64,000 nucleotides of DNA, from assembly GCA_025463125.1 (NCBI GenBank), contig JAOAPX010000041.1, forward strand, positions 1 to 64,000, written 5' to 3'. The notes under the pieces were generated by a model, which had not been told where the DNA came from, did no database searches, and saw nothing but the letters and a program-made list of their open reading frames with translations. This stretch comes from Acidobacteriota bacterium. Its GTDB lineage: Bacteria > Acidobacteriota > Blastocatellia > Pyrinomonadales > Pyrinomonadaceae. The position numbers and the translations under genes are program-made. Below are positions 1 through 64,000 of this stretch, one piece after another; within the stretch, counting starts at the first letter, position 1, and each line of letters starts with the position of its first letter.

Positions 1-1
1 C

Positions 2-913
2 CGCGCCGATCTTTACGCGCTCGGAACGATCGCCTATTTAATGCTCGGCGGAAAAACGCCGTTTACGGGCGATTTAATGCAGCTTGTTATGCAGAAAATT
101 ATGCATACGCCCGCCCCGATCTCGACCGTCCGCTCCGATATTCCGCCCGGCGTGGAACGCGTGATAATGAACGCGCTCGAAATCGAGCCTGCTAAACGCC
201 CTTCAACCGTCGGAGAATGGATCGCAGAGCTCGAAAAAGCGTCGGAAGATATGGAAGAAAACGTCCATACAGGGAAATCGCGGCTCGTTGTGCTCGCGCC
301 GATCAATGCCGAGGTTTACGTTGACGACGAGCGAAAGGGAAGTGTCGGAAGCTCCGGACGCCTGATTTTATCGAATGTTCCGGTCGGGCGTCATATTTTA
401 AGAGTTTCCAAAACGGGCGAAAAAGACGATGAGCGCGTGATCGAAATTACGAACGAAGCCTCCGAGCAGGTTATACAGGCGCAGTTAAAGCCCGTTTTCG
501 GAACGGCAAGCCAGCCGTCGCCCTCGCGCGGAACGAGCCAGACGGGGAATTCGAGCTTAATGCCCGGGATCGTCGCCTGCGCCAATTGCAATTCGCGTTT
601 TGCCGAAGGCGTAAAGTTTTGCGGGCGCTGCGGAAATCGCTCGTTCACGCTCGTCAGCCACGGCGAATCAGCCGAAAATTCTTTTCAATGCCCGCGCTGC
701 CAGAACGAACTGCCGCAAAACTCTAAATTCTGCGGTCGCTGCGGTTTGAGTATAAACCGGACAGATAATTTTCGTCCCGCGCAATCTACTTCCGCCGGTG
801 CGAGTTTTCCACTGCAAAACCGGCAAACCGAAAAAAGTTGCCGTAAATGCGGCACCTCGTTTTCGTCGAATATAAAATTTTGCGGGCGCTGCGGAAGTAA
901 TCTCAGCCATTAG
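2..913 (+). CDS. Ser/Thr protein kinase, C-terminal part (5' truncated by window), with PEGA-like domain and C-terminal zinc ribbons
   Basis: Frame open from base 2 (RADLYALGTIAYLMLGGKTPF), kinase C-lobe ending in PAKRPSTVGEWIAELE; PEGA-like 'INAEVYVDDERKGSVG'; three CxxC...CGRCG zinc ribbons at the C-terminus. Confidence 0.85.
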   Translation, partial: RADLYALGTIAYLMLGGKTPFTGDLMQLVMQKIMHTPAPISTVRSDIPPGVERVIMNALEIEPAKRPSTVGEWIAELEKASEDMEENVHTGKSRLVVLAPINAEVYVDDERKGSVGSSGRLILSNVPVGRHILRVSKTGEKDDERVIEITNEASEQVIQAQLKPVFGTASQPSPSRGTSQTGNSSLMPGIVACANCNSRFAEGVKFCGRCGNRSFTLVSHGESAENSFQCPRCQNELPQNSKFCGRCGLSINRTDNFRPAQSTSAGASFPLQNRQTEKSCRKCGTSFSSNIKFCGRCGSNLSH

Positions 914-1059
914 CAAAAAAAAGAGTAAAAATATAAAAAAAGCGTATAAACCGCATTGATTACGGTTGTAACTCCAAAGATTTATTTTTTTACGGCAAAT
1001 CTGTATAATAGCGAGCACTATCCGTTGCCGGGGAAGCGCAACGTTTTAGGTAAAGCATA

Positions 1060-1557
1060 ATGAAAATTTGTCCAAAATGTAACACCCGATATTCAGATGA
1101 TAATTTGAATTTTTGTTTAAACGACGGCGAATATTTATCGACAATCGACGATTCACCGGCGACCGTCATAATGGACGCGCCGCGCGTTACCGATCAAACC
1201 AACTGGAACCGGTATGAAGCGCCTCAAACGGCTCCGCCGCCCGCGCCGTGGCAAAGTCCCGCCCATAATGTGCAAAATCAATCGTTCGGTGTTCCGCAGA
1301 TGAATCAATCGCTCGACCAGACTTTGCCGACCGTTTCGCTCGCGCTCGGAATTCTCGGTTTTTTGCTGGTTTGCTGCTACGGCGGCGTTCCGCTTGGAAT
1401 GGCTGCAATTATTACAGGGTTTTTAGGGATGAAAAACGCGGGGAACGAACCGCATAAATACGGCGGTCGCGGGCTGGCTATCGCCGGTTTAGTGCTCGGA
1501 GCAATCAGTCTTATAAGTTCCGCAATCTTTATACTGATTTCTATTGCAGCCGGATAA
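1060..1557 (+). CDS. DUF4190-like membrane protein with N-terminal zinc ribbon
   Basis: MKICPKCNTRYSDDNLNFCLNDGEYL N-terminus, two hydrophobic segments with GxxLGxxxL / GLAIAGLVLGAIS. Confidence 0.7.
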   Translation: MKICPKCNTRYSDDNLNFCLNDGEYLSTIDDSPATVIMDAPRVTDQTNWNRYEAPQTAPPPAPWQSPAHNVQNQSFGVPQMNQSLDQTLPTVSLALGILGFLLVCCYGGVPLGMAAIITGFLGMKNAGNEPHKYGGRGLAIAGLVLGAISLISSAIFILISIAAG

Positions 1558-1583
1558 TTGAATAGTTTTTATAAATTTGCCAG

Positions 1584-2891
1584 ATGCGCGTAACTCTTCG
1601 CGTGGCGGCGGGTCCGCAGGTCGGACGCGTTTTCACGTTTGAACAGCACGAAACCTTTATGATCGGGCGCAGCGAAGATTCACATTTTTGCTTGCCTCAG
1701 GACAGGTATTTCTCGCGTCATCATTGTATTTTGGAGATCGCGCCGCCGCAGTGCTTTCTGCGCGATCTCGGTTCGACAAACGGAACATTCGTCAACGGCA
1801 TTCGGGTCGAAACCGCTCATTTGAAAAACGGAGATCGAATTCAGGGCGGCGAGACAGTGCTGGAAGTCGAGGTTTCTTCCGATTCTTATTACATTCCCGT
1901 ATCCTTTAAGCAAAGCATTCCGCCGACGGAACCTTCGATTATTACAATTCAATGTTTAAATTGCGGCGTCGCTTCGCGCGCGGAAGCCTCGCTTCCCGAT
2001 GCCAAATTATCCTACGTTTGCGATAACTGCCGCGAAATCTTAAAGAAAAATCCGCAGCCGATTCCGAATTACCAGATGATAAAAATTCTCGGTCAGGGCG
2101 GAATGGGCAGCGTTATGCTGGCGCGCTCTTTAAAAGACGGGCGTCCGGTTGCGATAAAAACGCTTTTGCCCGAAGTCGCCGTCAGCGAGCAGTCTCTGAA
2201 AAGATTTATCCGCGAGATTGAAGTAGCCGCGAATTTGCGGCATCCGAATATCGTCGGTTATATCGAACACGGCACGCATAACGGCATCGTTTACCTGATC
2301 TCGGAATTTGTTAACGGGATGGACGCTTCAAAGCTCGCGAAGTTTCGCGGCGGGCGGCTTCATTACAGGGAAGTCGTTAAGATTATCGAGCAGACTTTAT
2401 CCGGGCTTGAGTTTGCCCATAATCTCGGTTTTGTTCACCGCGATATTAAGGAACAGAATATTTTGATCGAGGGAGAATTTCCCGTTTATAAAGCGAAACT
2501 CACGGATTTCGGTCTGGCGAAAAGCTTTCGTCAAACGGGTATGAGCGGCGTAACGATGGTCGGAGACGTCGCCGGGACGATCGCTTATATGCCGCCCGAA
2601 CAGGTACGCGACTTTAAAGAAGTAAAGCCGCCTTCTGATATTTACGGCGTCGGGATGACGGCTTACAGTCTTTTGACCGGCGCTCACGCGCTGGATATAA
2701 GCGCGCGCGCGGGAATTTCCGAAACCGTCAAAGCCATTTTTGAAAAACCGACAATTCCTTTAACGCGCCATCTTCCGGGTATTCCGCCGCGTTTTGCCGC
2801 CGTGATCGAAAAAGCGCTCGAAAAAGATGTCGAAGCCCGCTGGCGTTCCGCTGCCGCAATGCGCGAAGCCCTTTTGCAATCGATCAAATAA
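1584..2891 (+). CDS. FHA domain - zinc ribbon - Ser/Thr protein kinase
   Basis: FHA core GRSEDSHFCLPQDRYFSRHHC..LRDLGSTNGTFVNG; kinase GQGGMGSVMLAR, HRDIKEQNILI, DFGLAKS, APE-like MPPEQ. Confidence 0.92.
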   Translation: MRVTLRVAAGPQVGRVFTFEQHETFMIGRSEDSHFCLPQDRYFSRHHCILEIAPPQCFLRDLGSTNGTFVNGIRVETAHLKNGDRIQGGETVLEVEVSSDSYYIPVSFKQSIPPTEPSIITIQCLNCGVASRAEASLPDAKLSYVCDNCREILKKNPQPIPNYQMIKILGQGGMGSVMLARSLKDGRPVAIKTLLPEVAVSEQSLKRFIREIEVAANLRHPNIVGYIEHGTHNGIVYLISEFVNGMDASKLAKFRGGRLHYREVVKIIEQTLSGLEFAHNLGFVHRDIKEQNILIEGEFPVYKAKLTDFGLAKSFRQTGMSGVTMVGDVAGTIAYMPPEQVRDFKEVKPPSDIYGVGMTAYSLLTGAHALDISARAGISETVKAIFEKPTIPLTRHLPGIPPRFAAVIEKALEKDVEARWRSAAAMREALLQSIK

Positions 2892-2937
2892 TTTTACTTC
2901 GCACAATCCGCAAAGACTTTAAAACAAATAAAACTCG

Positions 2938-3017
2938 AAGAGTATAAGCAATAATATAAATCGGCTGAGCCGAAACGCGGCGTCGATAAACCGGAAGATA
3001 TTATTGCTTATACTCTT
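2938..3017. repeat. Large inverted repeat: 20-bp perfect arms with 40-nt loop, in the gap between convergent genes
   Basis: aagagtataagcaataatat (2938-2957) and its exact reverse complement (2998-3017); loop contains tcggctgagccga. Confidence 0.85.
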
Positions 3018-3094
3018 ATTTGCCTTTTTCGCCTTTTCGGGCGTGTGCGAAATAATCAAGGGCTTTTTGAAGCTGCAGCTTAATCTCTAAAAAA

Positions 3095-4123
3095 CTAGAT
3101 TGTTTTTGTAACTTTTGAAAGCGAACGCGGCGCGTCCGGATTTATGCCTTTTGCTTCGGATAAAAGCGCGGCGAAAAGCTGCGCCGGGATAATGTTCGGG
3201 ATCGGCGACAAAAACTCGTCGATTTCCGCGGGCATCATTAAAGAGCGCGAGCTGAGCGCCGCTATTTCCGGGTCGTTCGTGATCGAAAGGCTGTCCGCGT
3301 GCAAATCTTTAAGACGCGTGAGCAAATCGAGGTTGCTCTGCTTTGTAACGCCGGTCGGCGCAAATAAAATAACCGGGAAACGACGCTCGATGATTGCTAA
3401 AGGTCCGTGAAAAAAGTCGGCTGAAGAAAATCTTTCGGCGACGACGTAGCAGGTTTCCATCAGTTTCAGCGCGAGCTCGTACGAATTGCCGTAATTCATT
3501 CCGCGACCGACGACGACGCAGTTTTCCATAAAAACATAGCGTTCGACCAGTTCTTCGACCTTTGATTTGAGCTGCAAAACCTGTTCGGCGTATTGCGGGA
3601 TTTTTTCAAACTGAATCGCTTCGTCGGAAAGCTGCGCGGCAAGCATATAAAAATGAAGCATTTGCCCGGTATAGGTTTTTGTCGCGGCAACGGATTTTTC
3701 GCGCCCGGCGTGGATTAAAAGCGTTTCATCGGCGAGCTTTGCCATCGTCGATTCGCTTTCATTGGTGATTCCAAGCGTGTACGCGCCGGAATTTTTGGCG
3801 TTTTCGAGCACTTGATTAATATCGTCGCCTTCGCCCGATTGCGAAACGCCGATGACGAGCGCGCGCTTTAAATTCAGCTTTGATTTATAAAGCGTGAAAA
3901 TTGACGGAGCCGAAAGCGAAACGGGAATCCCGGTTGTCGCTTCAATCAGGTAACGACCTAATTGACAGGCGTTGTCGGAACTGCCGCGGGCGACGAGAAC
4001 GATCAGATCAATTTCTTTTTTTCGTAAAAATTCGCCGAGCTTGGCGACTTTCGATTGTTCAGCTTGGATGGTTCGCTCTAAAACTGCGGGCTGTTCCGCA
4101 ATTTCCTGTAGCATTAATGACAT
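3095..4123 (-). CDS. SIS-domain sugar isomerase/deaminase (GlmS C-terminal-like)
   Basis: MSLMLQEIAEQPAVLERTI; ARGSSDNACQLGRYLIE; GVSQSGEGDDINQVLENAK; FHGPLAIIE. Confidence 0.88.
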   Translation of the reverse strand: MSLMLQEIAEQPAVLERTIQAEQSKVAKLGEFLRKKEIDLIVLVARGSSDNACQLGRYLIEATTGIPVSLSAPSIFTLYKSKLNLKRALVIGVSQSGEGDDINQVLENAKNSGAYTLGITNESESTMAKLADETLLIHAGREKSVAATKTYTGQMLHFYMLAAQLSDEAIQFEKIPQYAEQVLQLKSKVEELVERYVFMENCVVVGRGMNYGNSYELALKLMETCYVVAERFSSADFFHGPLAIIERRFPVILFAPTGVTKQSNLDLLTRLKDLHADSLSITNDPEIAALSSRSLMMPAEIDEFLSPIPNIIPAQLFAALLSEAKGINPDAPRSLSKVTKTI

Positions 4124-4174
4124 AGGTTTTTGTATTTTTCAGATGTATATTGGCTAAGATAAAAAATAAAATTA

Positions 4175-4600
4175 TTACGGTAAAATCATTACCGCAGCTT
4201 CGCCCGTAACCACGGTTTCACCGTTTTGATTTGTGCAAATCGTTTCGAGCGTGATTATCTGTTTGTCTTCACGAATTTTCGATACCGTTGCCGTCGCCGT
4301 TACGTAATCGTCGATGAAAACCGGCGCGATAAATTTCAAAGTCTGGCTCAAATAAACGATTTTCCGCTCTTTGAATTCGTTTCCGAGAACGGCGGAGATC
4401 AAAGCTCCGCTGAGCATCCCATGGGCGATTCGTTTTCCGAAACGGGTTTGCGCGGCAAAATTTTCGTCCAGATGAATCGGGTTATAATCGCCCGACACTT
4501 CCGCAAATGCACGAATTACCGAATCCGTAATCTGTTTTGCGGTAGAAAAACTATCGCCGATTTGTAAATTTGTGTTCAATGCCGTTTTCGGGTGTTTCAA
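4175..4600 (-). CDS. MaoC family dehydratase
   Basis: FAEVSGDYNPIHLDENFAAQTRFGKRIAHGMLSGALIS hydratase 2 motif. Confidence 0.88.
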   Translation of the reverse strand: MKHPKTALNTNLQIGDSFSTAKQITDSVIRAFAEVSGDYNPIHLDENFAAQTRFGKRIAHGMLSGALISAVLGNEFKERKIVYLSQTLKFIAPVFIDDYVTATATVSKIREDKQIITLETICTNQNGETVVTGEAAVMILP

Positions 4601-4659
4601 AGTATCAAAAGCAAATAATCTATTTATAATTATATATTGACCTTTGAATTTTGAATAAT

Positions 4660-5643
4660 CTATGCGCTCGGTTCATTATCCGATATTTCATTTTTAACTT
4701 CCAGTTGCCCGCTGCGGATATGCAAATCGGTTTGCGGGTACGGAATTTCGATATTATTTTCCCGGAACTTTTCCCAGATCGCAAAGTTTAAATCGCTGAT
4801 TAAAGCGGTTTTGCGATGAAGCTTTTCTTTACTCCAAATCCATAACTGCAAATCAATCGAGCTGTCACCGAATTTGATCAAGCGAACCGCCGGTTTCGGT
4901 TCGGGCAAAACGTCCGTGTTTTCGGCGGCGGCGTCGAGCAGCAACCTTTTTACGTGATTGATGTCGGAATCATAAGCGACGCCGATCGGAAGCCGGAAGC
5001 GAACGATTTTATTTTCGTAATTCCAATTATGAACGTTCTCGGAGATAAACTTGCTGTTTGGAACTATTATGGCAATATTGTCGTTCGAGCGGACGATCGT
5101 GCTGCGCGCTCCGATTGAAATAACTTTCCCGTCAACGCCGTCAACTTCGATACGGTCACCGATCTTTACGGGGCGCTCAAACAAAATGATTAAACCGCTG
5201 ATAAAATTACTGGCGACGTTTTGCAAACCGAAACCGATGCCGACTCCGACCGCGCCGGCTAAAACATTCAGCGTCGTCAGGTTTATCCCGACAGTCTGCA
5301 AAATAACCAGAAATCCTACCAGCAAAAGAAAATAGCGAATAACGGTGCCGATCGCCAGCCGCGCTCCCAAATCAAGATGCGTTCTTCCGAGAATGCGCTC
5401 GACCAGTATGTTTTTTATTTTATTGGAAACGAAAAAAAGCAGGATCGTCAATAAAATCAAGTAGATTATATTGAGCGGCGTGATGCGCGCCTCGCCGAGC
5501 GTGAAGATGTTGTAATTTAAGATGTGAAAAAACGGGTCTAAATAATCGCGTAAAATTTCTCTCAAAACCGGTTGTTCTCCAAAAATTTTTAGTGTTTTTA
5601 AAAAAACGTTCTTTTCAAAACTGATTCCGAATATAAATAGCAC
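4660..5643 (-). CDS. Small-conductance mechanosensitive channel (MscS family)
   Basis: NVLAGAVGVGIGFGLQNVASNFISGLIILFERPVKIGDRIEV. Confidence 0.9.
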   Translation of the reverse strand: MLFIFGISFEKNVFLKTLKIFGEQPVLREILRDYLDPFFHILNYNIFTLGEARITPLNIIYLILLTILLFFVSNKIKNILVERILGRTHLDLGARLAIGTVIRYFLLLVGFLVILQTVGINLTTLNVLAGAVGVGIGFGLQNVASNFISGLIILFERPVKIGDRIEVDGVDGKVISIGARSTIVRSNDNIAIIVPNSKFISENVHNWNYENKIVRFRLPIGVAYDSDINHVKRLLLDAAAENTDVLPEPKPAVRLIKFGDSSIDLQLWIWSKEKLHRKTALISDLNFAIWEKFRENNIEIPYPQTDLHIRSGQLEVKNEISDNEPSA

Positions 5644-5661
5644 AACCTGACCGCAAACAAA

Positions 5662-6798
5662 TCAGCGTTTTTTAAGGTTTTCAATGAAACCGATAAGCAA
5701 TCCGGCGAAGAGCTTCAGCTTCGATCGTTTTAATTCGGGTCCGCTTCGTTCCGCCTTGTCTGCGTCGGCTAACTCGGTCTTGACGGCGTCTTTCCGATTG
5801 TCAACGCTTTCTGAATCTTGTTTGAGCGTGGCGAGCGTTTCAGTCTTTTTGCCGGGAGCGGCGGACTTGTCCGGGTTTTCGACGATTTCTTTTGCAGCCG
5901 CTTTATTTGCGCCCGCTTCGGCGGTTTCAGGATCGGAAAATTCCTGTAATACGGCGTTTATCGTCCCGCCGGTCAGAATTACCAAAGCCGTCAGGTAAAG
6001 CCACAACATCAGGATGATTACTGCTCCGAGCGATCCGTAGGTTTTATCATAAGTGTTGAAATATCCCAGATAAAGCTTAAATGCATAAGAAAGCACCACC
6101 CACAAAGCAATTCCGATGATTGCTCCCGGAGTAACCCACGTCCATTTATGGTCTTCGTGATTGGGAAGAAAGTTGTAAATCAGCGCGAACACCGTTACTA
6201 AAACCGTTAAGATTACAACAACCTGCAAAACGCCTAAAAAAAACGGGGACGAAATGGGAATATTTATATAACTTAAAATCAGCGATAAAAGCTTTCCGCC
6301 GTAAAATATTACGCCGAGCGCGATTGTTACCAAAATACCTAAACCGAGAGTTAAAGATACGGACGTCAGTTTTGTTTTCCACCACGGACGATCCTCCGTC
6401 AGGTTATAAACTCCGTTAAGTGCGATCCTGATACTGTCAACTCCGGCAGAAGCCGACCAGATAGCCACCAGGAATCCGAAAGTCAATTTTCCGCCGGAAC
6501 TGTTTTCGGTAACTTCTTCAACCGTCTTTTGCACTAAATCATAAGCGGAACCGGGCATCACCTGCCGCAGGTAAAAAAACATCTCGGTTCGCAAATCATC
6601 AGCCGTTTCCAGAACCATCCCGAATAAACTGATTATGAAAAGCAGCAGCGGAAACAGCGCGAAGGCAAAGTAAAACGCTACCTGCGCGGCGGCGCTCATC
6701 AAATCTTCTTCCTGAAACGCCTTTGTATAAAACCTCGTAATGAAATTTTTGAGATTTAGATCTCTCAGTTCCCGGATCGTAAAACTCAGAATAGACAT
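5662..6798 (-). CDS. YihY/BrkB family membrane protein
   Basis: LMSAAAQVAFYFAFALFPLLLFI; GSLGAVIILMLWLYLTALVILTGGTINAVLQE. Confidence 0.88.
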   Translation of the reverse strand: MSILSFTIRELRDLNLKNFITRFYTKAFQEEDLMSAAAQVAFYFAFALFPLLLFIISLFGMVLETADDLRTEMFFYLRQVMPGSAYDLVQKTVEEVTENSSGGKLTFGFLVAIWSASAGVDSIRIALNGVYNLTEDRPWWKTKLTSVSLTLGLGILVTIALGVIFYGGKLLSLILSYINIPISSPFFLGVLQVVVILTVLVTVFALIYNFLPNHEDHKWTWVTPGAIIGIALWVVLSYAFKLYLGYFNTYDKTYGSLGAVIILMLWLYLTALVILTGGTINAVLQEFSDPETAEAGANKAAAKEIVENPDKSAAPGKKTETLATLKQDSESVDNRKDAVKTELADADKAERSGPELKRSKLKLFAGLLIGFIENLKKR

Positions 6799-7142
6799 AA
6801 CCCCTTTTTAACCCCCTGATTCGAAAAAAAACTTTTATCGTGAACTTAGATACTTATTTCAACTTAAATCAGCTTTAGAACCGCAAAGCGTAAATAAAAT
6901 TTGCCGAAACGATTTTCTTTACGCGTTTTAAAAATCTCGCGCTACTTTTTATTAAACCGGAATACCTTCTAATAATAGGTTTAACATACGTAATATCACA
7001 ATTAAAAGCAAAAAAACTTGGAGTTTTAAGACTTCTGTTTGCCGGCATTGAATAATTTACAAGCGAAGAAGCGGAAACAAAAATTTTATAGAAAATAAAA
7101 AGCGGATCGCAGCGGAAACAAAAGCAGATAATTAATTGATAA

Positions 7143-9740
7143 TTAGCCGTTGGCTCTTTTTATTTCTGTTGTGTTTTGGGAATTGTTTGATTTTTCCGAA
7201 ATTTTTTTCAATTCGTAAATCTTCAATAAAGCTTCGACCGGGGAAATGGAATCAATGTCGATTTCAGACAATTTATCAACGAGAGAATTTCCAGCGTCAG
7301 AGGGGTTTTTATAAATGTTCGCGGCGGCGTTTTCCTGCTCGTACATTTCCAGAAGCTGTTCGGCGCGCCTGATGACGGGCAGCGGCAAACCGGCTAGCTT
7401 TGCGGCGTACACGCCGTAACTTTTTATCGCCGTGCCTTTTTCGAGCTTGTACCGGAAAGTTAATTCGCCATTGTTTTCTTCGATTAAAAAATGAAAATTT
7501 TCGAGACGCGGCAATATCTCATCAAGCTCGGCGAGCTCGTGGTAATGAGTGGCGAAAAGTGTTCGGGCTTTTAATTTCGGATGATTATGAATGTATTCGA
7601 GAACCGAACGGGCAACGGCAAGCCCGTCATAAGTCGAAGTTCCGCGACCGAGCTCGTCGAGCAGGATCAAGCTTTTCGGGCTTGCGTGATGAAGAATCTC
7701 CGCGGTTTCGATCATCTCGGTCATAAACGTCGATTCGCCCGCGCCGATGCGGTCGTATAAACCGATTCGCGTGAAGATACGATCGCAGATGCCGACGACG
7801 GCTTCGTCAGCCGGAACGTAAGAGCCGATTTGCGCGAGCAGAACAATCAAGGCGATTTGGCGCAGGTAAGTTGATTTGCCGGAAGCGTTCGGACCGGTAA
7901 TCAAGGCGATCTGCGGCGCGCCGTTTCCGCCGAGCGCCGAATCGTTGCCGATAAAATCAACGTTTTTCCCGGCGACGATTCTTTCGATGACCGGATGTCG
8001 CCCGCTTTTTACGCGCAGAAGAAAAGTATCATTAACGATCGGTCGCGTGTATTTGAATTCGTCGGCGACATCGGCAAGCGAGCAGATCGAATCGAGATAC
8101 GCGACGCTTTGCGCGGCAAGCAGAATTTGCGCGCGATTTTTCCCGACCTCGGCGCAGATTTGCCGGAAAAGGTTATTTTCGAGTTCGGATATTCGTTCCT
8201 GCGCGTGTATAACCAGGGATTCGTGTTCTTTTAATTCGAGCGTGATAAATCTTTCCGCAGGCACGAGCGTTTGTTTTCTCGTGTAATCGGACGGAACGAG
8301 ATGCAGATTCGATTTGGTGACCTCGATGTAATAGCCGAAAACCTTATTAAAACCGACGCGCAGAGATTTAATCCCGGTGCGTTCGCGTTCGCGTTTTTCA
8401 AGCTCGGTCAGAAAAGCTTTTCCATCTTTTAAGACTTGCCGCAATTTGTCGAGTTCTTCGGAAAACCCCTGTTTGATAATCCCTGTTTGTTCGGCGTATC
8501 GCGAAGGAAGTTCTTCGGATAAAGACGAATCGATGAGATTTGCCGTATCCGCGCAATCGGGAAGATGAGCCAGAAGCTGACCGAAACGAATCGTATCGTT
8601 TTGCAAAATTCGTTTGAGCGGCGGCAGCAATTCCAGGCTTTTGCCGAAGGCGCGAAGCTCGTAAGCCGATATATAATTAGCTTTAGCCCGGCTCGAAAGT
8701 CTTTCCAAATCTTTTATTTTAGAGAGATGTTCGCGAAGCGAAATTCGTTCTCGCGCATTTTCCTTAAACCATCCGAGATGTTCCTGCCGTCGATAAATTT
8801 CCGCCGAATCCAGCAGCGGCTGACGGAGCCAGCGTCTTAAAAGGCGGCTTCCCATCGGCGTTTTCGTCCGGTCGATAACGGATAAAAGACTGATTCCTGT
8901 TTCGCTCTGAAAAATTTCCAGGCTGCGCAGAGTGTTGCCGTCAAGCAGCATATACTCGCGAAAATCATAACTCGTTAAACGGGTCAAATGATCGGCTGCT
9001 TCAAATTGCGTTTGCCGCAAATACGCTATAAGCGCTCCGGCAGCCGAAATCGCCAGCGGGGAATTGTCGATGCCGAAAGGTTTTAGCGTGGTCGTCCCGA
9101 AATGCTTGAGCAAAGTTTCGCGCGCCGAATCGACGGAAAAAACGTTTTCGCCGAGTCGCGTCACAAATTGCGGTAAATCGCGGTTTGAGAATTCCGGTTG
9201 AGTATCGGTAATAATTATTTCTGCCGGAGCGAGCCGCGTAAGTTCGGCGAGCGAGTCTTTGTTATCGATTTCCGTAGCGGCGAAATCGCCCGTTGAAATG
9301 TCGGCGTAAGCAATGCCGGCGCGATTTCCGTCGCTGACAAAAGCGACCAGATAATTATTCGTTTTACTGTCTAAAAGCTGCGGCTCGATGATCGTTCCGG
9401 CTGTCACGACGCGGACGACGTCTCTTTGAATCAGTTTTTTCCCGTCCCTGCCTTTTACGGGCGAACTTGATGTCTGCTCGCAGATAGCGACGCGGTGACC
9501 GCGGGAAATAAGCGTCGCTAAATGACGTTCGAGCACGTAATGCGGAACGCCCGCCAGCGGAACGCGTGCGCCTTTGCCGTTCGGTTTCGATGTTAAAGCA
9601 ATATCGAGCTCGCGAGCCAAAAGATGAGCGTCCTCGTCAAACGCTTCATAAAAATCACCAAGACGAAAAAGCAAAATAGCGTCTTGGTGTTTGGCTTTGA
9701 TTTCCAGATATTGCCGCCGAATCGGCGTTTCGTCGTTCAT
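7143..9740 (-). CDS. mutS: DNA mismatch repair protein MutS
   Basis: QYLEIKAKHQDAILLFRLGDFYEAF; Walker A ITGPNASGKSTYLRQ; LLDELGRGTSTYDG. Confidence 0.97.
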   Translation of the reverse strand: MNDETPIRRQYLEIKAKHQDAILLFRLGDFYEAFDEDAHLLARELDIALTSKPNGKGARVPLAGVPHYVLERHLATLISRGHRVAICEQTSSSPVKGRDGKKLIQRDVVRVVTAGTIIEPQLLDSKTNNYLVAFVSDGNRAGIAYADISTGDFAATEIDNKDSLAELTRLAPAEIIITDTQPEFSNRDLPQFVTRLGENVFSVDSARETLLKHFGTTTLKPFGIDNSPLAISAAGALIAYLRQTQFEAADHLTRLTSYDFREYMLLDGNTLRSLEIFQSETGISLLSVIDRTKTPMGSRLLRRWLRQPLLDSAEIYRRQEHLGWFKENARERISLREHLSKIKDLERLSSRAKANYISAYELRAFGKSLELLPPLKRILQNDTIRFGQLLAHLPDCADTANLIDSSLSEELPSRYAEQTGIIKQGFSEELDKLRQVLKDGKAFLTELEKRERERTGIKSLRVGFNKVFGYYIEVTKSNLHLVPSDYTRKQTLVPAERFITLELKEHESLVIHAQERISELENNLFRQICAEVGKNRAQILLAAQSVAYLDSICSLADVADEFKYTRPIVNDTFLLRVKSGRHPVIERIVAGKNVDFIGNDSALGGNGAPQIALITGPNASGKSTYLRQIALIVLLAQIGSYVPADEAVVGICDRIFTRIGLYDRIGAGESTFMTEMIETAEILHHASPKSLILLDELGRGTSTYDGLAVARSVLEYIHNHPKLKARTLFATHYHELAELDEILPRLENFHFLIEENNGELTFRYKLEKGTAIKSYGVYAAKLAGLPLPVIRRAEQLLEMYEQENAAANIYKNPSDAGNSLVDKLSEIDIDSISPVEALLKIYELKKISEKSNNSQNTTEIKRANG

Positions 9741-9742
9741 AC

Positions 9743-10336
9743 TTAACCGCGCGAGCGCTCGAGCAATGTCATCGTCAGAACGCTGAGTAAAACTCTTTCC
9801 TGCTGCTCGTCCGACATTTGATTTTTTTGTTCGAGCTCGAATTTGCTTTCAAAAAACGCAGGCTGTTTTTGCAGCCGCGCGACAGGATTGCCGTCCATCG
9901 TCGAAATGACATACGCCGGGTTAAATAAATATCCGGTAAACATCCCGACAATCGGTATCTCCCCGACCAGACCGTCGAGGACTTTTACCCATGCGCTTTC
10001 TTCTCGAATTTGCAGAATTTGATTGTCGCCGCCGTCGAAAACTTCGTAATTCGCTTTCCAGATCGAACGCATACCTTGCCGTTTGATCGCGCCGATATAA
10101 TTTCCGCGACTGTCCGTGAAATTATATTTTGCGGAAAAATCCAGAACGCGGTCGGCTTTAATGTTGAAAAGATGCTGCGTTTGCTGCTCGTCGGCGTAAA
10201 CATTTATATCCTCTTTTAATTTTAAAAGTTTTTGTTTTACGTAACCGAGCAAATTTCCATTTGCGTCACGAATGTAAATCTGGCTCGCCAGCGCAAGTAA
10301 TTTGAAACTTAAACTTAACGGATAATTCATGTGCAC
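9743..10336 (-). CDS. LURP-one-related / scramblase-like family protein
   Basis: Tubby-like fold pattern: FKLLALASQIYIRDANGNLLGYVKQKLLKLKEDINVYAD...FTDSRGNYIGAIKRQGMRSIWKANYEVFDG. Confidence 0.65.
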   Translation of the reverse strand: MHMNYPLSLSFKLLALASQIYIRDANGNLLGYVKQKLLKLKEDINVYADEQQTQHLFNIKADRVLDFSAKYNFTDSRGNYIGAIKRQGMRSIWKANYEVFDGGDNQILQIREESAWVKVLDGLVGEIPIVGMFTGYLFNPAYVISTMDGNPVARLQKQPAFFESKFELEQKNQMSDEQQERVLLSVLTMTLLERSRG

Positions 10337-10397
10337 GTCCTTTTTTTTTGAAGAATGGATAAATCAATATTATTTTACAGTATAAACGCAGGAAAAT

Positions 10398-11099
10398 TTA
10401 AACTTTGAGAAACGCGGGCAAAAAATCAGAAATCGCGTTTAAATTCTCGTGTATTTTTCTAAATTCGACAAAGCTGAGAATCGTTACATGCTCGCGAATT
10501 TCGAGAAATTCCTGGTTAAGCGATTTTATCGCGCGATTCGTGTCGCGCTCGCTCGCTAAAACTAAAAATGGTTTCGACCGGTGAATATCGTAAGCCCGTT
10601 TTAATTTCGCAAAAGCGGAATCGAGATTTCCTTTACTTTGTACTTCAAAAACATGAGAAATACGCGGGCTTTTCGCGTTTTCGCGCCAGATTACATCGTA
10701 AAATTCGAACTCGGTGACGGCGTAAAAACCTAAAACTTCGCCGACCTCGACAATCATCCGCTGAATATCCTGGTGAGTTAAAGGATCGACGTTCGCCCGC
10801 GTCATCGAAAAACCGTTGGTTTCGGCTTCGACGGCGTTTCTGCCTTTTTCAGTGATTTGCCAGATTCCGCGCCGGCGCTGTATATAATTTTCTTCTTCGA
10901 GAACCTTGCCGGCTTTTTGCACGGCGGCGCGCCACCTTTTATTATCACCGTTTTTTATTTCAAATATTTCCGCGTCCGATAAAGAAGGGAAGTATTGAAT
11001 TAATCGTAAATACAAAAAACGAACGCTGTCAGTTCCGCCGACATCTTTCAGTTCGTGTAAAATCGGCGTTTCTAGGTTGGAAGTAAAAGGCAGCGGCAT
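10398..11099 (-). CDS. Winged-helix + PD-(D/E)XK-like nuclease candidate (Mrr N-terminal-like)
   Basis: N-terminal wHTH (RWRAAVQKAGKVLEEENYIQRRRGIWQITEKGRNAVE); C-terminal FYDVIWRENAK...HVFEVQSKG resembling D..ExQ nuclease core. Confidence 0.5.
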   Translation of the reverse strand: MPLPFTSNLETPILHELKDVGGTDSVRFLYLRLIQYFPSLSDAEIFEIKNGDNKRWRAAVQKAGKVLEEENYIQRRRGIWQITEKGRNAVEAETNGFSMTRANVDPLTHQDIQRMIVEVGEVLGFYAVTEFEFYDVIWRENAKSPRISHVFEVQSKGNLDSAFAKLKRAYDIHRSKPFLVLASERDTNRAIKSLNQEFLEIREHVTILSFVEFRKIHENLNAISDFLPAFLKV

Positions 11100-11137
11100 T
11101 TATAAAGCTAATTTAAATTAATATTGAATTTACAGAA

Positions 11138-11176
11138 TCAAAAAATCAAAAATCAAAAATCAAAAATCAAAAAATC
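11138..11176. repeat. 7-bp tandem repeat (tcaaaaa)n across the stop codon of the downstream-annotated acyltransferase
   Basis: aatcaaaaaatcaaaaatcaaaaatcaaaaatcaaaaaatc; stop codon 11167-11169 is inside the array. Confidence 0.85.
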
Positions 11177-11844
11177 TTTTCGTAATCGGAAAGCTCGTTT
11201 TGCAAAATATCGGATTTCAGGCGGTCAAGATTAACGGTTAAAAAATCAGACAATTTATTTGAAAGCTGCTGCGGCTTGACGTATTTTTCAGCAGGCTTTA
11301 TCTCGGCTTTATTTATTTTAACAAAAATATCGGGTTTGTACGCGCCGAGAAATTCATAACGAATCGCCAAAGAAATTACCGAGCAATTTTGCAAATGTAA
11401 AACGATTCTCGCCAGTCCGTTGTAAAATCGCAAAGGTCTCGAATCGTTCGGCAGAATTTCGCCTTGAGGGAAAATCCAGAGCGCCGAGCCGGAATTTTCC
11501 TTTAATAATTTTGTTGCGTATTTAAGACTGTTCAAAGCCTCGCGCGGATTTTCTCTGACAACGGAAAAAGCACCCAATCTGCGAAAAAACCGCAGTTTTT
11601 TCAAATGCTTTTCTTCCATCATGATGAAACTGTCCAAGCCCGCGAGGCGGGAAAGCTCGAATGCTACTAATCCGTCCCACCATCCCGAATGATTCGCGTA
11701 AAGCACGAAAGGATGGGAAGAATTTTTATTTCTTAAAAATTGAAGACCGGAAATTTGCAAGGAATTAAACCGTCTTTTGAGCAGATTGCGGTTGTAAACG
11801 GCAAAAACCTTTTCAAACCAAGCGCTTTTATTTGCTTCCAACAT
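11167..11844 (-). CDS. Lysophospholipid acyltransferase family (PlsC-like)
   Basis: FVLYANHSGWWDGLVAF; WIFPQGEILPND. Confidence 0.85.
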   Translation of the reverse strand: MLEANKSAWFEKVFAVYNRNLLKRRFNSLQISGLQFLRNKNSSHPFVLYANHSGWWDGLVAFELSRLAGLDSFIMMEEKHLKKLRFFRRLGAFSVVRENPREALNSLKYATKLLKENSGSALWIFPQGEILPNDSRPLRFYNGLARIVLHLQNCSVISLAIRYEFLGAYKPDIFVKINKAEIKPAEKYVKPQQLSNKLSDFLTVNLDRLKSDILQNELSDYEKIF

Positions 11845-12973
11845 ATTGTCGCCCGACGCGGCGGTTTATTCCGCAGGTTATTTCATAGGAAATCGTATCG
11901 AGAATTTGCGCCAAATCTTCCGCATAAATTTTTTGCTGATCCTGTTTACCGATGACAGTTACTTTGTCGTTGATTTTAACGTTTGGAATATGCGTTACGT
12001 CAATGATCGTCCAGTCCATCGAAACTCTCCCGACGACCGGGGCGAGAACGCCTTTAACAATTACCTGCCCGCGATTGGAAAGCCCGCGCCTGTAGCCGTC
12101 TTCGTAACCGATCGGAATGGTGGCGATAATCGAATCTTTTTGCGTTTTAAATGTCCGGCTGTATCCGAGCGTCTCGCCTTTCGGTACCTTCTTTAAATGT
12201 GATATTCGAGTGTGAACCGACATGACGGGTTTTAATTCGGGCTTTTCGATTTCTTTCGGCAAAACGTCGCCGCCGAGCCCGTATAAAACTCCGCCTAACC
12301 GCACCATATTTCCCACCGCGTTTTCGTGCGCGATCGCTCCCGGAGAATTGGCGAGATCTTTATAAACCGGATCGAACCCGTATTTGCTCAATGTATTTAC
12401 AGCTTCGTAAAAGCGCCGAATCTGTTTGTCTGTGAATTCGTTTTCCGATAAATTATCCGCAACCGCGAAATGAGTCATCACGCCTTCGATTCGTAAATTG
12501 GCGAGTTTTTTTAAATGCGCGGCGAATTTTTCGACTTCATCAAAACGAACGCCGAGCCTGCCCATTCCCGTATCTATCTTTAAATGCACGGCGGCGGAAA
12601 TTCCGCGTTTTAAGGCTGTCGAATTGAAATCTTCGGCTTGCTCTACGCGGAAAATAACGGGAGTGATGTTGTTTTCGAGAAGCAGGGAAGCCTGATCGCG
12701 CCAGAATCCGCCGAGACAAAGAATAGGTCTTTCAATTCCGGCTTCTCGCAGCTCGATTCCTTCCTCGGGAAGCGCGACGCCAAACCAATCCGCGCCTTCA
12801 TATTCTAAGCGTTTGGCGCATTCCACAGCGCCGTGACCGTAAGCGTCGGCTTTGACGACAGCCATATATTCGCATTTATCGCCGACGAATTGTTTGACCG
12901 AATGAAAATTAAAAGCCAGGTTGTTTAGGTTTATCTCAGCTAAAGTCGGGCGTTGAAATTGTGGATCGGACAT
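11828..12973 (-). CDS. alr: Alanine racemase
   Basis: EINLNNLAFNFHSVKQF..YMAVVKADAYGHGAVE; LKIDTGMGRLGVR; GYEDGYRRGLSNRG. Confidence 0.95.
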   Translation of the reverse strand: MSDPQFQRPTLAEINLNNLAFNFHSVKQFVGDKCEYMAVVKADAYGHGAVECAKRLEYEGADWFGVALPEEGIELREAGIERPILCLGGFWRDQASLLLENNITPVIFRVEQAEDFNSTALKRGISAAVHLKIDTGMGRLGVRFDEVEKFAAHLKKLANLRIEGVMTHFAVADNLSENEFTDKQIRRFYEAVNTLSKYGFDPVYKDLANSPGAIAHENAVGNMVRLGGVLYGLGGDVLPKEIEKPELKPVMSVHTRISHLKKVPKGETLGYSRTFKTQKDSIIATIPIGYEDGYRRGLSNRGQVIVKGVLAPVVGRVSMDWTIIDVTHIPNVKINDKVTVIGKQDQQKIYAEDLAQILDTISYEITCGINRRVGRQYVGSK

Positions 12974-13047
12974 TTATAAAAAGTTAAAGTGATACTTTTT
13001 TAGAGCTGTAAGTGTTGATATGTGTTAAGTTGCGTTTCCTTAAATAA

Positions 13048-13085
13048 TTCACTTTAAGTGTCGGCAAAGCGACACTTAAAGTGAA
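13048..13085. repeat. Intergenic palindrome: 16-bp perfect stem, 6-nt loop
   Basis: ttcactttaagtgtcg / gcaaag / cgacacttaaagtgaa between alr and the acyl-CoA carboxylase gene. Confidence 0.9.
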
Positions 13086-13087
13086 AA

Positions 13088-14656
13088 CTAAAGTGGAATA
13101 TTGCCGTGTTTTTTTGGCGGATTGCTGTCTCGCTTGTTTTGGAGAAGCGAAAGCGCCCGAATTAATTTCGGTCTGGTTTGTGACGGCTCAATTACTTCGT
13201 CAATAAACCCCCGCTCGGCGGCAACGTACGGATTAGCGAATTTCTCCTGCAATTCCGCTACCTTCGAATTTCTCAACTCTTCAGGATTTTCGGCGGAAGT
13301 TATCTCTTTGCGATATAAAACCCCGACCGCGCCTTCCGCGCCCATAACGGCGATTTCAGCCGAAGGATACGCGAAGTTTATATCCGTTCGAATATGTTTT
13401 GAAGCCATCACGCAGTAAGCGCCGCCGTAAGCTTTTCGGGTAATGACGGTTATTTTCGGCACGGTCGCCTCCGCAAAAGCGTAAAGCAATTTCGCGCCGT
13501 GGCGAATAATGCCTAAATGCTCCTGGTTTACGCCGGGAAGAAATCCGGGAACGTCTTCAAATGTAATCAAAGGAATATTGAAGCAATCACAGAAACGCAC
13601 GAATCGCGCGGCTTTAATCGAAGCGTCGATGTCGAGAACGCCCGCTAAAAATGCCGGTTGGTTGGCGACGATTCCGACGGAAAAACCGCCGAGCCGCGCA
13701 AATCCGATAACGATGTTCTGCGCGTAATGCTCCTGCACTTCAAAAAAGTAATTATCGTCAACGACATTGTGAATAATATCTCTAATGTCGTACGGCTGAC
13801 TGGAAGATTCCGGCACGATGGAATTCAGTTTCTCGTCGGTTCTATTCGATAAATCCGCGGTAGGAACAAACGGCGGGTTTTCCATATTGTTCGAAGGCAT
13901 AAATGAAAGCAGCTCGCGCGTGATGCGAAGCGCGTGTTCGTCGCTGTCAGCGGCAAAATGCGCGACGCCGGATTTCGCATTGTGCGTCATTGCTCCGCCG
14001 AGCTCTTCTTTGGTCACTTCTTCGTGCGTAACGGTTTTTATCACATCCGGTCCGGTGATAAACATATAAGAAGTATCTTTGACCATGACGTTGAAATCCG
14101 TGATCGCGGGCGAATAAACCGCGCCTCCGGCGCAGGGACCTAAAATACAGCTGATCTGCGGAACTACGCCGCTGGCGAGCGTGTTTCGAAGAAAAATATC
14201 GGCGTAGCCGCCGAGACTTACGACGCCTTCCTGGATTCTCGCGCCGCCCGAATCATTTAAACCGATAACGGGCGAACCTGTTTTCATCGCCAAATCCATT
14301 ATTTTTACGATTTTCTGCGCGTGCGTTTCGCTTAAAGACCCGCCGAAAACCGTGAAATCCTGTGCGAAAACAAACACTTCGCGACCATCGACGAGCCCGT
14401 GACCGGTGATAACGCCGTCGCCCGGATATTTCTGCTTTTCCAAACCGAAATCGTTTGAACGATGCACGACGAATTTATCGAATTCCTCGAACGATCCCTC
14501 GTCGAGAAAAAATTCAATTCGTTCGCGGGCGGTCAGTTTTCCGGATTCTTTTTGCTTTTCGAGCCGCGCGCGTCCTCCGCCTGCTTCTGCGAGACGGTTT
14601 TTTTCTTTTAATTTTTCAAGTCTTTCAATCGATTGTTTTTCTGTTTGCGGTTGCAT
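13088..14656 (-). CDS. Acyl-CoA (propionyl/methylmalonyl-type) carboxylase carboxyltransferase beta subunit
   Basis: [61 protein letters not shown]. Confidence 0.95.
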
Positions 14657-14696
14657 AAAGATGTAGTTTAACGACTTTGGTTATTTTTGCAAAATC

Positions 14697-15314
14697 TTAT
14701 AAAAGCGAAATCTCTTTCTCGATCTCTGGAAAAAGTCGCTGCCTGATGGTTCTCAGAAGATTTTCCATTTGTCTTATTTCCTGATTTATATTTTCCAGAT
14801 CGCGCGACATATCGTTTAGAAGAGTAGTTATCTCAAACTTTTCTTTAAGCAGGGCTTGCCTGCGTATGTCCCTGATCTGTTCGGCATTTGTCGTTCCGCG
14901 GGTCGAAACATAGCGGTCGATGCTTTCGGGCAGCGAATCGTCGTTGATTCTGGCTAATTGCAGTCTGAATGTAGTTTGTTTTTCGGAAAGTTCTAATTTT
15001 AATTTTTGCAGGTTGACGAGGCGTTGTTCCGAACGGTTTAAGACTTCAAAAGCCATCAGGAGACGCTGCTGCTTTTCGGTAAGCATCAAGCCTTGATTTG
15101 TAGAAAAAGTGTCGAAAAAAGTGTTTAGTTTTTGAGTTAAAGCTTCGACCGATTTTGTGATTCTGGATAAATCTTTTGAAATGTTTTCTATCGGCAATCC
15201 GTCCGGTAACGCCTGTCCGGGTTGATTCGGCGGCTGACGGTAAACCGTCTGCGCTGAAGCAAAATTTAGAGAAAGAAATATTATAAATGTCAGGAAAGTG
15301 ATCTTGCGTTTCAT
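14697..15314 (-). CDS. Secreted coiled-coil protein of unknown function
   Basis: Likely start at MKRKITFLTFIIFLSLNFASAQ (signal peptide), preceded by gagac SD-like sequence; Gln/Leu-rich helical remainder. The ORF track start at 15407 is probably too far upstream. Confidence 0.65.
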   Translation of the reverse strand: MKRKITFLTFIIFLSLNFASAQTVYRQPPNQPGQALPDGLPIENISKDLSRITKSVEALTQKLNTFFDTFSTNQGLMLTEKQQRLLMAFEVLNRSEQRLVNLQKLKLELSEKQTTFRLQLARINDDSLPESIDRYVSTRGTTNAEQIRDIRRQALLKEKFEITTLLNDMSRDLENINQEIRQMENLLRTIRQRLFPEIEKEISLL

Positions 15315-15489
15315 TTCTAAGTCTCCTTTTGAATATTTTAAATGATTAAACGGCTTACGAATAAAAGAGTGTGAGCACAAGTTTAGCTTAATTTGCGAGA
15401 TGCGCAAAAAAATACGGGCTGTTTATTTTCCAAACCAAACGCAGAAGTGCTAAAAATAATGTCAACTGTAAAAGACCATCGATAAAAGC

Positions 15490-16320
15490 ATGTTTCAAAA
15501 AATTACCAGTCGTGACAATCAGAAACTGAAAAACGCACGGAAAGTGCGTGACGGAAAAAATACTGATTTAATTTATATCGAAGGCGTCAGGCATTGCGAA
15601 GAGGCTTTGCGGTCTCCTCTTTCGATCAAAGACTGTTTCTTTTCCGAAGAATTGACGGGAAATGAGCGCGGCAGGGAATTAATTGAATTAATATCGAATA
15701 AAACTCGTAATATTTCAGAGCTTGAAGCTGCGCTTTTTCAAACGATCGCCGAAACGAAAACGTCACAGGGAATAATTTTATTAATCGAAAAGCCTCTGAC
15801 GACTGAAGAAGCCTTTAATCTGAAGCCGGAAAGCGTTTCCGTTAAAAATCAGATATTTATTTATCTTTCCGAGATAAATAATCCTTCGAATCTCGGCGCG
15901 ATTCTGCGAACCGCGGAAGCTGTCGGCGTAAAAGGCGTAATTATCTCTGAAAATTCAGCCGATGTTTTTTCGCCGAAATCAAGCCGCGCCGCGCTCGGCG
16001 CAAATTTGCGCGCACGGGTCTGGGAAAACGCAAAAATGGAAAGAGTTTTGCATTGGGCGAACGAGCGTAAACTTGTGACCACGGCTGCGGATATAAACTC
16101 TGAAAAAACTTACACGGAGATCGACTGGACTGTGCCGAGACTTTTGATATTCGGCTCAGAGGCTCACGGGTTAAGCGCGGAAATTCTAAACAAGATCGAA
16201 GAGCCGATTTATATTCCGATGGAAAACGATGTGGAAAGTTTAAATCTGGCGGTTTCGTGCGGAATCATTCTATTTGAAGCAAAGCGTCAAATCGACCGGC
16301 ATTTCAACCGCCGAATGTAA
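15490..16320 (+). CDS. TrmH/SpoU family RNA methyltransferase
   Basis: YLSEINNPSNLGAILRTAEAVGVKGVIIS; LLIFGSEAHGLS; IPMENDVESLNLAVSCGIILFEA. Confidence 0.92.
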   Translation: MFQKITSRDNQKLKNARKVRDGKNTDLIYIEGVRHCEEALRSPLSIKDCFFSEELTGNERGRELIELISNKTRNISELEAALFQTIAETKTSQGIILLIEKPLTTEEAFNLKPESVSVKNQIFIYLSEINNPSNLGAILRTAEAVGVKGVIISENSADVFSPKSSRAALGANLRARVWENAKMERVLHWANERKLVTTAADINSEKTYTEIDWTVPRLLIFGSEAHGLSAEILNKIEEPIYIPMENDVESLNLAVSCGIILFEAKRQIDRHFNRRM

Positions 16321-16365
16321 ATAAAAACCTCAAAACCAGAACAAAAAAAACTTAAAAACTTAAAA

Positions 16366-18069
16366 CTAGCGATTAGGCGTCACGCCGGAATTTGCGGTGT
16401 TTGCGGCAGACGTATTGCTGACGGCATTTTGCCCGTTGCCTTCGAGCATATCTTTTTCAAAAGCTTTTTGCGCAAACGGATCGTTGATAATTGCCAGAGA
16501 CATCGCGATTTCGTTTGCTAAAGTTTTGCTGTTGACTTCGTCGGTTTGTCCGAGACGATTTTTAGATTCGGTAAAAGCCTGTTTTGCCTCGGGGTACTGC
16601 GCCGTTAAAAGATACGCGCGCCCGAGCAGGTAAAAATCTATCGCGTCTTGCGGCGCGGCGGCATTTGCCGTGATAAATTGCTGCGGATTGCGGTCAACAT
16701 TGCGCCGGTTTTGTTCGAATGATGAAAAGGGAATGTCCGGCGTTTTCATTTCGGTAATTTGCGGAGCAGGCGCGGGCGGCGGCGTGAGTCCTACAAAATA
16801 ATGATAAGCACCGGCTCCGATTGCGCTTCCGATCAGCAATAAAAGAATCGCGCCGAGCGCTTTGCTGATTATTCCGCCGCCGTCTTTTTCGTCAATTCTA
16901 TATTCTTTAACATCGGTTTCGATTGTTGAATGACCGAATGTCGGCGCGTCCGGGTAGGTCTGAACGGGCTCGACGGGCTGAACGGGCTGAAGGCGGTCGA
17001 AATTTTCACTTGTGTGTTCACTTATCTTTTCACTTGTAAGTTCACTTGTGTTTTCGCTTATCTTTTCGCCTATCTTTTCGCTTATATGTCCGTTTGAAGG
17101 TACGGCATGCGCCGGTTCGACAAAGAAGTTTTCCGGCTGCGCGGAAAAGTTTTCCCCGGTGCTTGACGCCTCTTTCGGAAACATTAAATCCCGCGTCGGC
17201 AGTTCATCGGCTTCGTGCGAGCTGTTCGGAACGGTTAAAGTATTAGTTTCACGGGCGCGTGCGGTTGCGACCGTTGCTTCTTCAAAATCACCGAATCGCT
17301 GCGGCGCGCTAAAGTTATTGACGACTTCCGCCGAAACCTTGATTATTACGGCTGTCAGATTATCTTCGGCTCCGCGCTCGTAGCAAATGTTTTTCATCAA
17401 GCGGCAGACGTCTTGCGGGTCGGAAACCGAAAGCAGCAGATCGCGAATTTCATAGTCGTCGATATGCCTGGTGATGCCGTCGGAACATAATAAAAACGAC
17501 GTGTTCGGATCGAACATAATCGTTTTCATATCGACTTCAACGCCCGGTTCCGCGCCGAGCGCCCGGCTGATGACGTTTCGGCTCGGATGATGCGCTGCCT
17601 GTGTTGCGGTCATTCGCCCGGCGCGAACTTCTTCTTCGACGACCGAGTGATCCTGAGTTTCGCGAAACAGATTCCCGTTGGCGTCGAGGCGATAAAGCCG
17701 CGAATCGCCGACGTGCCCGATGGTCGCGATGTTGCCGGAAAGATGAAGCGCGACGATTGTCGTCGCCATCGTCGAAAGCTGCGGCAAATCGTGCGACATT
17801 TGAAAGATCGCCGCATTGGCTCTTTCAATGCCCATCTTCATCACATCTTCGGCGTCGCTGCCAGATTTCATATTCAAAAAAGCTTCACCGAGAATCTCGA
17901 CCGCCATCTGCGACGCGACGTCTCCGGCTTGAGCGCCGCCGACGCCGTCGGCAACTACAAAAAGACCCTGCTCTCCAAGTTCTAAAAAAGAATCTTCATT
18001 ATGCGGTCTTTTTTCGCTTAAACCTTTGTCACTGACCGATGCCGAAGCAATTTGAAAATTATTTTCCAT
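16366..18069 (-). CDS. PP2C family Ser/Thr protein phosphatase with C-terminal TM segment and extracytoplasmic tail
   Basis: ASVSDKGLSEKRPHNEDSFLELGEQGLFVVADGVGGAQAGD; LCSDGITRHI; TM GIISKALGAILLLLIGSAIGAGAYHYFVG. Confidence 0.93.
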   Translation of the reverse strand: MENNFQIASASVSDKGLSEKRPHNEDSFLELGEQGLFVVADGVGGAQAGDVASQMAVEILGEAFLNMKSGSDAEDVMKMGIERANAAIFQMSHDLPQLSTMATTIVALHLSGNIATIGHVGDSRLYRLDANGNLFRETQDHSVVEEEVRAGRMTATQAAHHPSRNVISRALGAEPGVEVDMKTIMFDPNTSFLLCSDGITRHIDDYEIRDLLLSVSDPQDVCRLMKNICYERGAEDNLTAVIIKVSAEVVNNFSAPQRFGDFEEATVATARARETNTLTVPNSSHEADELPTRDLMFPKEASSTGENFSAQPENFFVEPAHAVPSNGHISEKIGEKISENTSELTSEKISEHTSENFDRLQPVQPVEPVQTYPDAPTFGHSTIETDVKEYRIDEKDGGGIISKALGAILLLLIGSAIGAGAYHYFVGLTPPPAPAPQITEMKTPDIPFSSFEQNRRNVDRNPQQFITANAAAPQDAIDFYLLGRAYLLTAQYPEAKQAFTESKNRLGQTDEVNSKTLANEIAMSLAIINDPFAQKAFEKDMLEGNGQNAVSNTSAANTANSGVTPNR

Positions 18070-18112
18070 CCGTTTTCCCCAAGATATTATCGAAGATTAA
18101 AAAACTCTGATT

Positions 18113-19795
18113 TTAGTGTTGATTTGATTGGCGACTTAAAATATCCAATTGCCTGTCGATTGCGTTGCGATGCGAAAAAGCCAGAAGCATTCCGAGCATT
18201 ACGAAACTGGTAATTAAGCTGAAACCGCCGTGGCTGACAAATGGAAGCGTAATCCCGGTCATCGGCAGCGCCCGCGTGATGCCGCCGATATTGACCAGTG
18301 CCTGGAATCCGATAAAAGCGGCGAGCCCGACGGCGCAAAGTTTGCTGAACATATCCCGCGAATCGAGAGCCGTTCGAACGCCGGCGTTTACAAACACAAT
18401 CAGCGCAAAGGTTATCAATAAACCTCCGAAAAGTCCAAGTTCTTCGGCAAGCGCGGCAAAAATATAATCGGAATCGGCAACGGGAATTAATTCGGGAAAA
18501 CCCAAGCCCAAGCCGCGTCCGGTCGTCCCGCCGGATGCCAAACCGAACGTTGCCTGCGCGGGCTGAAACGCCAAGATATCAAACCACGCATCGACGTTGA
18601 TCGTTCTCTGCAAACCCGGATCTTCCGCGAGCATCTGCGGCAAGGCGGGATCCTGCTGAACCAGTTTTTTGTAATAATCGTCGTAATCTTCTTTCCACCA
18701 GGAAGTTTCCGGCGTCGGCGGATTAAAGCCGTCGAGCCACAGATGAAAACGCTGCTGGATGCGATCGGGCAAAACCGCTTTGACGGGCTTTGCAAGCGTC
18801 GGCAAAAGCGGAATGTTTTCCTGCGTTTTTTCCGGTAAAGCCCCGACGATTAAAACCCCAGCGAGCAAAAGCACGCTGCCGACAAGCACGATTCTTTGCG
18901 GAAGACGGCGCACGGCGATCAGGAAAAGCGTCGCGTAAACCGAGCTGAAAACCATCATCTGACCGAAATCTTTCAAAACGAAAAACGGGAAAAACGGCAG
19001 AACCGCCATAAAGATAAGCGGAACAACGTCTTTGGCGCGCGGAATTCCCCAGTAAGTGCGGGCGAGATTTTTATAAAGAATAGAAAGAATCGCCGCAAAT
19101 CCGATCAAAAACGGAATTTTTGAAGGCTCCCAGGGCGTCATATTGCCGAGAGATTTGCCCGCGCTCGATGTGACGGCGGCGATAAACAAAGGCACGAGCG
19201 TTAAAATAACAATCAAAAAGCCGTTGTTTTGCAGAAGCTCTAAAATCTTATCGCGCCGAATAAGAAAAAATGCCAGCAAAAAACCGAGAATTCCGAGAAG
19301 CGGATTTATCGTTTTGCCTGAAAGCAAAACGTCGGACGCGTCTTCGTTCGGCGGGCGAGGCGTTTCTTTCGAAAGATCGACCGGCGTCGGCGGCGTCGGC
19401 GGCAAACCCATCATCTGCTTTTTCTCGGCGGAATAATTCTCCTGTATGTAATGCATCTGGAGAGTTTTGATTTTTTCCTGCCTGGCTTCGGCTTTATCTT
19501 TTCGCGAAGTGTATTCCGGGTCGCTGAAAAGTCTGTATTGAACGGTCAGACCGATGGAAAAAAGCAAAACGGCTGAAGTGTAAAGCGTCCAGTTGCCCTG
19601 AAATCTTCCGAATCTTTTAAGAAAAATCGGCAGAACGGCTAAAATACACAGCAGAGCGATGTTTCTGCCAGCCGTCAGCCCGGAAGTTTCATAACCGCGA
19701 ATTAATGCGCCGTAATAAACTGAATAATGCGACACCGCCGTTAAAACGACGATCAAAACCAGTATGAAAAAATGGGATGAAGTGCGGTTTTTCAT
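18113..19795 (-). CDS. FtsW/RodA/SpoVE family glycan polymerase
   Basis: FIFAALAEELGLFGGLLITFALIVFVNAG; NIGGITRALPMTGITLPFVSHGGFSLI. Confidence 0.93.
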   Translation of the reverse strand: MKNRTSSHFFILVLIVVLTAVSHYSVYYGALIRGYETSGLTAGRNIALLCILAVLPIFLKRFGRFQGNWTLYTSAVLLFSIGLTVQYRLFSDPEYTSRKDKAEARQEKIKTLQMHYIQENYSAEKKQMMGLPPTPPTPVDLSKETPRPPNEDASDVLLSGKTINPLLGILGFLLAFFLIRRDKILELLQNNGFLIVILTLVPLFIAAVTSSAGKSLGNMTPWEPSKIPFLIGFAAILSILYKNLARTYWGIPRAKDVVPLIFMAVLPFFPFFVLKDFGQMMVFSSVYATLFLIAVRRLPQRIVLVGSVLLLAGVLIVGALPEKTQENIPLLPTLAKPVKAVLPDRIQQRFHLWLDGFNPPTPETSWWKEDYDDYYKKLVQQDPALPQMLAEDPGLQRTINVDAWFDILAFQPAQATFGLASGGTTGRGLGLGFPELIPVADSDYIFAALAEELGLFGGLLITFALIVFVNAGVRTALDSRDMFSKLCAVGLAAFIGFQALVNIGGITRALPMTGITLPFVSHGGFSLITSFVMLGMLLAFSHRNAIDRQLDILSRQSNQH

Positions 19796-19805
19796 TATTT
19801 TATAA

Positions 19806-21716
19806 TTATCTTCGTCTTCTTTGCAGTTTCGGCGCAGCGGTCTGCGCGGATTTCGGCATTTGATCTTTCGGTTTATACTGTTCGCCTAAAAGTCCCAGTT
19901 CGCTCGCTTTCAAAACTACGCGGGCGGCAATCGGCGCGGAAATCGTGGCTCCGTAGCCTCCGCCTTCGACGACGACGGCAATCGCCAGCGTCGGTCTTTC
20001 GAGCGGCGCGATGGAAATGTACCAGCTGTCGGTTCTTTCATACATTTCCGGGTACTCTCTTTCGACGGTGTTCCCGTCTTCGTCTTTAACTTTTCGCTTA
20101 TACGTTTTGAGCTTTCCGGTTTTCTCGTCATAAACCGGGGCGAGTTTTTCAGCCGTCCCGGTTTTGCCGCCCGTGCGAATTCCCGCACCGCGGACTTCGC
20201 CGAAAACCCTTGTCGCCGTTCCGCCCGATCCTTCGGTGACGAGCGCCATAATTTGCCGGATATTGGCGGCTTGCTGAGCCGAAAGCGGCTGCGAAAACAT
20301 TTCCGGCTGGCGGTCATATTCGATTTTCGCTTTCATCAGTTTGCCTTCCATATTGCCTGCGGCGGCGGCGATCAAAGCCATCTGAAAAGGCGTCGTCTGT
20401 CCGGCGTAACCTTGTCCCATTCCTTCGAGCCCGATATCGTAAGCGGTTATTCCTTTTCCCGTCACTAAAACCGATTGCTCGGGCGCGAGCGCGTTTTTCA
20501 TTAAAGGATTGCTTGTGTTCCAGATCTCCGCTAAAAATTTCGTGTTGAATGTTTCTTCGGGCGTTTCGACTGCGGCAATTCCGAGCAGATTTGCTGTTTC
20601 GCTCAATCTTTCGCGTCCGAGGTCAACTGCCATCTGCGCGAAATACTGGTTGCTCGAAGCCTCAAACGCCTGACTGATATTCAGAGACGCGCAGCCGTAA
20701 GGCGGCTCGCAGCCGCCGTTCGCATCCGTAATCGAACGCGAATTGCGATACGGCACAAAGCCGCCCGGACTGGATGTAAAAGTTTGGTTTTGTTTGCCGG
20801 CACGAAACGCTGAAATCATTGTAAATAACTTGAATGTCGAGCCGGGAACGTAAAATTCGCGCGTCGCGCGGTTCAGAAGCGGATTATTGCGTTTATCGCC
20901 TTCGAGTTTCAGCCAGTCTTCGAGCGTTTGCGCTTCGCTTAAAGAAAAAGACGGATTCGAATACATTCCGAGCAAATCGCCGTTTTGCGGGTTTAAGACG
21001 ACGATTGCGCCTTTTTTGCCTTCGAGCTGCTTGGCAAGAAAAACCTGCAAATCGCGGTCAATCGTGATTCTGACGTCTCGCTGCTCGGTTTCCGGTCTCT
21101 TTACTCTGGTTAAAACTTCCCATGCTTCGGGCATCGGGTCGGCTTGCTGCCGGTATAAAGTTCTTTCGAGCCCTGGAGTTCCGCGTTCGGTTCCGAGCAG
21201 ATGCGCCATTTCCTTTTCAAGCGCGAAAGATCGTTCTATGTTCTTATTCGGGTTGACTTTATAAAAGGCGAGAGCGCTGCCGAGGTTTCCTGTCCGGTCA
21301 AGCATCCATCCGCGCAGAGACGCCGCCGAAGTTCGCCGGTTGCGCAAATCTTTATAGCTTAAAGCTTGAAACTGCTCGTTTGATTCGTCGGCGTAATAAG
21401 TCCAGTAAACCTGAAAGCCGAAAACCGTCAAAGCCAGACCCGTAAAGATAAACTGCCAGATTCGCAAGCTCCTGTTCGTTCTTGCCTGCGTTGTTCTATT
21501 GGAGATTTCCTTCGGCAGATTGGTTTCGAAGTTGAATTTAGGGCGGCGAAAATTATCAATAAAAGAAAGGACGAGAAAGCCGGTCAAAACGGCGATTCCG
21601 ATCAAATAAACGATCGTTAATCCGGCAGGCGTGCGCTCGAGAATCTGCCCGCCGAAAATTCCTTCGGGCGTGAAGTTTTTCCAGTCAAATTGCAAAACAA
21701 ACAATAGAATAAACAT
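19806..21716 (-). CDS. Penicillin-binding protein (class B transpeptidase, PbpA-like)
   Basis: GKKGAIVVLNPQNGDLLGMYSNPSFS; FYVPGSTFKLFTMISA (SxxK); SSN; RTGGKTGTAEK (KTG). Confidence 0.93.
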   Translation of the reverse strand: MFILLFVLQFDWKNFTPEGIFGGQILERTPAGLTIVYLIGIAVLTGFLVLSFIDNFRRPKFNFETNLPKEISNRTTQARTNRSLRIWQFIFTGLALTVFGFQVYWTYYADESNEQFQALSYKDLRNRRTSAASLRGWMLDRTGNLGSALAFYKVNPNKNIERSFALEKEMAHLLGTERGTPGLERTLYRQQADPMPEAWEVLTRVKRPETEQRDVRITIDRDLQVFLAKQLEGKKGAIVVLNPQNGDLLGMYSNPSFSLSEAQTLEDWLKLEGDKRNNPLLNRATREFYVPGSTFKLFTMISAFRAGKQNQTFTSSPGGFVPYRNSRSITDANGGCEPPYGCASLNISQAFEASSNQYFAQMAVDLGRERLSETANLLGIAAVETPEETFNTKFLAEIWNTSNPLMKNALAPEQSVLVTGKGITAYDIGLEGMGQGYAGQTTPFQMALIAAAAGNMEGKLMKAKIEYDRQPEMFSQPLSAQQAANIRQIMALVTEGSGGTATRVFGEVRGAGIRTGGKTGTAEKLAPVYDEKTGKLKTYKRKVKDEDGNTVEREYPEMYERTDSWYISIAPLERPTLAIAVVVEGGGYGATISAPIAARVVLKASELGLLGEQYKPKDQMPKSAQTAAPKLQRRRR

Positions 21717-21828
21717 TTTTATAAAACCCGTATTCGTTAAAATTACACGACAATTTCAAAAATATTTTGAAATTAAAGCTTTCCGAATAAAAGAACCGAT
21801 ATAAAAAACGATAAAAAAACGATATAAG

Positions 21829-22827
21829 TTATTTTATATTCTTGCCTCTTACTTCGGTTTCCGTTTCGAGTGCATCGTTACCGATTAAATCAAGGTCAAA
21901 ATCGCCGGCATCGCTTTTGGATTTAAACTCGAACCCGTTTATCGTTAAAGAATCTTTTGCCGGAGAATTAATCAGCCCGGCGGTTTCGACCGGTTTCGGA
22001 ATATGTTCAAACACCACGTCGATATTGCCGAAACTAACCGTGTCGTCCTTGCCGATGAGCGCAGCCGTACCGTAAGAAATACGCTTGCCGTTGATAAAAG
22101 TTCCGTTCGTCGAACCGGTATCGGCGACCATTAAAGCGTTTTCCTGATTGCTTAAAACGAGCGATGCGTGAATTTTTGAAACGCTCTCGTCGCTGATCGC
22201 CAGATCGTTTTCCCTGCTTCGCCCGACGCTCAAGCGCTGATTGTTTTGCAGTGTAAGCTTGATTTTCTGTCCGCTTCCATTCGCCGTAAAACTGGCGAAA
22301 AAGCTTTCAGCCGTATTCGAATCGATTGGCGTAGAAACCTGAACGGGCAAATCCTTTAATTTCACATCCGGAAGCGTCACGTTCATTTCGGCTTCGTTTT
22401 CGTCCTCGGTAAAATTATCGAAACTGACCTGAAGCTTTACGCCGTCCGTAAAATAATCGGGTTTGATTTCAAATTTCAGCGGGGCAAACGTGTGATAACG
22501 CTTGTCGTTGATATGATCGACGGCGGCGGTTAAAAGCTCGTTTTCGAGTTTCTTTAAGCTTTCGGCGGCGTCGGTCGAGAATTTATCCCATTGCGTTTTG
22601 AGTTTTAGATTGTGCGGAACGAATTTTCCGCGCGCGCCCAGATCGCGAACTTCGGCATCGAGCAGAAGTTTCAATCTTTCTATTAATTCGCTGGTGGCGA
22701 GACTGCTCGAAGGCGACCATTTTCTTCCTGTAAAACCGTCGAAAGTTTCGCCGAGCTTTGTCAGAATGCCTTGAATTAACCAATCTAGTGAAAAACCATT
22801 TTTTGTATTGACGTTTTTTTTCGACAT
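21829..22827 (-). CDS. FhaA-like protein (DUF3662-like N-terminal domain + FHA)
   Basis: FVPHNLKLKTQWDKFS...; FHA LSVGRSRENDLAISDESVSKIHASLVL..DTGSTNGTFINGKR. Confidence 0.82.
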   Translation of the reverse strand: MSKKNVNTKNGFSLDWLIQGILTKLGETFDGFTGRKWSPSSSLATSELIERLKLLLDAEVRDLGARGKFVPHNLKLKTQWDKFSTDAAESLKKLENELLTAAVDHINDKRYHTFAPLKFEIKPDYFTDGVKLQVSFDNFTEDENEAEMNVTLPDVKLKDLPVQVSTPIDSNTAESFFASFTANGSGQKIKLTLQNNQRLSVGRSRENDLAISDESVSKIHASLVLSNQENALMVADTGSTNGTFINGKRISYGTAALIGKDDTVSFGNIDVVFEHIPKPVETAGLINSPAKDSLTINGFEFKSKSDAGDFDLDLIGNDALETETEVRGKNIK

Positions 22828-22931
22828 TTACTATCTTTGCGAATAATTCGGCTAAACCGTATTAATCTTTCCAATCATTTTATCCGATACCGCATCCAAA
22901 TGAAAGAAATATTGAATATAAACGAATTGTG

Positions 22932-23000
22932 CGCCTGCTTCAGGCGGTTTTCTAAATAAATAAAAGCATTTATTTTAACTTTAGAAATAAAGTAGCTTTT
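22932..23000. promoter_or_regulatory. Two hairpins in the divergent FHA/kinase intergenic region
   Basis: cgcctg-ctt-caggcg (22932-22946) and imperfect aaaagcatttattt...aaataaagtagctttt (22962-23000). Confidence 0.4.
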
Positions 23001-23160
23001 AAATTTTTATAACGAAATTTTGTGAACGAGTGTTTACTTTTTATTTCAAAACAGGGCTTTTAGCACGCGAAAACTTTTCATAGTGTGTTTTGCGAACTTT
23101 GAACTTATAATGTCGTAATGGATATAGAGATTTATTTATAGATTTCAAATCCATTCAGAA

Positions 23161-24738
23161 ATGAGAGAACTTGTATTAAAAAATACGCGCCTTGACGGGC
23201 GTTATATTATCAACGAGCAGCTCGGACAGGGAAGCTACGCGGAAATATACGCTGCGCGCGACACGATGTCACTGCCGCAGTCGCCTCACGCCGTTGTCGT
23301 TATAAAAGCGCTTAACGTCTTTTTACAAAACGATTTGGACGCAGACCTCGAACGCACCTTAGTTGAAAATTTTCAAAATGAAGCCGTCGCGCTCGATCGC
23401 GTGAGACATCCGAATATTATCAGCCGTTTAGGACATGGAACGGCTCGCGATCTGCGCGGAACGGTTTTTCATTACCTTGTTTTGGAATATCTTTCGGGCG
23501 GCGATCTGGCGCGCCTTTGCCGCGAAAACAGTCTTCGGCTCGGTCAAGCCCTGAAATATCTCGAACAGGTTTGCGCGGGGCTCGGTCACGCGCATGATAA
23601 CGGCATTATTCACCGCGATATTAAGCCGCAGAACCTGCTTTTAACGAAAGATCGGGAAACGGTTAAGATTGCGGATTTCGGCGTCGCGCGCGTCACGCAA
23701 TCGGATTCGCCGATAACTCGCGTCGGAACGAATATTTTCGCGCCGCCCGAACATTCGCCGATGATGGTCGGCAACTTCGAAACCATAACTTACACGGAAT
23801 TAACGCCGTCAGCCGACATCTATTCGCTTGCCAAGTCGGCTTATGTGCTTATAACGTGCGAATCGCCGAGATTGTTTTCAAATCAGCCGATTACGGAACT
23901 GCCCGCGTCTGCGAAAAAAGAACCCTGGGCGCGTGATTTACTGGAAATATTAAATAAAGCGACGCGTAGCAACCCTAAAGACAGATACCGGACGGTCAAA
24001 GAATTCTGGCAGGATTTAGCCGTTTTGAACGAGTATGCGGAAGAACATGAAACGGTTACACATATAAAGGCTCGGATAGATAACACTCCGCAGCCGCGCG
24101 TAGCGAAAGGCTACACTCCGATTGCGCCGACAATGCCGCGCTTTAACACGTCTCGGGATTTGAAACTGAAAAACTTGCCGCCGTCGATCAAAAATCCTTC
24201 GATCGTCATAAAGCTCGACGAGAATCAATTTCAGAATAAAAATCTAAGTCCGTATAAAAACTTAAGTCCGTCTGATAAAAAAACAACAAATGATATTTCG
24301 CCGCAAAATCCCCTCATAAACGAAAATTACCAGCCGAGTATTCCCGAAGCGGCTTCAATACCTCAAAAACGCGGCGGGTTTTTAAGACGAACGGCGACCT
24401 TTGTGTTTTTAATCGGATTATTCGCGGGAATTTTGTTTGCAACGCATAATTATCTGCGCGGGCGCGGAGTTTTGCCGGAATTTTCGAATCCGTTTGCCAC
24501 GCAGCAAGCCGTAGCGCTCGTAGATATAAATCTGCGCTCGGACCCGAGCACGAAAAATCAAAGAGTCGGACTTGTTCCGAAAGATTCGCGTTTGAAAATA
24601 ATTTCCAGTGATGATAATTGGTATGAAGTAGAAATAATCGAGCCGGGACGCCCGAAAGAAAGCGATAACTGGGCTGATCGCGGCTGGATAAGCACGAAAA
24701 CTCGCTCCGGCGATGATACAGTAAAAATATCGAGGTAA
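23161..24738 (+). CDS. Ser/Thr protein kinase with TM and C-terminal SH3-like domain
   Basis: GQGSYAEIYAARD; HRDIKPQNLLL; DFGVARV; TM TATFVFLIGLFAGILFATHNYL; SH3-like VDINLRSDPSTKNQRVGLVPKDSRLKIIS. Confidence 0.93.
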   Translation: MRELVLKNTRLDGRYIINEQLGQGSYAEIYAARDTMSLPQSPHAVVVIKALNVFLQNDLDADLERTLVENFQNEAVALDRVRHPNIISRLGHGTARDLRGTVFHYLVLEYLSGGDLARLCRENSLRLGQALKYLEQVCAGLGHAHDNGIIHRDIKPQNLLLTKDRETVKIADFGVARVTQSDSPITRVGTNIFAPPEHSPMMVGNFETITYTELTPSADIYSLAKSAYVLITCESPRLFSNQPITELPASAKKEPWARDLLEILNKATRSNPKDRYRTVKEFWQDLAVLNEYAEEHETVTHIKARIDNTPQPRVAKGYTPIAPTMPRFNTSRDLKLKNLPPSIKNPSIVIKLDENQFQNKNLSPYKNLSPSDKKTTNDISPQNPLINENYQPSIPEAASIPQKRGGFLRRTATFVFLIGLFAGILFATHNYLRGRGVLPEFSNPFATQQAVALVDINLRSDPSTKNQRVGLVPKDSRLKIISSDDNWYEVEIIEPGRPKESDNWADRGWISTKTRSGDDTVKISR

Positions 24739-24745
24739 AAATTAA

Positions 24746-25762
24746 GTGAGTGTTTTGGACAAGGTAAGACAATGGATTGACGGCGAGAGCGCAGAGCTTG
24801 TTTTGGAAGAAGCGGCTCGCGACGCGCAGGTAAAGCCGCGCAGCAAATCCGAAGAATTTATCGTGAAGATTGCCCGCGCCGTCGAAGAGGTAATGCAAAA
24901 CGAAATGGTGCCGCTGCCGCAGGGAACGACGATTATCCCGACCGAATATATTATTTTCCTCAGCAATGAAGACGATAAGGAATGGCAGGGCATAAAGCGA
25001 AGAGGGCTTGAGCAGGGGCTTTATCACATTTTAGCCGAACGAGCCAAAGAGATTTCCGGCAAGCAAAAACTTGAAACGAAAACGTTTGTCGTAGAGCTTC
25101 GCGTTGACGGCACTTTGGAAAAAGGTTCGGTTCGCGTGCAGCATAGCTGGGAAGATTCCTCGGGCGGCAAAACCGGCGTTTTACCGCGCTTGCCGCTCGC
25201 CGCCCAAAATCAGCCGAACCAATTGGGACAAAATCCGGCTCACGCCGCGCAAAGCAATCTGGATGTGACGTCAAAGCTTCCGGGCGGTTTTACAAGCGAA
25301 ATTCAAACTCCCGCCAGCCAGATGCAGAATCAGCCGTTTATCCCGAATCAGGTTTTGCCGCCGACGGTTCCGCAATTAAATGTTTCACAACCGATTGCTC
25401 CGGTAGCCGAAGACAATGAGGAAATGACGCACGTTCATAAAAGAAAAACAGAGTTGTACCGGCTGGAAGTCTGGCGCGGCGGCGTTCGGCAAAGCGTTCT
25501 GCCGATATATCAAAATGAGATTTCACTCGGGCGCGGTTCAAAATCAAAACCGGTTGATGTCTCGCTTCCGGGAGATCCTGAGATAAGCCGCCGGCATATA
25601 ACGATTACAACCGACGGGGAAGGGAACTTCTGGATGTTAAATGAAGGGAAAAACCCTGCTGTAATCAATAACTATGAAATACCGATCGGGAAGCGCGTGC
25701 AGGTTTCGAGCGGAATGCCTATTGCGATTTGCAGTTATTTACTGAAAATTCAATCGAAATAA
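24746..25762 (+). CDS. FhaA-like protein (DUF3662-like N-terminus + C-terminal FHA); GTG start
   Basis: IIPTEYIIFLSNEDDKEWQGIKRRGLEQGLYHILAERA; FHA ISLGRGSKSKPVDVSLPGDPEISRRHITI. Confidence 0.8.
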   Translation: MSVLDKVRQWIDGESAELVLEEAARDAQVKPRSKSEEFIVKIARAVEEVMQNEMVPLPQGTTIIPTEYIIFLSNEDDKEWQGIKRRGLEQGLYHILAERAKEISGKQKLETKTFVVELRVDGTLEKGSVRVQHSWEDSSGGKTGVLPRLPLAAQNQPNQLGQNPAHAAQSNLDVTSKLPGGFTSEIQTPASQMQNQPFIPNQVLPPTVPQLNVSQPIAPVAEDNEEMTHVHKRKTELYRLEVWRGGVRQSVLPIYQNEISLGRGSKSKPVDVSLPGDPEISRRHITITTDGEGNFWMLNEGKNPAVINNYEIPIGKRVQVSSGMPIAICSYLLKIQSK

Positions 25763-25785
25763 GACTTCAAGTAATACTTTACCCG

Positions 25786-25811
25786 AAAAGGCGGACCGAT
25801 CCGCCTTTTTT
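25786..25811 (+). terminator. Intrinsic terminator
   Basis: aaaaggcgga-ccga-tccgccttttt. Confidence 0.85.
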
Positions 25812-25906
25812 ATTAATATTAAAGTACCGGTTTAATTTCAGGAAAAAATATAACCGTTTAAGACACAAAGCTTGAATTGTAAGACTTCAATCTTTGAAGG
25901 AGAAAT

Positions 25907-27049
25907 ATGGAACCGCTGGCAAATAAAATAAGACCGCGAAATTTAGATGATTACATCGGGCAAAAGCATCTTGTCGGTGAAGGAAAGCCTCTGCGTCTCG
26001 CGATCGAACAGAAACATATCTTTTCGTTTATTTTGTGGGGAACGCCCGGAACGGGCAAGACTACTTTAGCGAGAATTTACGCTAATGCGATAAACGCGGA
26101 TTTCTACGAATTGTCAGCCGTATCTGCCGGAAAAGAAGACATTAGAAAAATTATTGCAAAGCCGCGCGAAGAGAATCGTCCGAAAATTCTTTTTCTCGAC
26201 GAAATTCACAGGTTTAATAAAGCCCAGCAGGATTTTCTTTTGCCGTTTGTAGAGAGCGGGGAACTGAATCTGATCGGCGCAACCACGGAAAATCCGAGCT
26301 TTGAAGTTATTCCGGCTCTTCTTTCAAGATTACGCGTTTTTGTTTTACAGGAATTTTCCGAAGAGGATATGCGCAAAATTATCGCCCGAACCAATTTTAA
26401 TTTAGAAGAGGAAGCTGTCGAATGGCTTGTTTCGATGGCGAACGGCGATGCTCGTCAGGCGATTACAATGCTGGAAAATACGAACCGGCTTTATGAAGAA
26501 ATTACTTTAGAAACACTCAAGGAAACTTTGCAGTCAAAGTTCTTACGCTACGATAAAAAAGGTGAAGAACATTACAATTTGATCAGCGCGTTTATCAAAT
26601 CGATGCGCGCGAGTCAGCCGGATGCGGCGATCTATTATCTGGCTCGGATGATCGAAGGCGGAGAAGACCCGAAATTTATTGCGCGCAGAATGGTTATATT
26701 TGCCTCGGAAGATATAGGGATAGCTCAGCCGACGGCGCTTGTCGTGGCAAATGCGGTGTTCAGAGCAGTGGAAACAATCGGTTTACCCGAAGCCGGTATA
26801 AATTTGGCTCACGGCGTCGCGTATCTTTCCAATTGCCCGAAAGACAAAAGCGCCTATGAAGCTTATATGAGCGCGCTCGACGACGCGAAAAGACTCGGGA
26901 ACTTGCCTGTTCCGCTCGTCGTACGTAACGCTCCGACCGGCTTGATGAAAAAAATGGGCTACGGTGAAGGTTATGAAAAATATACGAAAGAAGATTTACT
27001 GCCGGAAAAAATAAAAAAGAAGAAATACTTCAAAAACGATAAAAAATAA
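25907..27049 (+). CDS. rarA: Replication-associated recombination protein A (RarA/MgsA AAA+ ATPase)
   Basis: [70 protein letters not shown] aggaga. Confidence 0.95.
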
Positions 27050-27088
27050 CTCGGACGGGAAGTACTTTAGATATTTATTTTTAGTTTA

Positions 27089-27868
27089 TTAAACGACCAT
27101 TCTGCGCCGAATGCTTCGCAAAGCCCATTCAAACGCGAGAAATGAAACGACTAAAAGATATATAAGCTCATACAGATGCCTCGCATAAAAGTTTCCGCTT
27201 AAACACGCCCGGGTTAAATCAATAACTGCCGTCGTAGGCAATAGATAAGCGATAATTTGCAGCCAAAAGGGAAGTATGTCTACCGGGAACCACGCGCCGC
27301 ACAGGAAAATTGTCGAGAAAAACAAGGCGAAAAATATATTGAAGTTGTCTATATCAAAAATATGCGCGGTGACCCCGAGCGCAAATCCTCCGAGATAGAG
27401 ACAACCGAGAATTAAAGGGATAATAGCCAGTATCGTATAAAACGACTCAGCCGAGCCGAAAATGACGATTAAAGGCAGGATAAAAAGCGAATCAATAACT
27501 CCTTTGCTGATCGCCCAGAAGATTTCCCCGGCTGCAAGAGACTCCGCGTTAACGGGCGTTGCCAGAATGGCATCGTAAGTCGATTGGTAAACCATTCTAA
27601 AATAAGCTCCGTAGGTCATCTCAAATACCGTTCGCATCAAAACGGTAAAAGCTAAAACGCCCGCGCCTACAAAAGAAAGATAGCTCATTCCCGAAACGTT
27701 CGATCCGATTAAAGCACCGACACCGAAACCGAATGCGAAAAATGTGAAAACGGGTTCGATTACGGGAGCGATAAGCTCTGTTTTCCAGAGACGTAGATAC
27801 ACCTTTAGATTTCGCCGCCATACAGACAGCGCGTCACTTATGTGAATATTATGCAGCCCGAGATGCAT
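27089..27868 (-). CDS. ABC-2 type transporter permease (NodJ-like)
   Basis: WRRNLKVYLRLWKTELIAPVIEPVFTFFAFGFGVGALI; AWFPVDILPFWLQIIAYLLPTTAVIDLTRA. Confidence 0.85.
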   Translation of the reverse strand: MHLGLHNIHISDALSVWRRNLKVYLRLWKTELIAPVIEPVFTFFAFGFGVGALIGSNVSGMSYLSFVGAGVLAFTVLMRTVFEMTYGAYFRMVYQSTYDAILATPVNAESLAAGEIFWAISKGVIDSLFILPLIVIFGSAESFYTILAIIPLILGCLYLGGFALGVTAHIFDIDNFNIFFALFFSTIFLCGAWFPVDILPFWLQIIAYLLPTTAVIDLTRACLSGNFYARHLYELIYLLVVSFLAFEWALRSIRRRMVV

Positions 27869-28020
27869 ATTAAAGTGGTGCGGAAAACATTGAAAAAAAG
27901 GTAGTAATCATTTAATGTAAAGGTTTACTTTAACTGCCGCTAAATCAATAGTTTGCAATAAATTGACCTTGGTTGATTAATAAAATAATAAAAAGGTCGG
28001 CAAGCACACACCTCATGTTT

Positions 28021-28527
28021 TTATTCAATAAAATCAAACGGAAAAACCCTGGAATTTATCATTTCGAGCAGCTCTCCGAGACTGTTTTTGGCATTATCAA
28101 CGATCATTTCCGGATAATTGTATTTCAAAGCATGACGCTCAAATTCGTCTAAATCGAGAATTTGATAATTAAAGTCTTTCCAAACCAAAACGTCTATGTC
28201 CAGATCTATATAATCCAGAATGTTGTTTTCAAAAACCGGCGGTATATTGACGTTGCAGTAAAAGTTCCTCAATCCGCCGGACGGTTCGTGAAACCTAAAA
28301 ACGTTATACCATTTGTCCAGCCAGTAATATTCGTATGAAATTGTGCCGCGTCTTATAACGCCGAGGTCGCTGTGAACAACTTCTTTTTCGAATTCGCCGA
28401 CGAAAGTTAAAAGCGATTCCGAGCGCTCGATGAATTTGCAGTCCCAGCTGCGATGAATTTTATTGTCGTATTTACGCGCGTTTATTCTAACTATATTTTC
28501 GCTTAAATAATTTTCGCTTAAATTCAA
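28021..28527 (-). CDS. DUF402 domain protein
   Basis: GTISYEYYWLDKWYNVFRFHEPSGGLRNFYCNVNIPPVFENNILDYIDLDIDVLV. Confidence 0.8.
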   Translation of the reverse strand: MNLSENYLSENIVRINARKYDNKIHRSWDCKFIERSESLLTFVGEFEKEVVHSDLGVIRRGTISYEYYWLDKWYNVFRFHEPSGGLRNFYCNVNIPPVFENNILDYIDLDIDVLVWKDFNYQILDLDEFERHALKYNYPEMIVDNAKNSLGELLEMINSRVFPFDFIE

Positions 28528-29300
28528 AATTTCACTTCCTTGATAAAACTTTTTAAGACCGAATTAAACTGTTCGGGTTGTTCCATATTGGAAAAATGAC
28601 CGGCATTTTTTACAACGAAAAGCCTGGAGTTTTTTATTCGGTCGTTCAGTGACTTTGCCGTTTGCAAATCGGTCACTCGATCTTCTTCGCCGAAAATTAA
28701 AGCGGTCGGAACATTTATCCGTTCTAAAACGCTTGTCTGATCTTTACGCTCAGCCATCGCTTTTAAAGCTGAAATGGCGGATGCCGGCGCGGTTTCGCCG
28801 AACAAGTTTTCAAGCTCTTTTAACAGTTCCGGATTTTCATTTTTAGTATGCGGGCTGATTAAATTCGGCATCATTTTTTCGCGTAAGGTTTGAACTCCGA
28901 CGGTTTTTATCTGCTCGATTGTTTCAAACCTTTGCAGCCTTTTTTCATCCGTATCGGCGACAGCGTTTGTGTCGCACAAAATGAGCGCGGAAAATATTTC
29001 AGGATGTAAACGGTACAGGTTTAAGATAACGTAGCCGCCGATTGAAAGTCCGCCGATGATGGCTTTACCTATATTCAAAAACTGCAAAAGTTCCGCAATA
29101 TCCTCAGCCATTTCTTCGATCGAATCGGCGGGCGGCAAATCTTTAGAAATTCCGAAGCCTCTGAAATCAGGTAAAATCAAACGGCAGCCCTGTTCGGTTA
29201 TAGCTTCTATTTGACTTCGCCACATTTTTCCCGAAAGCGGAAAAGCGTGTAAAAAAACGATCGGCGTTCCTTCGCCATAATCTTCAAAATACATTTTCAT
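28524..29300 (-). CDS. Alpha/beta hydrolase
   Basis: GTPIVFLHAFPLSGKMWRSQIEA; GGLSIGGYVILNLY nucleophile elbow; NAGHFSNMEQPEQF. Confidence 0.92.
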   Translation of the reverse strand: MKMYFEDYGEGTPIVFLHAFPLSGKMWRSQIEAITEQGCRLILPDFRGFGISKDLPPADSIEEMAEDIAELLQFLNIGKAIIGGLSIGGYVILNLYRLHPEIFSALILCDTNAVADTDEKRLQRFETIEQIKTVGVQTLREKMMPNLISPHTKNENPELLKELENLFGETAPASAISALKAMAERKDQTSVLERINVPTALIFGEEDRVTDLQTAKSLNDRIKNSRLFVVKNAGHFSNMEQPEQFNSVLKSFIKEVKF

Positions 29301-29307
29301 AAAAATT

Positions 29308-29763
29308 TTACGACGCGCTTGTTTTAACGACCATTACCGAGCAGGGCGCTTTATGGACTACCGAATCGGAAACCGAACCGAGCAGAAGTCTCTCCCAGAG
29401 ATTGTATCCGTGAGAGCCGACGATTACTAAGTCTGCTTTCATAGCCGTTGCCGTTTCGACGATTTTAGTTTCCGGGGTGCCGATTAAAACCTCGGTCGAA
29501 ACAACAATCCCCGTGCCGGGAAACAAATCCAGAATTTGCTCTTTCGCTTTGCGCAGAACGTTTTCCGTGTGCTCCTTTGAAGACTGTTCGATTTCGACCG
29601 TCGAAGGCAGATAACCGGAATATATATCGACCGCTAAAGGGAGAGCCATGTCGATAACCGACACTATTTTGATTTCATCACCAAAAGTGAAATTAAATTT
29701 TCGGATTGTACTGATCGCGCATTCACTATATTTTGTTCCGTCCGTAGCAAATAAAACTTTCAT
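29308..29763 (-). CDS. Universal stress protein
   Basis: MKVLFATDGTKYSECAISTIRKF; DLVIVGSHGYNLWERLLLGSVSDSVVHKAPCSVMVVK. Confidence 0.93.
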   Translation of the reverse strand: MKVLFATDGTKYSECAISTIRKFNFTFGDEIKIVSVIDMALPLAVDIYSGYLPSTVEIEQSSKEHTENVLRKAKEQILDLFPGTGIVVSTEVLIGTPETKIVETATAMKADLVIVGSHGYNLWERLLLGSVSDSVVHKAPCSVMVVKTSAS

Positions 29764-29828
29764 GTTTTTCTCCTTTTTCTCCTTTTTTAGTTTGATGTCG
29801 GATATATTATAACCGAATTATATCCAAC

Positions 29829-30734
29829 TCAATTTTTTACAAACTGTAAAAAAACATCCTCCAGATTAGACGGTCTCAGAATCGGTTGCTTAGCTGCAAA
29901 TCGTTGAAGCAGCGGCGTTAAAACTTCCATCGAGTCGGCGAAATAAATATGAGTCGATCCGCGTTTTTGCATTATTATTTTCGGATGATTAAAAGAAGCT
30001 TCGGCAGCATTTAATCCGCGTATTTCGAGCGCGTATTTTTTGACATTGCTTTGGATAATTTCCCTCGGCACGCCATCTGAAATGATTTTTCCGTCTGATA
30101 AAATAACCAACCGGTTCGAAAGTTTTTCCGCTTCGTCCATATAGTGTGTCGAGAGAATTGTCGTAAGTTTTGAAACGCTCCGCAATTCTTCGAGCTTTTC
30201 CCATATTTCCAGCCGGACATTCGGATCGAGCCCGGTCGTCGGCTCGTCGAGCAGAAGTATTTTGGGTTTGTGCAGTAAAGCTCGTGCGATAACTAAACGA
30301 CGTTTCATGCCGCCAGACAGATGATCCACCTTCGCGTCCTTTTTGTCGGACAACCTGATAAAATCCAGAAGCTCGTCGCAGCGCTTATCGATTGAATGCT
30401 TCGGCAAGCGAAAATACCTGGAATAAACCAGAAGATTTTCTTTAACATTTAAATCCGGATCGAGATTGTTTTCCTGTGGAACGATGCCGATCATAGAGCG
30501 TATTTCTCGCCCGTTTTTCATGACGTCAAAATTTCCTACTTTTAGACTGCCGCCCGACAGAGGGGAACGGCAGGCGATCATACGCATCGTGGTTGATTTT
30601 CCCGCGCCGTTTTCACCTAAAATCGAAAAGGTTTCGCCTTCGACAACATCGAACGAAATATTATCGACGGCGGTGAAATTCCGGTAACGCTTGATTAAAT
30701 TTCGAGCTTCGACTGCGTGATTCATATTCTGCAA
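29829..30734 (-). CDS. ABC transporter ATP-binding protein (NodI/DrrA-like)
   Basis: LGENGAGKSTTMRMIACR; LSGGMKRRLVIARALLHKPKILLLDEPTTGLDP. Confidence 0.93.
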   Translation of the reverse strand: MQNMNHAVEARNLIKRYRNFTAVDNISFDVVEGETFSILGENGAGKSTTMRMIACRSPLSGGSLKVGNFDVMKNGREIRSMIGIVPQENNLDPDLNVKENLLVYSRYFRLPKHSIDKRCDELLDFIRLSDKKDAKVDHLSGGMKRRLVIARALLHKPKILLLDEPTTGLDPNVRLEIWEKLEELRSVSKLTTILSTHYMDEAEKLSNRLVILSDGKIISDGVPREIIQSNVKKYALEIRGLNAAEASFNHPKIIMQKRGSTHIYFADSMEVLTPLLQRFAAKQPILRPSNLEDVFLQFVKN

Positions 30735-30752
30735 AATCCTGAAAATAAGCTT

Positions 30753-31175
30753 TTAAGAAATTAAATTTTTGAGTGTTTTCTCCAGAAGCTGAAACAGGAT
30801 CATCTTCTCGGTTTCCGTCAAATTAGAATAAATATCCGCTTCCAGTTCCTGCCAAATTTTTTCTACTTCCGGACGAATTTCGACGCCTTTTTTTGTCAAA
30901 AGAACCTGGGTCGCGCGCCCGTCGGATTCGTCTTTTTGTAATTTTACAAATCCGTTTTCGACTAAATTCTTTATCATTATATTCACGGTCGGCGGAGAAA
31001 GATTTAGATTTTTGGCGATGACATTCTGTCTCTGCCGATCTTCAGACCACAAAGAAATAAGTATAAATATCTGACCGCTATGCAGCCCGACCGCGCCCAA
31101 AGCCTTCTCGAGATTGATGCGATAAGCATTAAAAACTTGATTGAATAAGTAGTTTACCGTGTTTTTTAATTCCAT
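30753..31175 (-). CDS. MarR family transcriptional regulator
   Basis: QNVIAKNLNLSPPTVNIMIKNLVENGFVKLQKDESDGRATQVLLTKKG. Confidence 0.9.
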   Translation of the reverse strand: MELKNTVNYLFNQVFNAYRINLEKALGAVGLHSGQIFILISLWSEDRQRQNVIAKNLNLSPPTVNIMIKNLVENGFVKLQKDESDGRATQVLLTKKGVEIRPEVEKIWQELEADIYSNLTETEKMILFQLLEKTLKNLIS

Positions 31176-31358
31176 ATATTATAATTAGTCGCCTAAGCAT
31201 AATTTATTAGAGTTCTAATTATAAGTCAACTAACGAATATTAATGAGTAAGCAAATAGTTAGCTTACTATTCAAATATACTGAGTATGCTTATTAATATA
31301 ATTGTTGATTGTATGGAATTTAGAGAATGCCAGAGGAATCGCCCGAGATTGAAGAAAC

Positions 31359-31402
31359 AAAAAAGCGAAGAACAATTTTAACTTACTGTTCCTCGCTTTT
31401 TT
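31359..31402 (-). terminator. Hairpin with A/T flanks downstream of fsa
   Basis: aaaaaagcgaagaaca ... tgttcctcgctttttt. Confidence 0.75.
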
Positions 31403-31423
31403 TATGTTTATTTAAGCCGGGCT

Positions 31424-32077
31424 TTATTTTTCGAAGCCGCCTTTTTTCCAGTCGTTCATAAACGACTCCATGCCTTTATCCGTAAGAGGATGTTTGACGA
31501 GCTGTTCGATTACTTTGAAAGGAATAGTTGCCACGTGCGCGCCGACCAGGGCGGCGTCTACGATATGCATCGGGTGACGAATAGAAGCGGCGAGCACTTC
31601 TGTTTCGAAATTATAGTTGTCGTAAATCTGCACGATGTCCGAAATCAGCTGCATACCGTTTTGACCGATGTCGTCCAGTCTTCCGATAAAAGGCGAGATA
31701 TAACTCGCGCCCGCTTTTGCCGCCAGAAGAGCCTGCGCCGCCGAAAAGCATAAAGTTACGTTTACCTTTGTACCTTCATTACGGAAGATTCTCGTGGCTT
31801 TTAATCCGTCCAAAGTTAAAGGACATTTGATAACCACATTCGGGGCGATCTTTGCCAGTTCACGTCCCTGTTTAACCATTCCTTCCGCGTCCAAAGCCGT
31901 GACTTCTGCGGAAACGTCTCCATTGACGATTTCGCAGATTTTAGCAATATGCTCGCTAAAATTTACGTCCTTTTCTTTTGCAATCAAAGATGGATTCGTC
32001 GTGACGCCGTCGATCAGTCCAAGTTCGTTGGCTTGTCTTATTTCATCCAGGTTTGCCGTATCAATAAAAAATTTCAT
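31424..32077 (-). CDS. fsa: Fructose-6-phosphate aldolase / transaldolase-like
   Basis: [65 protein letters not shown]. Confidence 0.93.
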
Positions 32078-32192
32078 AATGTTTTCCTCTAAAAAAATAT
32101 CTCTGAAACCGTGTCAAGTAAGTAGAATCAATAATAAAGCAATTTATCCGCAACTAACAATTACCATTTTAAAAACAGTTCGCTCCGCAAGC

Positions 32193-32942
32193 TTAATTTG
32201 CTCGTTTTACGGGATTTGAAAGCTTTCCGATGCCTTCGATTTCAACTTCGCAGACATCTCCGTTTTTCAACTGTGAAACCCCGGAAGGCGTTCCCGTCGC
32301 GATCACGTCTCCGGCTTTTAGAGACATCTGCCGGGAAATGTACCTGATTAAAAAATCGACATTGAAAACCATCTGTGATGTTCGCCCCGTTTGTTTGATT
32401 TCACCGTTCACTTTTGTTGTCAATTTTATGTCAGTCGTATCCAGATCGGTTTCGATAAAAGAGGCAACCGGACAAAATGTATCGAATGATTTAGCGCGCG
32501 TAAACTGTACGTCTGCGCGCTGCAAATCTCTTGCCGTCACGTCGTTTAAAATGGTGTATCCGAAAACATATTCGAGGGCATTGACCGAATCGGCTAAATT
32601 TTTACAATCACGTCCGATAACCAGAGCGAGTTCGCCTTCGTGTTCAACCCGGTTCGATTGCTCGGGCAAAAGAATATCTTCGCCGTCGGTAATCAGAGCC
32701 GACGGCGCCTTTAAAAATAAAAGCGGCTCGGTCGGAACCGCGTTTCCGAGTTCGGCGGCGTGTTCTGCGTAATTTCGACCGACGCAGACAATCTTTGAAG
32801 GCTCGACCGGCGGCAGAAGCTTGATTTCGTGCAAATTGTAAGAATCCGAAAGTTTTTGATTGTTTTCATACGAAAAAACCTTCTCGTTATCGATAACCCC
32901 GGTTTTTATTTGATTGTTAACGGTAAAACGGCAAATTTTCAT
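32193..32942 (-). CDS. Fumarylacetoacetate hydrolase family protein
   Basis: KIVCVGRNYAEHAAELGN; GYTILNDVTARDLQ; GDVIATGTPSGV; start MKICRFTVNNQ preferred over ORF-track start. Confidence 0.92.
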   Translation of the reverse strand: MKICRFTVNNQIKTGVIDNEKVFSYENNQKLSDSYNLHEIKLLPPVEPSKIVCVGRNYAEHAAELGNAVPTEPLLFLKAPSALITDGEDILLPEQSNRVEHEGELALVIGRDCKNLADSVNALEYVFGYTILNDVTARDLQRADVQFTRAKSFDTFCPVASFIETDLDTTDIKLTTKVNGEIKQTGRTSQMVFNVDFLIRYISRQMSLKAGDVIATGTPSGVSQLKNGDVCEVEIEGIGKLSNPVKRAN

Positions 32943-32949
32943 AAATATT

Positions 32950-34065
32950 TTAGGGAAGCGTTTCAGAAACAATTTCCGACGGTTCGCTTATATTGCCGGC
33001 TGTATCGACGGCGGTTAAATAGTAATAATATGTTTTCCCTGTTTCTACGTTTGTATCTTGAAATGTGTTTGCCGTCAATAACTCTTTCGTGAGCAATGTC
33101 CACACGGATTTTGATAAGTTTGGATCCGTCGAACGATATATTCGATAGCCCGCGATATCCTTTTCCGGATTCGTCGCAAAGAAAATTGAAAGATTGAGCG
33201 GCGCTGCGGCAATTGTAATTGCGCCCGGCGCGCTCGGCGGAAACGCATCTACCGGCGTAATTCTTACGATGTTCGATTCGAGGCTTTCGACCGGTTCGCC
33301 GCCGCCGCCTACTGAAACCGATCGGACGAAATAAAAATATTCCTTATTAAATTCAAAAAGATTATCCGAATAATTTGTGTCCGAAACAGGCGCGGCATTT
33401 AGAAGTTTTGCTGTATCGTTTTTTGAATCGGAACGGTATAAATTGTAACCGAGGATATTTACCGGAACTGACCCGTTGATATTTGCCCTCGGCGCCTGCC
33501 ATTTAAGCAGCACGCCGTCCTGGCTGACGCTCGCTGAAAGCGCTTCGGGATTACCGGCGACGTTCGCCGACGGATCAATTAAAAGAAAATTCGAGAAAGC
33601 GGCTTTTTGCCCGGAATTATTTACAAAGCGTATCGCGTAACGAATGCGAACCGGCTGCGCCGCAAATTCGAGCGTGTCCGTATAAGTTAATCTCTGCAGC
33701 GCGAAATCAGAATTCGATATCTGAAGATTGCCGATCAATGTGCTGCGCGAAGCAAACTCTTCTTCCGTTAAAGTGAGCGGGGAATCGGCAGCTTCGACGA
33801 GGCGATAGATGTCTGCGCGGTTTATGCTCAGAACATTTCCTTCAGACGCATTTCGAGCAGGCATTCGCCAGGAAAGAATGATTTGTCCGCCTCTCTGAAA
33901 ACCGTTTATTTCCACTCTCTGCGAAACGCTTTCAACCGGCGGCAGCGGCGGTTTACGTTTTCCGCAGCTTATTGTTATAAGCAAAGCACAAAGTGTAAAC
34001 GCTAATGCTGTTTTATTAATAAGTCTAATGCTTAAAAAAAGGGGCTTAAGTAAGTGTTTTAACAT
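32950..34065 (-). CDS. Fibronectin type III-like lipoprotein
   Basis: Lipobox LLITISCGKRKPPLPPVE; repeated IYRLVEA../NLYRSDS../YRIYRSTDPN.. FnIII strands. Confidence 0.75.
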   Translation of the reverse strand: MLKHLLKPLFLSIRLINKTALAFTLCALLITISCGKRKPPLPPVESVSQRVEINGFQRGGQIILSWRMPARNASEGNVLSINRADIYRLVEAADSPLTLTEEEFASRSTLIGNLQISNSDFALQRLTYTDTLEFAAQPVRIRYAIRFVNNSGQKAAFSNFLLIDPSANVAGNPEALSASVSQDGVLLKWQAPRANINGSVPVNILGYNLYRSDSKNDTAKLLNAAPVSDTNYSDNLFEFNKEYFYFVRSVSVGGGGEPVESLESNIVRITPVDAFPPSAPGAITIAAAPLNLSIFFATNPEKDIAGYRIYRSTDPNLSKSVWTLLTKELLTANTFQDTNVETGKTYYYYLTAVDTAGNISEPSEIVSETLP

Positions 34066-34074
34066 CGATCTGTT

Positions 34075-35478
34075 TTAGAGTACATACTGCCTTAAATTCT
34101 GATCCTGAATCAGCCCGCCGAGCTTCGTTTGCACGTATTCGGCGTCGATCGTCTGGTCTTTTTCTTCGAGCTCGCCGCCGAGAAAACTGATTTCTTCGAG
34201 CAGTTTTTCGAGCAGTGTGTGGAGCCTTCGCGCGCCGATGTTTTCTGTGTTTTTGTTTATTTCTTCGGTCATCTGCGCTATCGCTTCAATCGCGTCTTCA
34301 GTGAAGTTAAGCGCTATATCCTCGGTCTTAAGCAGTGCTTGATATTGCTTAATAAGCGAATTCTTAGGCTGCGTAAGAATTCGCTTAAGGTCGTTTATCG
34401 TTAAGGGCTCAAGCTCGACGCGAATCGGAAATCTGCCTTGAAGTTCCGGAATCAGGTCCGAAGGCTTCGAAACATGAAACGCTCCGGCGGCAATAAAAAG
34501 AATATGTTCGGTGTTAACCATTCCGTAACGAGTATTGACGTTTGTTCCTTCGACGATCGGCAGCAAGTCTCGCTGAACGCCTTCGCGCGAGACATCTGGA
34601 TTGCCGCCGCTTTCTCTTCCGGCGATTTTGTCTATTTCATCAAGGAATATGATTCCGGATGATTCCGTTTTTTCGATGGCGGAACGCGTAATCTGTTCCA
34701 TATCGATTAAACTTTCCTGCTCGTCCCGGATTAGATATGCGCGGGCTTCGGAAATCTTCATTTTTCGCCGGACGCTTTTTTGCGGAAACATATTGCCGAA
34801 CATGTCTCGAAAATTAACGCCCATTTCTTCCATTCCCTGACCGCCGACAAAATCGATCATCGGCGTCGAGCGGTCTTGAGTTTCGATTTCAATGAGACGG
34901 TCGTTTAAATCTCCGCCGCGCAATTGCTCTCGTAATTTTTCGCGTGTTCGGTTAACCGGCTTTTCGTCGGAAGCGAAATCGTCGGTTTTGTCGAAGCTGT
35001 ATGTAGAGCTGGAATTGGGCAGAAGTATGTCGAGTATCTTTTCTTCGACGTTGTTTTCCGCCTGCAAGCGTACTTCTTCAAAGCTCGCTTGTTTTGTCAT
35101 ATCGATCGCGACTTCGGTTAATTCGCGCACCATGCTTTCGACGTCTCGACCGACATATCCTACTTCCGTAAATTTCGAAGCTTCGATTTTAATAAACGGG
35201 GAATTGGCGAGACGCGCCAAACGCCTTGCGATTTCGGTTTTGCCCACGCCGGTCGATCCGATCATCAGAATGTTTTTCGGCAGAACGTCTCGCGCGATTT
35301 CAGGCGGAAGCTTCTGCCTGCGTATTCTGTTGCGGAGCGCTACGGCTACAGCGCGCTTGGCGTTGTTTTGCCCAACGACGTATTTATCGAGCTCTGCGAC
35401 GATTTCACGCGGGGTAAGTTCGTCGAGCTTTATTTGAAGCGAATTTTTTTGTGTTTCACCACTAAGATATATCGGCAT
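34075..35478 (-). CDS. hslU: ATP-dependent protease ATPase subunit HslU
   Basis: LTPREIVAELDKYVVGQNNAKRAVAVALRNRIRR; MIGSTGVGKTEIARRLA; IIFLDEIDKIA. Confidence 0.96.
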   Translation of the reverse strand: MPIYLSGETQKNSLQIKLDELTPREIVAELDKYVVGQNNAKRAVAVALRNRIRRQKLPPEIARDVLPKNILMIGSTGVGKTEIARRLARLANSPFIKIEASKFTEVGYVGRDVESMVRELTEVAIDMTKQASFEEVRLQAENNVEEKILDILLPNSSSTYSFDKTDDFASDEKPVNRTREKLREQLRGGDLNDRLIEIETQDRSTPMIDFVGGQGMEEMGVNFRDMFGNMFPQKSVRRKMKISEARAYLIRDEQESLIDMEQITRSAIEKTESSGIIFLDEIDKIAGRESGGNPDVSREGVQRDLLPIVEGTNVNTRYGMVNTEHILFIAAGAFHVSKPSDLIPELQGRFPIRVELEPLTINDLKRILTQPKNSLIKQYQALLKTEDIALNFTEDAIEAIAQMTEEINKNTENIGARRLHTLLEKLLEEISFLGGELEEKDQTIDAEYVQTKLGGLIQDQNLRQYVL

Positions 35479-35511
35479 TTTTATTTTATAAAAAGTAAAA
35501 GTATAGAAAAA

Positions 35512-36060
35512 CTACAATTCTTCGATAACAATATCCGAATTTGTGTAGATACAAATCTCGCTTGCGATTTTTAGAGATTCTTCGGCGATTTCCCTGTTTG
35601 TGAGATTCGAGTGTTTCATTAAAGCACGCGCGGCGGCGAGAGCGTACATGCTGCCCGAACCGACCGAAAGCAAGCCTTCGTCGGACGAAATGACATCGCC
35701 TTTCCCGGAGATTAAAAAAGCATCCTTTTTATCGGCTACTATTAGAAGCGCTTCGAGATGCCGCAGGTATTTGTCGGTGCGCCAATCTTTGCTGAGTTCT
35801 ATGGCGGCTCGTTCGAGCTGACCCTGAAACTGTTCGAGCTTTGTTTCGAAACGTGTCAGAAGCGTAAACGCATCAGCGGTGGCGCCCGCGAAACCGACTA
35901 AAATTTTATCGCTGAAAATTCGCCTGACCTTTCTGGCGTTTCCTTTGATAACCGTATCGCCGAGCGTCACCTGACCGTCGCCAGCCATCGCCACCTGCCC
36001 GTCTTTATGCACTAAGAGAACCGTCGTCGAACGAATTTTATTATTGTTTTTTTTACTCAT
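35512..36060 (-). CDS. hslV: ATP-dependent protease peptidase subunit HslV
   Basis: [39 protein letters not shown]. Confidence 0.96.
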
Positions 36061-36342
36061 ACTTAGAAACCTTATGATAAATCTTTAATTTCAAATGCTC
36101 AAATTGACAGATGATAGTCGATTGTTTGAACATTGAAGCATAAATATGCATTTAACGGGCAGTTAAAACCTTTATGTTTCTGATATGTTTCTGAAAAACC
36201 AAAGCCGCTTTTATAATATTTTTATAATAAATGAAACCGCTTAGGATTTAGAGGCTGTTTTCGCGAGGCGGACGGCAAAACAGAAACAATTTAACGAAAT
36301 TGAATAAAAAAATACTTTATAATCATAGTAATATTCATCTAA

Positions 36343-37575
36343 ATGTTAGGTGCTTGTTTACTAAAAAAGGCGAGGCGCAAATTTGTGAGAACATTTCAAA
36401 CGCGGACGGTTAAATTAGGTTTGGAAAAGATTTTAAATGAGGAAGTCGATCTTTTGAAAAATAAAAGAATCGGGCTTATATGCAACCAGGCGACTGTAGA
36501 TCAACGATACCGGCACGCCGCCGATTTGTTTTTCGAGCATCCGGAAATCAACCTGGTTTCGCTGTTGGGTCCGCAGCACGGCGTTCGCGGCGATGTGCAG
36601 GATAATATGATCGAAACGGCACACGCGCGCGACGAGCGCACAGGACTGCCTATATTTTCATTGTACAGCGAAACTCGCCAGCCGACCGAGGAGATGATGT
36701 CCGGAATCGATGCTTTAGTGTTCGATTTGCAGGACGTCGGCTGCCGCGTATATACATTTATATATACGATGGCGAACGCGATGCGCGCCTGCGCTAAAGC
36801 CGGAAAGGAATTTATCGTTCTCGACCGCCCGAACCCGATCAACGGGGAAGACGTCGAAGGCGGCGCTCTGGAAAAAGGACACGAATCTTTTGTCGGGCAA
36901 TTTCCGATCCCGATGCGCCACGGTTTAACAATCGGCGAATTAGCCCGCCTGTTTAATTCGGAATATGGAATAAACTGTGATTTGAAAGTTGTATCGATGG
37001 ACGGATGGGAAAGACGGCTTTTTCTTGATGAAACCGATGCCCCCTGGGTGATGCCTTCGCCGAATATGCCGACTGTCGATACAGCCGTTGTTTTCCCGGC
37101 GACCGTCTATTTTGAAGGCACGCAGGTTTCCGAAGGACGCGGAACGACAAGACCGTTTGAAATCGTCGGCGCTCCGTATGTCGATGCCAGAGAGCTTCGA
37201 GACGCGCTCGCAAAACTAAACCTTCCAGGCGTTATTTTTCGTGATATAAATTTTTTGCCGACTTTTCAGAAGCATCAGGGCGAGCCCTGCGGCGGCGTTT
37301 TTCTGCACGTGACCGATAGAAAAACGTTCAAACCCGTGATTACCGGAATCGCTTTGATAAAAACATTATTCGATTTATACGGGGAAGAATTCAAATGGAA
37401 AGCGACCGCTTACGAGTACGTTTATGACCGAAACCCGTTTGACGTGATTTGCGGCACAACGAAAACGAGAGAGCAGATCGAAACCGGCGTTAGTTTGGAG
37501 AATATAGAACTTTCCTGGAACGACGACGTAAAATCTTTTCGAGAGCTGAGCGGAAAATACTATTTGTACAGTTAA
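36343..37575 (+). CDS. DUF1343 / NamZ-type exo-beta-N-acetylmuramidase-like protein
   Basis: KRIGLICNQATVDQ; LLGPQHGVRGDVQDNM; FDLQDVGCRVYTFIYTMANAM; VLDRPNPING; GTQVSEGRGTTRPFE. Start uncertain (GTG at 36385 also possible). Confidence 0.88.
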   Translation: MLGACLLKKARRKFVRTFQTRTVKLGLEKILNEEVDLLKNKRIGLICNQATVDQRYRHAADLFFEHPEINLVSLLGPQHGVRGDVQDNMIETAHARDERTGLPIFSLYSETRQPTEEMMSGIDALVFDLQDVGCRVYTFIYTMANAMRACAKAGKEFIVLDRPNPINGEDVEGGALEKGHESFVGQFPIPMRHGLTIGELARLFNSEYGINCDLKVVSMDGWERRLFLDETDAPWVMPSPNMPTVDTAVVFPATVYFEGTQVSEGRGTTRPFEIVGAPYVDARELRDALAKLNLPGVIFRDINFLPTFQKHQGEPCGGVFLHVTDRKTFKPVITGIALIKTLFDLYGEEFKWKATAYEYVYDRNPFDVICGTTKTREQIETGVSLENIELSWNDDVKSFRELSGKYYLYS

Positions 37576-37579
37576 ATTT

Positions 37580-37600
37580 TATAACAATTAAATTGTTATA
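37580..37600. repeat. 10-bp-arm palindrome just after the NamZ-like gene
   Basis: tataacaatt-a-aattgttata. Confidence 0.8.
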
Positions 37601-37668
37601 TAGTTAAAGTGCTTTCGAGAACGGGATAAGTTGTTTAATTGCCGAAAATACGGCTTTTCCCCGAAAAA

Positions 37669-37702
37669 CGATTTGAGTGTCGGGATGCCGACAGTTAAAG
37701 TT
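37669..37702. repeat. Intergenic palindrome related to the 13048-13085 element (opposite orientation)
   Basis: reverse complement aactttaactgtcggcatcccgacactcaaatcg matches cactttaagtgtcggcaaagcgacacttaaagtg at about 27 of 34 positions by eye. Confidence 0.75.
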
Positions 37703-37729
37703 ATTTAGAAGTAAATAAAGTGTGAAATA

Positions 37730-38110
37730 ATGAATAATTTTTTAATAACCGGTCTGGTAGCGTGGCTTTTGCCCGGCGTAGGTCATATTTTGGAAGGACG
37801 TTGGAAACGCGGAATCATTCTCGGAGCCGTTATCTGGACAATGTTTATTATCGGCGTCTGGAGCGGCGGGGCGTATTATCCGGGGTTTGAATACAAAGAC
37901 GGGGCATTGCTTTATCTTCTGAATATGTTTGCAAGGTTCGGCAACGGCATCGGTTCTTTTATAGGTTTCTGGCTCGCTTTGAATCCGCCGCCGAATGTCG
38001 CCGCCTGGGCTACTTTTGAATACGGCGGAAGGTTTTTGGAGATTGCAGGACTTCTAAATTACCTGGCTGTTCTGGATGCGGTTGATATTAATCAAGGGAG
38101 AAAAAGATGA
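37730..38110 (+). CDS. Small membrane protein (DUF6677-like)
   Basis: MNNFLITGLVAWLLPGVGHILEGRWKRGIILGAVIWTMFIIG. Confidence 0.7.
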   Translation: MNNFLITGLVAWLLPGVGHILEGRWKRGIILGAVIWTMFIIGVWSGGAYYPGFEYKDGALLYLLNMFARFGNGIGSFIGFWLALNPPPNVAAWATFEYGGRFLEIAGLLNYLAVLDAVDINQGRKR

Positions 38111-38277
38111 TTCATTTTTTATACCTGGTCGGGTTCGCCCTTTTTGTTTCAGTAGCTTTCGGGATATTTACAAACGGAAGTTCAAAAGAGAAATTTTTGT
38201 CCGGCTTAAAAACCTTCGCTCAGTTTCTCGTCATAAGCTTGGTCCTGGCATGGATTTTTTATTTCCTGCCGTGGTAA
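38107..38277 (+). CDS. Unlisted 56-aa hydrophobic small protein
   Basis: ATGA overlap with preceding gene, upstream gggag SD-like; MIHFLYLVGFALFVSVAFGIFTNGSSKEKFLSGLKTFAQFLVISLVLAWIFYFLPW, two TM-like segments; ends 6 nt before recO. Confidence 0.7.
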   Translation: MIHFLYLVGFALFVSVAFGIFTNGSSKEKFLSGLKTFAQFLVISLVLAWIFYFLPW

Positions 38278-38283
38278 AAAAAA

Positions 38284-39036
38284 ATGGGTTTAATTGAAAC
38301 AGAAGGTTTGATTTTAAAAAGCTACAGCCTGGCTGAAGCCGATAAAATAATCGTTTTTCTCACGCAAAGCCAGGGCACCGTCAGAGGCGTCGCCAAAGGC
38401 GCGAAACGTTTAAAAAGCAAATTCGGCGGCAGTCTCGAGCCCTTTTCCATCGTTCAACTTACATATTTTCAAAAGGAAGAGCGGGAATTGGTCTCGATTC
38501 GCGAATGCGAGCTGGTTAAATCGTATTTTGAAAGCGCGAGCGATCCGGTTTTTTTGCAGAAATTCGCATACATCGCCGAACTTTTAAATGAATTCGCGCC
38601 GCCGAACGATCCGAACGAGCGTTTGTACAGAATGGTAAAAGTCTGTCTCGAAACGGCGTCCGAGCTGAAAGGGAATCTGGAAAGCGTCGTTCTGTATTTT
38701 GAATTCTGGCTTTTGCGTTTAGGCGGATATTTGCCCGACTGGAGCCGGTGCGATAATTGCAAAAGAGAACTGGAAGCCGGCGAAAAGGCTAATTTGCAAA
38801 TTAATTTTCACCTGCTTTGCGCGGTTTGCTCAAAAGCCAGAAGCAAATGGATTATCACGCCTTTGCAGAGAGAAATATTCATTACCGCGCAGAAAGTTTC
38901 ACCTTTGAAATTTGCCGATTTAACAAAAGATCAGACAATCGACGTGCGGGAAATTTCTTCTGTTCTCAAAAAACTGATTTCTAATATTCTCGGCAGGGAA
39001 GTTGTCGGGGAAAAGACACTGGTCGTCAATTCCTAA
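38284..39036 (+). CDS. recO: DNA repair protein RecO
   Basis: ETEGLILKSYSLAEADKIIVFLTQSQGTVRGVAKGAKRLKSKFGG; zinc-finger Cys CDNCKRELEAG..LLCAVCSK. Confidence 0.93.
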   Translation: MGLIETEGLILKSYSLAEADKIIVFLTQSQGTVRGVAKGAKRLKSKFGGSLEPFSIVQLTYFQKEERELVSIRECELVKSYFESASDPVFLQKFAYIAELLNEFAPPNDPNERLYRMVKVCLETASELKGNLESVVLYFEFWLLRLGGYLPDWSRCDNCKRELEAGEKANLQINFHLLCAVCSKARSKWIITPLQREIFITAQKVSPLKFADLTKDQTIDVREISSVLKKLISNILGREVVGEKTLVVNS

Positions 39037-39057
39037 ATTCTTAAATTCCTAAATTCG
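39029..39057. repeat. 8-bp tandem repeat across recO stop codon
   Basis: attcctaa attcttaa attcctaa attcg; recO TAA is the end of unit 1. Confidence 0.85.
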
Positions 39058-39073
39058 GTAACTCGATAGCGCG

Positions 39074-41422
39074 ATGAAACGTTTTAGCTGGCTCATTTCA
39101 AAATATCTCCTGCAGGCGATCACTCCTTATTTTATATTTACATGGCTTTTAATCAGCGTGATTTTGTTCGTGCAGCAGGCGAGCCGCTATTCCGACATCT
39201 TTTTCAGCGCGAGCATTCCCTCAAGCCTCGTCTGGCAGCTCACGTTCGCTTTAGCCCCGAACGTTATCGCTTTTACGTGTCCAATGGCGATTCTGATCGG
39301 CGTCGTCATCGGTCTCGCGAGAATGCAGAACGACAGCGAGCTTGTGGCGATACGCGCTTCGGGAATCGGAAATTTTCAGATAACTTTACCGATTATAATT
39401 CTCGGCGTTTTGCTTTCTCTTTTCGCTTTTTTTATTAACTTAAAAGGCGTTCCGTTTGCGGCGCAGATAATCCGCAGAATTGCCGTGCAGACTGCCATTT
39501 ATAAACTCGAATCGCCGATCGAGCCGGGCGTTTTCAATACGGAAATTAACGGCTATACGATTTACGTAAAAGGCGGAGATTTCGAAACCGGCGAATGGAA
39601 AAACATTTTTATTTATAATGAGGACGTTAATAACAATGCGATGCGTCTGATAACCTCAAAAAATGGACGCGTTGATTTTAATAAAGAATCGAACGAACTG
39701 GTGCTGGATAATGCCGTTATTACAACCTTGCCGCTGAAAGTTGACATTGAAAAAATTGACATTGAAAAAATTGAAAAAGACGAAAAATTCGTTTCGGAAA
39801 ATGTCGGTCAGGTCCGTTTCGCTATCCAGACAAAGCGCGGGGAGTTGATAGAAAAATTAAGTAAAACCGAACAATCTATTGAAGAACTCGGTTTGACGCA
39901 GCTTTACGGATACTTTCAGGCTAAAGAGGGAAAAGAAAGAATCGAAGCGCAGGTTTTATGGCAGAGAAGAATTCTTCTATCCATAACTCCTCTGATTTTC
40001 GCATTAATCGGAACCGGTTTAATTTTGCAATTCGGCGGATCAAGCCGTTCAAGCCGCGGGCTTGGGATTTTTTTAGCCTTGATTATACTCGTCGCCTATT
40101 ACCTTATTACGCTTTTAGGCGAACAGTTGGCAAGAACTGAAGCGATAAATGTATTCGTCGCCGGACTGTTTCCGGTTTTATTTAGTCTGGCTTTAATTAC
40201 GTGGCTCTTCTCGCGCAAACGATTATTCTTTAACTTTAAAGCGCCGGTTTCTTTCCCCTTTAATTTCAAACGAGACATTTTTTCCAGAGAAGCAGGCAAA
40301 ATATCAAAAAGAAACTTTTCAATCAGAGTAACCGGTGGAATTTTGGATTTTGATATTGTTTTGAGTCTGATAAAATATTTGTTTTTAACTCTCGGATTTT
40401 TATCTTCGATTTATATAATCTTCACGGCTTTTGAGCTTTGGAAATTTGCCGGAACGATAAATAACGGTTTCGCTCTTTTATTAAAGTACCTATTTTATCT
40501 GTTTCCGTTCGTATATATACAGCTCGTTCCGTCGGCTTTGATGATCGCGACGCTTGCAACCTACGTTATTAAATCGCGTCAAAATGAAATCGTGACATGG
40601 ACGAGCGCCGGGCAGAGCGTTTATCGCCTGCTTTTGCCGTGCTTCCTGTTTATGGTTTTCATGGGAATTTTTAACTGGCAGCTGCAGGAGAAGCTTTTGC
40701 CGCAAACAAACCAGTACCAGGATGAGCTTCGAACATTGATACGCAATCGCGGAAACGCCGCGAAAAAGGACGGCAGATACTGGATCGCCAATGAAAACAG
40801 AATATATTCTTTTAATCTCGAAGCGCAAAATAATATGGCGCAAAATAATACGGAAGATAGAAAATTAAAAAACCTTGTGGTTTATGATTTCTCTGCCGAA
40901 GATTCGAGACTTCAAACCATATACAAAATTCCCGAAGCGGTCTGGAATAAAAACAGTATTAATTTTTCCGTAAAAGCTGAACAATTAATTTTGAAAAACG
41001 GGGAAATCGAAGATCGGACATTAAACGGCGGGGAATTAAAAGAAGATTCAAATCCGTTTCTGGAGCTGTATAAAAAACCGACCCATCTGAGCAGCGAGGA
41101 AACCGCCGCGCAAATAAAAAACAGCGATTCCGAAACCGAACAGAGAAACTTCTCCATCGCCCTCGAAAAGAAACGCGCGACGCTTTTTTTACCGTTAATC
41201 ATTACATTGTTTACAGCGCCGTTCGCTTTATCTTTGAGCCGGAAAGGGAAGGCGGCGACGGTCGGTTACGCGGTCGGCGTATGGCTTTTATTTATGGGCG
41301 TAACGAACGTTTTCGAGCAGTTTGGGATGAACGGTTTCATATCGCCTGTTTTTGCAGTCTGGAGCCCGCTGGCAGCATTCGCTCTGCTTGGAGTTTACTG
41401 GTTATCGAGGGTTAAAACGTAG
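39074..41422 (+). CDS. Fused LptF-LptG-like (YjgP/YjgQ) permease, 782 aa
   Basis: Two successive YjgP/YjgQ-like halves: first FFSASIPSSLVWQLTFALAPNVIAFTCPMAILIG..., second FLFPFVYIQLVPSALMIATLATYVIKSRQNEIVTWTSAGQSVYRLLLP, ends SLSRKGKAATVGYAVGVWLLF. Confidence 0.88.
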   Translation: MKRFSWLISKYLLQAITPYFIFTWLLISVILFVQQASRYSDIFFSASIPSSLVWQLTFALAPNVIAFTCPMAILIGVVIGLARMQNDSELVAIRASGIGNFQITLPIIILGVLLSLFAFFINLKGVPFAAQIIRRIAVQTAIYKLESPIEPGVFNTEINGYTIYVKGGDFETGEWKNIFIYNEDVNNNAMRLITSKNGRVDFNKESNELVLDNAVITTLPLKVDIEKIDIEKIEKDEKFVSENVGQVRFAIQTKRGELIEKLSKTEQSIEELGLTQLYGYFQAKEGKERIEAQVLWQRRILLSITPLIFALIGTGLILQFGGSSRSSRGLGIFLALIILVAYYLITLLGEQLARTEAINVFVAGLFPVLFSLALITWLFSRKRLFFNFKAPVSFPFNFKRDIFSREAGKISKRNFSIRVTGGILDFDIVLSLIKYLFLTLGFLSSIYIIFTAFELWKFAGTINNGFALLLKYLFYLFPFVYIQLVPSALMIATLATYVIKSRQNEIVTWTSAGQSVYRLLLPCFLFMVFMGIFNWQLQEKLLPQTNQYQDELRTLIRNRGNAAKKDGRYWIANENRIYSFNLEAQNNMAQNNTEDRKLKNLVVYDFSAEDSRLQTIYKIPEAVWNKNSINFSVKAEQLILKNGEIEDRTLNGGELKEDSNPFLELYKKPTHLSSEETAAQIKNSDSETEQRNFSIALEKKRATLFLPLIITLFTAPFALSLSRKGKAATVGYAVGVWLLFMGVTNVFEQFGMNGFISPVFAVWSPLAAFALLGVYWLSRVKT

Positions 41423-41449
41423 AGAATCAGACGGGAACAAAATTTCAAT

Positions 41450-41481
41450 ATTTATAATATGTAAAATTTATAATATGCAAA
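41450..41481. repeat. 16-bp tandem duplication downstream of lptF-lptG
   Basis: atttataatatgtaaa | atttataatatgcaaa. Confidence 0.85.
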
Positions 41482-41483
41482 AG

Positions 41484-41518
41484 AAAAAAGACGCGTGAAC
41501 ATTCACGCGCCTTTTTTT
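41484..41518. terminator. Bidirectional terminator between convergent genes
   Basis: aaaaaagacgcgtgaa-ca-ttcacgcgcctttttt. Confidence 0.85.
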
Positions 41519-41550
41519 AGTGGAAACAAATAATCAATTAAGTTTATCGA

Positions 41551-42855
<1,305 letters not shown>

Positions 42856-42868
42856 TTAACAGAAATCT

Positions 42869-42893
42869 GGCGGTCATAAAGACCGCCTTTTTA
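42869..42893. terminator. Hairpin between metK and ahcY
   Basis: ggcggtc-ataaa-gaccgcctttttat. Confidence 0.6.
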
Positions 42894-42919
42894 TATTTGA
42901 ACACATTGAAAAAGAAAGC

Positions 42920-44080
42920 TTACACCGTCTTGGAAGCACTCAAACCGCTCACAAGGGCATCGGCTTTATCGGTTCTTTCCCATGTAAATTCGTCGTTCGT
43001 GCGTCCGAAATGTCCGAATTTAGCGGTTGCTTTGAAAATCGGGCGGCGCAAATCAAGCGTTTCGATAATGCCTTTCGGCGTTAAATCGAAGTTTTTGCGA
43101 ACCGTTTCGGAAATTCTCTCGTCTTCAACTCTCCCTGTGCCGTGCGTATCGATTAAAACCGAGACGGGTTCCGCGACGCCGATAGCGTATGCGAGCTGAA
43201 CCGTACATTTGTCGGCTAAACCGGCTGCAACAACGTTTTTAGCGATGTAGCGCGCCATGTAAGCCGCCGACCGGTCAACTTTCGTCGGATCTTTACCCGA
43301 AAAAGCGCCTCCGCCGTGCGGAGCGTATCCGCCGTACGTGTCAACGATAATTTTACGACCGGTTAAACCCGCATCTCCCATCGGTCCGCCGATAACAAAG
43401 CGTCCCGTCGGGTTGATATGAAATTTCGTGTTTTCATCGAGCAGATCGGCTGGAACAGTCGTTTTGATAATTTTTTCTAAAATATCGGCGCGGAGTTCTT
43501 CGGTTGAAATTTCATCGGCGTGCTGGGTCGAAATAACGACCGCTTCAACTCGAAAAGGTTTGCCGTCACGATATTCGATGGAAACCTGCGATTTGCCGTC
43601 GGGACGCAGATAGGGAAGTTCGCCGCTTCTTCTTGATTCAGACAGTTTGCGGGTCAGGTTATGCGCCAATTGAATCGGCAGAGGCATCAACTCCGGCGTT
43701 TCGTTGCACGCGAACCCGAACATTAAGCCCTGGTCCCCAGCGCCGCCCGTATCCACGCCTTGCGCGATATCCGGCGATTGAGTGCCGACCGCGTCCATCA
43801 CGCTTAAAGTATTACAGTCATAACCGTAACTTGCATTGTTGTAGCCAATGTCATTAATAGTATCGCGTACGATCTGCTTATAATTGACCTTGGCATTTGT
43901 TGTAATTTCGCCGGCGATAACGGCAAGTCCGGTTGTCACTAATGTTTCGCAAGCCACTCTGCCGTTCGGGTCCTGTTCGAGAATCGCATCAAGAACAGCG
44001 TCCGAAATTTGATCGGCAATTTTGTCCGGGTGACCTTCCGTTACGGATTCGGAAGTAAATAAAAAATTTCCGTTACTCAA
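42920..44080 (-). CDS. metK: S-adenosylmethionine synthetase
   Basis: [57 protein letters not shown]. Confidence 0.98.
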
Positions 44081-44139
44081 TTATTTGTAACTCCTTTAAG
44101 TTTAAACTATTTAAAATGTTGAAAGATAACAAAATGGAA

Positions 44140-44254
44140 ATTCTAGCTTTAATCGCAGGTGATGTCAAAGCGAAAAAATCCTCGATAACGAAGGATTAAT
44201 CAAACCAAAATCGAACGTTTTGATAAAGTTTCGATTAAGTTGCTTAGCTAGAAT
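44140..44254 (-). promoter_or_regulatory. Candidate structured metK 5' leader RNA
   Basis: Long-range complementarity (44140-44155 with 44232-44254, 9+7 bp with 7-nt bulge) enclosing a terminator-like hairpin with U-run (44173-44197); alternative local stem 44209-44215/44230-44236. Confidence 0.45.
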
Positions 44255-44324
44255 GAATAGAGAACCCGAAGCCAACGGCTGAGGCGCGATCTTAAACAGA
44301 AAAACAATCATATCGCTTGAGTCC

Positions 44325-44358
44325 GATAATAAAGATTATGTAATTAATCTTTATTATC
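44325..44358. terminator. 14-bp perfect inverted repeat just downstream of parB
   Basis: gataataaagatta-tgtaat-taatctttattatc. Confidence 0.6.
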
Positions 44359-44369
44359 CGGGAGTTCAT

Positions 44370-45293
44370 TTACGCGATGCCGTCATTTTTAATTTTCTCG
44401 AACGTTTCTTTTAACGCTTTGAGAACGATATTTTTATCAACGCCTGTAGAATTATTAAATGTCAGCTCTAAATTAAAATCTCCGTCCGCTGAATCGTATC
44501 TGAAAACATTTCCGGCAAATTCTGATTCTGATTCTGAATTTGAAATTAAATTATTTGAATTATTCGAAGATTTGGAAAAGTTTTTGTTAACGACCGTTTT
44601 TTTCGAATCTCTGACCGCAGAGGCTTGAGGTCGCGCGGTTTGACGAATTTTATCTCTGTTTAAGTTTTGGTTAATTATTTTTCCGAGAAACTCGTTCATC
44701 GCCGCTTCGTCAAACTGGCGCGCTATTTCTAATAAAATCGATTTTGCAGTGATATTCGCCTGGCGACATTGTTGGCGGATATCTTGCGGAAGCCCTGCGA
44801 TCGCCATCAGTTCCGTGACGGTCGTGCGGCTTCTGCCGATTTTCTTTCCGATTTCTTCGTGCGTATAGCCAAACCTCTCATTTAATGCAGCCAAGCCATC
44901 GGCTTCTTCCCAAATGGTTAAGTCCTTTCGCTGCAAGTTTTCAATCAAAGCGATCTCGGCGATTGATTGCTCGTCGAGATCGAGCTCGATACACGGAACC
45001 TCGCGCAGCCCCGCAAGATTTGCGGCTCGCCAGCGGCGTTCTCCGGCGATGATCATCCACGTGCCGTTTTGTTTATTAGGTTTAACAAGGATCGGCTCCA
45101 AAACTCCGTTTTGTTTGATCGAATCGGATAATTCCGTTAAATCTCCGATTTCGACACGCGGCTGTTCAGGATTTGGTTCGATTTGATTAATCGGAAGAAT
45201 TTTACCGATGGAACGATTCGGGCGCGAAAACTCTTCGACGTAATGCGAATCGTGACGCATTTTTATATCAACAGGCAAGCCTCTTTTAGACAC
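44370..45293 (-). CDS. parB: Chromosome partitioning protein ParB
   Basis: LPINQIEPNPEQPRVEIGDLTELSDSIKQNGVLEPILVKP; GERRWRAANLAGLREVPCIE; ALIENLQRKDL; HTH. Confidence 0.95.
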   Translation of the reverse strand: MSKRGLPVDIKMRHDSHYVEEFSRPNRSIGKILPINQIEPNPEQPRVEIGDLTELSDSIKQNGVLEPILVKPNKQNGTWMIIAGERRWRAANLAGLREVPCIELDLDEQSIAEIALIENLQRKDLTIWEEADGLAALNERFGYTHEEIGKKIGRSRTTVTELMAIAGLPQDIRQQCRQANITAKSILLEIARQFDEAAMNEFLGKIINQNLNRDKIRQTARPQASAVRDSKKTVVNKNFSKSSNNSNNLISNSESESEFAGNVFRYDSADGDFNLELTFNNSTGVDKNIVLKALKETFEKIKNDGIA

Positions 45294-46041
45294 GCTTTAA
45301 AACCTCCTTTGATAATCTTTTGTATTCGAGCGCGCCGGATGAATTAGGCGCATACGTAAATATAGCCTCTTTATGGGCTGGAGACTCTTCAAGCCTTACG
45401 CTTCGAGTGATAATGGTCTTAAAGGCTTTATCGCCAAAAACTTTCCGGATATGCGCTTCAACATCTTTGGAAAGAGAAGTTCGCTTGTCAAACAAAGTGA
45501 CAAGCACGCCGAGCAAATCCAAATCCGGGTTCGGTCTGGCTCTGACTTTTTCTATGGTTTCCAGAAGATCGTCAGTTCCCTCTAATGCGAAATAAGAAGA
45601 TTGAATCGGGATCAATACATGCGTTGCCGCCACCAATGCGTTAACCGTAATAAGACCAAGCGTCGGCGGCGTGTCAATAATAATTAAATCGTATTGTTCT
45701 TTAATTTGTTCGATTCGGTCCCGAAGACGGAAAATAGCATCGAAATCTCCAACAAGTTTGGCTTCAAGCTTTGCTAAATTAATACGTGCAGGAACAAGAT
45801 TCAACTTTTTTATATTGGTCGAATATATAAAGTCTTCCCAAGGTTTTTGAAGCTCTGTAAATAATTCAAAAGCTCCGCCATCGATTCTTTGCGAGTCGAT
45901 AAACGAAAGTGAACTGTTGCCTTGAGGATCTAAATCAATAAGCAAAACCCTTTTTCCCTGCAATGCGCAGGCAGCAGACAGATTTATAGCAGTGGTTGTT
46001 TTCCCTACCCCGCCTTTTTGATTAGCTATAACGATAATCAT
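45286..46041 (-). CDS. parA: Chromosome partitioning ATPase ParA/Soj
   Basis: MIIVIANQKGGVGKTTTAINLSAACALQGKRVLLIDLDPQGNSS. Confidence 0.96.
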   Translation of the reverse strand: MIIVIANQKGGVGKTTTAINLSAACALQGKRVLLIDLDPQGNSSLSFIDSQRIDGGAFELFTELQKPWEDFIYSTNIKKLNLVPARINLAKLEAKLVGDFDAIFRLRDRIEQIKEQYDLIIIDTPPTLGLITVNALVAATHVLIPIQSSYFALEGTDDLLETIEKVRARPNPDLDLLGVLVTLFDKRTSLSKDVEAHIRKVFGDKAFKTIITRSVRLEESPAHKEAIFTYAPNSSGALEYKRLSKEVLKRV

Positions 46042-46082
46042 TATTAATAATTGATAAAATTAGAATTCTAAAAGAAATAAAA

Positions 46083-46565
46083 TTAACCGATAAAATCAGG
46101 CCAGTCCTCTACCGGTTGATTGGGTTGATCTAAATCCGTTGTTTGATCAGTTTGTTGTGAAACACTGGACAAATCCAAGACCTCCTGTTTTACAAAAATT
46201 GGGCAATCAAGCCGCAAAGCCAAAGCAATTGCATCTGAAGGTCTGGCATCGAGTGAAAGGGTTTTGCCGGCTTCGTCAATTAGTTCGACGAGCGCGTAAA
46301 AAGTATTTTCCAGCAAATCTGTGATTAAAACCCTTGAAGCGCGATATCCGCATTCTACTATTATGTTTCTTAAAAGATCGTGGGTCATCGGACGTTGCGG
46401 AGCCACCTTTTCGATTTCGAGAGCGATTGCGTTAGCCTCGAAGGCACCGACCCAGATCGGCAGGATCGTTTCTGAATCTACGCCTTTGAGCACGACAATA
46501 GGAGTGTTGGTATTCGGGTCCATGATTAAGGCACCGATTTTAACTTCAACTAACATATTTAACAA
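46083..46565 (-). CDS. Bifunctional nuclease family (DUF151)
   Basis: VLKGVDSETILPIWVGAFEANAIALEIE; LDARPSDAIALALRLDCPIFV. Confidence 0.93.
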   Translation of the reverse strand: MLNMLVEVKIGALIMDPNTNTPIVVLKGVDSETILPIWVGAFEANAIALEIEKVAPQRPMTHDLLRNIIVECGYRASRVLITDLLENTFYALVELIDEAGKTLSLDARPSDAIALALRLDCPIFVKQEVLDLSSVSQQTDQTTDLDQPNQPVEDWPDFIG

Positions 46566-47884
46566 ATAATACCAAATAAGGTGTTTGATTTTGCTTCCGT
46601 TATTTTAACGTCCACTATTTTTCCCAAGACATCTTTAGAACTAACAAAATTAACAATTTTATGACAAGTCGTATGCCCGAAAAAATTATCTGCCGGTTTA
46701 TTGGATTTTCGTTCAGCCAACACTTTAACCGTAGAATTTTCAAAAGACTTCAAAGATTTAGTTTGATTACGTTTCTGAACATTTTCAAGTGCGATAAAAC
46801 GATTGGTTTTTTCTACGTCCGTCAGAGTGTCTTGCATTTCTGCGGCTGGCGTACCGAAGCGTGGCGAATACTTGAAAATATACGCGCTGTCGTATTCGCA
46901 GTATTCAACCAATTTTACCGTATCCGCAAAATCTTCCTGGGTTTCATCCGGAAATCCGACGATTATATCAGTTGTCAAAGAAATTTTTCTTTTCGAACTT
47001 TTTATTTTATCCACTCTTTGTAAATAATTCTCGATAGTATGCCCGCGACGCATTGCTTTTAAAATTCGATCGCTGCCTGACTGAACCGGCAGATGCACCC
47101 AATTGCATAAATTTTCGTTTTCATTTATTGCATCGACGATATCCGGATGAAAATCTCTGGGAAATGAAGTGTTGAATTTTATACGCGGAATTCCGGTCGC
47201 GGCAACGGCTCTTAAAAGTTTAGAAAACGGCGTTGCGCCCGTAAACCCTTCGAGTCCTGAGACGGTTTGAGGACGATAACTGTTAACGTTTTGACCGATT
47301 AGATGAACTTCCTGAACGCCTTCATTTCTCAGATTCTTAACCTGTCTGATAACTACGTCGGCAGGCAGGCTTTTTTCTCTGCCTCTCGAAAATGGAACAA
47401 TACAATAAGTGCAGAATTTATTACAACCTTCGATAATCGGAACAAAAGCCACAAACGGAGAATGCCTCTGTGTTTCGAGCGTGTTCCAATCGTAATTTTC
47501 TTCGCGGACGCCGAGGTCGGAAATCTGCTTCTGTCCTTCTAAAACCCTTTCGATAATGCTTGTTACGCGACCGACCGCCTGCGTGCCGAGCACAAAGTCT
47601 ACGCCTTGCGTTTTCTTGAAAAGCGTCTCGCCTTCAAGCTGCGCAACGCATCCTAAAACGCCTATAATCGGTTTTTTTCCGCCGGAGTTGCGAACCTGCC
47701 CGACTCTCGTATAAAGTTTGTGTTCGGCTTTTTCTCGAACCGAGCAAGTGTTAATCAAAACGATATCCGCCGCTTCTTCGTTCGGTACAATTTCATAATT
47801 ATTTGATTCGAGCTGGGTTGCGACTCGTTCCGTGTCGGAAACGTTCATCTGACAGCCGAAAGTTTCCAAATAAACTTTTTTCAT
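46559..47884 (-). CDS. miaB: tRNA-2-methylthio-N6-dimethylallyladenosine synthase MiaB
   Basis: MKKVYLETFGCQMNVSDTERV; IEGCNKFCTYCIVPFSRGRE; start at 47884 preferred. Confidence 0.95.
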   Translation of the reverse strand: MKKVYLETFGCQMNVSDTERVATQLESNNYEIVPNEEAADIVLINTCSVREKAEHKLYTRVGQVRNSGGKKPIIGVLGCVAQLEGETLFKKTQGVDFVLGTQAVGRVTSIIERVLEGQKQISDLGVREENYDWNTLETQRHSPFVAFVPIIEGCNKFCTYCIVPFSRGREKSLPADVVIRQVKNLRNEGVQEVHLIGQNVNSYRPQTVSGLEGFTGATPFSKLLRAVAATGIPRIKFNTSFPRDFHPDIVDAINENENLCNWVHLPVQSGSDRILKAMRRGHTIENYLQRVDKIKSSKRKISLTTDIIVGFPDETQEDFADTVKLVEYCEYDSAYIFKYSPRFGTPAAEMQDTLTDVEKTNRFIALENVQKRNQTKSLKSFENSTVKVLAERKSNKPADNFFGHTTCHKIVNFVSSKDVLGKIVDVKITEAKSNTLFGIIC

Positions 47885-47903
47885 AAAAACTACTGGTAAA
47901 AAT

Positions 47904-50900
47904 ATGGGTAATTTAGAGTTCAAAACGAAAGATTTCGTTCACCTGCATATGCATTCTGATTATAGCCTTTTACAGAGCGCTATCCAACTCAAACCGCTTG
48001 CCAAACGTTTAAATGAACTGGAAATGAAAGCCTGCGCGATAACCGACTACGGAAACATGTACGGTGCCGTCTCATTCTACAACAGTATGAAAGCGAGCGG
48101 TATACATCCGATCATAGGCTATGAAGCGATCGTCACGTTCGGCAGCCGTTTTGATAAACAGGCGACGATTCAATCGGGCGAAAGACCTTACTATCACCTG
48201 GTTTTGCTGGCAAAAGATTATGAAGGCTACCTGAATTTAACACATCTGGCTTCAAAAGCTTTTACCGAAGGATTTCATCATAAACCTCGAATAGATCTGG
48301 AGCTTCTGGCTGAGAAAAGCAAGGGCTTAATCGCTCTGTCATCGGGTTTTGACGGAGCCGTCTGGCATTTTCTGAAACAGGATAACGAAAAAAGAGTTAA
48401 GGAAAATATCTGTACCTTTGAAGATATTTTCGGCAAAGGAAATTTCTACGTAGAAATACAAGATCACGGTTTAGACGAAGAATCGGCGATCAGAAAAAAA
48501 ATAATCGATCTGACCGGAAAAAATCAGATTCCGCTGGTGGCTACAAACGACGCGCATTATTTAACGGAGGAAGACGCGCGCGCACACGAAATCTTGCTGT
48601 GCATAGGCGAAGGCAGGACGATTAACGAAAACTCGCGCAGCGCTTTCGGAAGCCAAAATTATTATCTCCGTTCGGCTGAAGAAATGTGGAGCATTTTCGG
48701 AGAAGATTTGCCCGAAGCTTTGACAAATACCCTGAAAATCTCGGAAATGTGCCAGCTGGAAATTCCGATGGGCGATAATTTGACGCTGCCGAAATTCCCG
48801 ATTCCCGTCGACGCCGGATGCAATACGACCGACGAATATTTTTCCAAGGTTGTAATGGAAGGTTTCGAGGAAAGAAAAGCCAAAGTCTGGCTGCCGCAGC
48901 AATCCGCCGGAAAATTAAAATACACGTTTGACGAATACCACGCGAGAATCGAGAAGGAAATAGAAACCATTAAAAATATGGGCTTTCCCGGGTATTTTCT
49001 GATCGTTTGGGAATTTATCAAATACGCCGTTCAGAAAGGCATCCCGGTCGGACCCGGGCGAGGCTCCGCAGCCGGTTCTCTCGTCGCGTATTGTCTGGGA
49101 ATCACAGACGTCGATCCGCTGCAGTACGATCTGCTTTTCGAAAGATTTCTAAATCCTGAAAGAGTCTCTATGCCGGATATAGACATCGATTTTTGCGTTC
49201 GGGGGCGCGCCGAAGTGATTAATCACGTAACGGAGTTTTACGGGCGCGACTCGGTTTGCCAAATCATCACTTTCGGAACGATGGCTTCGAAAGCGGCGAT
49301 TAAAGACGTCGGGAGAGCGCTCAATATGCCTTACGGAGACGTCGAAAAAATTGCGAAGCTCATTCCGCCGCCGGTTCGCGGGCGAAATATCAGCATTTCG
49401 CAGGCGCTCGAACAAGTTGCCGATTTGAAAAAGGCGATGGATACGGACCCGAAAGTTAAAGAACTGGTCGACCTGGCTCGAAGGCTCGAGGGCTGCGCGA
49501 GACATTCATCGGTACACGCGGCAGGCGTCGTTATTTCCCCGAAACCTCTGCACGAATTGGTGCCGATCGCGTATTCAAGCAAGAACGAATTAACCAGCCA
49601 GTATTCGATGAACGATCTGGAAAAGGTCGGGATGCTTAAGATGGATTTCCTTGCTTTGACCACTTTAACGGTGATAAGCGATTGCTTAAAAACGCTTAAA
49701 GATAAGAAAGCTGTCGAAATCGACTGGAGCCAGGTCCCGCTCGACGACGAGAAAACCCTGGCTTTGTTCGGAGACGGGAGAACCGAAGCTATTTTCCAGT
49801 TTGAATCCGGCGGAATGCAGGAGATTTGCCGTCGCCTGAAGCCGAAAGAACTGGAAGATTTAGCGGCGCTAAACGCTTTATATCGTCCGGGTCCGCTTGA
49901 CGGCGGAATGGTCGATGACTTTATCGCCCGCCACCGCGGAGAAAAAAAGGTGCAGTATATCGTTCCGGAGATGAAAGACATTCTCTGCAATACATACGGC
50001 ATTCTCGTGTATCAGGAACAAATCATGCAGCTCGCGCAGAAGCTCGCCGGCTACTCGCTCGGCGAAGCGGATATGATGCGCCGGGCGATGGGTAAAAAGA
50101 AACGCGAGGAGATGGCGATGCATGAGGAAAAATTTATCGGCGGAGCTGTCGAGCGCGGAATCAAGCGTGAAAAAGCCGAAGAGATATTCAAGCTGATGGC
50201 TCAGTTTGCCGACTACGGATTTAACCGCAGCCACAGCGTGGCGTATGCTTATTTAGCTTATCAAACCGCTTATCTTAAAGCGCATTACCCTGCTTATTTT
50301 TATGCATCTGTTTTATCTCACGAAGCGCAGGACAGCGCGAAGGTTTATAAATATTCCACAGAACTTCGCTCGATGGGCTTGAAGCTTTTGCCGCCGGATA
50401 TAAACGAAAGCGATGACGGATTTACGCCGCTCGACGATGCGGTTCGGTACGGTCTCAGCGCGATCAAAGGCATAGGTTCAAACAGCGTCTTGTCTGTGAT
50501 GGAAGCCAGAACAAAAGGTAAATTCAAATCGTTATTTGATTTCACAACGAGAATCGATCAGGGAGCTATTAATAAGCGCGGCTTGGAAAGTCTTATAACC
50601 GCCGGAGCCTTCGATTCTCTGAAACCCGCATCACTCAATATAAACCAGTGGCGCGCGCGGCTTTTTGCCGCGATCGAATCGGCTCTGACGCACGGTCAGA
50701 GAATGTGGAGCGATAAGCTTCGCGGTCAAAATGCCCTTTTCGGGGCAGTCGCAGGCGATGAAGATTCGTCGGGCGACGAACATCTGCCGGACGTTCCAGC
50801 CTGGTCGCAAGCCGAGATATCCAGACAGGAAAAAGCTTCCGTGGGTTTTTATCTTTCCGTGCACCCGCTCGATGATTACAAAAACACCTTAGCTGATTTA

Positions 50901-51437
50901 AGGATTATGAATATTGCCGATTATGAGGAAATCAAACCGGGCGATAATATTGTTTTAGCCGGAATTGTTTCCGGCGCGCAGGTAAAATACAGTAAGAAAG
51001 GCAATCGATTTTGTATTCTGAGATTCGAAGATCAATCGAGCGGCGTGAAATGTCTGGCATGGGCGGAAGCTTTCGCAAAATACGCGGACCTTCTAAAAGA
51101 CGACGAGCTTTTAATTATTGAAGCGAGAGTCGAATCGACTGAAGGACAGGAAGTTACGGTAATCTTGAACGAAGCCAGGCGTATTGCGGACGCCGTGCCT
51201 TTAAGAGCGAGAGAAGTTTCGATTACATTGCCTTCCGAAACTTTTAACGAGCTTTATTTTGAAGAATTGTTTACGCTTCTCAGTAAAAATCACGGCAAAT
51301 GCGAAGTGCTTTTGAATTTTATGACCGAGGAAAACGTTTTTCTGAAATTGAGATCACAGCCTCTGCGCATTCAAGGCTCGAGTGTTTTGGAAAAAGAATT
51401 GAAAAGCAGAGGATGCAGCGTAAACTGGATTTTGTAA
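47904..51437 (+). CDS. dnaE: DNA polymerase III subunit alpha
   Basis: [82 protein letters not shown]. Confidence 0.97.
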
Positions 51438-51482
51438 GAGCTTTTTTATAAATTTTGTAAAAGCTTTTTTTATAAAAAAGCT
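51430..51482. repeat. 23/24-bp tandem duplication containing the dnaE stop codon, then a 9-bp-arm hairpin
   Basis: ttttgtaagagcttttttataaa | ttttgtaaaagctttttttataaa; agctttttt-tat-aaaaaagct. Confidence 0.85.
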
Positions 51483-51534
51483 GAAATTCGAATATAAAAA
51501 GCGAAAATTTGAGTATTTTGAATATTTTGAATAT

Positions 51535-52377
51535 ATGGAAAATGATTTTAACAAGCAGGCTATCGAGCGCGTCCAAACCGCGAGACATCCGTCCAGACCG
51601 TACGCGCTCGATATTTTTTCGTCTATTTTTGAAAATTTCGTAGAGATACACGGCGATCGTCGTTATGCCGATGATCCCGCTCTCGTCTGCGGTTTCGCGA
51701 TGCTCGGAGATGAAGAGGTCGTCGTCGTCGGGCAGCAGAAAGGGCGCGATACGAATCAACGTAGATTGCGCAATTTCGGCATGCCCAAACCCGAAGGCTA
51801 TCGAAAGGCTTTGCGCGTTATGAAACTTGCGGAAAAGTTCAAACGCCCGATACTAAGCTTTATAGACACCCCGGGCGCGTATCCCGGGATAGATGCCGAA
51901 GAGCGCGGTCAAGCCGAAGCAATCGCCTTTAATTTGCGAGAAATGGCTGGTTTAAAAGTGCCCATAATTGTTGTCGTTATCGGTGAAGGCGGTTCCGGCG
52001 GCGCTTTAGCCATCGGGATCGGGGATAAAGTTCTGATGATGGAAAATTCCGTCTACTCGGTTATCTCGCCCGAAGGCTGCGCGGCTATTTTATGGAAAGA
52101 TGCCGGGCAGTCCGCGCGTGCGGCTGAATGTTTGCGTCTGACGGCGCCCGATCTGCTTCGATACGAATTGATAGACGAGATCATCCCGGAACATTCCGTA
52201 TGGGTAGTTGATCGGAAAGAAGCGGATTCGGATTCTGAGTCTTCATTTGATTCCATCGGCGAAAATTTGAAACAAATTCTTCAAAGAAACTTAGAAGAAT
52301 TGAATAAAATGGATGAAAATCAAAGAATGAAAAATCGTTATAATAAATTTAGAAAAATGGGCGCATGGATCGGGTAA
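51535..52377 (+). CDS. accA: Acetyl-CoA carboxylase carboxyltransferase subunit alpha
   Basis: [71 protein letters not shown]. Confidence 0.96.
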
Positions 52378-52401
52378 TTTCAAAAAGGAATTTCAAAAAG
52401 G
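52376..52401. repeat. 13-bp tandem duplication starting in the accA stop codon
   Basis: aatttcaaaaagg | aatttcaaaaagg. Confidence 0.9.
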
Positions 52402-52480
52402 GTTGAAGATGCAGAAACTTTCGAATTAAGCCTGTTTAATTGATCGGTAATCAATCCCGTTTAGAATTAAAAAAAGTAAA

Positions 52481-52525
52481 ATAAGAAAGCCGTACAAGAA
52501 TAAAGTTCTTGTACGGCTTTCTTAT
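52481..52525. terminator. 20-bp perfect-stem bidirectional terminator
   Basis: ataagaaagccgtacaagaa-taaag-ttcttgtacggctttcttat between convergent accA and ssb. Confidence 0.9.
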
Positions 52526-52640
52526 TGCTAGGCGTCCCTGCTTTGCAGATTAAAATTTAAAGTTGAAACACGCTAAACTCTTTATGCTGAACCGCAAGAG
52601 ACTTATCCAAAAGATTTGCCGAAAGGTTTAATTGAGATGC

Positions 52641-52666
52641 TTTTTTATATCCATTTTTTATATCCC
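52641..52666. repeat. 13-bp tandem duplication downstream of ssb
   Basis: ttttttatatcca | ttttttatatccc. Confidence 0.85.
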
Positions 52667-52669
52667 TTT

Positions 52670-53122
52670 TTAAAATGGAATGTCATCGTCCGATGGAACC
52701 GCCTGGTTCATGCTTCCGGCGGGCGTTGCGGAACTTTTAGGCTCTTCGAAATCGTTGTAGCCGGCGGAGGAATCACCGGAGAATTCGTCTCCGCGCCCTG
52801 TGCTTATAAACTGCATATCGGTTGCGTGCACTTCGAGTGTATAGCGCGTTTTTCCGTCTCTATCGTTCCACTCTTCAACTCTGAGGCGTCCTTCGACGTA
52901 GATGGGGCTTCCTTTGGTCAAGTATTTTGAAGCTGTTTCGGCTTGTTTGTTCCAGAGCGTAACGCGAAACCATGTCGTTACGTCCTGCATTTCGCCGCCT
53001 TTATCTTTTTTCTTTTCATTTGTAGCGACCGAAAAGTTGCAGACTGCCGTGCCTTGCGGCGTGTAACGCAGTTCCGGGTCTCTGCCTAAATTGCCAACAA
53101 TTATGATTTTGTTAAAAGACAT
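52670..53122 (-). CDS. ssb: Single-stranded DNA-binding protein
   Basis: MSFNKIIIVGNLGRDPELRYTPQGTAVCNFSVATNE; C-terminal VPSDDDIPF tip. Confidence 0.97.
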   Translation of the reverse strand: MSFNKIIIVGNLGRDPELRYTPQGTAVCNFSVATNEKKKDKGGEMQDVTTWFRVTLWNKQAETASKYLTKGSPIYVEGRLRVEEWNDRDGKTRYTLEVHATDMQFISTGRGDEFSGDSSAGYNDFEEPKSSATPAGSMNQAVPSDDDIPF

Positions 53123-53275
53123 CTTGTGTTTTATTTTCTCCGTTTATAAGATAATTTGAAGCCAACTAAAGTTATTTAAAGTAACATCCGAATATGGTCT
53201 GCAACTTAAAGTTTAGTTATATTTTAGAATTATTTGCGTCATAATACAATCAAACTTCACAATAAAACCGCCCCG

Positions 53276-54583
53276 ATGAAGTCTATTTTTCCGGTAATAA
53301 CCGCGATTTGCCTGGCGCTTTTTTATTGCGTCGCAGCGAGCGGTCAAACCTCCTTTAAATCCATCGACACAAATAACGAGAAAATCAATGCCTGCTGGGA
53401 ATTGAACATCGACAATGTTTCTAGACAAAAGATTGCGTCTGATAAAGTATCAGCTCTATATTTCATAAAAGATAAAAATACGATTGAGTCAGTAAATTTA
53501 ACTAATCGGCAAAGCGTTTGGACATTTGAAACCGGCGGCGAAATTTTCCCTGAACTAATCGCCGACTCTGAAAATTTATATGTCGTTAATTCGGTAAAAA
53601 ATTCGGTAAGAAATAATTCGGTAAAAAATGATGAACAAAACAGATACTTTCTCAGATCAATAAATAATAAGAGCGGGTTAGTCGGGTGGGTTTCCGAAAT
53701 CGAGTTTTCCGGGATTACGCTTGATGCGGGCTTAAACGATTTGGACGCGGGCGTTAACGCGCATCTCTACCAGACAAACGAAAATGTGTTGTTCGGTCTT
53801 AAATCGTGCTTCGTAAACGTTAATAAAAATGATGGCAGCATTAGTTGGAGCCGGTGCTACAACGAATCGAAAAACCCAACATCCGCAAAATCTGCAAATA
53901 GTTATAAAAATAATTCTAACGGGCTCTTTGATACCTCCGGAGATTTTTACGCTTATTCTGATGGCATATATGTATATATCGTCTCGATAAAAAACGGGCA
54001 GATAATACATAAATTGCTTTTAAAAACACCTGTGTCGGCTAAAACATCGATCATCAAGCTCATAGATGATTCAACGGTCGTTATAGGAGATGAAAAAGGA
54101 AATTTATTTCTTTACAAAAGCAGGAACGCTAAACCGAGCTGGACATTCAAAAGCGGCGGGAGAATTTCCGGGATAATTAAAACAAACAGAGGGCTTTTAA
54201 TTACATCGTTTGATAACTTCGCATATATGCTCGATGAGAAAAACGGCGGAACTGTCTGGAGAAAAAGATTTGCGAATCGTATAAAGTTTAAGCCTTTTAA
54301 TGAAGAGAACCTGGCAATAATTACTGTTGATGAAAAAAGCGCTTTTTTTGTAAATACTTCAAACGGGGATATTATTTACCAGATTTCCCTTCCCGATGAG
54401 GTTAATTTTCTAAACGCTCCTTACGCTTCTGCCGACAATTATTTGTTTTTAACCGATAAAGGTATTTTGGGTTACGGTACCGGGGCTTGCAAAAAAGAAA
54501 GCGGAAAGGCTTACCAATCCGCTTCTTTATTAACATCTTTACTAAAATCTTTACGAGAATCTTTACGAGAAAGTGTAAATTAA
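53276..54583 (+). CDS. Secreted PQQ-like beta-propeller repeat protein
   Basis: Signal peptide MKSIFPVITAICLALFYCVAASGQ; repeated W-motifs NRQSVWTFETGGEIFPELIADSENLYVVNS, AKPSWTFKSGGRISGII, GGTVWRKRF. Confidence 0.8.
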   Translation: MKSIFPVITAICLALFYCVAASGQTSFKSIDTNNEKINACWELNIDNVSRQKIASDKVSALYFIKDKNTIESVNLTNRQSVWTFETGGEIFPELIADSENLYVVNSVKNSVRNNSVKNDEQNRYFLRSINNKSGLVGWVSEIEFSGITLDAGLNDLDAGVNAHLYQTNENVLFGLKSCFVNVNKNDGSISWSRCYNESKNPTSAKSANSYKNNSNGLFDTSGDFYAYSDGIYVYIVSIKNGQIIHKLLLKTPVSAKTSIIKLIDDSTVVIGDEKGNLFLYKSRNAKPSWTFKSGGRISGIIKTNRGLLITSFDNFAYMLDEKNGGTVWRKRFANRIKFKPFNEENLAIITVDEKSAFFVNTSNGDIIYQISLPDEVNFLNAPYASADNYLFLTDKGILGYGTGACKKESGKAYQSASLLTSLLKSLRESLRESVN

Positions 54584-54590
54584 CCGTTTA

Positions 54591-54821
54591 CTAATGCGAA
54601 TTGCCGTATTTTTGCATCATTGCATAAATTTCATCTTTAATCTGAAGCTTCTTCTTTTTGAGAGTAGATTCTTCTAATACCTCATCGTCGTTTGGATAAG
54701 TCAGGTGCGCCAATTCCGTTAATCGTTTTTCGCAGCCTTGGTGCTGATTGATTAATTCTCTGAATGTCGGGTTCGATTTCAGCAATTCATCTTTAACTGC
54801 ATTAGTATTCAACATTTCCAT
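54591..54821 (-). CDS. DUF465 (YdcH) family small protein
   Basis: NPTFRELINQHQGCEKRLTEL...LKKKKLQIKDEIYAMMQKY. Confidence 0.85.
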   Translation of the reverse strand: MEMLNTNAVKDELLKSNPTFRELINQHQGCEKRLTELAHLTYPNDDEVLEESTLKKKKLQIKDEIYAMMQKYGNSH

Positions 54822-54951
54822 AGCGATTTCTTCCTCTCTTTTTTAAATTAGTCGCGAAAATTTATTTTTAATATTTGTTTCGGACTAAGTCAATGTTACT
54901 CCAAACGACTTTGCCGAATCAAGTTTTTGTTGTTTTTACTAATAAAAAAAA

Positions 54952-55491
54952 TTATATGAAACGCATCTGCATCTGCATAACAAGCGCGTTTTCGACAGGA
55001 TCGGTGTAATAATTATTTCTTTTATACACGACTTCAAAACCATTTTTCCCGTAAAATTTCTGCGCGCTCAAATTCGATTCTCTCACTTCAAGCCACACAT
55101 TTTCGATTTTATTTTTGCGGCAAAAACGTAAGAAAGAATTAAAAATTTCCTGCCCGATACCTCTGTTTTGGGATTCCGGAAGCACGGCTATATTTAACAC
55201 TTCAGCTTCGTTGAATGCAGACTTTAAAGTTGAATTGAAGTCATTAGCTTTAATATTAAATTTGCTTTCACTGGTTGTATTTTTGGTTTTTATCAGACGC
55301 GCAAGCAAAAAACCGTATACATTTTTATTTATTTGGTTTTGGTAAATAATGGCGTATGTATCCGAACGCAGTAATTCCTCCGCGTAATCTTTCGCTGACC
55401 ATACATTGATTTTAGAAGCCTCGGAAATTTTTAGGATCTGCTCAATATGAGTGGCAGTCATCGGAGCTATGCAGGAGTTTATTTCTGTCAT
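54952..55491 (-). CDS. rimI: GNAT acetyltransferase, RimI-like
   Basis: LNIAVLPESQNRGIGQEIFNSFLRFCRKNKIENVWLEVRESNLSAQKFYGKNGFEVVYKRNNYY; adjacent to tsaB. Confidence 0.85.
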   Translation of the reverse strand: MTEINSCIAPMTATHIEQILKISEASKINVWSAKDYAEELLRSDTYAIIYQNQINKNVYGFLLARLIKTKNTTSESKFNIKANDFNSTLKSAFNEAEVLNIAVLPESQNRGIGQEIFNSFLRFCRKNKIENVWLEVRESNLSAQKFYGKNGFEVVYKRNNYYTDPVENALVMQMQMRFI

Positions 55492-55559
55492 TACAATTGA
55501 AAGTAAATCAAATGAAAGGAATCGAAAAAATGAAAATTTTTGGAATATAATTGAAATAT

Positions 55560-56237
55560 TTATCTTCCGGCGGATATATACAAAGGTGTTAGATTATCAG
55601 ACCCATTGTTTTTTATCGCTTCCTTTCCGATATAATCCGAAAGATAAAGCCCGGCATTAATAATATTTGCATTTGGAGCGCTTATAAGCGGTTTTATTTC
55701 ATCGCAAAGCTTCTGATTGGCAATTAATTTGAAAGCCTGCGGATTTTGCGCCAATCGGATAAAGTTTTCAACGGAAACGATTTGCGCAGAGTTTACGGAT
55801 CCGTTTTTCACTGCCCAATCGGCTGCGGGTGCCGTAAGCTTCGCATCGTATTGCCGAAAGCAAACTTCGCTCTTGCTAAAAGAAACCGCTGTCAATACTG
55901 GCACATCGGCGCTCGGAACACTTCCGCGGAAAGCTTCAAATAGTGAAACTCCCGTGCATTTGATATTCAAACCTGTTTTTAAACCGATTGCAGTCGCCAA
56001 ACCGATTCTTGCACCCGTAAAACTTCCGGGTCCGATCGAAACGGCAATCTTTTCCAAATCGTGCGGTTTTATGTTATTTCGTTTCAAAAGTTCGGAGATT
56101 GCCGTAATTAATTCTTCCGAACGCGACACATCTCTTTCGCCAATCCATCGATCGACAATCAGTTCTCCTTCTAATAAAGACAAGCTTCCGCCTCCGACCG
56201 CGGTTTCGATGGCGAGCATCAATTCTTTTTTCTGCAT
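55560..56237 (-). CDS. tsaB: tRNA threonylcarbamoyladenosine biosynthesis protein TsaB
   Basis: LMLAIETAVGGGSLSLLEG; ISIGPGSFTGARIGLATAIGLKTGL-like motif. Confidence 0.92.
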   Translation of the reverse strand: MQKKELMLAIETAVGGGSLSLLEGELIVDRWIGERDVSRSEELITAISELLKRNNIKPHDLEKIAVSIGPGSFTGARIGLATAIGLKTGLNIKCTGVSLFEAFRGSVPSADVPVLTAVSFSKSEVCFRQYDAKLTAPAADWAVKNGSVNSAQIVSVENFIRLAQNPQAFKLIANQKLCDEIKPLISAPNANIINAGLYLSDYIGKEAIKNNGSDNLTPLYISAGR

Positions 56238-56246
56238 TTATAGTTA

Positions 56247-57107
56247 TTATTTCTTTTTTAAAAGCGCCTCCGAAATTCTCGCAAAAGCAGGCTTCGAACG
56301 TTTTAGAAGGTTTCCGATCTGATAATACAGCCGGCTTCCTTTATCAAAATCTCCTTCCATTTCCACGGTCGCCTGTACGGGGTTCGGCGGTATGCGCTTG
56401 CGTATCTGCTGTAAAAGGTATTCTCTATCTCCGAGTCGTATATGCAAAGGCTGCAAACGCACTTCGCTCCGCCATTCTTTTTCGACAGCCCTTGTCAGCC
56501 ATCCTGGCAGATTTTTCGCTTCGCCGGCAAACGGCAAATCGTCTACAAAAAGGTTCAGGTATTTATGCGCTAGTCCGATCGTGCAAATTATCCAGCGCCG
56601 CCTGCGGGAGCTTATGATGTTCAGGCATCGTTCCCAATCGAAATCTTTCGGGCGGTTTTCTACGGCGTAAAAGATGTCGTACAACCTGTGTTTGTACGCG
56701 CCGCCGTCAGTCAGCCAGTGAACGCATAAAACGCGCAGATGATCTTCCGGGCGCAATACACGGACAGCGGTTTCATTTATTTTAACGATTCTCGAATTTT
56801 CAAACAAATTATCCCATTCAACCGAATCGAGATGTCTCGCCCCGCAATGAATATCAACGCGCGAAGGCTCTTCAAACGTTTCAAGACGCAAAAGCGCGTC
56901 TTTGTATTTTCCCGGCTCGATCATAAAATCGAAATCCGTAAAATTCCGCATCTTCGGATCCGGGTAAAACTGCGCCGCGCTCCAGCCTTTAATTAAAATA
57001 GGCTTGAAACCGGTTTCTTCAAACCATTTCCAAGCCTTTTCTAAATTATGTTCCTGAACTTTATAGAAAATTGTTTGAAATTTATTATCAACAATTTCCG
57101 GACTCAT
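56247..57107 (-). CDS. Nucleotidyltransferase-like family protein (NTP_transf_5-type)
   Basis: Start [10 protein letters not shown] (57107) preferred; [67 protein letters not shown]. Confidence 0.8.
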
Positions 57108-57114
57108 CTGTCTT

Positions 57115-57684
57115 TTAGCCCTTTTTGCTCGCAGCGGTTTTTGCTCCTGCCGTTGCGATACATTCGCAAGTGGCACCCGCGCCCGAACATCCGCACGCAA
57201 ATCCGGCACCACAAGCGGGGCTGCAGCTTGTACAAGGGGTTCCTCTGTTACAATTTCCCGTTCCGCAGCTGTCAGCCGTCTGAACGCCTGAACAGGCAAC
57301 AGCCAGAACTGCCGTCGGAGCGACCAACGATGCGATAACCGGCAAAGCTACGACCGAAGCGAACCCGATTTTCTTTAAAACCGAACGTCGACTTTCACCG
57401 GCAAATTTTGAAGTAACGTTTGTTTCTAAAAGATTGCGTTCGTTTAACTGGTCGATTGCGAGCCAGATAAGATCTTCTTCGACCTTGGTTCCTGATTGTT
57501 TTTCAAACTGCAAAACAATTTCGCTTACAGATGTTTTACCATCGCAATTTTTCCAAACGAATGCCGCCGTTTGGTTTAAGCAGTGGGCTTTATCAGTTTT
57601 CAAATCATAAACCAATACTTCATCTGGCATTTCCTGTATCACCAGTCCGTTTTTACGAGCCGTAGGGGCTTGTGGGTTATTCAT
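57115..57684 (-). CDS. PqqD-domain protein with twin-Arg/TM-like segment and Cys-rich C-terminus
   Basis: PqqD-like [38 protein letters not shown]...; [31 protein letters not shown]; 10 Cys in the tail. SD ggagaaat before 57684. Confidence 0.8.
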
Positions 57685-57721
57685 TATTTCTCCTCCGAAA
57701 TTCATCTTAAGATGTATAGAA

Positions 57722-58561
57722 TTAAATTTTAAAAGCTAGTTTTGCAAAAAAACTTTTAATGAGCAAAGCAGTATCTACCGCTTCAGCTCGCATAGTTTTT
57801 GTGATTATTGCACGTTCGGCAACTTTATTCAACACATTTAACGTAAATTCAGGCTTATTTCTTATCGGTATCGTGTGCGGAAGAATTTCCATAATTCCTT
57901 GTCCGGCACTGAGTTGCTCGGGTTTCCATTCCGCGCCTTCGACATACTCGGTAATCAAAACCATTGCCACGGGTACCGCGTCCGTACCCGCGACGGCACC
58001 GAACTCCTCGACCGGCAGATCTTTCTGCGCGTATTGATCAATAATACCCCGCACGGAAAGCATTTTCGGAAACGGGTGAACATATCCGTTTTCATCTAAA
58101 ACCGCGTATTCATCGGAATAATAAACTGCTCCCTGCCTGATCAAAGCCGCGACAAGCGAAGTTTTCCCATGGTAGCTTCTCGCTGGAATGACAATCGCTT
58201 TTCCGTCGATGGCGACAACGCCTGCGTGCAGAAACACTCTGCCGACGGCAAACTCCGCAACCGTAATCCGAACTTTGCTTTCGAGCGTATCAAGCAGAAA
58301 TTCAAATGAAACGTCGGAAACTATTTTTTCTTTGTTTTTCTCCAGCGAATAAGTAAAATTATCACCGTTTATATAAAAAATATGATCGCTCGTCTGATTT
58401 TCAACCAGGTTAAATTCCCTGCTCAGGCTATCGGCGAGACAATTTTTAATTAAATTAAAATCAATATCGCAATCCGCCTCGATGCTGATTTTAACGCCGT
58501 AGGATTCAAAGCTTATTTTTTTTTGCTTTTCTTTTAATTCCTTTTTCACTTCGTTTTCCAT
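57722..58561 (-). CDS. HPr(Ser) kinase-like protein
   Basis: FLHAGVVAIDGKAIVIPARSYHGKTSLVAALIRQGAVYYSDEYAVLDENGYVHPFPKMLSVR. Confidence 0.85.
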   Translation of the reverse strand: MENEVKKELKEKQKKISFESYGVKISIEADCDIDFNLIKNCLADSLSREFNLVENQTSDHIFYINGDNFTYSLEKNKEKIVSDVSFEFLLDTLESKVRITVAEFAVGRVFLHAGVVAIDGKAIVIPARSYHGKTSLVAALIRQGAVYYSDEYAVLDENGYVHPFPKMLSVRGIIDQYAQKDLPVEEFGAVAGTDAVPVAMVLITEYVEGAEWKPEQLSAGQGIMEILPHTIPIRNKPEFTLNVLNKVAERAIITKTMRAEAVDTALLIKSFFAKLAFKI

Positions 58562-58578
58562 TATTTTGCCCGATGCTT

Positions 58579-59607
58579 CTAATTTGTTTTAACAAACAAT
58601 TTTCTATGGCTCAAGACCAGGAGACCGAGCGATTGCAGGAAAATTAAAATGAAAACCGGCGCGAAAAAAAGACCGCCGTAATTGAGCCAGATCAAAATTA
58701 AAATTAATACCGTAATAGAGCAAGCGCCGTATAAAATCGTCACAAATCTATGTGTAAATCCTTTTATGACCAGCCGTTGATAGATGTGCTCGCGATGCGC
58801 CGTCCAAATCTTTTCTTTTTTTAATAAGCGCCGAAATAAAGTAAACGCCGAGTCGAATACAAAAAACCACACTAAAACGACGCTTAAAACCGGAAAAAGA
58901 TAAAATTGATCCGGATTTTCCTTTTTAGCAATCAGCGGCAAAACAGCAAACGAAAAACCCAGGAAGGCGCTGCCGACATCTCCCATAAAGATTTTTGCGG
59001 GCTGCCAGTTATGCATCAAAAACCCGAGACAGGAAAAAGCGATGATGCCGCCGTAAACTGCCGATTCGTCCAGTCCGAGCATTTTACCGGCAAGAAACCA
59101 TCCAAGCCCCGCCGTGACCGCCTGCAATCCGGCAATCCCGTCAATCCCGTCCATAAAATTATAGGCGTTCGTCAGCCATACAATCCATAGAAAAGAAAAT
59201 ACAAACCCGGCTCTTCCCGTTTCAAAAGTTCCTAAAAAAGGCAGATATAAAACGTCTATATAACCGTAACTGTAAATAATCAGAGAAGTTGCGATTGCGT
59301 GAACTAAAAATCTCCATACCACCGAAATTGAACATAAATCATCGAGCCAGCTGATTGATGTAATCAGAAAAGCCGCCGCCACATAAGAATATTCAACCGT
59401 CCCGTTATTTATAAACGTGTAAACGGAATAAAAAAGTATTGAAATTATTACGAAAATCAAACCGCCGCCGCGCGGAACCGGCGCCTTATGCGAGCTGCGT
59501 TCGTTCGGAATATCATAAATCTGCTTTTTCGTACTCCAGCGCCGAAACCATTCAACACCGATGTATGAAAGCAAAAATGTTGTTAAAAATAAAATAAATT
59601 CAGTCAT
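58579..59607 (-). CDS. Polyprenyl-phosphate glycosyl-1-phosphate transferase (WecA/MraY family)
   Basis: IPNERSSHKAPVPRGGGLIF; WLTNAYNFMDGIDGIAGLQA; IFMGDVGSAFLGF; ATG at 59607 (MTEFILF). Confidence 0.92.
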   Translation of the reverse strand: MTEFILFLTTFLLSYIGVEWFRRWSTKKQIYDIPNERSSHKAPVPRGGGLIFVIISILFYSVYTFINNGTVEYSYVAAAFLITSISWLDDLCSISVVWRFLVHAIATSLIIYSYGYIDVLYLPFLGTFETGRAGFVFSFLWIVWLTNAYNFMDGIDGIAGLQAVTAGLGWFLAGKMLGLDESAVYGGIIAFSCLGFLMHNWQPAKIFMGDVGSAFLGFSFAVLPLIAKKENPDQFYLFPVLSVVLVWFFVFDSAFTLFRRLLKKEKIWTAHREHIYQRLVIKGFTHRFVTILYGACSITVLILILIWLNYGGLFFAPVFILIFLQSLGLLVLSHRKLFVKTN

Positions 59608-59608
59608 T

Positions 59609-59699
59609 ATTTGCAAACATCATTTGCGGACATCATTTGCGGATATTACTTACGAACATCATTTGCGAACATTACTTGCGGGCATAATCTGCGAACATT
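59609..59699 (-). repeat. 7 x 13-bp tandem repeat filling the intergenic gap; encodes overlapping mini-ORFs
   Basis: atttgcaaacatc/atttgcggacatc/atttgcggatatt/acttacgaacatc/atttgcgaacatt/acttgcgggcata/atctgcgaacatt. Confidence 0.92.
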
Positions 59700-60740
59700 T
59701 TACCGGCGAAGTAATTTCGCACGCTCCTCAATATACCAAGTCACTTCTCGCTTTATTGCCGTTTCAACACTTACCTGCGGCTGAAAATTATATTCGTTTT
59801 TTATTTTTTCGTTTGAAAAGACATCTTCAGCCAGCCATTTTTCTATTGTTTTTTCTAATTTTACGACTGTTTTATTATTTACGAAGCTTTTGTTAAACGA
59901 AAAAAACGGCATTAGAAATTTTGGATTTACCGAAATGTTCGGAACTTTTTTATTTAATTCGCCGCCGATAGTATCGACGATCTTTTTCATCGATAAAGGC
60001 TCGGCTGACACGTTGAAGATTTCGATTTTTTTATTTTTTTCCTTATTCTCGTTCAAAGAATTTTTCGCGTTAATTACAATTGAAACGGCGTTTGCGACGT
60101 CTTCCTTGTGAATTAAGCTTTTTTGATTGACGCCTTTTCCTATCCAAAAAAATTTACGCGCGTCAATGGATTTTATCAGACGCAAAAAATTTCCGCGATC
60201 CTCTTCGCCGATCACTGTCGCAAGTCTAAGGATCGTTAAGCTCATATCTGTATGCAGACAAAAGTCCTCAGCGATTTTTTCGCTTTTAAGCTTGCTTTCG
60301 GCATATGCGTCAACCGGGGCGCATTCGGCATCTTCATTAATTCCTTCCTTATTTCCGGAGCGATTTTTCGTATCGCCGTAAACAGAGACGGAACCGATCA
60401 ACACAAAATGTTTTGTTTGTAATCTTTTGCTCAGCTCCAGGACGTTTTCGGTTCCCTTTACATTTACAAGCCGAAATCTTTCGTTGTCAATTTTGCCGAA
60501 TTGGTGCGCTAATCCGGCTGCGTGAACGACGACATCGCATTTGCCGATTATTTCTAATTTTAATAATTCATCAATGCTTGTTATATCCGAGTAAAAGACT
60601 CGGTTTTCTTTATTTTTATCGCTTTCAGAGACCTTTTTTGCTTTGTGATGCAGTTCAAATAAATCGAAGCCGTCTTGTGTCAAACGCTCGATTATCGCTT
60701 TTCCGACAAATCCGCCCGCGCCTGTAATCAAAACTTTCAT
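59700..60740 (-). CDS. NAD-dependent epimerase/dehydratase
   Basis: MKVLITGAGGFVGKAIIERL; VVHAAGLAHQFG; DAYAESKLKSEKI. Confidence 0.93.
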   Translation of the reverse strand: MKVLITGAGGFVGKAIIERLTQDGFDLFELHHKAKKVSESDKNKENRVFYSDITSIDELLKLEIIGKCDVVVHAAGLAHQFGKIDNERFRLVNVKGTENVLELSKRLQTKHFVLIGSVSVYGDTKNRSGNKEGINEDAECAPVDAYAESKLKSEKIAEDFCLHTDMSLTILRLATVIGEEDRGNFLRLIKSIDARKFFWIGKGVNQKSLIHKEDVANAVSIVINAKNSLNENKEKNKKIEIFNVSAEPLSMKKIVDTIGGELNKKVPNISVNPKFLMPFFSFNKSFVNNKTVVKLEKTIEKWLAEDVFSNEKIKNEYNFQPQVSVETAIKREVTWYIEERAKLLRR

Positions 60741-60809
60741 TTTATTTTTAATTTTTATATGCGTTCTATTATAAGCATTTAGATAAGCGTTCAAGGTTAT
60801 CGGACGCGT

Positions 60810-62063
60810 TTAACGCATTGCTTGTTTATATTTATCGAGAGCGGTTTCCAGCGAGTATTTTTCCAGCGCGGAAAGGCGCGCGCGTTTTCCCAACTCTTTC
60901 AAATTATCCTTTTCAAAATATATTTGTTTCATTTTTTGTAAAAGATCTTCCGGCGAATTTGGCGCGACCACCCAACCGACCTCATCTTCGGCGACTACCT
61001 GCGCAAGTTCCGATGTTTCTTCGGCTAAAGCCAGAATCGGTTTTCCCGCCGCCAGAATATTATAAGTTCGGCTCGGCATCGAAACGCCGCGCATTTTTTT
61101 CACAAGCGAAACCAAAGCGACATCGCACGCGTTTAAGAAAATTCTCTGCTCGCTTCTAGGCTTCGGCGGCAAAAGCGTGATGTTCGTCAAATTCTTTTCC
61201 TTTACTTCTTTTTCCAGCCAATTTCGTTTCACGCCCGCGCCGAGAAAAATAAAATGCACCGGAAGCTCGTTTTTCAATTTTTCCGCGCATTCGACAATGC
61301 TTTCCAGGTCGTTCGGATAGCCCATATTTCCCGCATATAGAAAAACGAACTTTTCTTCTAAATTCAGTTCTTTCAAAAGCGAATTTTCCGCTCTTTCAGC
61401 CGGTTCGACCGTTTCGAGCTCAGCCCAGTTCGGGATTGTTTCGATCGGAATGTCGAGCCCGAAAGTTTTTAGCTCGATCAGCTTTTCCATATCGCGCCCG
61501 ACGACGATTATTTTTGCGGCGTATTTATAAAGCCAGCGATTCCAGAAATTCAGCGTTTTAACCAGAAACGATTCCGGCTTGGCTTTTTCGACCGCAATCA
61601 AAATTTCCGGGTAATTATCGTGAATCAAAAGCGTATAACTTGCGGCGCGAACAAGCGAAGCGAAAGCGGTTATAAACGGGAGACTCGGCGGCGTCGTGAC
61701 AACCAGGACCTGATCGCCTTTTTTAAATTGAAACAATGCGTTCCAAAGTATCGAAAGGCTCAAAGTGATCATGTTTATCAATCGAAACAAGATAATATTT
61801 TTATCGAGAGTCGTGCCGAACGAGCGAAATATTTCAACCTGTTTATGAGTTTCCCTTTTCGGAGCGCGGACGCCGCGCGCGGAGTAATTCGGCTGCCCGC
61901 ACAGAACTTTCACGTTGAAATCGCCGGTCAAACCTTCGGCAATCCGCGTTAAATAATATCCGGTCGAGGTTTCTTCCGGGTAATATAGCTCTGTGACCAC
62001 CCAAAGAGTTTTTTTATTTGCCCGCGCGTCCTTTTCTGAATTATTTATTAAATTTCCGCTCAC
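60810..62063 (-). CDS. Glycosyltransferase family 4 (WbuB-like)
   Basis: LWVVTELYYPEETSTGYYLTRIAEGLTGDFNVKVLCGQPNYS; YAGNMGYPNDLESIVECAEKL; EDEVGWVVAPNSPEDL. Confidence 0.9.
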   Translation of the reverse strand: MSGNLINNSEKDARANKKTLWVVTELYYPEETSTGYYLTRIAEGLTGDFNVKVLCGQPNYSARGVRAPKRETHKQVEIFRSFGTTLDKNIILFRLINMITLSLSILWNALFQFKKGDQVLVVTTPPSLPFITAFASLVRAASYTLLIHDNYPEILIAVEKAKPESFLVKTLNFWNRWLYKYAAKIIVVGRDMEKLIELKTFGLDIPIETIPNWAELETVEPAERAENSLLKELNLEEKFVFLYAGNMGYPNDLESIVECAEKLKNELPVHFIFLGAGVKRNWLEKEVKEKNLTNITLLPPKPRSEQRIFLNACDVALVSLVKKMRGVSMPSRTYNILAAGKPILALAEETSELAQVVAEDEVGWVVAPNSPEDLLQKMKQIYFEKDNLKELGKRARLSALEKYSLETALDKYKQAMR

Positions 62064-63265
62064 ATTTTCCTTTTGAAGCTTTTCGTATTGCCTTCCGTCG
62101 CGCGTTCCAGCACTGCGCCGGTTTCTTTTTCATGCCCGGGTTTCGCAAGCCATTCGATCGAATAATTTCTCGCTGCCGAAGACATCTTCTGGTACTCTGA
62201 ATTATCCATTTCGACACAATCTTTTATTTTTCCAACCCAGTTTTCAGCTTCTTCAAGCGGAAGCTGCCAACCCGCGTTATAATTTTCCAGATCACTCCAA
62301 ACCGTTCGATCACTCAATAAAAGCGGGCATCCGGCAGCCAAAGCTTCGATACAGACGTAACCGAAGTTTTCGTTAAGCGTCGGCAAAACAAAAAAATGAC
62401 TTTCAAAAACTTTTTTCAATGCCTGCTGATATGGAAAAGCGCCCGCGAAAATCACGGAGATGTTCGGCGGCAGCGTTTTGCTGATTTTTTCGCATTCCCA
62501 CGCGTAATCCGCGTCTTCGGGCGGACCCACGATTGTCAAAACGATCTTGCCCGAATTAATTTCTCGAAGCCTTTCTAAAAAAAACCGTATGTTTTTTTTT
62601 CTGACGATTCGCGAGCAAAATACGAATTTCGCCTGTCCCTTTTCCTTAAAGAGTTTTTGACTTTGCGAGTATTCCGGCAGAATCGTTTTCGGAGTCAGAT
62701 CGGGCGCGACCAGTATTTCCACGCCTTTGCCGATTACCCTTTTTACTTCTTCTTTTTCCGCCTCGCCCGAAGCCTTCCAGATTATATTCCGGTGCAAATT
62801 TATAAGCTTTGCCGTTTTCAAAAACGCCTGTTTTTTAAGAGGCTTTAGCGAGAGGGCTTCCGCCGACAGCTCGCCGCAAGGAGCCAGAATCACGGGAATG
62901 TCCGCTATTTTCCCGTTTCGCCGCAGCATTAAAAATTTAATAACCGGCGTCGCAAAAACGCTGTTGAGGAAGATTGCGTCCGGTTTAACTTCCGCTGCAA
63001 GAGTCGCAAACAATCCGCCTTTTAAGTTTTTCGGCGAGAAATAAAAAACTTTAGCGCTGCCGGTTTGATTCCATTCGTCGGTTTTTACGGTCGTAAAAGG
63101 GTTTTTATCCGTTTTACTGTCGTAATTTCTGGCGACGATAAAAAAATCGTATCGATCGCAGAAACGCTCGACCAGATTTACAACAGTCCACATTCCGCCG
63201 CCGCTTTTATAACTCGGCAGATAATAATCGCAAAAAACCAACACCCGCTTTCTCATAACGCTCAA
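62060..63265 (-). CDS. Glycosyltransferase family 4
   Basis: LVFCDYYLPSYKSGGGMWTVVNLVERF; FCSRIVRKKNIRFFLERL; LPTLNENFGYVCIEALAAGCPLLLSD. Confidence 0.9.
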   Translation of the reverse strand: MSVMRKRVLVFCDYYLPSYKSGGGMWTVVNLVERFCDRYDFFIVARNYDSKTDKNPFTTVKTDEWNQTGSAKVFYFSPKNLKGGLFATLAAEVKPDAIFLNSVFATPVIKFLMLRRNGKIADIPVILAPCGELSAEALSLKPLKKQAFLKTAKLINLHRNIIWKASGEAEKEEVKRVIGKGVEILVAPDLTPKTILPEYSQSQKLFKEKGQAKFVFCSRIVRKKNIRFFLERLREINSGKIVLTIVGPPEDADYAWECEKISKTLPPNISVIFAGAFPYQQALKKVFESHFFVLPTLNENFGYVCIEALAAGCPLLLSDRTVWSDLENYNAGWQLPLEEAENWVGKIKDCVEMDNSEYQKMSSAARNYSIEWLAKPGHEKETGAVLERATEGNTKSFKRKM

Positions 63266-63306
63266 AAGAGACTTTAACCGATTTCCTATATGTTTTTGAT
63301 CTTGAG

Positions 63307-64000
63307 TTATGAGATGTGTCGTCTCTGGCTGTTATAGCCTAAAACAATTTTGGCGACAGTTTGCGAAACATTTGTTTTTAAATATTCCGCCGGCGCAATC
63401 CAACTTGCCGGCTGAGAAATCGCCAGTTCGACGGCGCGCAGAATATTTTCCGTTTCCGCGCCGCTTAAAATATTGCTTCCGCATTCGAGCGTTTCCGGGC
63501 GCTCGGTCACGTCGCGCAGCGTCACGTTCGGAATTCCGAAAATAGCGCATTCTTCCTGCACCGTTCCGCTATCGGTCAAAACGGCGAGCGCATTTTTTTC
63601 GAGTTTTACGAAATCGAAAAATCCTAAAGGTTTGAGCAGTTTTATTTTCTCGTTTTCAGCTTTTACTCCGAATTTGCGCATTTTTTCCGCCGTTCGCGGG
63701 TGAACGCTGACGAGGATTTCTTTTTCGTATTTTTCGGCGATTTTAACAAAGCTTTCGAAAATCTTTTTCAGACGCTTTTCCGTATCAACATTTTCGGCGC
63801 GGTGAAGCGTTACTAAAAAATATTCGAAAGGCGCTACGGAAAATTCTTCCAAAGCACGGCTCTGGTTGATTTGTTCGGAAAATCCTTCGAGAACTTCCTT
63901 GATCGGGTTTCCCGTTACGTAAATTCTTTCATTTTCGATGCCTTCTTTAACCAGGTTTTCTTTGCTGCGCTCTGTATAAGGCATCAGGACGGCGCTTGAA
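63307..64000 (-). CDS. wecB: UDP-N-acetylglucosamine 2-epimerase (non-hydrolysing), 5' part outside window
   Basis: YTERSKENLVKEGIENERIYVTGNPIKEVLEG; LVTLHRAENVD; VLTDSGTVQEECAIFGIPNVTLRDVTERPE; frame open through the window edge. Confidence 0.9.
   Translation of the reverse strand, partial: SSAVLMPYTERSKENLVKEGIENERIYVTGNPIKEVLEGFSEQINQSRALEEFSVAPFEYFLVTLHRAENVDTEKRLKKIFESFVKIAEKYEKEILVSVHPRTAEKMRKFGVKAENEKIKLLKPLGFFDFVKLEKNALAVLTDSGTVQEECAIFGIPNVTLRDVTERPETLECGSNILSGAETENILRAVELAISQPASWIAPAEYLKTNVSQTVAKIVLGYNSQRRHIS

Follow-up and report, generated by a model that had tools for sequence, protein, structure and literature searches.

A PqqD-type recognition domain fused to a Tat-like signal and a variable cysteine-rich tail: a candidate RiPP-like peptide system beside an HprK-related kinase in Pyrinomonadaceae

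Could a protein that starts with a RiPP recognition element (RRE) and ends in a row of cysteines be recognition domain and substrate at the same time? The question is raised by a gene of an Acidobacteriota bacterium of the family Pyrinomonadaceae (assembly GCA_025463125.1), which lies in the first 64,000 nt of contig JAOAPX010000041.1, the stretch referred to here as the window. A preliminary description of the window reported a PqqD-domain protein with a twin-Arg/TM-like segment and a 10-Cys tail, placed between HprK-like and nucleotidyltransferase-like genes, and suggested that a recognition domain carries its own Cys-rich substrate across the membrane. The features of the locus are listed below.

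57115-57684, minus strand: the whole precursor-like gene (RRE, Tat-like signal, Cys tail), 189 aa.
57439-57645, minus strand: PqqD/RRE domain, residues 14-82 of the precursor-like protein (PF05402, predicted fold).
57301-57393, minus strand: Tat-like signal segment, residues 98-128, with a predicted signal-peptidase site after VLA (RR motif, relatives).
57118-57300, minus strand: variable tail rich in Cys, presumably the core that is exported; its block of 10 Cys is coded at 57160-57294 (sequence, Cys parity).
57722-58561, minus strand: HprK-related kinase (TIGR04352, 2.4e-13, below cut-off; fold; invariant columns).
56247-57107, minus strand: NTP_transf_5 nucleotidyltransferase-like (NTase) gene (PF14907, 2.2e-18; invariant columns).
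58579-59616, minus strand: WecA/MraY-type glycosyl-1-phosphate transferase of the same gene run, context rather than core (PF00953, 8.9e-34).

The ATG of the precursor-like gene is preceded by a GGAGGAG Shine-Dalgarno sequence, and gaps of 37 and 7 nt separate the gene from the kinase and NTase genes, respectively. The three-part protein and its close packing between these two neighbors were thus confirmed (PF14907, 2e-18; HprK/PEPCK fold). Together, the three-part protein and the gene order are far beyond chance and recur in dozens of genomes. The WecA-type gene is the first of the exopolysaccharide genes, which form a long run upstream of the kinase, precursor and NTase genes in a Pfam scan of the contig, and on the NTase side the open reading frames read as tsaB, rimI, accA and dnaE. 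The genome of the window is a single-copy case, with one PqqD-domain gene. The polysaccharide cluster (L170:6729-7751; G000:C55, about 68.7-69.8 kb) encodes a fusion of a cytidylyltransferase-like and a SIS sugar-isomerase domain.

The PqqD-like nature of the N-terminal domain was borne out by sequence and by predicted structure. In the Pfam search, PF05402 matches residues 22-71 with an E-value of 5.4e-8, above the gathering cut-off. Since sequence searches of the PDB with the kinase, precursor and NTase profiles gave no significant matches, folds had to be compared. In the AlphaFold2 prediction, built on nine related sequences, residues 14-82 have strands at 14-18, 23-27 and 32-36 and helices at 38-46, 53-64 and 70-82 (βββααα, pLDDT 81-91), a three-stranded sheet followed by three helices that resembles known RREs. 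The top Foldseek match in the PDB is the lasso-peptide RRE TbiB1 with bound leader (5v1u/5v1v; E 6e-5, TMt 0.73-0.75), followed by TruD, another lasso B1 and PqqD. Outside the RRE, a helix spans the RR segment, and the tail, modelled at low confidence, contains a hairpin.

The segment behind the RRE looks like a Tat-type export signal. The motif SRRSVLKK leads into a hydrophobic stretch that ends in AxA (VLA), and TatC is encoded in the same genome, so that RR motif, h-region, cleavage motif and translocase gene are all present. All 146 full-length relatives carry the RR after the RRE, and the four open reading frames that lack it are truncated. Its context in relatives, S/T-R-R-x-[VLIA]-[ILV]-[KR], is the Tat consensus. 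The cleavage site can be placed in 114 relatives, with mostly A, V or I at -3 and A at -1, and the A-x-A ends five residues past a conserved Pro; the Pro itself served to place the site, and alignment A2 gives separate evidence that P123 does not vary. A stretch of hydrophobic residues behind a folded domain, which the model renders in part as helix at low confidence, would also suit a type II membrane protein, in which an uncleaved anchor keeps the RRE in the cytoplasm and displays the Cys tail at the surface for sensing or adhesion under control of phosphorylation. The conserved A-x-A in the placeable relatives, the strict RR and the moderate hydrophobicity broken by Pro are typical of a cleavable Tat signal and make such an anchor improbable.

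The leader is conserved, whereas the tail changes fast. The 10 Cys fall within 45 residues (131-175), coded exactly by 57160-57294, as the preliminary description had stated. Relatives share on average 44% pairwise identity in the RRE, 50% in the RR segment and 17% at the non-Cys positions of the tail, and 138 tails show 119 distinct Cys spacings. The tail is nevertheless not random in close relatives: its sequence and spacing vary, whereas Cys richness and Cys parity are kept. The number of Cys is even in 141 of 144 tails and mostly lies between 6 and 20 (6 Cys in 68 tails, 8 in 30, 10 in 15, 12 in 8 and 14 in 9; more rarely 16 in 2, 18 in 4, 20 in 1, and 0 or 2 in 4), and two of the three odd tails appear truncated or frameshifted. 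Within two single genomes the count is even in 32/32 and 19/19 tails. Other residues of the same tails are even in 47-55% of cases and the Cys of other Cys-rich open reading frames in 56%; the binomial value for the parity, 4e-38, comes from related sequences and so is not a probability.

Parity that survives repeated gain and loss of Cys is the signature of complete disulfide pairing. Even counts, together with the lack of YcaO and LanC-like genes in the five genomes searched and of a lasso B2 match (PF13471) in the genome of the window, make disulfides the simplest state of these Cys, and the modification of Cys that the preliminary description implied was not supported. Exported miniproteins with paired disulfides are thus a more probable reading of the tails than cores with thioethers, azoles or bound metal. 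A classical Cys-modified RiPP with such a core, made by enzymes encoded elsewhere in the genome, is very improbable: radical SAM, YcaO and dehydratase enzymes often work with an RRE and the genome holds one SPASM match on contig C173, but neither YcaO nor LanC-like genes occur in the five genomes, SPASM has no match in three of them, and these chemistries give no reason for an even count. The SPASM-domain (radical SAM type) match itself lies at G000:C173:57194-57349.

Of 138 tails, 47 contain C-C-CC-C-C, the order of cystine-knot peptides, against a mean of 4.9 and a maximum of 10 after shuffling. The family shares with knottin miniproteins this framework in some relatives and a conserved leader with a hypervariable Cys-rich core; it differs in being bacterial and in its RRE leader, and the tail of the window, spaced 8-4-5-2-3-5-1-6-1, lacks the framework. 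The dN/dS of leader and tail gives no ground for claiming positive selection on the tail: synonymous sites are saturated in most pairs, and in the 14 usable pairs median omega is higher in the tail (0.22) than in the leader (0.09) yet far below 1. Truncated or frameshifted copies, with an RRE lacking a tail or a tail split from its RRE, were seen at L154:2788-3084, L127:2494-2959 and L114:3539-3964; L114 contains N, and the damaged copies reflect paralog decay or assembly error.

The protein is encoded in 84 of 119 genomes of Pyrinomonadaceae, and its presence follows that of the two enzymes. Precursor and kinase are both present in 81 genomes and both absent from 32, with 3 + 3 discordant (agreement in 113); for precursor and NTase the numbers are 80, 31 and 4 + 4 (agreement in 111). 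Fisher tests over the 119 genomes give p = 4e-22 for the kinase and 6e-20 for the NTase. The neighborhood survey therefore upholds the expectation that the tail travels with the HprK and NTase genes, the tail itself accompanying the RRE-Tat leader. Of the opposite suggestion, a structural domain with unmodified Cys and no tie to these genes, the part on Cys may apply, whereas the part on association fails, the association being strong. The three genomes that bear a precursor and lack the kinase count against a kinase-dependent system. Outside two expanded genomes described below, 96 precursors were surveyed on the same strand within 1.5 kb: 46 have both enzymes, 12 only the kinase and 15 only the NTase, and 23 have neither, some of them at contig ends, which also counts against it. 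When linked, the kinase lies upstream in 54/58 cases and the NTase downstream in 61/61.

The family is scattered over several families of Acidobacteriota, with matches at E<=1e-6 in 66 of 396 genomes; weaker matches cover the PqqD part only. Relatives with named records are Pyrinomonadaceae or Acidobacteria MAGs, and L003 and G111:C508 are one and the same contig, from the genus of the window. In another phylum, the megaplasmid of Gemmatirosa kalamazoonensis (Gemmatimonadota; L172, NZ_CP007129.1 1032830-1049264) encodes a kinase and an RRE-RR-tail protein with 6 Cys; an NTase gene lies near the pair on the opposite strand, in a record without annotation.

The kinase is related to HprK at the level of fold. 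The gene has no Pfam match, and against TIGR04352 (HprK-related kinase A) it scores 49.8 bits under a curated cut-off of 200 bits, so that it shares kinship with HprK_rel_A and is not a member. HprK_rel_A, too, is probably associated with PqqD and NTase genes. The model (pLDDT 85.6) matches the PEPCK/HprK superfamily in the PDB, including HprK/P of L. casei. Across 18 homologs (alignment A1), H112, G132, K133 and D150 do not vary, and the residue after D150 is Glu or Asp; the protein of the window has the P-loop G132-K133-T134 and then D150-E151. The HprK fold, the His, the P-loop Lys and the D-D/E pair of an HprK-like peptide kinase are thus all found. In BsfK, mutagenesis showed that the H, K, D and D residues matter (PMC10368454). 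The protein of the window carries Glu (SDE) where HprK kinases have their second catalytic Asp, a point against the reading proposed below. In the NTase, K40 G41, D58, D60 and D85 are invariant columns (alignment A3).

HprK-like kinases are known to modify RiPPs. They phosphorylate the C-terminal Ser of paeninodin and pseudomycoidin, and PsmN of the pseudomycoidin system installs a hexose or possibly, instead, a nucleotide (PMC9266682). BsfK phosphorylates core Ser3 of Bsf lasso peptides and is strongly stimulated by the RRE protein B1 (PMC10368454). LppK phosphorylates core Ser3 of linear polyphosphorylated peptides (LPPs) with the help of an RRE, a signal-peptidase homolog removes the leader, and the clusters lie in capsular polysaccharide loci (PMC13381572). 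In our family, Ser stands at +2 of the predicted cleavage site in 54% of relatives and at +3 in 32%, and a Ser within +1 to +4 occurs in 89% against 33% expected, which resembles the Ser3 of LPP and Bsf cores. In the protein of the window, Ser is first met at +4 (VACS) rather than at +2 or +3, which counts against phosphorylation, and Ser near the AxA could instead be a preference of the signal peptidase or of structure.

Because HprK-like kinases phosphorylate Ser in RiPPs and Ser is enriched beside the predicted site, a mechanism with the RRE acting in cis is proposed. The C-terminal peptide would be presented by its folded RRE leader to the HprK-like kinase for phosphorylation of a Ser or Thr at the start of the core, and the NTP_transf_5 enzyme would then derivatise the added phosphate. 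Export of the core across the membrane would fall to the Tat-like signal that links it to the RRE, and a signal peptidase may cleave past the AxA and so remove RRE and signal together. The even set of Cys would close as disulfides, and the exported miniprotein, small and stable, would perhaps be linked to the polysaccharide that the adjoining genes make for the cell surface. We rate this reading, a RiPP-like phospho-peptide system with the RRE fused to the precursor as its leader and Tat/signal-peptidase export, as somewhat better than an even bet. Phosphorylation of Ser/Thr is the modification that the kinase and NTase predict, and it was absent from the preliminary description. Its central idea, a recognition domain that carries its own Cys-rich substrate, is largely supported by the RRE fold, the Tat-like signal, the tail that travels with the leader and the association with kinase and NTase. 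The fused RRE might bind something else.

Two genomes extend the picture. G007 and G034 (loci L041-L056 and L150-L168) each hold at least 28 dispersed precursors and one kinase, an expansion that is unusual for a bacterial precursor family; either genome has 35 PqqD matches, which probably include a few discrete ones. None of the 53 precursors examined in them lies within 3 kb of the kinase, and no neighbor of the orphan copies is enriched in these genomes beyond the precursor family itself. Some of the RRE-Tat-Cys paralogs form tandem pairs or quartets. In G034 (C31:64327-66008) and in G005 (C323:2720-4364), the kinase gene directly neighbors the NTase gene, no precursor gene intervenes, and precursors are dispersed elsewhere. 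The simplest reading of one kinase, many distant precursors and such enzyme pairs is a single enzyme set that would act in trans and could serve many precursors per genome. G007 has no full-length NTase match, which counts against the phospho-peptide reading. At G007:C5:530158-532606, this genome pairs a lasso-type B2 (PF13471, 3.4e-23) with a discrete PqqD match (3e-17) some 2 kb away, a separate and possibly lasso-type cluster.

The main rival is a plain exported disulfide-rich miniprotein: its tail would have no RiPP-type modification, its RRE would anchor the protein in the cytoplasm, check its export or act as a chaperone, and the kinase and NTase would modify some other target in the polysaccharide pathway beside them. 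A simple secreted family would account for the Cys parity and the hypervariable tails, and this rival also suits the dozens of orphan copies far from the kinase, the three precursor-bearing genomes that miss it and the exopolysaccharide genes next door. Against it stand the tight co-occurrence with kinase and NTase over 119 genomes and the fixed gene order, the linkage that recurs in Gemmatirosa, and the fact that RRE, HprK-like kinase and NTP transferase are the known set of phosphorylated RiPPs. We regard it as rather unlikely, yet well ahead of a membrane anchor or Cys-modified core. Returning to the phospho-peptide reading, its fuller form, a new RiPP class with an RRE-fused leader and a hypervariable disulfide-rich core that is phosphorylated and further derivatised in the cytoplasm, exported by Tat, and served in trans at more than 28 precursors per genome, is tentative and falls a little short of even.

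The closest known system is that of the LPPs of Bacillota (PMC13381572, 2026), which share the HprK-like kinase, the RRE, the NTP transferase, leader removal of signal-peptidase type, a conserved N-terminus with a highly variable C-terminus, the capsular or exopolysaccharide setting and a Ser beside the cleavage site. In LPPs, however, the RRE is a discrete protein that binds a YxxP leader and the separate precursor carries YxxPxVLxHQ; the system of the window has neither, its RRE is fused to the precursor, and its 189-aa protein contains no YxxP or WxxP motif. LPP clusters have a SipW-like peptidase and an MsbA-like exporter, in place of which a Tat-like signal and AxA are found here; neither peptidase nor exporter was detected in the Pfam scan of the window and upstream genes or among the downstream open reading frames. 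Even, Cys-rich tails are not described for LPPs, and the phylum differs. The phosphorylated lasso peptides (paeninodin with PadeK, pseudomycoidin with PsmK/PsmN, and BsfK) share the HprK-like kinase and a PqqD-like B1 (PMC9266682, PMC10368454), and paeninodin and pseudomycoidin also the NTP transferase (PMC9266682), whereas the genome of the window lacks a B2 protease, and there is no asparagine-synthetase-like cyclase beside the genes and no separate short precursor. The nitrile-hydratase-like leader peptides (NHLP) of proteusins (PMC12455567) are likewise folded and domain-sized, and one enzyme may serve many precursors; their fold is unrelated and the RRE is in the enzyme, whereas here the RRE is the leader. 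The system of the window therefore belongs neither to the LPPs nor to the lasso peptides; if the model holds, its logic is that of a phosphorylated RiPP whose RRE has been relocated to the precursor.

An RRE-fused precursor, an RRE in cis as leader, or PqqD with HprK was not found described in the literature searched, outside which most subscription journals lie. Because the protein travels with kinase and transferase genes, it appears to represent a so far unreported family of peptides that are modified and exported. In a survey of RREs, 21% of PF05402 proteins exceeded the length of a discrete RRE without other annotation (PMC12710340), and the RRE-Tat-Cys family would fall among these overlong PF05402-only proteins; if the model is true, it would give a function to part of them. 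The RRE-dependent RiPPs known so far have the recognition element in an enzyme or in a separate adapter. An RRE within the substrate would remove the problem of leader recognition and would explain how a single kinase can cope with dozens of precursors to which it is not linked. RiPP enzymology and the Tat export of disulfide-rich miniproteins would come together in one system, and soil-type Acidobacteriota would then hold a natural library of hypervariable exported peptides.
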